Positions 1 through 35,275 of a stretch of DNA of 35,275 nucleotides are shown one piece after another (position 1 is the first letter of the stretch; every line of letters begins with the position of its first letter). Under the pieces are notes generated by a model. The model was not told the DNA's origin, made no database searches, and saw only the letters and a list, made by a program, of their open reading frames with translations. The position numbers and the translations under genes are program-made. The DNA lies in assembly GCA_031289675.1 (NCBI GenBank), contig JAITOZ010000238.1:1-35275 (forward strand), in the 5' to 3' direction. Source of the stretch: Planctomycetaceae bacterium. Its GTDB lineage: Bacteria; Planctomycetota; Planctomycetia; Pirellulales; Thermoguttaceae.

Positions 1-209
1 CTGTCAAGTCCTCGCAAAAGCAACAAATTATTGATGCAATCTTACGATTTGATAAATGATTGTTATACATAGAGTTAGAGTAAATATCTAACTCCTAAAC
101 TTGTCAAGCCCCAAAAAAATTATTGAAAAATTACTCTTGCAAAGAATTGAAAAATTTGATAGACTCTCCCCCGTTGGTTATTTAACCTTCACCAACTAGG
201 GATAGCCTG

Positions 210-1082
210 ATGGGCAAGGATGCTCAATTTTTCGTGCGGTTCTGTTTTATTGTAACGTTATTTGTCTTTGCAAGGATTGCAGAGGGACAAACGTTTACCT
301 ACGAAACAGATAATTTTATCATCGTTGATGCGCCGGACGCATTGACGGCAAAACAGTGCGGCGATGCCGCCGAAAAGTACCGCCGCGATTTATCCCTTCT
401 TTGGCTCGGTAAGACACTGCCGGATTGGTCTGCGAAGTGTCCCGTTAAAGTCCGTGTCGGCAGCAATCTCGGTGCCGGCGGAGCAACAACTTTCGTTTTT
501 GATAAAGGCGAAGTTTATGACTGGGATATGGACATTCAAGGTTCCAAAGAACGTATCCTTGACTCCGTGCTTCCTCACGAAATCACGCACATCGTTTTTG
601 CAACCCATTTCCGCCGACCGATTCCCCGCTGGCTTGACGAGGGAGCAGCCGCCTCTGTCGAAAACATTACCGAAAAAAAGAACTACCAGCGGTTATTGCT
701 GACATTTCTGCAAAGCAGGCATCCGCAATGCCTGCCGTTCAATCAACTTGTCGCCGTGAAGGAATACCCCGATGACCCGATGCCGTTTTATGCACAAGGC
801 TTTTCCATCGTTGAATATCTTTTAACGCAGGGAGAACAAGTCGGTATTGAACAGACCGGTCATACGCCGCACCGCCGTTTGGTGCAATTTATGGAAACAG
901 TGATGAACACGGGCGATTGGCAGCCGGCACTGCAAGAACATTACCACATCGACAGTCTCGGTACTCTGCAAACCCGCTGGGTCGCTTGGGTCGGACATAC
1001 AAACAACACACCGGCACAGGAACCAGTTCCGGCGGTAGCACTGGTGAACAGTGAATACGGTAAATCTGTTTATGAACAGTAA
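210..1082 (+). CDS. Secreted putative metallopeptidase (peptidase MA-like, gluzincin HExxH motif)
   Basis: Open frame with N-terminal hydrophobic segment; motif VLPHEITHIVF...RWLDEGAA matches HExxH plus downstream E. Confidence 0.75.
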   Translation: MGKDAQFFVRFCFIVTLFVFARIAEGQTFTYETDNFIIVDAPDALTAKQCGDAAEKYRRDLSLLWLGKTLPDWSAKCPVKVRVGSNLGAGGATTFVFDKGEVYDWDMDIQGSKERILDSVLPHEITHIVFATHFRRPIPRWLDEGAAASVENITEKKNYQRLLLTFLQSRHPQCLPFNQLVAVKEYPDDPMPFYAQGFSIVEYLLTQGEQVGIEQTGHTPHRRLVQFMETVMNTGDWQPALQEHYHIDSLGTLQTRWVAWVGHTNNTPAQEPVPAVALVNSEYGKSVYEQ

Positions 1083-1083
1083 T

Positions 1084-1404
1084 CTACTGCTTTTGCTTCT
1101 TTATTTTCCCCTTGGGGTTACCGCTCATTATTTGTTCTACCGTTTCTTCCATTGCTTTCCCCGGCTTGAACACAACGACGTGTTTTTCCTGAACGATGAC
1201 CGTCTCGCCCGTTCGGGGATTGCGTGCTTTTCTGCCGGCACGTTTTTTCACTTCGAAGACACCGAAGTTGCGTAATTCAATTCTCCTCTGTTCGACTAAT
1301 GTTTCGATGATGGCATCGAACGTTTTCTGGACGATTTCTTTCGTCTTTTGCTGTGTGAGGTCGAGTTTTTCAGAAATTGAACGGACAATGTCTTTTTTAG
1401 TCAT
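1084..1404 (-). CDS. HU/IHF family DNA-binding protein (possible in-frame N-terminal extension to 1497)
   Basis: [36 protein letters not shown]...[23 protein letters not shown] is typical of HU/IHF; ATG at 1404, upstream GTG at 1497 in the same frame. Confidence 0.9.
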
Positions 1405-1553
1405 AGCAGAAACCGGCAAACAAATTACAGACAGTAACAACAAAAAGCAGGAGATAATCAGTTTCTTCTCATCTGTCCCCTTATCAAAGGGACACACAGT
1501 ACAATAGAACCGGCGAAAGGAATGACCCTGCCGCCGGAATCGTATTACTACTT

Positions 1554-1766
1554 CTACTTCTCTTCGGGTTTCTTTTCTGCCGGTACTGCATCGGCGGGCT
1601 TCGCCGCGTCAGCAGGTTTCGCTGTATCGGCGGACTTCTCATCAGCCGGTGCGGCTGCCGGCGTATCCGATTTCGGTGCCGTTTTCGGTGCGGCTGCCGG
1701 TTCGCAACCGACAGCAAAAAGTCCGAGAGCCGCTGTCATCAGCGAAAGAGCAAACAGTTTCTTCAT
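1554..1766 (-). CDS. Small Ala/Pro/Lys-rich lipoprotein
   Basis: [21 protein letters not shown] lipobox; AAGGAG Shine-Dalgarno just upstream of ATG at 1766; low-complexity tail. Confidence 0.75.
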
Positions 1767-2327
1767 TAGTAATCTCCTTGTTAGGGGTGAAATGATTCCA
1801 AGCAGGGGTTTGAACATAAACCCTCTCTACGGCATAATGATAGAGACTATCGCAAAAAAAACAAGGGGGGATAAATTTTTAACCAAAAAAACACCTTCTA
1901 CTCACGAGGTTGTGTTTATTGGGCTTCCCGGCTTCCCTTTTCCCGCTATTTCTGTTATAAAGCGCGGATTGTGCAAACGGTTCCGCCGACGATGAACGAA
2001 TGGCATATCTTCGGCGGTTTAGCGAAATCCTGCATTATTTGGTATTGATTGCCAGAAAGATTCCCCGCTGTTTTGTAACGGATACTCAATGAAAAAACCG
2101 GTGCCGCTCATCGGGAATGTGTGATAAAATGGGTGTCGTGATATATGCGGTAAACGAGAGAGAGTTGTTTAGCGGCACCGCTGCCATCGCATCTGCCTTG
2201 CGGCTTCGTGCGCCGTCTGCACAGCGGGCAGCAAAAGAGCAATCTGTTATGCCGGTTATGCCGGTGAAAAGTTCGGCGAGGGGGGGAATCTCGCAGGAAA
2301 CTGGAAGTAGGAAGTCCGCAGGTGATT

Positions 2328-3542
2328 TTAATTTACATTGACCGTTCTTGTGCCGATAGTTACTTCAACGGTTATCTTTTGTCCCTTACGGAAAATTTCG
2401 ACCGGCACTTTCGTTCCCGGACTCGAAAGGACGACAATGTGCGACAAATGCAGCGGGTCATTTACTTGCTTGTCCCCCCACCGCACAATAATATCGCCGA
2501 TTTCTAAACCGGCATCCCTTGCCGGCGAATTCGGCGCAAAGCCAACGATTACCGTCCCTTGCGGCTTTTCCTGCTTCATCTGCTCTTTGTCAAAATTTCT
2601 GACCGGATCCATTTCGATACCAAGCCAGCCGTGCTGCACCTTGCCGTGCCGAACAATTTCTTCATACACTTTCTTCGCCATCAAACTCGGTATCGCAAAA
2701 CCGATACCGAGATTACCGCCGGTTTCCGAATAAATCATTGTGTTGATACCGATGAGTTCGCCTTTCACATCGACTAATGCCCCGCCGCTGTTACCTGGAT
2801 TAATTGCCGCATCTGTTTGCAAATACTCTTGCAGACGGGCGATATTGCCGCGGTAGCCCGGCACCGGATTATAACGCTCCGTCGCACTGATAATACCGCT
2901 GGTAACGGTTGCCTGCAAATTATACGGGCAGCCGATAGCAACGACCCGGTCGCCGACTTCAACGGACGTGCTGTCGCCCCAAATGACGCTTTGGAGTTTG
3001 TCGGCATCAATTTTCAGCACAGCAATATCGGTGATGCGGTCTTGACCGAGCAGCGTTGCGGCAAAAGACCGTCCATCGTTGAGAATAACCTTAATATGTT
3101 CTGCGTTGGCGATAACGTGGTGATTCGTCAGGATATGACCGGCAGTATCAACGATAACGCCGCTGCCGACTTCCATTGCCAGATTGTTTCTGACTCGTTC
3201 CGCAGAATGAATCCCGACAACGCTGGGTGCAACGGCTTTGGCAACCCAGACGATGCGTTGTTCAGGCTGCGGTAATTCGGACAGAAGTTGCCGCGCCGCA
3301 TCGGCTTTGGCACGTTCGACTCCCCTGTTCCACGAATAGGCTGTCTGTTCGATTACCGGCGGGATAAACCACGTTGCGGCAACGATAACGATTAGTACGA
3401 GTAAGAGCGGAATACCGCGGACAGACCGCTGCGGCTGCCGAACGTTCTCTGGAACTGGAATCCGCGTTGCGCTTGGCTGCCAGTGCGGCTGCGGAGGGGG
3501 AGGCGGAAGATGATTTTGTCTGTATTCATTCGGTTCACTCAT
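2328..3542 (-). CDS. HtrA/DegP-like trypsin-type serine protease with PDZ domain, N-terminally membrane anchored
   Basis: Catalytic contexts TNHHVI, DITDIAVLKI, GNSGGAL; C-terminal PDZ (NSPARDAGLEIGDIIV); N-terminal TM helix. Confidence 0.93.
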   Translation of the reverse strand: MSEPNEYRQNHLPPPPPQPHWQPSATRIPVPENVRQPQRSVRGIPLLLVLIVIVAATWFIPPVIEQTAYSWNRGVERAKADAARQLLSELPQPEQRIVWVAKAVAPSVVGIHSAERVRNNLAMEVGSGVIVDTAGHILTNHHVIANAEHIKVILNDGRSFAATLLGQDRITDIAVLKIDADKLQSVIWGDSTSVEVGDRVVAIGCPYNLQATVTSGIISATERYNPVPGYRGNIARLQEYLQTDAAINPGNSGGALVDVKGELIGINTMIYSETGGNLGIGFAIPSLMAKKVYEEIVRHGKVQHGWLGIEMDPVRNFDKEQMKQEKPQGTVIVGFAPNSPARDAGLEIGDIIVRWGDKQVNDPLHLSHIVVLSSPGTKVPVEIFRKGQKITVEVTIGTRTVNVN

Positions 3543-3712
3543 AACGCTTCTATTGTATCTTTGCCGTCAACGTTTTGCAATACGTACTCCGTTATTCCCT
3601 GATAGTTTGCGTTTTAACCCTGCAATGGGTAATTCGCTAACAAGAGCGATGTGTACTTCAAAGGCTTACACTGCCCTGTTCTCACTGCTTACCGCTCACA
3701 GGTTGCTCGCCG

Positions 3713-4150
3713 CTATTTATCCGCTTGTATTGTCCGCAGAATAAAGCGGGTCAGATTTTCCGACTGACAAAAATCAATTAACTTCAAGACACTGCCGGAG
3801 TTGCTGACGGCATCCGCACGGATAATTACCGTAATCTTTTCCGCAGGCACTTTCATATACTTCAAGACACGAAGTTGAAACTCAAGCGGTTCACGCAGCG
3901 TTTCCAGAGTGTATTCGCTGCCGTTGTAAATGATGTTCCCATTGGCAAGCAGATTCAGCGTCATCGGTTCGGTCGGCGGCACCTCCGGCGGCTGCGCTGT
4001 TTCGCTGACCGGTAATTTAATCCGTTCGTTTTGGTCTGCCGCCGTGAAATTGATGACAAGCGTAAAAAAGGCGATAAGAAGGAAGATGACATCAATCATC
4101 GGTGTCATATCCAACTCGGCATTACGGATTTTTACCGAAGTACGTTTCAT
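3713..4150 (-). CDS. ExbD/TolR family biopolymer transport protein
   Basis: AELDMTPMIDVIFLLIAFF is the ExbD/TolR signature. Confidence 0.9.
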   Translation of the reverse strand: MKRTSVKIRNAELDMTPMIDVIFLLIAFFTLVINFTAADQNERIKLPVSETAQPPEVPPTEPMTLNLLANGNIIYNGSEYTLETLREPLEFQLRVLKYMKVPAEKITVIIRADAVSNSGSVLKLIDFCQSENLTRFILRTIQADK

Positions 4151-5022
4151 TTTCTAAATATCCTTTCTGCATTTTTATTCGCTGCCGCCGCCGTCATTGC
4201 AAGCGGCTCGTTACGCAATTCGGATAAACGTTTTACAACCAATGCCGCCAATACCGGTTCATTACGCTGCAATTTACCCCGCAGAGGATGCGGCACCATA
4301 AACGGAGAATCGGTTTCGATGAGAAGCCTGTCAAGCGGTATTTGTTTGGCGGCTTCCCAAAGCGGAGCAAACTTGGCATTCCTGTACGTCAGCGAACCGG
4401 CAAAACTAATCATCCAACCGTGTTCAATACATTCTAACGCTTGTTCCGCAGTACCGCTGAAAGCGTGAATCACTCCGATACACAATCTTGCTGCCGTATC
4501 TTTTGCCGCCGTGTTCTGTACAGTAAGGTTTTTTATCGTCCGTATTACCGGCAGTAAATCGTCCCAAGCGTCCCGGCAATGAACCAACACCGGCTTTTGT
4601 ATTTTTCGGGACAGTGCCAAGTGTCTGTATAAAAATTCGATTTGCGTTTTTATCGGGGCATCGTCCCAATATCGGTCTAAACCTGTTTCGCCGACGGCAA
4701 CAACGCCGTCCTGCTCGGCAAGTTCGGCAACCGTCCGCCAATCTTCTTCCGTTGCCAAGTGCGTGTGGTTCGGATGAATACCCACCGCCGGAAAAAAGTT
4801 TTCTCTTTGAGCGGCTAACCCGACACATTTTCGGCTCGAAACCGCATCAACAGCGGGAATCACCACGCCGGTCATTTCAATTTCGTAACCGGCAAGTTCA
4901 TCGGGAACAAGACCGCCGGGGCAAGTTCCTGATTCCAAGCGGCGGAGCAGGGATTTCCTGTCCGAATCGAACTCTTCGCGGTCAAGGTGTGCGTGTGTGT
5001 CAAATATCGGTATTTTGGACAT
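4147..5022 (-). CDS. TatD family metal-dependent hydrolase
   Basis: FDTHAHLD, VGIHPNHTH, VAVGETGLDRYWD, LIETDSPF motifs; 4-nt overlap with exbD. Confidence 0.93.
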   Translation of the reverse strand: MSKIPIFDTHAHLDREEFDSDRKSLLRRLESGTCPGGLVPDELAGYEIEMTGVVIPAVDAVSSRKCVGLAAQRENFFPAVGIHPNHTHLATEEDWRTVAELAEQDGVVAVGETGLDRYWDDAPIKTQIEFLYRHLALSRKIQKPVLVHCRDAWDDLLPVIRTIKNLTVQNTAAKDTAARLCIGVIHAFSGTAEQALECIEHGWMISFAGSLTYRNAKFAPLWEAAKQIPLDRLLIETDSPFMVPHPLRGKLQRNEPVLAALVVKRLSELRNEPLAMTAAAANKNAERIFRK

Positions 5023-5043
5023 TCGGTATTCCCGGGTTTTATT

Positions 5044-6369
5044 TCAACGGTTACACAAATGCAGCAGCACGTCTTTTTGCGGACAATCAACCGATTCACC
5101 GGTTACGAGGTTCTTTACTTTACACGAATCTTCGGCAAATTCTTCCGCACCGATAATGACGGCAAAACGGAAACCGCGTTTATCCGCATATTTTAACTGG
5201 CTGCCGAGTTTTTTCGCTTCGGGATAAAACTCTACGCCGATGCCCTGCCGCCGAAGTTGCGAGGCAAACCGCAGATAATCGGCTAACCGGTTCTCGGCGA
5301 AATACGGTAAAAAGACGGACACCGGTGTTGAACTTTTTTCGAGCATACCGAGTTCCTCCATCGCTGAAATGAGCCGGTCTAAACCGAGCGAAGCCCCGAT
5401 ACCGGGCAGTTCCTGTTTCGTGTAAAGTTCTGCCAAATTATCGTAACGTCCGCCGCTGCAAACACTGCCGATAGACGGTAAATCGTCCAGAAACGTTTCA
5501 TAAATCGTTCCCGTGTAATAGTCCAAACCGCGGGCGATGGATACGTCTATCGTTATCCGTTCAGAAGCAGCCGTTACACCTTGCGTCTCTTTGGTGAGTT
5601 GTGCTAATTCGCCGATTCCTTGTCCGCCGAGCGCATTACCGGACAACAGTTTTTCCAAAGAGACAAGAATCTGTTCGTTTGTACCGTGTAATTCGGTTAA
5701 TTGCAGCACCGCATCGGCAGCCGTTGCCGGGATACCGGCAATGTCCGTCATCTCCTTCACAACGGCTTCTTTTCCAGCCTTATGGATTTTATCCAAAGCC
5801 CGCAGCACCGGCACCGTTTTATCGGCGATGCCGTGTTTGTCTAAAAGCCCGTTAAGCACTTTTCGGTTGTTAACCCGTATTTTGAAGCGGGTGAATGTCT
5901 TCTCTGTTTTCAGGTCAATGCGTTCGAATAAATCATTTATCACCAATACCGTTTCGATGTCAGCGGTCAGCGACTTCGTACCGATGGTATCGAAATCGCA
6001 TTGCATAAATTCCCGATACCTGCCGGCTTGCGTGTTTTCGCCCCGCCAAACCTTGCCGAAGTGATAACGTTTGAACGGAAACGTCAGTTCGGCAAAATGT
6101 TGTGCGGTGTATCTTGCGAGCGGAACGGTCAAATCGAAACGCATCCCGACCTCCCGATTGCCGTGGTCGGTGAACTTGTATAACTGTTTGTCCGTTTCCT
6201 CGCTGCCTTTCCCTTGCAGGATTTCAAGATATTCCAGAACAGGGGTATCTATCGGACAAAAGCCGTAAGAACGATAGACAGCAGTTGCCGTTTCGATGAG
6301 ATGTTCTCTCGGCAGCATCACTTCGGGCAAAAAATCACGGAATCCTTTTAATGTTCGCGGTGTAATCAT
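5044..6369 (-). CDS. hisS: Histidyl-tRNA synthetase
   Basis: Class II aaRS motifs: KGFRDFLPE, MRFDLTVPLARY, WRGENTQAGRYREFMQCDFD, ARGLDYYTGTIYE. Confidence 0.96.
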   Translation of the reverse strand: MITPRTLKGFRDFLPEVMLPREHLIETATAVYRSYGFCPIDTPVLEYLEILQGKGSEETDKQLYKFTDHGNREVGMRFDLTVPLARYTAQHFAELTFPFKRYHFGKVWRGENTQAGRYREFMQCDFDTIGTKSLTADIETVLVINDLFERIDLKTEKTFTRFKIRVNNRKVLNGLLDKHGIADKTVPVLRALDKIHKAGKEAVVKEMTDIAGIPATAADAVLQLTELHGTNEQILVSLEKLLSGNALGGQGIGELAQLTKETQGVTAASERITIDVSIARGLDYYTGTIYETFLDDLPSIGSVCSGGRYDNLAELYTKQELPGIGASLGLDRLISAMEELGMLEKSSTPVSVFLPYFAENRLADYLRFASQLRRQGIGVEFYPEAKKLGSQLKYADKRGFRFAVIIGAEEFAEDSCKVKNLVTGESVDCPQKDVLLHLCNR

Positions 6370-6374
6370 ACACC

Positions 6375-6626
6375 TTATTTTACAGATTCCAGAAACTTTG
6401 CCAACTGAGCGGCATCATCGGCGGCGGCGATGTTTTCGATTTGGGCGGCATCAACGCCGATATTGACGAGGGCAACGGTAATCCGTTTCCAGATTTGCTG
6501 CCGTTTTTTTCCTTCGGCAAGATACAGTTCGGTAACCAACTCCGTCAACTTCTGCTGCATCAGCGCATCACGGTTGTTGTAATACCGCTTAATGATTTTT
6601 TCCTGATATGGTGTCCGGTCTCGCAT
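6375..6626 (-). CDS. Conserved small protein of unknown function
   Basis: 83-aa ORF tightly spaced after the hisS start, same strand, coding-like composition. Confidence 0.65.
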   Translation of the reverse strand: MRDRTPYQEKIIKRYYNNRDALMQQKLTELVTELYLAEGKKRQQIWKRITVALVNIGVDAAQIENIAAADDAAQLAKFLESVK

Positions 6627-6658
6627 AATAATTCTCCTAAACAGCGTACTTTTGAGGT

Positions 6659-7066
6659 CTATTCTCCTATGAAAAGCCGAAAACGGTACAACACTTCCGG
6701 CATCAGACCGGCAGGAACCGGCAAATAGAAGCCGGTAAACGCTTCCAATGCAAAACGGTCATTTTGAGGCAGCAAAAGGAAACCGTGCTGCCGGATTTGA
6801 TAACCTTTAATATCGTTCCAAGCGATAAACCAATGCCGTCCGAAAACAGTTCGGATAATGCCGCCGGCGTTGATTTCAAATTGGATAGGAACAATGACGT
6901 ACCAGACTGTTAGGAGCATTAGAACGAGAGCCGCAAGTGTCGTCATCCAGCCGCTGTAATACCAGACGCAGAGGGCAGTTCCGGCAGTTGCCGAGCCTAA
7001 CACGGCAATAGAAACCTTGCGGTCAACGGTCATCCAGACGGAGTAGCACAGCGGTTTGATATTCAT
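6659..7066 (-). CDS. Membrane protein with bacterial PH-like domain
   Basis: Two TM helices followed by a PH/YdbT-like segment (INAGGIIRTVFGRHWFIAWNDIKGYQIRQHGF). Confidence 0.6.
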   Translation of the reverse strand: MNIKPLCYSVWMTVDRKVSIAVLGSATAGTALCVWYYSGWMTTLAALVLMLLTVWYVIVPIQFEINAGGIIRTVFGRHWFIAWNDIKGYQIRQHGFLLLPQNDRFALEAFTGFYLPVPAGLMPEVLYRFRLFIGE

Positions 7067-7073
7067 TACGTTT

Positions 7074-7274
7074 TCAGCCGGCGGCTTTTAGCCGTTCTAT
7101 TTCGCCGGCAGCCTCTTGCGGAGTGCCTTTCTTCCGCAATTCTTCCCGCAAAATAAGCATACTCTCCGGTGCCTCAATACCCAAACGCACACGTTCTCCG
7201 CAACGGACAACGGTGATGACAATATCATTCCCAATACAAATTTTTTCGTCTTCTTTACGTGTCAGAACCAGCAT
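7074..7274 (-). CDS. csrA: Carbon storage regulator CsrA
   Basis: MLVLTRKEDEKICIGNDIVITVV...VRLGIEAPESMLILREEL; ATG at 7274. Confidence 0.95.
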   Translation of the reverse strand: MLVLTRKEDEKICIGNDIVITVVRCGERVRLGIEAPESMLILREELRKKGTPQEAAGEIERLKAAG

Positions 7275-7456
7275 TGTACGTATCTCCCATCTTTCGGTAG
7301 TTATCGTCATTTTGGCAACTCAATATACGGGAAAAACCGCAAAAAGTTTGAAAGAAACTTAAATGTTTGCCGTAAGTATCTTGCCGTCAATGTTGTGGAG
7401 TCAAGACGGGAAAACTGCGGTCTCTATTTTTACGGATAATTTACCTTTCCCGTATT

Positions 7457-8369
7457 TTACTTTTGCTGAAAGTAACTTGTACCGGCTACGCCGAGGAGAA
7501 TCATTACCGTCCCGATGAGATGATGAGCGTGAATGTGTTCGTGTAAAAACAGCCAGCCGGCAGCAACGGCAATGACAGTGGAAAGGTTCAGGAACACAAC
7601 GAATTGAGCCGAAGTAAAACGTTTCAGTATCACACTTGTCAAAATGGTCGTTAATAACGAAGACAATAGACCGAGAAATAATACCGCCGCAATAAAGTAA
7701 CCGTTGCAAAGCAGCACAAAGAATTGTCCGATTGTGCCGCCGGCAATGTGAAATACGAGCGAAATCGGGGTAAAGAACAGAACTCCAATCAGCATCAGAT
7801 AAAAAGTAATTTCCGTTACACTAAACGAACGGATGGACACGCGGTTAATAACGGCGTAACCGGCATTGGCACAGCACGAGAGAAAAATCAAAGCGTATCC
7901 GAACATCCCCCCGGAATAGGCATCGGCACCGCCTTGCATCAGGGTCATATAAACGACACCGGCAACGGAGAGACCGATTGCGGCATATTGTTTGCAGTTT
8001 GTTTTCTCTTTAATGGTAACGGCAGCAAGAACGGCGGTTAGAATCGGTGCCGATGCCGTTAAAATGCCCGCCTCGACAGAGGTTACATAGAGGAGACCGT
8101 ATATCTGAAACCAGAAAAACGCAACCGGATAACAGAAAGCAAAGGGCAGAAACCGAATGAGTGTCCGCCAACGGAATTGAATCGGTTTGCGGACGATGAG
8201 AATGTAAATAGAGAACACGGTAAAAGCCAGCAAAAACCGCCAGGTGAGGGTATCCATTGCTCCGGCGGTCATAACCCCGATTTTGGGCGAACAGGAATGA
8301 GAGACCGATGACGGCTGCATTGATGACGGCTAACAGGAATGCCGTGAGAAAGGAAGGCACCGAATTCAT
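7457..8369 (-). pseudogene. EamA/DMT family transporter interrupted by a +1 nt frameshift
   Basis: MNSVPSFLTAFLLAVINAAVIGLSFLFA (start 8369) lies in one frame and KIGVMTAGAMDTLTWRFLLAFTVF... in another; deleting one C in gcccaaaatcgggg (about 8285-8287) restores a continuous EamA protein. Confidence 0.75.
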
Positions 8370-8538
8370 AGAAAACTTGAGTCCGAAAAGAACCGGCAGA
8401 TGACCCTGCAAAACGATTGATTAGGCTCACCATAAACACGCGACAACCTGCTGTGCCGGTTTTGGGCAAACCGCACAGCAAGTCCATTCCCCCGTTGTCG
8501 GCAATCCCAAAACAGTGAAGCAACGCCTCCGAACGGCA

Positions 8539-9075
8539 CTAAAAATTAATTCCCGATAACTCGTTTTCGTGCAGCAAACGCTGTCCTTCGAGGAGAATGA
8601 TAACGGATTCGCCGACCTTGCCCATTCCTTGAATATATTTGGCACTATCGGCACCGGCAGTTTTCGGCGGCGGAGAAATCTGCTCGTCGTCAATATTGCG
8701 GACTTCATTGACGGTATCAACGACCAGACCAACCTGAACTCCGCCGATGTTCACGACCACAATACACGTCCGCTCGTCATAATCACGAGCCTGCATATTG
8801 AATCGCAGCCGCATATCAAGAACCGGTATGACCTGTCCCCGCAGATTCACAACCCCTCTGACATACGGAGGCATATCAGGAACTTCAGTGATTTTCTGCA
8901 TTCCGACGATTTCGGTAACATAGCGAATTTCGATGCCGTAATCTTCATTACCAAGCCGGAATGTCAGGTACATATTCTTCAGCGTGTCTTCATTTTCCAG
9001 AGTTGATTGTTCGATGGTCTCGTTCAACTTGTTTAGTTCGGCAGATGTAACCTTGTTGGGCGAATTGGCTGACAT
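8539..9075 (-). CDS. cheW: Chemotaxis coupling protein CheW
   Basis: YLTFRLGNEDYGIEIRYVTEIVGMQKITEVPDMPPYVRGVVNLRGQVIPVLDMRLRF is canonical CheW. Confidence 0.95.
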   Translation of the reverse strand: MSANSPNKVTSAELNKLNETIEQSTLENEDTLKNMYLTFRLGNEDYGIEIRYVTEIVGMQKITEVPDMPPYVRGVVNLRGQVIPVLDMRLRFNMQARDYDERTCIVVVNIGGVQVGLVVDTVNEVRNIDDEQISPPPKTAGADSAKYIQGMGKVGESVIILLEGQRLLHENELSGINF

Positions 9076-9388
9076 TGTAACCTCTGTGTGCGTGTTTGTT
9101 GTTAGGAAAAACCGGCACTGAAACCGATATTTCCGCCATTATACATCATTTTCCGAATGATACAAGATTTTTCAACAGGACATCAGGAACATTCCCATAA
9201 TCTCATTCGGTTTTTATCAAATTTATGACATAACGCACTGGCGCACACTAAAAATTATCGCCGGAGTATAGTCTGGGAAGAAAACTGCCTCACACCAAGA
9301 CACAGACACCGCAGAGAATATCTCGCAATTCCTCCGCGATTTATGTAAAAAGTAGTTTCTATTCCATTCCATAAAAAGGGGTTACGCT

Positions 9389-10210
9389 CTAATCGTTTTC
9401 TATTGCAATCTCGTCTTCGTTATCCTTTTGTTTTGCCTCTTTGGCGGCAGCGGCGGCTTTGGCAGCACGTTCCGTCGAAAGAACCTGACGCAGCAACGCC
9501 GACATATCATCGTACGTTTTCATATCCGGCGAACCGTTAGCATACTGCATTATCGAACGCTGCGATTTTTCCGTCAGCGACACCATCATTGACGAAACCG
9601 TTGCAGCGTTTCCCTTACTAAAAATAACTCCCTGTTTCCCCGCCGGATTTGCCCTGCGGGAAAAAGTCCGGCTGGCAACAGCAAAAAAAGAAATTGCCGA
9701 ATCTATTTTTTGGAGCGTCAGTTGCCGGTGAATAAACGCTTGGCGGACATCCGCCGGGTCATTAAGCCGGTTTTCCGAAAGGGTATGCAGACCGGGCGTT
9801 AACTTGACAACGTCAACCTCGTCTCCCCCGTGAACGGCAAAACCGCTCGACCGGTCAACACAGAGAAAATGACAGCCGGCATAAGTCCCTTTTTTCAATT
9901 CCTCCACGGCAATGTCGGCGGCTTCTTCCGCATTGCCTGTCAAGAGCAAATCTCTACACAGCAAACCCCGTGAGCGGGGTTTAGCGGGGATATTTTTTTT
10001 AAGGGTATTCACCACGGCAACAAAGAGTCCGTACTGATTTATACCTGCCCAAGTACCGGAGGAAACACTGTCGATGCCGCAAACCACACGCGGTTTTCCG
10101 GCTTGAATACGCGGCGACAGTGCCGGACGGTCAATCCGTTCTTCCCGGTTCAAGGCAAGCAGCAGCGGAGATTCTTCCGCCGATTGATACTGTATTACGA
10201 GGATTCCCAT
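9389..10210 (-). CDS. NRDE/TANGO2 family protein
   Basis: LALNREERIDRPA (NRDE-like), GTWAGINQYGLFVAVVN. Confidence 0.85.
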   Translation of the reverse strand: MGILVIQYQSAEESPLLLALNREERIDRPALSPRIQAGKPRVVCGIDSVSSGTWAGINQYGLFVAVVNTLKKNIPAKPRSRGLLCRDLLLTGNAEEAADIAVEELKKGTYAGCHFLCVDRSSGFAVHGGDEVDVVKLTPGLHTLSENRLNDPADVRQAFIHRQLTLQKIDSAISFFAVASRTFSRRANPAGKQGVIFSKGNAATVSSMMVSLTEKSQRSIMQYANGSPDMKTYDDMSALLRQVLSTERAAKAAAAAKEAKQKDNEDEIAIEND

Positions 10211-10496
10211 CAGGAGCGGCTAACGGTAAGTAACGGGCGGTGAGGAGCGGATCGCAAACAAAACGCAATGGTATTGCTGCTTTCCCGCTGTTTTCGGTCT
10301 TTTTTCGTGCGATGCCCTCACCGCCGATGTCCCCCATTATAACATAATTTTCAAATACGGCAAAATAAAAAACACAGCAAAAAGAGAGGGCTTTTGAGGA
10401 TGCAGCGAGTGCCGCCCCCGCGGCGGCAGGCAAGCCGTTTAATTTTACTCCCCCGAAATGCCGATAAAAGGGAGTGAGGCACTGTCAACACGAATG

Positions 10497-12650
10497 ATGT
10501 ATCAGGCATTTTTCGGTCTAAAAAAACGCCCGTTTTCCGCCGTTCCCGATACCGAATCGTACTTTGATGTCGGTTCGATAGCGGAGTCGCGGAAAACCAT
10601 TGAGAACGTCATACGCTCTTCCGAAGGGATTTCGCTCGTTTTCGGTGCCGCCGGCACCGGAAAAACACTCTTGCTGCGCCTTCTCCGTCAAAATTTTGAG
10701 TGGGATTACACTGTATTGCCGATTATTAACGGGCTGATTGACTCGCCGAAAGTTTTATATCAGCAACTTTTATACCATTTACATCTTCCGTTTGCCGGAC
10801 AAGCGGCGGCGGAACTGCGGATGCAACTCTTTGATTATGTCCGGCAGCAGGTTACCCGCGGCACCGTTTTGTTGTTTGACGAGTCGCAATACCTGTATCC
10901 CGATGTATTGGAAGAAATCCGTCTGTTGGCAGATGAAACCGCCTGCCGGTTCCATACCGTATTAGCCGGTTCTATTGATTTTGAGGAAAAACTGACGATT
11001 CCGCAATTGGAAGCATTCAATCAGCGGGTTGCCGCCCTTTGTTACCTTGAACCGTTCACTTGTGAGGAGACGCTGCGGTACATTACCCGGCAGATACAGC
11101 ATTCTTTTCAAACAGGGTACAGCGTTTCTGCCGCCGAAGCAATGCAGCATTCCGAAGCGAAGGAAGTTCACCGCATCGACCCGCCGCACCGAAATTCCCA
11201 TTTGTTTTTCGGCGAGAACGCAAAACGGCGGATACATACCTTGACGGGAGGACTGCCCCGTTTGGTGAATCAACTCTGCGATAAAACGCTGCGGCTCGCT
11301 GCCGAAAAAAACATTTTCCGTATCGAAGACCTGTCCGTCAATGAGGCTTGGTCGCTGATTCAGCATATCGAACCGGCGGCGGTTGTAGAAGGAGAAAACG
11401 TTATGTCAATGCAAGACATTGACGACATTGTTTCAAAAAAACGGAAAACACTGCAACTGCGTCCTTTTGAGACAACGATTGAGTTCGGTTCGCTGGATGA
11501 TACACCGGACGAAGCAGAGAGTCCCGAAGAGACGGCTGCCTCTGTTCTGTATGACGCTGCTTTGTGCGATTCTGCGATGCCGGCGATGTTGCCTGAATTT
11601 GCCGTGTATAAACCTGCCTATCCCGAATTGGACGATGAAGGCAGCGATGATGCTGTGAACGTTGCCGTTGCTGTCAACGATGCGGTCGCCGAAGAGACAG
11701 CGGACGGCAACGCCGGCGGTAACGCAATGCATCAGGAATCCGGTTTGGAGAATACGAGCCGGCTGCCATCGGTTACCAATAGTCAACTTGAAGATGATAT
11801 GGATGCGAAAACATTGGAAGAGTACGGCGAAGCCGTGTTGAAAGACCGGCTGCCGTTCGTTCGGAAGGAACCGGACTATGCATATCAAACAACCGCTGCG
11901 GCACCCGAAGCCGTCCGCAACATTGAGTATCCCGGCACGTCAACGGGCAGCGTTGTTGTTTTGAATTGGCAGCAGAACGCAAGTAATGACGCACATTTCG
12001 GAGTGGCGTATTCAGAATACCAAAGTCTGGAGAAAGAAAGCGGAAAGCAGGGGCAGAATAATGACGCTGTGTTGAATGGTGGTGTGGTGAATGATACTGC
12101 TAGAGAGAGAACACTGTCCCCGGAATCGGCAATTATCCGCACAGTGTTTAACACAGCGGTTGAAGGATATGCACCGGCACAAAGCAGTATAGACGAAATT
12201 TTTATCGAAACGAAGACAGTCGAAACAAAGACGGTACCGCTTTCTGCCGTCTATAAAGCAGACGCAGATAAGGCGGACGGACGGCAAATGCTCAATCGAG
12301 TGCCGGAGACATCGGATATTGATGCTGCTATCGAAAAACGTTTAGAAAAAGTTGTTGATTGCATTACGGCGGCAGCGGCGAAAATTGAACAGGCAGCCGA
12401 AATAAGTTCAACGGCGGGTCGGCAGATTACAGAATCGGCGCAATTTATTAAAACGGAAATCAAGTCGGCATTACCGTCATACATTGATATGTTTCAAGAA
12501 TTATCAGAGTTTCAAAAGACGGTTTTGTCGGAACTTGATGCGATGCGTTTGAACACGGACTTACTGAATGTAAGGACACTGCTGCCGCGCCGTCAGATTG
12601 CCATCGAGCGCAGTGTTCCGGCAATTGACGTTGATTCGCTTTTTCAGTAA
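10497..12650 (+). CDS. ExeA/GspA-like AAA ATPase with long acidic C-terminal extension
   Basis: MYQAFFGLKKRPFSAVPDTESYFDV and Walker A FGAAGTGKTLLLRLL, Walker B VLLFDESQYL; ORF opens at 10458, likely start 10494/10497. Confidence 0.85.
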   Translation: MYQAFFGLKKRPFSAVPDTESYFDVGSIAESRKTIENVIRSSEGISLVFGAAGTGKTLLLRLLRQNFEWDYTVLPIINGLIDSPKVLYQQLLYHLHLPFAGQAAAELRMQLFDYVRQQVTRGTVLLFDESQYLYPDVLEEIRLLADETACRFHTVLAGSIDFEEKLTIPQLEAFNQRVAALCYLEPFTCEETLRYITRQIQHSFQTGYSVSAAEAMQHSEAKEVHRIDPPHRNSHLFFGENAKRRIHTLTGGLPRLVNQLCDKTLRLAAEKNIFRIEDLSVNEAWSLIQHIEPAAVVEGENVMSMQDIDDIVSKKRKTLQLRPFETTIEFGSLDDTPDEAESPEETAASVLYDAALCDSAMPAMLPEFAVYKPAYPELDDEGSDDAVNVAVAVNDAVAEETADGNAGGNAMHQESGLENTSRLPSVTNSQLEDDMDAKTLEEYGEAVLKDRLPFVRKEPDYAYQTTAAAPEAVRNIEYPGTSTGSVVVLNWQQNASNDAHFGVAYSEYQSLEKESGKQGQNNDAVLNGGVVNDTARERTLSPESAIIRTVFNTAVEGYAPAQSSIDEIFIETKTVETKTVPLSAVYKADADKADGRQMLNRVPETSDIDAAIEKRLEKVVDCITAAAAKIEQAAEISSTAGRQITESAQFIKTEIKSALPSYIDMFQELSEFQKTVLSELDAMRLNTDLLNVRTLLPRRQIAIERSVPAIDVDSLFQ

Positions 12651-13320
12651 TACCTTTGCAACAGACGCAGGAAATTCAGCCTCCGCCTCCTTATGTTCAT
12701 ATCAACTTGTGATGCCGGGACGTGTTGACGCTACGGCAGAGCGAGCGTAAAACTATGGCTGCAAGCCGGACACTATGCGTTTGCCGTTCCTTGCGGGGCT
12801 ACGTATTGGGTACGTACCATAATCTCCCTGTGGACTGTGGATTGTTGACTTTTCTTTTCTGAGTGGCTAAAATACGAACCGGTTTTCGCTCATCCGAAGA
12901 CCGTTTTGAAAGTCAATTTGCCCTTTTAGAGGGCTGAAAATTCGAGTACGTCAACAACTATTAGAATCGCTTCGGCGAAACATCATTTTCTACGTGACAA
13001 CCGAGTAATCGGGTAGAAGATATATGTTGGATAGCAGAGTTACGTTGCTCCCGTAAGGGGGCGTGCGTGTCTATCCAACGGGTAGAATCGGCATTACGCC
13101 TTTTAATTGACGTGATGCACCTCTTTTGTCGGAGGGAATTGTCCCGAATTCTAATAGACGTGTCGCTCCCGTTCCTTGGGCGATTCTTTGTTGCAACTCA
13201 GCAGCCTTTTTCAAATTGAGATAAGTCAACGCCGGCAGACAGGAAACAGGTCTGATTATTGCCTGAACGCAGCAAATGAAAGCAGAACGAACCCTTTCTG
13301 CATTATAAGGATAACGCACA

Positions 13321-13626
13321 GTGATACAGCGGCAACAACCGGTCTCTTTGGCATCTTTTAACGCAAGAGGTTCTGCACAGCCTCAGTTAAACGAGTTGGT
13401 TAAACATTGCGGTAAATACATAGCGCAACAGTATGCACAAGTACAAAAGCCGGCATCAATAAGTACGGACACCATTCGGCGTGTCTTACGCGAAAAACTG
13501 ACTCAAGAGCCGTCAGATGACCTTCTTGCCGATGTCTTCTCTGAACTTTTTTTTCGGGGATTCCTGTCCCGCAATCCGGAAACAGGAGTGCATTTTGTAA
13601 CACACAACAGTATAAGAACATTGTGA
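13321..13626 (+). CDS. Small hypothetical protein, possibly winged-helix-like
   Basis: GTG start with aagga about 10 nt upstream; 101 aa; no family recognised. Confidence 0.5.
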   Translation: MIQRQQPVSLASFNARGSAQPQLNELVKHCGKYIAQQYAQVQKPASISTDTIRRVLREKLTQEPSDDLLADVFSELFFRGFLSRNPETGVHFVTHNSIRTL

Positions 13627-13797
13627 CAGGAGTGCCGGACTTCAATAGTGCGTCTCTTTCCTTTGCAGATTCTTGATTTTGGACATTCCGTTTTTCATCT
13701 TTTCATAGAAATTTCAAGCGGCAAAGATGCCTGCATTCCCCAAACTATGGACAGGATGAGTCAAACTGGAGACAGGATAAGGCGAAATCTCTGCAAT

Positions 13798-13904
13798 GGG
13801 TGCGTAAAACTTTATCGGGTATTTTTTTTTTTTTGAAAATAAGAGTTATGCAAGTTTTGTCCCGGTAGGGCTAAAAACAGCACCCGATAAAGTTTTACGC
13901 ACCC
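13798..13904. repeat. Perfect 23-bp inverted repeat with 61-nt spacer containing a T13 tract
   Basis: gggtgcgtaaaactttatcgggt (13798-13820) and acccgataaagttttacgcaccc (13882-13904) are exact reverse complements. Confidence 0.95.
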
Positions 13905-13954
13905 TCCGAAGTGATGACGGCTCTGAAAACAGAAGAAGGGAAGGTACAGAGCGG

Positions 13955-14530
13955 TTAAAACGAAGCGGTTCTGCCGCGCTGGAACGCCCGTAAGTTGATG
14001 TCGAGAAACTTTGCCTTAACGCTTTGACGCACCGCCTCAAGCCAAGCATCTTCCGGCAAATCAAGATGAACCGACAGCGCACCGAGCAAAATAATGTTTG
14101 CTGCCCTGACATTACCGAGTTCCGCTGCCCAGTCAACGGCTTGCAGATAAACCAATTTCGGGAAATACTGCGACAGCATTTTTTCGTCAATATCAGGATA
14201 CGGCGTTCCGCCGGAAGACGAGGTAACGGGAATAATCTTCTGGTCAGAAACAACGGCGCAGCCGTCATCGGCGAGATAATCAATATACCGCAAACATTCA
14301 AGACGTTCGAGCGAACCGAGTACCTTTGCCGTTTTTTTAGCAACGAGAGGACTGAATACTTCTTTTCCGTAACGGATTTGTGCAACAACACTTCCGCCCC
14401 GCTGTGCCATCCCGTGAACTTCGTTCGTCTTCACATCGTGTCCTGCCGCAGCGGCGGTTTGGGCAATAATTTCGCTTGCCAACAAAATACCCTGTCCGCC
14501 GACACCGACCAATACAACGCTTGTTGTCAT
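13955..14530 (-). CDS. 2-oxoacid:acceptor oxidoreductase gamma-type subunit, indolepyruvate oxidoreductase beta-like
   Basis: VVLVGVGGQGILLASEIIAQTAAAAGHDVKTNEVHGMAQRGGSVVAQIRYG is the IorB/POR-gamma signature. Confidence 0.88.
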   Translation of the reverse strand: MTTSVVLVGVGGQGILLASEIIAQTAAAAGHDVKTNEVHGMAQRGGSVVAQIRYGKEVFSPLVAKKTAKVLGSLERLECLRYIDYLADDGCAVVSDQKIIPVTSSSGGTPYPDIDEKMLSQYFPKLVYLQAVDWAAELGNVRAANIILLGALSVHLDLPEDAWLEAVRQSVKAKFLDINLRAFQRGRTASF

Positions 14531-14628
14531 TTTTACAAAGAAGTAGTCAAAACCACCGCCGGTTTGAATTTGTACGCCGTACAAGTTTCAAACCGGAACA
14601 CACTTTCGCAGACGGTCATTATAGACCG

Positions 14629-17121
14629 CTAGTCGGTATATTGCAATAGATGCGCCAGGCGGATTTGCTCCAACTTGTCGGCAAAACCGCCGTCCCTGCC
14701 GGACATTTGGTAGTACGGAATATCTTTTACCACGATGCCGTCAACCGAAGCCCCCGTGTTCACCAATTTACGGAGAACGTCCTCCATTGCGGCAAACACC
14801 GTTTCGCTCTGCCGGACGCAAAGTAAAGTTGAATCCGTACTCGAAGCGATAATTAGCGATTCCGATGCGTTGGCAACCGGCGGCAGCACAATCAGGACGA
14901 GCGAATAATGCTGTTCCAGCATATCAAGCAATTCACGGAAACGACCGTCGCCGAGCAACTCATAAGGGTCAACGTCCAGTTGTCCCGCCGAAAGCAGATG
15001 CAGGTTCGGCTCCTTTTCGTTTGTTACAACGGCTTCACCGAAACCGTTGCGGAATGACAGAACATCGGCTAATCCGATACCCGTCTCTTCGTTGCCGAAT
15101 AGCAGATGCAGCCGCCCGACCCGCATATCCGCATCAATGAGCAGTACCGGACCGCTTTTCATCTGCGCCATCGCTACGGCAATCTGAACGGCAAGGAACG
15201 TTTTTCCGTCATCTCCGGCGACACTCGCCACCGACAGCGTTTTACATCTTCGGAACGGGTCGCTCAACAGGAGATGCGTACACCAGTTATGCACACTTTC
15301 GCGGTACCTTGCCATCCGTTTTCGGAATGTTGCCCCGTGAAGCCACGAAACGGGCGGTTCCATAATTTCGCCGATGAGCACTTGCGGCATCGCCCGGCGG
15401 ATTTGCGAAACGTGATAGAGTCTCGGCTTCATCCGTTCAATGGCGATACTTAGAACAAGCGGAAAACAAAACATCGCCATTGAACCGACAGCAATCATCA
15501 TTATCTGCTTTATCATATTCGGAGCCATCGGTGTCGTTGCTCTGCGCTGTAGAACAATCCTATCCGGTGCGTAACGTTCTGCTTGCAGTGTTACCAAACG
15601 TTCCGAAAGGGCATCGAGAACTTTATTCACCCGTGCGAGTGCTGCCTGGTCAAATGAAACATCTGCGATACTGTTTGACCTTGCACCGGACTTGTCCAAC
15701 TGCTCCTTGTACTTTGTCTGTAAATCCTCAACCTGAATTTCCTGCGAACGAATCTCCATATTTTTTTCCCAGATTTTCCGCTCAATATTGGTTCGGATAG
15801 ACATTTGAAGGGATTGTCCTTTGGTGCTTTTTGCACCTTCAAGAAGGTCTTTGATATTCTTTTCCGCTTCGGCAATTTGAGTGTCCAAATTCTTTACCCG
15901 CGGGTCGTCCGGTCTCGTCAATATAGTTTTCAACGTTTCCTGTTTTACTCTTAAAGAGTCGAGCAGCGCATTTAATCTTTGCAATTCGGGGTCATTTTGA
16001 ATCGCCTCGTAGAGCAATGATGCCGGTATCTGATCGGGACGTTCTAATGTTTCCTCAAGCATTTTTTTGTCGGCACGCAGCGTAACAAGCCGGGTGTCGG
16101 CAAGGAGAGTCTCCCGCAGCAGGGATTCTCCCTGTCCGATACCGGCAACCAGTCCGTCCATTCCGGCGGCGGCACCTTGTGTCGCTGCCGTCTCTATTTT
16201 TTGCCGGATGCTTTCCTGATAGAAATTCGCCGTTGCCGTCTGACGCGCCAATTCCCCGCTCAACTGCCGGACTAAAAGGGCGTTACTGTCTTGCGTCGTT
16301 ACATTGTAAAAATCAAAATACGCATCCACAACGGCATTGACGATTTTCTCCGACTCATCCGGCAGGCTGCACTCCATTGAAACAACGACCATTTCCGACT
16401 TACCATCGGTTCGTACACCAAGTTGCTTTGTCAGCCAACTAACCTTATCTTTTTCACGGACAACACAGGCAAGTTTTGCTACATCGGCATTTTCCAATGC
16501 CTTTTCGAGAATCACCGGACTCCGTATCAAGGAGAACTGAGTATTCACGAATTCATCGTACTTAATCTGTTCTTTCTCGTCATAAATAAATCTCGGTTTC
16601 GTGGAATAAATCCGCATCAAGGCAAACGCAGTGTATTGTGCCGGAAAGGCGATATAAAGTATTCCGGCAGCGAGCAGCGACAGAAAAACAGCAGACGACA
16701 GCGACCATTTCCAGTTTCGTTTCAGACCGGACATCAACAGTAACACCAATATCTGCGGTGTCATTCGGGAAGATTCGACCGGGTCGAGAATCGGAGCCGA
16801 ACGGGGCGGCTTCTGATGATGCAGTAATTCTTTGGAGAGGTTTTCTTGATGATAATACGAATTATCCTCCTGAGAATAGACCGGCTGCGGTTCATAACCC
16901 GCCTGCTGCGGAACGAACCGTCCCTGCTGTTCATCGGGACCTGGAGCATAATAACCGTTTGGCACACCGTCAGAAACCGGCACACCGTCAGAAACATAGT
17001 TCCCCTGCGGAGGAATCGGCTGCCCTGCTGCCGATTCTGTATGCGCATCAACACCGGCACTGCCGAGCGGTTGGTTTGCCCCTAAAGGTATTTCTTCAAA
17101 AGGTACTTCATTATTCGGCAT
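14629..17121 (-). CDS. Wzz-domain/BY-kinase-like exopolysaccharide biosynthesis protein
   Basis: Wzz-type N-terminal region with two TM helices and coiled coils; P-loop SVAGDDGKTFLAVQIA and Walker A' VLLIDADMRVGRLH. Confidence 0.85.
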   Translation of the reverse strand: MPNNEVPFEEIPLGANQPLGSAGVDAHTESAAGQPIPPQGNYVSDGVPVSDGVPNGYYAPGPDEQQGRFVPQQAGYEPQPVYSQEDNSYYHQENLSKELLHHQKPPRSAPILDPVESSRMTPQILVLLLMSGLKRNWKWSLSSAVFLSLLAAGILYIAFPAQYTAFALMRIYSTKPRFIYDEKEQIKYDEFVNTQFSLIRSPVILEKALENADVAKLACVVREKDKVSWLTKQLGVRTDGKSEMVVVSMECSLPDESEKIVNAVVDAYFDFYNVTTQDSNALLVRQLSGELARQTATANFYQESIRQKIETAATQGAAAGMDGLVAGIGQGESLLRETLLADTRLVTLRADKKMLEETLERPDQIPASLLYEAIQNDPELQRLNALLDSLRVKQETLKTILTRPDDPRVKNLDTQIAEAEKNIKDLLEGAKSTKGQSLQMSIRTNIERKIWEKNMEIRSQEIQVEDLQTKYKEQLDKSGARSNSIADVSFDQAALARVNKVLDALSERLVTLQAERYAPDRIVLQRRATTPMAPNMIKQIMMIAVGSMAMFCFPLVLSIAIERMKPRLYHVSQIRRAMPQVLIGEIMEPPVSWLHGATFRKRMARYRESVHNWCTHLLLSDPFRRCKTLSVASVAGDDGKTFLAVQIAVAMAQMKSGPVLLIDADMRVGRLHLLFGNEETGIGLADVLSFRNGFGEAVVTNEKEPNLHLLSAGQLDVDPYELLGDGRFRELLDMLEQHYSLVLIVLPPVANASESLIIASSTDSTLLCVRQSETVFAAMEDVLRKLVNTGASVDGIVVKDIPYYQMSGRDGGFADKLEQIRLAHLLQYTD
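16961..16996. repeat. 18-bp tandem duplication inside the Wzz/BY-kinase-like gene (encodes VSDGVP x2)
   Basis: ggcacaccgtcagaaac repeated in tandem at 16961 and 16979. Confidence 0.85.
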
Positions 17122-17291
17122 TGGATTTATCCTCGCATCAAAGGAAAACAGGCAATTCCTGCCGGCTTATCATATACACCGTGCTGACTCATCGTAAAAA
17201 ACGAAAGCCGACTACAAGCAATTTGGATAAATGACTCTTTTTGTCCGCAACCTTTTACAGTTATGGCAAATATATCTATTTTCGGTCTGCT

Positions 17292-18389
17292 CTAAAGCGT
17301 TACACGTCTGAATACCTTGCCGAGATACCAGATGAAAAATCCGAATAAAAACAAGGCGATGAACACCAGTACAAGCCCCGAAAATTCATCGGCAACCACA
17401 CTTGGATTTTGTCCTTCCTTTGTCATCAAGTCGACCAGCGCATTAAAGTGCATAAGCAAAATGCCGGTCAGCGCAATGCGGGAAGCATTGACAAACAATG
17501 CCAACGGCACGGCAAAAACAATGATGACAACATTTTGCCACCACGGGCGGCGCATCAACAGAACAGCAGCAAAGGCGATAGCCATAATGCTGATTAAAAA
17601 CCGGAGACCGCTGCACGCAGATTCCACACCGAGTTCCATCGTGCTTAACCGTATCGTATTTTTTATGGGAATCGCCGGTTCTCCGACGAGTTGCAGCAAT
17701 ACTGCCGCAAACTGAGCCGCAAACGCTTGAAGATGATTGCGCATCAGGACATCGAAAGAGTAGGGTAATTGGAACATAAAAATCAGAAAACTCAGCGACG
17801 GCAAAGCCCAGAGGAAAACCTTCGTGCCGTAGAAAAACCAAACCGCACCGAGAATCCAGAAAAAAATCGACCACTGCTCTATCGCATCCAGATATTGTAT
17901 GCCGGCAACATACCGCATTACAGCATAAACGACTATCGGGAAGAGTCCCAGCCAGTCAGGATTGCAGCGTGTTCCGGGATACGATGCCCGCCGGACATAG
18001 AGAAAATAGGCGGTCAACGGAATGATGAACAAACCGTGTCCGTAATCCAAGGTGTTGAGCCAAGCGTAGGCAATTCTTTCCCACGCCGGAAACGATGCCC
18101 AGATGCAGAGCGGAACACCGATAACGAGCAGCAGCAAAAGCCGGGTACGTTCAAATACCGCATCGACCGGCAGGAGAACCTGCTGCACAACCGTATTTTT
18201 TACCGCAGCGGGACGCGGTGCGCCGTCCGGCGAAGGACTTCGCTTGTCACTTTTCGGCGGTGCGCCGCCGGAAGTAAAGTCTGCCCGTTCCCGCTTCACG
18301 CCTTCGGCAGCAGGGATATTTTGCGCATTAAAACGATGTCCGCCCTCTTCTTTGGACTGCGGATTTTGATTGCCTTGATTCTCCGACAT
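17292..18389 (-). CDS. Exosortase/archaeosortase family transpeptidase
   Basis: Multi-TM; VESACSGLRFLISIMAIAF and VPLALFVNASRIALTGILL carry the exosortase Cys and Arg motifs. Confidence 0.9.
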   Translation of the reverse strand: MSENQGNQNPQSKEEGGHRFNAQNIPAAEGVKRERADFTSGGAPPKSDKRSPSPDGAPRPAAVKNTVVQQVLLPVDAVFERTRLLLLLVIGVPLCIWASFPAWERIAYAWLNTLDYGHGLFIIPLTAYFLYVRRASYPGTRCNPDWLGLFPIVVYAVMRYVAGIQYLDAIEQWSIFFWILGAVWFFYGTKVFLWALPSLSFLIFMFQLPYSFDVLMRNHLQAFAAQFAAVLLQLVGEPAIPIKNTIRLSTMELGVESACSGLRFLISIMAIAFAAVLLMRRPWWQNVVIIVFAVPLALFVNASRIALTGILLMHFNALVDLMTKEGQNPSVVADEFSGLVLVFIALFLFGFFIWYLGKVFRRVTL

Positions 18390-18680
18390 ATCGTTCACTG
18401 ATGAAAAACCGGTTTGGTTCAATAGCGGTATTATCCGACACCGCACTTCTCCCTATTGTACCATAAATTTCCCCGCTGCAAAGATAAAAATCGAAAAAAT
18501 CCGGTACATATCCGAAAAATGTACGGATTACAGCGGTGTTTCTGCGGCGAGTACGGTGTACGGCGGGAAAATGCAGGAGTGAAAACCCGGGTTGTGTCAG
18601 GAATTTATTGATTGAGTCGTAGAAGTCCCTTATTTTCCCGTATGTTAACGTTCATTTCAATAAATTTACAACACTACCAA

Positions 18681-18703
18681 AAAATACCCGATAAAGTTTT
18701 ATG
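18681..18703. repeat. Third, solitary copy of the acccgataaagtttt repeat
   Basis: aaaatacccgataaagttttatg matches the arms of the 13798/13882 inverted repeat. Confidence 0.8.
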
Positions 18704-18803
18704 CCCTCCCGCATTTACTCGCCACTCGCCACTAATCACTTTCTTCGCGGCTTCGCGATTATCATTTCCCTTTTTCAAACCGGAAACAGTATGTATCGGG
18801 CAT

Positions 18804-20213
18804 TTATATCTTCGGGTAATCTTCGGATATACTGCCGGCAGAGTTGATACGCGGCAGAAGCCACTGGACGAACGACAGCCGCGAGATAAAACCGACAGGC
18901 ACTTCGTTGTCCATTATCAAAATCTGCTGTGCCGATGTCCGCACAAAAAAATTAAAAACCGTCTGAATCGGCGTATTAAGCGGATACGAGACCACATTGG
19001 ACGAAACAAGACCGGTTATCAGCATCGTTTTGTAGGTTGGACTGCCGATAAGAGGAATAATATTTTTCAACATCACTGTTCCGACATACAATCCTGCTTC
19101 GGAAACCACCGGCAGAATTTCTGTCTCCGATTTCAGGAAACAATTCATCACGTTTTCAAGCGTATCGTTCTGACGGACGGTCAGAAAAAACGGTACGGCT
19201 GCTTCACCGGCATTCACTCCGCCGCAAATCAGGCACATTAAATCTGTTACCGGCAGCGGAGTGTGTTCGGTCATCATTTCCGAATAACGGACAACCCGGT
19301 TGCGTCCCTGCTCTTTGGCTTGCAGCAGTCCTGCATCGGCACTGTCAATGAGTTGTTCAAGCGTTTGAGATGAATCGCTGCGCTCGGCGACACCGAAACT
19401 GATGGTAATCGGAATCACGAGGTCTTTCTTTTTTATCGGATTGGACTCAAACTGCTGCCGGAGCCGGTCAGCCCATTCAAACGCCATTTGCTCGTTGCAG
19501 CCCGACAGCAGGGCAACGAATTCTTCCCCGCCGTAGCGGCACAGCAAATCAGTCGAGCGTGAATAATTCCGCATTATCGCCGCAATTTCTTTCAAAACCA
19601 CATCTCCGGCGGAGTGTCCGTGAATATCGTTAATGCGTTTGAAAAAATCACAGTCGAACATCACACAGGAAAGCGGCGACTTGTTTTTGCCCGACCTGTC
19701 CCACATCGGAGCGGCCGTTTTGAAAAAGGAAAGCCGGTTAAGGAGTGCTGTAAGAAAATCGTATTTTGCAGCGAATTCCAGCGATATTTCCAGTTGCCGG
19801 ATACGCCGGGCAGCGTTCATTCGTGCCTGCAATTCCATCCGCAAATCCGACAAGGAGGACACCGATTTTTCGATAAAATCATCGACTCCGGATTCCAGTC
19901 CCTCCATCAGCAGACTTTTGTTTGACTGATTGGTCATCAGCAGGATGTACGAGTAATGCGGCAAAACCTTTCGGGCGTGCAGTTGCCGGATGCGGCGGGT
20001 CAATTCGAGACCGTCGAGACACGGCATCATTGTGTCCGTGATAAGAACGTCGGGACATTCCTGCAACACCATTTGAAGAGCTTGATTACCGTCGGCAGCG
20101 GTACGGACTTTATGCCACTTCTGTTCCAAAAGATGCGACAGGAGCGACACGACAGCAGGGTCGTCATCGACAATCAAAACGTTCGATACCGGATTGTCGT
20201 CATTAGAGTGCAT
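18804..20213 (-). CDS. Response regulator with REC, GGDEF and C-terminal CBS-pair-like domains (putative diguanylate cyclase)
   Basis: REC: NVLIVDDDPAVV...PDVLITDTMMPCLDG; GGDEF: CRYGGEEFVALL with RSTD I-site 5 aa upstream; two CBS-like repeats at C-terminus. Confidence 0.88.
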   Translation of the reverse strand: MHSNDDNPVSNVLIVDDDPAVVSLLSHLLEQKWHKVRTAADGNQALQMVLQECPDVLITDTMMPCLDGLELTRRIRQLHARKVLPHYSYILLMTNQSNKSLLMEGLESGVDDFIEKSVSSLSDLRMELQARMNAARRIRQLEISLEFAAKYDFLTALLNRLSFFKTAAPMWDRSGKNKSPLSCVMFDCDFFKRINDIHGHSAGDVVLKEIAAIMRNYSRSTDLLCRYGGEEFVALLSGCNEQMAFEWADRLRQQFESNPIKKKDLVIPITISFGVAERSDSSQTLEQLIDSADAGLLQAKEQGRNRVVRYSEMMTEHTPLPVTDLMCLICGGVNAGEAAVPFFLTVRQNDTLENVMNCFLKSETEILPVVSEAGLYVGTVMLKNIIPLIGSPTYKTMLITGLVSSNVVSYPLNTPIQTVFNFFVRTSAQQILIMDNEVPVGFISRLSFVQWLLPRINSAGSISEDYPKI

Positions 20214-20395
20214 AGGCAATTCAGGAGTCCTTTGTATCCGGCAGTATAACATACGCCTTGACAATTAGAAATAGACAGGCGACAATGTTCAGTGAGGGTG
20301 CAAGACCGCCGGCCGGCTGTGGTCTCGCCGTTGTACACATAACCGTGTGCTGATTATACACCATCAGACTCCCAATTTCACTCCTATCAATCATT

Positions 20396-22366
20396 ATGGA
20401 CTGTGCTGTTACCGACATTGCCGTTTTCTTCGGCTTCCTCGCCGTTGTTCTCGTTATTGCCTTCATTATGGGAGGGCGGGATAAAAAGAAAGAGGCATCC
20501 GCCGCCAGCGAGGATTACTTCCTTGCCGGTCGCGGCTTGGCTTGGTGGCTCATCGGTATCTCGCTCATTTCGGCAAACATCTCTGCCGAACAATTCGTAG
20601 GGATGCCCGGTCAGGCGGCACGCAATATTGGTTTGGCGATTGCATCTTACGAATGGATTGCTGCCGTTTCGCTGGTCATTGTTGCTTTTATCTTTTTGCC
20701 CAGATTTTTGAAAGCCGGTGTCTATACGGTTCCGCAATTTTTGGAAACCCGCTACAACCGCTTATGCCGGACGCTGATGTCCTTGTCGCTGCTGGCAATT
20801 TACGCTTTCGTAACAATCACAGCCGTCAATTATGCCGGTGCGAAGGCGTTTTCGGATATTTTCGGCGGGCAGGTTTATTTCGGTATCGAACTGAATATTA
20901 CCACATTCTGCTGGATTCTCGGCTTCTTTGCGGCGGTCTATGTGTTGTACGGCGGGTTAAAGTCGGCAGCGTGGGCGGGTTCGCTGCAAGGCACGGCGTT
21001 GATTCTTTGCGGCGTGATTATCCTGTTTTTTGCCTTGCAGAAACTCGGCAGTGTTGATAAATCTGTGCTGGAATCGGCAATGCAGGCATTGGATTTTTCC
21101 GCCGAAAAACAAGCGGAATTGCTGCCGAAACTGGAAAATGCCGGTGCCTATGAACGCTTCAGCGTGTTAAACGCAGACAAGTTGCGGATGAATCTGCCGT
21201 GGACGGACTCCATTTTGCCGATTACTGCTTTGATGTTCGGCATCTGGATTCCGAACCTGTATTACTGGGGACTTGACCAACACATTATGCAGCGGACGCT
21301 CGGTTCCCGGTCATTAGCACAGGGACAGAAAGGTATTGTGCTGGCGGCGTTTTTGAAACTGATTATTCCGTTCATCGTGATTTTTCCCGGCTTGATAGCA
21401 TTTAATCTTTATAATGTTGAAATGAAACAGCGTGCGTTTGAAGGCAAGGGCGGTTTTGAGGCATTGAAAGCGGAACGGGAAAAGTTGGGGCAACTTTTCG
21501 ACTTTGACGGCAAATTTGCTTCGTTCTATCCTGAAGAGGCTAAAAAAATGATTGCGTTCAACGCTGGCAAGACCGGTGTGAAAACCCCGGAAGACCTGAG
21601 TGACCCGCTCAAAGCCCTCGGCGAACACAAAACCCAACTTATCAAAGCGAATTTCGGCAAACAGATTTCCGGTTACGATTACGATTCCGCCTTTGGGTTA
21701 CTCTTAGCGAATCTTGTACCGAAAGGCGGACTTTACGGCTTCGCTTTGGCGGCTCTGTTCGGAATGGTCATTAGTGCAATGGCGGCAATGCTCAACGCCG
21801 TTTCGACTTTATTCAGCATTGACATTTACAAAGAATTTTTTCACCGCAGAGCATCGGAAAAGGAAATCGTTTTTGTCGGAAGAATCAGCGTTGTCGGCTT
21901 TATGGTTCTCGGCTGCTGTCTCGTGCCGGTACTGGACAATCCGAAGTTCGGCGGAATTTTCAATTTCATTCAGGAATTTCAGGGATTCATTTCGCCGGGG
22001 ATTTTGTGTGCGTTTATGTTCGGGTTCTTCGTACATAAGGCACCCCGCTGGTCGGGGACGGTGTCGATTCTGTTAAGTCCCGTGATTTACGGGGCGTTGA
22101 TGTTCCTGCGTCCGAACACAGCGTTCCTTGACCGGATGAGCATTACGTTTTGCACGATTGTTATCGTGCTGCTGCTGCTGCGGCTACGGTTTCCGATGAA
22201 AGAAGCGTTCAAACTCAAAACGAACACGGCAATGGATTTGGCAACTTCAAAGGTTGCGGTGTTCTTCGGCATCGTCATTGTCATTTTGACAGCGGTGTTA
22301 TACGCCTATTTTTGGGACTACAATACGCCGATGTTTGCCGGTTTTTGGGAGAGTTTCACGAAGTAA
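20396..22366 (+). CDS. Sodium:solute symporter family transporter (SSS/SLC5)
   Basis: Multi-TM; EDYFLAGRGLAWWLIGISLISANISAEQFVGMPGQA is the SSS signature. Confidence 0.92.
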   Translation: MDCAVTDIAVFFGFLAVVLVIAFIMGGRDKKKEASAASEDYFLAGRGLAWWLIGISLISANISAEQFVGMPGQAARNIGLAIASYEWIAAVSLVIVAFIFLPRFLKAGVYTVPQFLETRYNRLCRTLMSLSLLAIYAFVTITAVNYAGAKAFSDIFGGQVYFGIELNITTFCWILGFFAAVYVLYGGLKSAAWAGSLQGTALILCGVIILFFALQKLGSVDKSVLESAMQALDFSAEKQAELLPKLENAGAYERFSVLNADKLRMNLPWTDSILPITALMFGIWIPNLYYWGLDQHIMQRTLGSRSLAQGQKGIVLAAFLKLIIPFIVIFPGLIAFNLYNVEMKQRAFEGKGGFEALKAEREKLGQLFDFDGKFASFYPEEAKKMIAFNAGKTGVKTPEDLSDPLKALGEHKTQLIKANFGKQISGYDYDSAFGLLLANLVPKGGLYGFALAALFGMVISAMAAMLNAVSTLFSIDIYKEFFHRRASEKEIVFVGRISVVGFMVLGCCLVPVLDNPKFGGIFNFIQEFQGFISPGILCAFMFGFFVHKAPRWSGTVSILLSPVIYGALMFLRPNTAFLDRMSITFCTIVIVLLLLRLRFPMKEAFKLKTNTAMDLATSKVAVFFGIVIVILTAVLYAYFWDYNTPMFAGFWESFTK

Positions 22367-22660
22367 AACGAAAAGCCAATTTTTGCTTATCGAAATTACT
22401 GACAAGACGTTAATGAAGTGCGGTTCGCGTTTGCTCTTGAGTGTGTCCGTCCGTCGCGTACCGTGCAGCGATAGATAGCGGCAAAGGCAGTTCTATCGCA
22501 GGCATTTGCAGTCCGTTGTCCGTATCATTTGTCGGCAGAACGGGTTATGATGCCATGACGCGGAGCGTTCATCAACTTTTAGTTCAAGCAACAGGACAGC
22601 AGACTCCCTCCCACAGCGCAACTTTTCCGTTACAACAAAAGTCACCGCCGTCAGGCAGAA

Positions 22661-23872
22661 CTAATCGACATTAAACTTTTTTGCATCTTTTAATTTTTGC
22701 ACCGCTCCCGCTGTAACCTTGGAGTTGTTCTTCAGAGTCACCGCCGTCAAGTTCGGCATCGTAAGCAGCGTTGCCAGACCGGCATCGGTCACGCCCGTCG
22801 AATTCAATATCAGCGTTTTCAGTTTCGGTAACTTGACAATCGTTTCCAGCGACTTGTCCGTAACCGGTACGTCCCAGATTTCAAGCGTTTCCAGTTCCTT
22901 CAGATACACCAAATTCATTATGCCGATGTCTGTTACAGACGGCAATTCATCAAGATAAAGTCTTTTCAGCGTAGGCAGTCCCCGAAACACTTCTAAACCG
23001 CCGTCGTCCACCGGCAATCCCCGCAGCGTTAAGCGGTTGAGTTTCAAACCTTTGAGTTCAATGAGACCGGAGGAATCGAAGTTTTCACAGCGGAAAATAA
23101 TCAAACCCGTCAGATTCGCCATCTGCCGGATATACTGCCCCGCCGCACCCGTAATACTGAAATCCTGTATTTCAAGGTTCGTCAGATTCTTTGCCGCAAC
23201 AAGTGCCTGCAAACCCTCATCCGTAACGGTTTGCGCCCTGTGCTTCAAACTTTTCAATGTCTTTATTTCCGCCAAGGCGGCAAGCCCGCTGTTCCCCACG
23301 TTTGCCGCCCGAATATCGAGGGTTTTCAAATTCGGCATCGTTGCGATATTCATAATGCCGAACTCGCTGATACCGCAAAAGAGCAGCGACAGCGACTCCA
23401 AATTTTGCAATCGGGCTATATCCTTCGTTGATTCATCTGTCAATCGGGTTTCGGACGAAAGGTCGAGATGGACCAACTGCGGAAAAGCATCGGCAATCGC
23501 TTTGACGGCAGCATCCGTAATTCCGCCGTTTGTCAGGTTCAGTGCCTTTAATTTTTTCAAACCGGTCAGTTTCACGACATCGTCATCGCTCAAGTCTCGA
23601 TAATTCGCAACGTGCAGCGATTCGAGGTCGGTCTGTTGAGCAAAGAGGCTGAATGCCTCCGGTTTCAGAGCAGAACCGTCTTTGAACACGATTTCTTTGA
23701 TATTATTGCCTGAAACGGTGCAAACGCCGTTTAACTGTTTAATCCGCCGGACAGCGTCCTGCACAGTGTTGGAAACGGTTGAATCGCTAGTAACGGTCGC
23801 ATTGAAAGACCAGTTTGCGAGAACGGCAACGAGAAAAGCAAAAAAGGTGTATCGCATATATGTTTTCGGCAA
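22661..23872 (-). CDS. Leucine-rich repeat protein, signal-peptide bearing
   Basis: Repeated LxxLxxLxLxxxxITDAxLxxL-type units; N-terminal hydrophobic segment. Confidence 0.85.
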   Translation of the reverse strand: MPKTYMRYTFFAFLVAVLANWSFNATVTSDSTVSNTVQDAVRRIKQLNGVCTVSGNNIKEIVFKDGSALKPEAFSLFAQQTDLESLHVANYRDLSDDDVVKLTGLKKLKALNLTNGGITDAAVKAIADAFPQLVHLDLSSETRLTDESTKDIARLQNLESLSLLFCGISEFGIMNIATMPNLKTLDIRAANVGNSGLAALAEIKTLKSLKHRAQTVTDEGLQALVAAKNLTNLEIQDFSITGAAGQYIRQMANLTGLIIFRCENFDSSGLIELKGLKLNRLTLRGLPVDDGGLEVFRGLPTLKRLYLDELPSVTDIGIMNLVYLKELETLEIWDVPVTDKSLETIVKLPKLKTLILNSTGVTDAGLATLLTMPNLTAVTLKNNSKVTAGAVQKLKDAKKFNVD

Positions 23873-24131
23873 TGATTATATCGGCTTCGAGTGTGTTGTA
23901 TCTGGATGGAGCGAAGCGGCAATTCTCCGCACACCGTAATTATCCCTTTCATTGGGCTATCCGTCAAGCCCCGTCATTTATTTTATCAATCCGCTATGAT
24001 GCCTCTTCAAAGGCTAAATTGGTCTTTGCATAAAAACGGTCTTGTAAGCCTGTTTTATGCAATTATCTATGCCAGGCCCCTAATCTTTTGTTTTAGCAAA
24101 AAGCGGACAGCATCTTTACAGTGACCATTTC

Positions 24132-24423
24132 AGGTCATATAACGCTCTTGATGTCTCCGAATTCAAGCATTTGCGAACCAATCGTTCAAAAGAAATGCTG
24201 AAGGCAAAAATCACATAATGGCATCGAAAACTTTGGGAATCAGGCAAAGAGACCTCTGCGGAGGTTCAACGGAATTTCAAAAACAAGTTTCATTTGTTTC
24301 TCAAAGAATGTGAGTTCCGCTTCAATTACGGACAACCGAAAAAAACGATTGACCGCTCTGAAAAAGTAGATTAAAACAACTTCAAAATTGCCTTCCTTTT
24401 AGACAATTATCTATGCCAGCCCC
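24132..24423 (+). pseudogene. IS1595-like (ISXO2-type) transposase C-terminal remnant plus right end
   Basis: RSYNALDVSEFKHLRTNRSKE; shifted frame NGIENFGNQAKRPLRRFNGISK; then FHLFLKECEFRFNYGQPKKTIDR; terminal caattatctatgccagcccc. Confidence 0.7.
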
Positions 24424-24592
24424 TTATTATATGCTATTGTTTTCAAAAGCAAGTATAACGCCGCGCCTGTAAAGTGAAACACGCCTGTTATGAGACTGTT
24501 CGCAAATTTCTAAAAAAAAACGAATTGCAGCCGCAGAAGAAAGAATGTTGGGTAATTCCGCCGGAACAAGATTCCGAGTTTGTTGCCAATAT
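24424..24592 (+). pseudogene. IS630-like transposase remnant, left copy (N-terminus fused to mid-region, internal deletion)
   Basis: 62 nt match (60/62) to the reverse complement of 28841-28902, then YETVRKFLKKNELQPQKKECWVIPPEQDSEFVANI typical of the IS630 mid-domain. Confidence 0.75.
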
Positions 24593-24708
24593 TGGTGTCC
24601 CGATATTTCCGTTAAAAACGCTATTTTGAGTCATATATCTTGACGGAGACGGCAAAAAAAGGAGAAAACACGGCGGAACCACCGAGAAACTGCCGAATTC
24701 ACAGCGTT

Positions 24709-25914
24709 ATGGTGTTTCTGTTCCGCTGCATTCCGGTTCTTGTCTTGACGGTGTTTGTCTTCGCCGGCACCGCAGTATCCGCGCAAAGTCCGTCCGCTCC
24801 AATACTGCCTGAACTGACAGAGACAAATGTTCGGAACCTGATGATACCCTTTGAAATCCATTCTGCTAGCAGCATTGACCCGATTAAGGAAGTAGAATTA
24901 CTCGTTTCACAGGACAAAGGCAAGCACTGGCATATCGTCAGCCGTCTTCCGGTTACTGCAAAGAAGTTCGTCTATAATGCGCCGAACGACGGTGAATACT
25001 GGTTTTCATTCCGAACGATGAGCGTATTGGGAAATGTCAGCGTAGTGCCGTCCGTTCCGCAACTTCGGGCGGCGGTGAACACGTCTGTGCCGCAGCCGCT
25101 GAAAAAATCGGTAGAAAATCTGACGGGACAGCAGGAGACGAAAACGGAGCGGCAGAGCGAATCGGGTCCGATTACACCGCCGAAACCGGAAAAATTCCGA
25201 AGCGGAATGAGGAAAGCGGAAACTCCGCCGCTTATATCGGAACAGATTGTACCGGAGCAGATTATGCCGGAGCCTGCGCCGAAAACGCCTGGTGATACGG
25301 TACAGCAAAATCCTGCACGGCAAATTTCTGTCCAACCGTTGCCGTCGTTTTCAGACTGGGAAGTCATCCCAAGCCAAAACAAGCCGGACAAATTACCCGA
25401 TGACAAATTACTTGACGACATATTAGGCGATATGGATTCGTTTTTTGATATTCAGCCGGCAGCATTGCAAGCGGCGGCACCGCAGCCAGCACGAAATACA
25501 GTCAGTTCCAACGGCAAGGCTGCATCGGCAAAATCGGTACTGCCGTCTTTTCCGCCGTCCGGTTTAGCGGCAGATGTCAAAACGAAAACGGAGGCAGTGC
25601 CGGCGGGCAAAATTGCCGGTCTTTCGCTGAATACCGAAAGCAGCCGACCGCAGGTGATTGTTCAGTGGAGTCAGGGCGATGTACTCTGGCGGGACGCACA
25701 AATCGATGTACTGCGGAGAACGGACAAGGATGGACCTTGGCTGCCGATTTCAATGAACTTACCCAACACGGGCGAGTATTGGTGGTTTGTAACACAGGAA
25801 GATATGAAACCGTTTTTTCTGATGCTTCGAATTCGCAGTATTCACGGCGGTACGCAAACGGACACAACGGCAAGGGCGATTGCGATTAAGCCGGAGGATA
25901 TGCGGCGGCAGTGA
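24709..25914 (+). CDS. Secreted protein of unknown function with repeated Ig/fibronectin-like segments
   Basis: ATG at 24709 (ORF open from a TTG at 24640), signal peptide MVFLFRCIPVLVLTVFVFAGTAVSA; two similar segments (DKGKHWHIVSRLPVTAKKFVYNAPNDGEYWFSFRT / DKDGPWLPISMNLPNTGEYWWFVT). Confidence 0.75.
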   Translation: MVFLFRCIPVLVLTVFVFAGTAVSAQSPSAPILPELTETNVRNLMIPFEIHSASSIDPIKEVELLVSQDKGKHWHIVSRLPVTAKKFVYNAPNDGEYWFSFRTMSVLGNVSVVPSVPQLRAAVNTSVPQPLKKSVENLTGQQETKTERQSESGPITPPKPEKFRSGMRKAETPPLISEQIVPEQIMPEPAPKTPGDTVQQNPARQISVQPLPSFSDWEVIPSQNKPDKLPDDKLLDDILGDMDSFFDIQPAALQAAAPQPARNTVSSNGKAASAKSVLPSFPPSGLAADVKTKTEAVPAGKIAGLSLNTESSRPQVIVQWSQGDVLWRDAQIDVLRRTDKDGPWLPISMNLPNTGEYWWFVTQEDMKPFFLMLRIRSIHGGTQTDTTARAIAIKPEDMRRQ

Positions 25915-25946
25915 GCGGCGTATTGTGACACGGTCTTCGGCTCTGC

Positions 25947-26741
25947 TTAAAGAACCGGCTCACTGACAGGGCGAACCCAGATGTTGCGGAACTTGACGCT
26001 CGAACCGTGTTCTTGTAGCGAAATCGAGCCGGTTTCTTTCTGCAAGGTTTTAGGAAGCGTCCGGTGAAGCGTTGTACCGAGAAGTTCAGCATTATTTTGA
26101 ACCAGAACACCGTTATAGAAAACGGTAACATAAGCGGGACGAGTCTGTTTTCCATCTTCGATTTTCGGAGCGGTGAAAATGATGTCGAAACTTTGCCACT
26201 CCGCCGGTTTTCGGGCGGGATTCACCAGCGGCGGATACTGTCCATAAACGGCACCGGCATTGCCGTCCGCATAAATGTAACTGTCGTGCGATTCCAGTAT
26301 TTGGATTTCAATACTGCCGTCGAGAAAAAACACGCCGCTGTTTCCCCAATGCATTCGGTCTTCACGTTTTCCGTCCGTCATCCACTCAATATGCAGTTGG
26401 CAGGTGCCGAATTTTGCTTTGGTCTGAAGCGTGCCGGTCCTTTTAATGTCAAAGATACTGTTTTCAATGACTTGCAGATTTTTTCCTTTCCACTCATTGA
26501 GGTTTGTCCCGTCGAAGAGGATGACGGCATCGGACGGCGGTGTTGCTCCGATATCGCCTTGCCCCGGAGCCGTCTTGACTGGTTGCGGGCGGTTCTGGTC
26601 GTGTATTTTCCACCGCGAGTTAGGCAACTGCGGCGTGTCGGTATAACCCGGTGCCTCTTCGCCCCGAAGCATTGTACCTGCTGCCGGTATAAGGCAAAAT
26701 AAAGCGGAAAATAACACGGAAACTGCACAAAATGTCTTCAT
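25947..26741 (-). CDS. DUF1080 (3-keto-disaccharide hydrolase-like) secreted protein
   Basis: VILFDGTNLNEWKGK, MHWGNSGVFFLDGSIEIQILESH, EHGSSVKFRNIWVRP; signal peptide starting at ATG 26741. Confidence 0.9.
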   Translation of the reverse strand: MKTFCAVSVLFSALFCLIPAAGTMLRGEEAPGYTDTPQLPNSRWKIHDQNRPQPVKTAPGQGDIGATPPSDAVILFDGTNLNEWKGKNLQVIENSIFDIKRTGTLQTKAKFGTCQLHIEWMTDGKREDRMHWGNSGVFFLDGSIEIQILESHDSYIYADGNAGAVYGQYPPLVNPARKPAEWQSFDIIFTAPKIEDGKQTRPAYVTVFYNGVLVQNNAELLGTTLHRTLPKTLQKETGSISLQEHGSSVKFRNIWVRPVSEPVL

Positions 26742-26859
26742 TTGTTCTTGATTTTCTGTTGAGTTTTGCCGCCTGCGAGCGGATACCTTTATTGCAGGCA
26801 TCGTACATTCTAGCAAAGTTACAGAAACCCGGCAACCGGTGTACAGACCGGTATTATTC

Positions 26860-26888
26860 TTGACAAACTTCGTGCGGAAGGGTTTAAT
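26860..26888 (+). promoter_or_regulatory. Putative sigma-70 promoter, TTGACA-N17-TTTAAT
   Basis: ttgaca 26860-26865, tttaat 26883-26888; upstream of the ORF at 26910. Confidence 0.5.
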
Positions 26889-26906
26889 GGGTTACGTCCT
26901 CTTGCG

Positions 26907-26942
26907 CATATGCCGCCGCATATGCCGCCGCATATGCCGCAA
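26907..26942. repeat. 12-bp tandem repeat catatgccgccg x3 at the start of the PilM/GspL-like gene
   Basis: Three consecutive units (last imperfect), each carrying an in-frame ATG. Confidence 0.9.
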
Positions 26943-28358
26943 TACCTCGCTGTCGATTGGGATGATGCCGAATGCCGGTTCGCAGCCGCTGCCGTCCAGA
27001 AAAATTCTCTTTTCGTAGAGCATTACGGCAGCGTTCCGCTTGAAAAAACTGAACAAGATACCGAATGGGCTAATCTGTCGGCAACGCTCCGAAAAGTCTG
27101 CAAAGACCGGAATATCGGCAATGTTCCCTCCGTGCTGGTTCTCGGCAGACATCAAACCGACTGGCTCTATCAGCAACTGCCGAATTGTAACGAAAATGAA
27201 ATTCCGGTTCTGTTAAAAAATCAAGTACTTCGGGAACTGCCGGCTTTTGCCGATTTCGACCCGCTTGATTATATCGTTCTTGACCGCAGTACGGACGGCT
27301 GTCAACTGCTGGCATTAACAATGCACTTGTCCCGCCGGCAGCAACTGACAAAAACTTTTCGTAACATTTATCATCCGCCGCAGCGTATCGGGTTTCGTGC
27401 CGTTGATGCTGCCGAGGCGGTATTTGCCGATGACAGCCTTTGGTTTGAAGGGGAAAATACCGTTTCATTAATCGTGAACGCCGCCCGCTGTGATGCTGAT
27501 TTAATACTCGCTGTCCATAAACAAATTCGGTCTATACGTTCGTTTCGTCTGCCGGAAGATAATCCGCAGCAAAGCCTTATTGCCGAAATTCAGCGGACAA
27601 TCACAGCCGGTTTCGGCGGCGTTGATTCGACTTCGCAGGATTTAACACCGCAGCGTCTTATTCTTTTCGATGAAGCCCTTGCCGGTGAATTGGCGGACTT
27701 GGAGTTAGATATCCGGATTTTCAATCCTTTTTCGTTACCTAATGTTTCCGTTACAAATATACCGGAGACGGTATCGCCGTATGTTCCGCTGATTGGTTCG
27801 CTCTTGGCAGTGCAGCACAAGACCGGTATCGACTTTCTGCATCCGAAAGAAGCACCGCAGCCGCCGAATTATCGGCGTTCGGCATTATTGGCGGCGGTGT
27901 GTGCCGGCATCATCGGCTACGCTTTGTATCACTGGAATCAGGGCGTTGTACGGGGATTGGAAACGAAATTAGCGGAGGTGCAAAAAGAACACCAAAGCGT
28001 TGCCGGCGGGTTGCAGATGATTCAGCCGGGCTGGAACGTTTTACGTCAGACGCAGATTTGGGAGTCGCAAAATGTTCTTTGGCTTGATGTATTGAAAGAC
28101 TTGTCGCAGATTTTGCCCGGCGGGACGGATTTGGTGGTCTTGCAGATGTCCTTTGCCGCAGGACAGGCGAATAACCCGCAGATTAAAGGAGTCATTACGT
28201 TATCGGGAATGGTGCGCGACCCGCAGGTGTTGCGAAAATTACAGAGTGACCTTCAAGCGACACAGCGGTATCGGATGCAAAGTCCGGTGCCAGCGGCGAA
28301 TCCGGCGGGCGGCGGTTATCCGTGGCTATTCAAGGCGGCGGTGTACAGGATGCGCTAG
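26910..28358 (+). CDS. PilM/PilN-fusion (GspL-like) pilus/secretion assembly protein
   Basis: Actin-fold-like N-half (YLAVDWDDAECRFAAAAV), TM helix ALLAAVCAGIIGYALYHW, PilN-like C-half (LDVLKDLSQILPGGTDLVVLQM...GVITLSGMVRD). Confidence 0.65.
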   Translation: MPPHMPPHMPQYLAVDWDDAECRFAAAAVQKNSLFVEHYGSVPLEKTEQDTEWANLSATLRKVCKDRNIGNVPSVLVLGRHQTDWLYQQLPNCNENEIPVLLKNQVLRELPAFADFDPLDYIVLDRSTDGCQLLALTMHLSRRQQLTKTFRNIYHPPQRIGFRAVDAAEAVFADDSLWFEGENTVSLIVNAARCDADLILAVHKQIRSIRSFRLPEDNPQQSLIAEIQRTITAGFGGVDSTSQDLTPQRLILFDEALAGELADLELDIRIFNPFSLPNVSVTNIPETVSPYVPLIGSLLAVQHKTGIDFLHPKEAPQPPNYRRSALLAAVCAGIIGYALYHWNQGVVRGLETKLAEVQKEHQSVAGGLQMIQPGWNVLRQTQIWESQNVLWLDVLKDLSQILPGGTDLVVLQMSFAAGQANNPQIKGVITLSGMVRDPQVLRKLQSDLQATQRYRMQSPVPAANPAGGGYPWLFKAAVYRMR

Positions 28359-28365
28359 TACCCCA

Positions 28366-28947
28366 TCAATCTTTACAATATGGATAAATATGTTTTAGTT
28401 TTATTCTGGCGTTTTCTGTTTTGAATTGCCAATCCATTGCTTCGCCGGAGTTGTTCCTCACATCCTGCCACGCACTTACTTCTTTGCGGTACTCCTCAAT
28501 ATTACCAATGCACCGATTCAAATATTGACGCTGTAAAACACTAATCTCTATCTCCTCCGCCCAATCCTTCTTTGTCCGACGGTCTCGCACCGACACCCGC
28601 CGCCAATTCTTCAACGCTTGAAAAAACATAAAGTTTGCCGCCGTGCCGTTACGAATATATTGATATCGTAACGCCGGGTGTCTCACGTTGTTTGCGATTC
28701 AGTGCAGACTCAAAGCCTTGTTCAACGAAGCATTGCTTGACGTTATAGACTGTGTTGAAGTGACAGTGAAACTGTTTCGCAATGTTTTCATCGCTGTTTT
28801 TGGTTTTACCGTTACCTGTATCAACAGCGAGCAATATGTCGGCGTGTTTCACTTTACAGGCGCGGCGTTATATTTGCCTTTGAAAACAATAGCATATAAT
28901 AATTGCCGTTCTTCGTCGGTAAGCGTTACTCTATATTTTTTAACCAT
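28366..28947 (-). pseudogene. IS630-like transposase remnant, right copy (HTH and C-terminus retained, internal deletions and frameshift)
   Basis: MVKKYRVTLTDEERQLLYAIVFKGKYN...KHADILLAVDTG...NSDENIAKQFHCHFNTVYNVKQCFVEQGFESALNRKQRETPG joined to YQYIRNGTAANFMFFQALKNWRRVSVRDRRTKKDWA and EIEISVLQRQYLNRCI...DWQFKTENARIKLKHIYP. Confidence 0.85.
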
Positions 28948-29203
28948 AGAAACCTCCGTGTAATAAAAAATCAAACAACGGCAGCGTTATAACTTCTTGA
29001 AAAAATAATGTCAGTTAATAGTGTCATAAATTTGAAACGGATAGGATAGTAGATTCTTTTGGCAACATCTTGTGCCAGCATTCAAAATACAGAGCAAATG
29101 TTGAATTGTCGATTCCCTTTTTAGCGTTTCCCCCCCCACTAAAATCGCTCTTGCCGTTTTACTGCCGAATCGCTACTCTCCGCTGAACAATGCGGAGGTT
29201 TGT

Positions 29204-29611
29204 ATGCTCAAAATAATGGATATAAGCACAAGCGGTCTCATATCGCAGCGGATACGAATGACCGCCATCGCCAGTAATTTAGCCAACATTACTTCAACAC
29301 GCAACGAAAACGGCGAACTGAAACCTTACGACCCGCGTTTCGTCAAATTTCAGGAGGATAATACGATTGGTCCCAACGGCAGTGCCGGCGTTTTCGTTAA
29401 AGAAATTGCCCGTGATGAATTACCGCCGATACGAAAGTACGTTCCGTTTCATCCCGATGCCGATGAACAAGGTTTCATCAATCTGCCCCGCATCAATTTA
29501 GTAACCGAATTTACCGATGCCATCGAATCACAACGCTCCTACGAAGCCAACCTCGGCGCAATGGACGTAACAAAATCAATGGCAAGCCAAACGTTAAGAA
29601 TTATCTCATAA
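29204..29611 (+). CDS. flgC: Flagellar basal-body rod protein FlgC
   Basis: MDISTSGLISQRIRMTAIASNLANITSTRNENGELKPYDPRFV; C-terminal SYEANLGAMDVTKSMASQTLRI. Confidence 0.93.
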   Translation: MLKIMDISTSGLISQRIRMTAIASNLANITSTRNENGELKPYDPRFVKFQEDNTIGPNGSAGVFVKEIARDELPPIRKYVPFHPDADEQGFINLPRINLVTEFTDAIESQRSYEANLGAMDVTKSMASQTLRIIS

Positions 29612-29976
29612 TGAACGGAATCAGCGGAATTTACGGCGGTATCGGGACAACAGCGCATCATCGAATCGGCGAACTCGAACACCGTCAGGGGATGGGGAAA
29701 CTCGGCTATAAAATGGACGACCCCGACCGTCCGATGACGGCAGCCGAAATCAAAAAGACATCGTTCAAAGACCTTGTTCTCGGCGGTGTCGGCGAAGTCA
29801 ATATGCTGCAGCAGCGGGCGGACGGTGCTATCGAAAAGTTAATGTGCGGCGGAGAAATCGGAATGGCAGAAGTGTTAACTGCCGTACAAAAAGCCGACAT
29901 CGCCTTCAAAATGATGATGCAGATGCGCAACAAATTAGTGGCTGCGTATCAGGAAATACAAGGTATGCGGGTTTAA
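29611..29976 (+). CDS. fliE: Flagellar hook-basal body protein FliE
   Basis: TSFKDLVLGGVGEVNMLQQRADGAIEKL...EVLTAVQKADIAFKMMMQMRNKLVAAYQEI; overlaps flgC stop. Confidence 0.88.
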   Translation: MNGISGIYGGIGTTAHHRIGELEHRQGMGKLGYKMDDPDRPMTAAEIKKTSFKDLVLGGVGEVNMLQQRADGAIEKLMCGGEIGMAEVLTAVQKADIAFKMMMQMRNKLVAAYQEIQGMRV

Positions 29977-29980
29977 GAAT

Positions 29981-30029
29981 AATTGAAAATTGAAAAATAT
30001 TTTCCATTTTCAATTTTCCATTTTCAATT
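29981..30029. repeat. AT-rich imperfect inverted repeat between fliE and fliF
   Basis: aattgaaaattgaaaa opposed by ttttccattttcaatt, present twice with a 14-nt period (30000-30015 and 30014-30029). Confidence 0.8.
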
Positions 30030-30036
30030 AAAATAG

Positions 30037-31785
30037 ATGTTAGAGCAAGCAAAAAAATTCTACGCATTGTTGAAAGACCTGTTTTTGAGTATGACACTCG
30101 GAAACAGAATCGTTGCCGCCTTGCTTCTGACAATGCTGCTGTTCTCATTCGGTTATCTTATCGTCGGCAGTATCAAGCCCAGCGACCCGGGCAGCGATGT
30201 CGTGTTTCTTTACAACCATTACCGGTTTAGTCCCAACGAAATGCGCGCAGCCGAAGCAGCCCTGCGGCTGGAAAATAAAAACGGACATCAATGGATAGGC
30301 GACCAGTTACAAGTACCGGCAAAATACGTTGCCGCTTATACCGCCGTCCTCGCCGAAAACAACGTCATTGAAAAAAACGGTTTGGCTCGGCAAATGACCG
30401 CAAAAAATCTGACGGCGTGGCAAAGTGCCAAGATGATGGACGTGCAGATGATTGCCTCAAAAGAAAAAGATTGCGCCGATGCAATTAAAATGCTCGGCGG
30501 CATTGCCGACTCAATGGTCATCAGCAATAAACGTCCCGATTGGAATCACAACGTTTGGGCAAGAACTCAAGTCTTTTCCGCTGCCGTTACCATTGAAACG
30601 ATTGAAAACAAGCCCCTCGATGATAATACGGTTGCCGCTATCGCCAGAATTGTTACTTCCGTCTTCGGCGTAACCGATATGAAAGAAATCAGCATCGTTG
30701 ATACCAAAAACAGCCGGGCATACAACGGTAACGGTGAAGAACAGAGCGGTTCACAGGGCGTTTATCTGCGGCATCAGCGCAAGTATCAGGACGATTTCAA
30801 TGCCCGCATCTATCAATTTCTGCCGCCGATAGAAGGAATGAAAGTCGAAACGGCAGTGGAACTGACGACATACAGCAACGAAGAGTATTTTGATGTCGAA
30901 CACCGCAAGCCGACGGTACTCGTTGACCACTCGATGGATTATCAGTTTCACAAGGAAGGTTACGACCGATTTGCCCGACCGGGACAGGTTGCGCAGTTCA
31001 GCCGTCCGTTGATTGACCCGTCAGCGAATGTCAGTGCGAAAGATATGACGGACGAGAAGAAAAACGAAAAGGAAACAACGAACGCTCTGCCCGGTCGGGA
31101 AACGAAACGGACAGAGATTCCGTATATTCCGCTGCGTGTCTTGGCTTCTATTCACATACCCCGCGAACATATTCGGGCAACGTGGTTACAAAAAAACAAA
31201 CGTGCCAATGAACTGCCGCCGGAACCGACACCGGAACAGTTGCTCGAAGAACAAAATGTGATGACGCAGGACACAAAACGCAGTGTCGCTAAAATTTTGG
31301 AACTGTACCGAAGTCCGAAGGTTGCCGACCCGCTGGAAATTGTTGAGGTTACCTTTTACGACCCGATTAAACCGGACGTGAAAATAGAGACAACGTGGGA
31401 AAAAATCCAAATGTTTTTACAGCATCATTGGCAGACATTGAGTTTGATGGGATTAGTTTTATGCGGTTTAACGGTGTTGTGGTCGCTTACAAAACCGCAA
31501 AAGCCTGACCCGATTGTTATTTACGAAGGACTTGAAACACCGCTTGAAGCGATTGATGCCCGGCTGAAGGCGAAAGCAGATGCGGAGGCAGAAGCCCAGA
31601 GAGAGGCGGATGCAGCCGTTGCGGAACAGGAAGAACAGATTGAGCGGCAATTAGATTCGTTCGGTTCGATTCATTCGCTTAAGGACGAAATTGCCGCTCT
31701 GATAGCGGAAAATCCCGAAGCCGCCGCCGCCGTTGTCCGCCAATGGATAGGCAATGCGGTACTGCTCGATAAGCCGACAGCGTAG
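30037..31785 (+). CDS. fliF: Flagellar MS-ring protein FliF (divergent)
   Basis: Position after fliE, TM helices at both ends, C-terminal LIAENPEAAAAVVRQWI FliG-docking motif. Confidence 0.88.
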   Translation: MLEQAKKFYALLKDLFLSMTLGNRIVAALLLTMLLFSFGYLIVGSIKPSDPGSDVVFLYNHYRFSPNEMRAAEAALRLENKNGHQWIGDQLQVPAKYVAAYTAVLAENNVIEKNGLARQMTAKNLTAWQSAKMMDVQMIASKEKDCADAIKMLGGIADSMVISNKRPDWNHNVWARTQVFSAAVTIETIENKPLDDNTVAAIARIVTSVFGVTDMKEISIVDTKNSRAYNGNGEEQSGSQGVYLRHQRKYQDDFNARIYQFLPPIEGMKVETAVELTTYSNEEYFDVEHRKPTVLVDHSMDYQFHKEGYDRFARPGQVAQFSRPLIDPSANVSAKDMTDEKKNEKETTNALPGRETKRTEIPYIPLRVLASIHIPREHIRATWLQKNKRANELPPEPTPEQLLEEQNVMTQDTKRSVAKILELYRSPKVADPLEIVEVTFYDPIKPDVKIETTWEKIQMFLQHHWQTLSLMGLVLCGLTVLWSLTKPQKPDPIVIYEGLETPLEAIDARLKAKADAEAEAQREADAAVAEQEEQIERQLDSFGSIHSLKDEIAALIAENPEAAAAVVRQWIGNAVLLDKPTA

Positions 31786-31832
31786 AACCAAAATCGGCTC
31801 TATCGCCATTTGGAAAAGAAAAACGATAAATC

Positions 31833-31914
31833 GCAAAGCCGCGAAGGACACGAAAAATATAAAAGACAATACATCAAAAAAAATTCTGCGGTCTTCGCGC
31901 CTGTGCGGTTAGGA
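31833..31914. repeat. Degenerate palindromic intergenic repeat
   Basis: aatcgcaaagccgcgaaggacacg opposed by ctgcggtcttcgcgcctgtgcggtt. Confidence 0.5.
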
Positions 31915-31944
31915 AACAAAAAAATAGTTACGGTATAAATCATT

Positions 31945-32841
31945 GTGGCTGAAGATAAACCGGTAAAAAAGAAAAAAAAGGAGCCTGATTACAGCAAGAT
32001 GCCGGTCTTTCCGAACCGGCTCGCCGAGTTTGCGCAAATACAAAACGGATTATCGCAGGAAGAAATCGTCAAACTGTTCAAGTCGCTTGCCAAGGTCAAT
32101 GAAAACCTGAAAGTCGTTCGGCGCAGACCTGTACCGGGCAAACAAATATCAAAAGAAGTCGGCGGCAAACAGCGGGAAATGCCGATAGCCGATGCCGTTG
32201 AATACGAAAAGAAACGTTTTACGGACAAGAGCGAAAAAGAAAAAAAAGTCGATGAATTGCTTGGTTTGGAATCCGGTACACTCGTTGCCCGCAACGCCGT
32301 CGGTGATTCGGTTTATCCCCGCCGTTTGTCGCCCGATGATATTGTCCGTTATGCCGAATCAGCCGATGAAAAACTGCAAATACTGGATTTAGAGCGGTCA
32401 AGACCGCCCCGTATTTTTTCGCCCCGTGAAGAGACGGTATTCGATGTGATGCTTCTGATTAAAAGATATGAAGCGGTACGGGTTGCAAAAAGAATAGCAC
32501 AGCGGCAGCGGACGGGCGTTCTCAGTAAGACGATGGAGGAACTCGAAGCGGAGTATGCGGAATGGCTTCGAGTGATGCGGGGCGACCCGCCGCCGGAAAC
32601 GGAAGAGGAAGCGGCTGCGCGGATGGTCAAAGAAGCGGAAGAACAGATTCTCGAAGAAGCCCGTCAAGCCGCAGAGGCGGCGCGAAACTTCGATAAATTG
32701 GAGAGCGTGTTCACGTTAGTGGACGATGTAACGGAATTGGTAAAAGACAATCCCGAAGCCGCCGCTGCCGTTGTCCGCCAATGGATAGGCGAAGCCGTTT
32801 TATTGGACGGAAGCGGACAAGCAGCGGGCAAGTCCGAATAA
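31945..32841 (+). CDS. Soluble hypothetical protein (orf298) with FliF-like C-terminal FliG-docking motif
   Basis: GTG start, no TM helices, charged coiled-coil-like; C-terminus LVKDNPEAAAAVVRQWIGEAVLLD nearly identical to FliF. Confidence 0.85.
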   Translation: MAEDKPVKKKKKEPDYSKMPVFPNRLAEFAQIQNGLSQEEIVKLFKSLAKVNENLKVVRRRPVPGKQISKEVGGKQREMPIADAVEYEKKRFTDKSEKEKKVDELLGLESGTLVARNAVGDSVYPRRLSPDDIVRYAESADEKLQILDLERSRPPRIFSPREETVFDVMLLIKRYEAVRVAKRIAQRQRTGVLSKTMEELEAEYAEWLRVMRGDPPPETEEEAAARMVKEAEEQILEEARQAAEAARNFDKLESVFTLVDDVTELVKDNPEAAAAVVRQWIGEAVLLDGSGQAAGKSE

Positions 32842-32893
32842 AGTGAATAGCGGTGAGAGATAAGCGGCAAGTTTTTTTATGTAACAAATATCA

Positions 32894-33754
32894 ATGATGA
32901 ACGGAATCAAGAAGACGGCGTTATTTTTGAGCGGACTGGACTTTGCGGCAGTCGATACCTTGTTGAGCAGGCTCGATGCGGACTCGGCGAGACAAATCCG
33001 GCGGGAAATGCTGTCCATCAAACACGGCAGCATCAGCAGCGGCGTTTCGGATAAAATCGACAACGAATTTATTAAGAAAGCCGGTTGGACAGCCAACGTC
33101 CGTCAGCGTCCGGCAGTGGAGACATTCGACCGAAAATCAGCACCGCCGGCACGTTCAGCAACTGCGCCGGCAACATATCCGGCACCGAAACCGCAGCCGC
33201 GGCAGCCTAAATACACGGCAGAATCCTTCGTTCCCTCCGTGCGTCCCTTCGGCTTTTTGCAGGATTGGTCTGACGAAGATATTGCCGCTGCCGTTGCCGG
33301 TGAACTTCCGCAAACCGCTGCGGTTATTCTGGCAAACATTCCGCAATCGAGAGCCAAAGAGATACTCCTTGCGCTGCCGCCGAAAATGCAAAACGAGGTG
33401 ACAGTCCGGCTTGCACATTACGAAGAGCCGCCGCCGATTGCCGTCGAGGAAATCGAAGCAGCCCTGCTCGAACGCTCTCCTGCACGGAGTAAGGCGGGTG
33501 TCTCCCGAAGTGCCTTGTCCCGATTGGAACGCTTAAACGACAAAGAATTGTCGCTGGTGTTTCACAGTGTTGATTTACGCATTGCTGTTACTGCGCTGGT
33601 CGGAATGAAACCGGAATTTATTGAACGTGTTACAAAAAGGTTCTCACCGACAGAGGAATACGAGATGCGTCTGATTGTCAAACATCTCGGCAGCGTCCGG
33701 CAGGAAGATATTGACGCAGCAAGAGAAAAAATTGCAATAATAATGGAAAACTAA
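32894..33754 (+). CDS. fliG: Flagellar motor switch protein FliG (divergent)
   Basis: IKKTALFLSGLDFAAVDTLLSRLD; middle-domain GELPQTAAVILANIPQSRAKEILLALPPKMQNEV; C-domain LNDKELSLVFHSVDLRIAVTALVGM. Confidence 0.85.
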   Translation: MMNGIKKTALFLSGLDFAAVDTLLSRLDADSARQIRREMLSIKHGSISSGVSDKIDNEFIKKAGWTANVRQRPAVETFDRKSAPPARSATAPATYPAPKPQPRQPKYTAESFVPSVRPFGFLQDWSDEDIAAAVAGELPQTAAVILANIPQSRAKEILLALPPKMQNEVTVRLAHYEEPPPIAVEEIEAALLERSPARSKAGVSRSALSRLERLNDKELSLVFHSVDLRIAVTALVGMKPEFIERVTKRFSPTEEYEMRLIVKHLGSVRQEDIDAAREKIAIIMEN

Positions 33755-33756
33755 AG

Positions 33757-34680
33757 ATGCGAGTAGCGAACAAAACATTTCGTCCAGCCCCTTTTAACTT
33801 CGTTGATTTGGAGGAAAAGGCAGCGGCTTACCTTGCCCAAGTGAAGACGCAAGCCCTGCAACTTGCCGAAGATGCACGCACCGAAGCCGCCCGTGTTCGG
33901 GAACAGTTAATCAAGGAGCGGGAAAAAATTACTCTTGATATCGAACAGTCCCGCTCAAAAGCCCGGCAGGAAGCCGAAACGCTGCGGAAACAATTAGATA
34001 CGCTGAATCAAAAATTGCAAACAGAAGAAGATAATTTTGCGAAGCGGAAAGAACAACTCGAAGTAGAAGCGGTGAATTTGAAATCACAGTTAAAACAGAA
34101 CGAAGACCTTGCGCGGAAGACCGGTTATGAAGACGGTAAAAAACTCGGTTACGATGAAGGACACGCCAAAGGTTATGCTGACGGCGAATTACAGGCGAAT
34201 GTCGATTACAATGACCGGCTGCAGCGGGAGGCGGAGTTGCAGATAGCGGCAAAGTTGGAAACGCTTATGCCGGCGGTGTCGTCAATGGTCGAACAGTTGG
34301 CAGCGTCAAAGGAATCGTTTTTGCAGCGTTGGGAAAACAGTGCGGTTCGGGTTGCGGTTTCGATAGCGGAAAAGGCGGTGAGCGAGCAATTACCGATGAT
34401 GCCGAATGTTCCGCTGCATTTGCTTCGGGAAGCGTTGGAACTGGGGGCGGGGAGTACATCAATGCGGATACGGCTTAATCGGGACGATTATGCAGCGATG
34501 CGCGGACACGTTGAAATGTTTGTTAAGGAGATAATGCGTACGGTACCGGCGGACATATTGCCGGACGATTTGGTATCGGCGGGCGGCTGCATATTAGAAA
34601 CGTCTTACGGAGTGATTGACAACCGCATTGAAAAGCGTCTTGGACGGATAGCGGAGGAGTTGATTCCGGCGGATAATTGA
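33757..34680 (+). CDS. fliH: Flagellar assembly protein FliH-like
   Basis: Coiled coil, GYEDGKKLGYDEGHAKGYADG glycine-repeat, C-terminal FliH/ATP synthase E-like domain (NRDDYAAM...SAGGCILETSYGVIDNRIEKRL). Confidence 0.82.
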   Translation: MRVANKTFRPAPFNFVDLEEKAAAYLAQVKTQALQLAEDARTEAARVREQLIKEREKITLDIEQSRSKARQEAETLRKQLDTLNQKLQTEEDNFAKRKEQLEVEAVNLKSQLKQNEDLARKTGYEDGKKLGYDEGHAKGYADGELQANVDYNDRLQREAELQIAAKLETLMPAVSSMVEQLAASKESFLQRWENSAVRVAVSIAEKAVSEQLPMMPNVPLHLLREALELGAGSTSMRIRLNRDDYAAMRGHVEMFVKEIMRTVPADILPDDLVSAGGCILETSYGVIDNRIEKRLGRIAEELIPADN

Positions 34681-34704
34681 CATTGAGCGATTAGCCGTTA
34701 TAAT
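34677..34704 (+). promoter_or_regulatory. Consensus sigma-70 promoter TTGACA-N16-TATAAT, overlapping the fliH stop codon
   Basis: ttgaca 34677-34682, tataat 34699-34704, 58 nt upstream of the tRNA. Confidence 0.8.
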
Positions 34705-34710
34705 GGCAGC

Positions 34711-34746
34711 AGCAAGGTGTTGGGTGGTAGCAAGGTGTTGGGTGGT
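34711..34746. repeat. 18-bp perfect tandem duplication between promoter and tRNA
   Basis: agcaaggtgttgggtggt at 34711-34728 and 34729-34746. Confidence 0.95.
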
Positions 34747-34761
34747 AGGGTGTGTGGGTTT

Positions 34762-34837
34762 CGGGGCGTGGCGCAGCCTGGTTTAGCGCGTCTGACTGGG
34801 GGTCAGAAGGTCGCAGGTTCAAATCCTGTCGCCCCGA
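34762..34837 (+). tRNA. tRNA-Pro(GGG)
   Basis: Acceptor CGGGGCG/CGCCCCG, D-stem GCGC/GCGC, anticodon stem TCTGA/TCAGA with loop CTGGGGG (anticodon GGG), T-arm GCAGGTTCAAATCCTGT; no encoded CCA. Confidence 0.93.
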
Positions 34838-34844
34838 ATGGCAA

Positions 34845-34879
34845 AAAACACCATAAAACTCCTTGTTTTATGGTGTTTT
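34845..34879 (+). terminator. Rho-independent terminator after tRNA-Pro
   Basis: acaccataaaac-tcctt-gttttatggtgt hairpin followed by ttt. Confidence 0.75.
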
Positions 34880-35275
34880 GTCTTGTTCACTCTTTTTTGT
34901 TTTTTGTTTTGTATTGTGTTAAATAGTGCAACTTTGTACAATAAAGTTTCATTTTTTAGTGCAACTTTTAGTGCAACGCTAGGGCAGATGGGAACACTGA
35001 TACGAACGTGGAAAACGATACCGATACCGGCTACGGTCGAATCAAAAAAACCACAAAACCTGACCGGAGACGGTTTACAACGATTTTGCTTCTCCGCCGG
35101 AATGAAAATGGTTTGCACAGTAAAAGCCTCAAACGTTTTCGTTATTGGTTCACAGACAATTCACGGCTTTTTTGTTTGAAAAATCCGTGAAGCCGCAAAT
35201 TGCCGTTTTCGGTTATTTCCAGTAACGAAAAAGAATTGTTCTTCAAACCGGAACCTTCAATCATTGCTGAAATTG

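Follow-up and report, generated by a model that had tools for sequence, protein, structure and literature searches.

A soluble protein that ends in a FliF-type FliG-docking tail is encoded between fliF and fliG in a flagellar operon of an uncultured planctomycete lineage, which suggests that the flagellar rotor of this lineage has an undescribed extra part. We give roughly an even chance (about 0.5) to the reading that this protein, here called X, serves as a soluble adaptor in the rotor of this one planctomycete lineage and docks on the D1 domain of a FliG. The finding is broader than the stretch of DNA from which it started (the window, 35,275 nucleotides), since X belongs to a conserved family of soluble proteins with a FliF-type tail, and the distribution of this family needs no more than a single origin.

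Gene order and architecture of X

In the window, the genes are arranged in the order flgC, fliE, fliF, X, divergent fliG, and fliH. The coordinates of the open reading frames agree with the place between fliF and fliG that a preliminary description of this DNA had given to X (orf298).

29204..29611, plus strand: flgC, named by context without a family scan; conserved synteny upstream of fliE
29611..29976, plus strand: fliE, named by context without a family scan; conserved synteny upstream of fliF
30037..31785, plus strand: fliF, MS-ring protein (PF01514, E = 1e-9; two TM segments)
31945..32841, plus strand: gene X (orf298), GTG start, 298 aa; clade-specific helical N-domain and FliF-type C-terminal tail
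31945..32652, plus strand: N-terminal region of X (approximately residues 1-236), with a Lys-rich start and predicted to be helical
32653..32808, plus strand: C-terminal tail of X (approximately residues 237-288), homologous to the C-terminal FliG-docking tail of FliF
32894..33754, plus strand: divergent fliG paralogue, with FliG_N reduced to D1, a proline-rich linker replacing D2, and the torque charges lost
33757..34680, plus strand: fliH (PF02108, E = 3e-18)

The spacer between fliF and X contains a repeat (31832-31905) that is also found at 18743-18757 and is interspersed and REP/MITE-like; the sequence CGCNAAGNCGCNAAG occurs in 62 copies in the genome, against one for the reversed control, and the copies are often arranged in inverted pairs approximately 50-180 bp apart.

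The highest mean Kyte-Doolittle hydropathy over 19 residues was 0.85 for X of the window and 0.44-1.34 across 20 X proteins, whereas complete FliF proteins showed two segments above 1.6. The pair of TM helices characteristic of FliF was found in none of the 20 X proteins, in agreement with the absence of a TM helix from orf298 in the preliminary description. The YscJ/FliF ring-building domain (PF01514), which is present in the FliF of the window, gave no match in X; no Pfam or NCBIfam family scored above the cut-off, and no recognised domain of the soluble regulators that bind FliG was detected. For the N-domain of X, no relatives were found beyond the three genera that carry this protein. The idea that this domain is related to FliG, FliH, or a known Pfam, NCBIfam, PHROG, or PDB entry obtained no support from the searches, and profile-profile comparison of the N-terminal part with FliF, FliG, and FliH revealed no similarity. 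The AF2 model of X, built from three sequences, was of low confidence (pLDDT 49.5). The N-termini are rich in Lys in all X proteins, and many begin with a short hydrophobic and then polybasic stretch (MFGKKK, MGLFKKK; for example 31945-32000 in the window); this end of the protein might touch the membrane.

At the other end of X, residues 265-288 (LVKDNPEAAAAVVRQWIGEAVLLD) correspond to residues 555-578 of FliF (LIAENPEAAAAVVRQWIGNAVLLD); both sequences read as they had been quoted when the FliF tail motif was first noticed in orf298. The best ungapped BLOSUM62 score between X and FliF was 138, as compared with 36.6 ± 4.3 (maximum 52) in 300 shuffles, which rules out a chance or purely low-complexity match. 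The homology extends beyond these 24 residues and spans approximately 63 columns, that is, the whole two-helix cytoplasmic tail of FliF, ending in RxWIG/RQWIG. HHalign of the X tails against the tails of FliF from this family of genomes gave E = 4.4e-23, and the pattern that they share is R-x-L-x-x-F, (S/T)-L-x-(D/E)-E, E-N-P-(D/E)-A-A-A, and R-Q-W-I-G. Helix 2 is almost identical in both proteins, whereas helix 1 differs consistently at W-21 (V/I/L in X and K/Q/R in FliF) and at W-18 (Ala in X and Ile/Val in FliF). From this comparison, the tail of X appears to have kept the binding helix and to have had its surroundings retuned; since helix 1 is not that of FliF, the partner or the affinity may differ. 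The tails of X are also more divergent than those of FliF (mean pairwise identity 0.49 versus 0.67), and inside one genome, X and FliF share 12-23 of 30 tail residues. A search of the PDB with the tail profile gave no credible match and did not recover the solved FliF tails by sequence; therefore, the equivalence with these structures rests on the homology of X to the FliF C-termini of the clade and the order.

In the window, the two tails resemble each other more than is usual in this family, given that they share a nearly identical tract:

31711..31752, plus strand: 42-nt tract in the fliF tail, matching the tract in X
32749..32790, plus strand: 42-nt tract in X (NPEAAAAVVRQWIG), sharing 41/42 nucleotides with fliF, probably through gene conversion

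Thirteen of the 14 codons of the tract are common to fliF and X, when approximately 5.7 are expected from codon usage (P = 3e-5). The identity ends sharply at both borders, and the shared residues located just outside use different codons. The tails of fliF and X in this genome were probably homogenised recently by local gene conversion. Hence, the near identity of the two motifs in the preliminary description is real, but the similarity is probably inflated in part by such an event. At the DNA level, across 19 genomes, the X tail was slightly closer to the FliF tail encoded in the same genome (identity 0.629) than to those of the others (0.595; P = 0.0002 in a permutation that ignores phylogeny); the FliF of the same genome was the best match to the X tail in only 5 of the 19, and the highest own-genome identity (0.80) was observed in the genome G487. 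Occasional conversion between the tails of X and FliF is the simplest reading of these data.

Distribution and conservation of X

Full-length X was found in 20 genomes of one family, 15 of them from the genus of the window and two and three, respectively, from two other genera, which rules out that X is confined to the window genome. All of these are fragmented drafts with hundreds of contigs each. Wherever the contigs permit, the order is fliF-X-fliG, with the exception of G487. As to the synteny of orf298, which the preliminary description proposed to examine, X almost always lies between these genes, and the Q-W-I-G motif was present in all 20 proteins, contrary to the alternative, considered at the outset, of a confined gene with an unconserved motif. 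Six further genera of the family lack X, and in them fliF directly adjoins fliG.

Over 397 genomes of the order, the X profile gave full-length matches only within the X clade. In approximately 130 other genomes the tail alone was matched (profile positions approximately 204-279), almost invariably where an open frame of approximately 550-600 aa ends, that is, at FliF C-termini. Wherever both loci were assembled, a genome with X has just two of these tails, that of FliF and that of X. We also considered that the tail matches in short frames might come from soluble proteins with a FliF tail in other parts of the order. Of six that were checked, five lie 9-284 bases from a contig end and one begins 304 bases after the start of its contig, which fits truncated fliF genes. 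No copy of X was found on plasmids. In the FliF tree, the X-bearing genomes are located on one side of a single branch with a support of 100/100, and therefore one origin of X suffices.

Seventeen residues are invariant in the 20 X proteins (K9, G35, L44, G65, A84, L144, K173, E176, A181, Q188, K195, F249, L258, Q279, W280, I281, and G282), and 11 of them precede the tail. Pairwise dN/dS values lay at 0.07-0.22 in X, close to the 0.10-0.23 of FliF and below the 0.15-0.25 of the adjacent FliG; the tail of X gave 0.09-0.17 where estimable. X is under purifying selection, like FliF.

In G487 the operon is dispersed, and X (L035:9288-10184), fliF (L062:1629-3374), and the divergent fliG (L142:5540-6568) lie on three contigs among unrelated neighbours, all of them intact; X, although unlinked from the operon, retains its tail. 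A dnaB-like helicase gene follows fliE-fliF, and X is found beside an SDR-type dehydrogenase gene and near rho (these names were read by eye from the translations). The dispersal is only suggestive, given that contigs of metagenome-assembled genomes can be chimeric. The possibility that X is a truncated FliF was ruled out by the lack of relationship between its N-domain and FliF (HHalign probability 0.2%), by the dN/dS values, and by the intact, unlinked copy of G487. The last two observations also count against a decaying duplicate, of which a slowly decaying version is considered below.

Two FliG proteins in the X-bearing genomes

Besides the fliG of the operon, the window genome also encodes a canonical FliG, 333 aa long, on an unlinked contig (L121 6366-7367; G000 contig C23). 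This protein matched the FliG of T. maritima with E = 1e-72, and chain B of 5TDY was among its PDB matches. FliM and FliN are also encoded in the genome. A third SpoA protein (L139:4908-5909; G000 contig C208) has a long N-region without a Pfam match.

The FliG of the operon retained matches to PF14842 (2.9e-10, residues 2-64 only), PF14841 (6.5e-16), and PF01706 (1.2e-11).

32894..33085, plus strand: D1 domain of the divergent FliG (approximately residues 1-64), with the FliG_N match at 2-64 and four helices at 4-62 in the AF2 model

As compared with the canonical FliG of the same genomes, the D2 segment GG..A..L..ALG is replaced by a proline-rich linker, and the alignment revealed that the KGA and KRA..L.EEM motifs are lost, as are the charged residues of the torque helix. 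The AF2 model of this protein had a pLDDT of 66, with values of 79-89 for the M domain and below 50 for the linker (63-115), and FliG structures ranked first in Foldseek. In known motors, it is D1 to which the tail of FliF attaches (PMC6079021, PMC11087270, PMC11528121), and in the C-ring of Salmonella, the D2 hairpin completes the D1 of the neighbouring subunit (PMC11087270). Judging by its domain matches and alignment, the FliG adjoining X is a degenerate paralogue that keeps D1.

The sister genera without X likewise have both FliG proteins, and some other genomes of the phylum encode two FliG_C proteins. The divergent paralogue thus predates X, and a motor with two FliG proteins does not require X, since these sister lineages manage without it. 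Against FliG_C, the paralogue mostly scores lower in genomes with X (approximately 26-52 bits) than in those without X (approximately 49-84 bits), which indicates that the paralogue drifted further where X is present. With two FliG proteins in the genome, the adjacent one being degenerate, which of them partners X is ambiguous. The preliminary reading of a soluble, conserved, and syntenic protein with a FliF-type tail was borne out, and its reference to "the FliG" became ambiguous for the same reason. In spirochaetes, motors with FliG1 and FliG2 likewise have two FliG proteins per genome, and the portions of the source that deal with them mention no counterpart of X (PMC7225975). Unlike in these motors, the operon FliG described here has neither D2 nor the torque charges, and it is accompanied by X.

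Possible roles of X in the rotor

In solved structures, the two-helix tail of FliF co-folds with, or wraps, the D1 domain of FliG, and thereby connects the C-ring with the MS-ring (PMC6079021, PMC11528121, PMC11087270). X has the same module as the FliF fragment co-folded with FliG_N in 5TDY and 5WUJ and seen in the Salmonella motor by cryo-EM, including the conserved Trp motif at its end, but in X this module belongs to a soluble protein that has neither TM nor ring-building domain, with an unrelated N-domain and a different helix 1 pattern. By homology to these solved complexes we infer that the tail of X binds FliG; being homologous to the FliF tail, it should be able to use the same D1 site.

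In the adaptor reading, X would have arisen once, when a copy of the C-terminal tail of FliF was joined to a helical protein or the tail evolved at the end of one, and would have stayed between fliF and the divergent fliG. Like the tail of FliF, that of X would most likely fold into the D1 of a FliG, so that X would sit at the inner ring of the C-ring, on the membrane side; the N-domain would then be available to hold some other part, plausibly the divergent FliG encoded next to it, and the FliF tails would hold the canonical FliG. The choice between the FliG proteins and the identity of what the N-domain holds are speculative. A mirror-tree analysis with control for overall divergence gave r = 0.57 for the FliF tail with the D1 of the canonical FliG and r = 0.50 for the N-domain of X with the M/C region of the divergent paralogue; the tail of X did not correlate significantly with the D1 of either FliG (r = 0.09 and 0.15). 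This analysis was exploratory (15 comparisons over 13 related genomes), and its correlations are hints only. A more specific proposal, tentative and rather doubtful, is that two kinds of tail serve two kinds of FliG, with FliF tails holding the canonical, torque-generating FliG, and X tails either attaching the torque-less paralogue or filling FliG D1 sites in excess of the number of FliF, which would add a layer to the C-ring or enlarge it independently of the MS-ring.

The adaptor reading has to be weighed against others. An unlikely one is that X is an assembly chaperone whose tail occupies the D1 of FliG and keeps it folded or monomeric until it is displaced by FliF. A soluble surrogate could indeed stabilise FliG_N, which changes its conformation upon taking the FliF tail (PMC6079021); the altered helix 1 could mean a weaker, exchangeable binding, and X is encoded directly ahead of the divergent fliG. 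Nevertheless, the large N-domain of X, with 11 of the 17 invariant residues, exceeds what a plug needs, and the six sister genera in which fliF lies beside fliG without X argue that such a helper is not generally needed. We regard as improbable that X acts as a clutch or competitor, driving FliF off FliG and thereby uncoupling or regulating the rotor. Its docking helix is that of FliF, with helix 2 almost identical, and in a Salmonella switch an unidentified regulator bridges the region of the FliF tail and FliG D1 (PMC11087270); against this, X is encoded among structural genes in a conserved fliF-X-fliG order, and the Pfam and NCBIfam searches revealed no sensory or regulatory domain. Equally improbable is a tail that lost FliG binding and took another role (e.g., self-association), or a slowly decaying duplicate kept by its position in the operon. 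The greater divergence of X tails would fit with it, but the QWIG invariant in 20/20 proteins, the dN/dS of the tail (0.09-0.17), and the retention of X outside the operon in G487 speak against it.

YcgR, EpsE, and FlhF are soluble proteins that act at FliG or at the MS/C-ring. X is likewise soluble, but it matches no Pfam or NCBIfam family above the cut-off and would bind through a tail derived from FliF. A possible analogy is SctK, the adaptor between the membrane ring and the SctQ pods of the injectisome, which is also a soluble linker of a membrane ring to a cytoplasmic sorting or switch complex; no sequence relation between SctK and X was found.

To our knowledge, in every motor known the joint between the MS-ring and the C-ring consists of the FliF tail locked with the D1 of FliG. 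Whether the two rings agree in subunit number is a matter of continuing debate (PMC11087270). If the adaptor reading is true, a soluble protein carrying the key of FliF means that this joint can be decoupled from the copy number of FliF, and that a core rotor interface was copied to recruit a new part. X would also be a ready reagent, as a soluble mimic of the FliF tail, for probing the assembly of the C-ring, and it would give a possible function to the second, divergent FliG, which several genomes of the family and the order encode.
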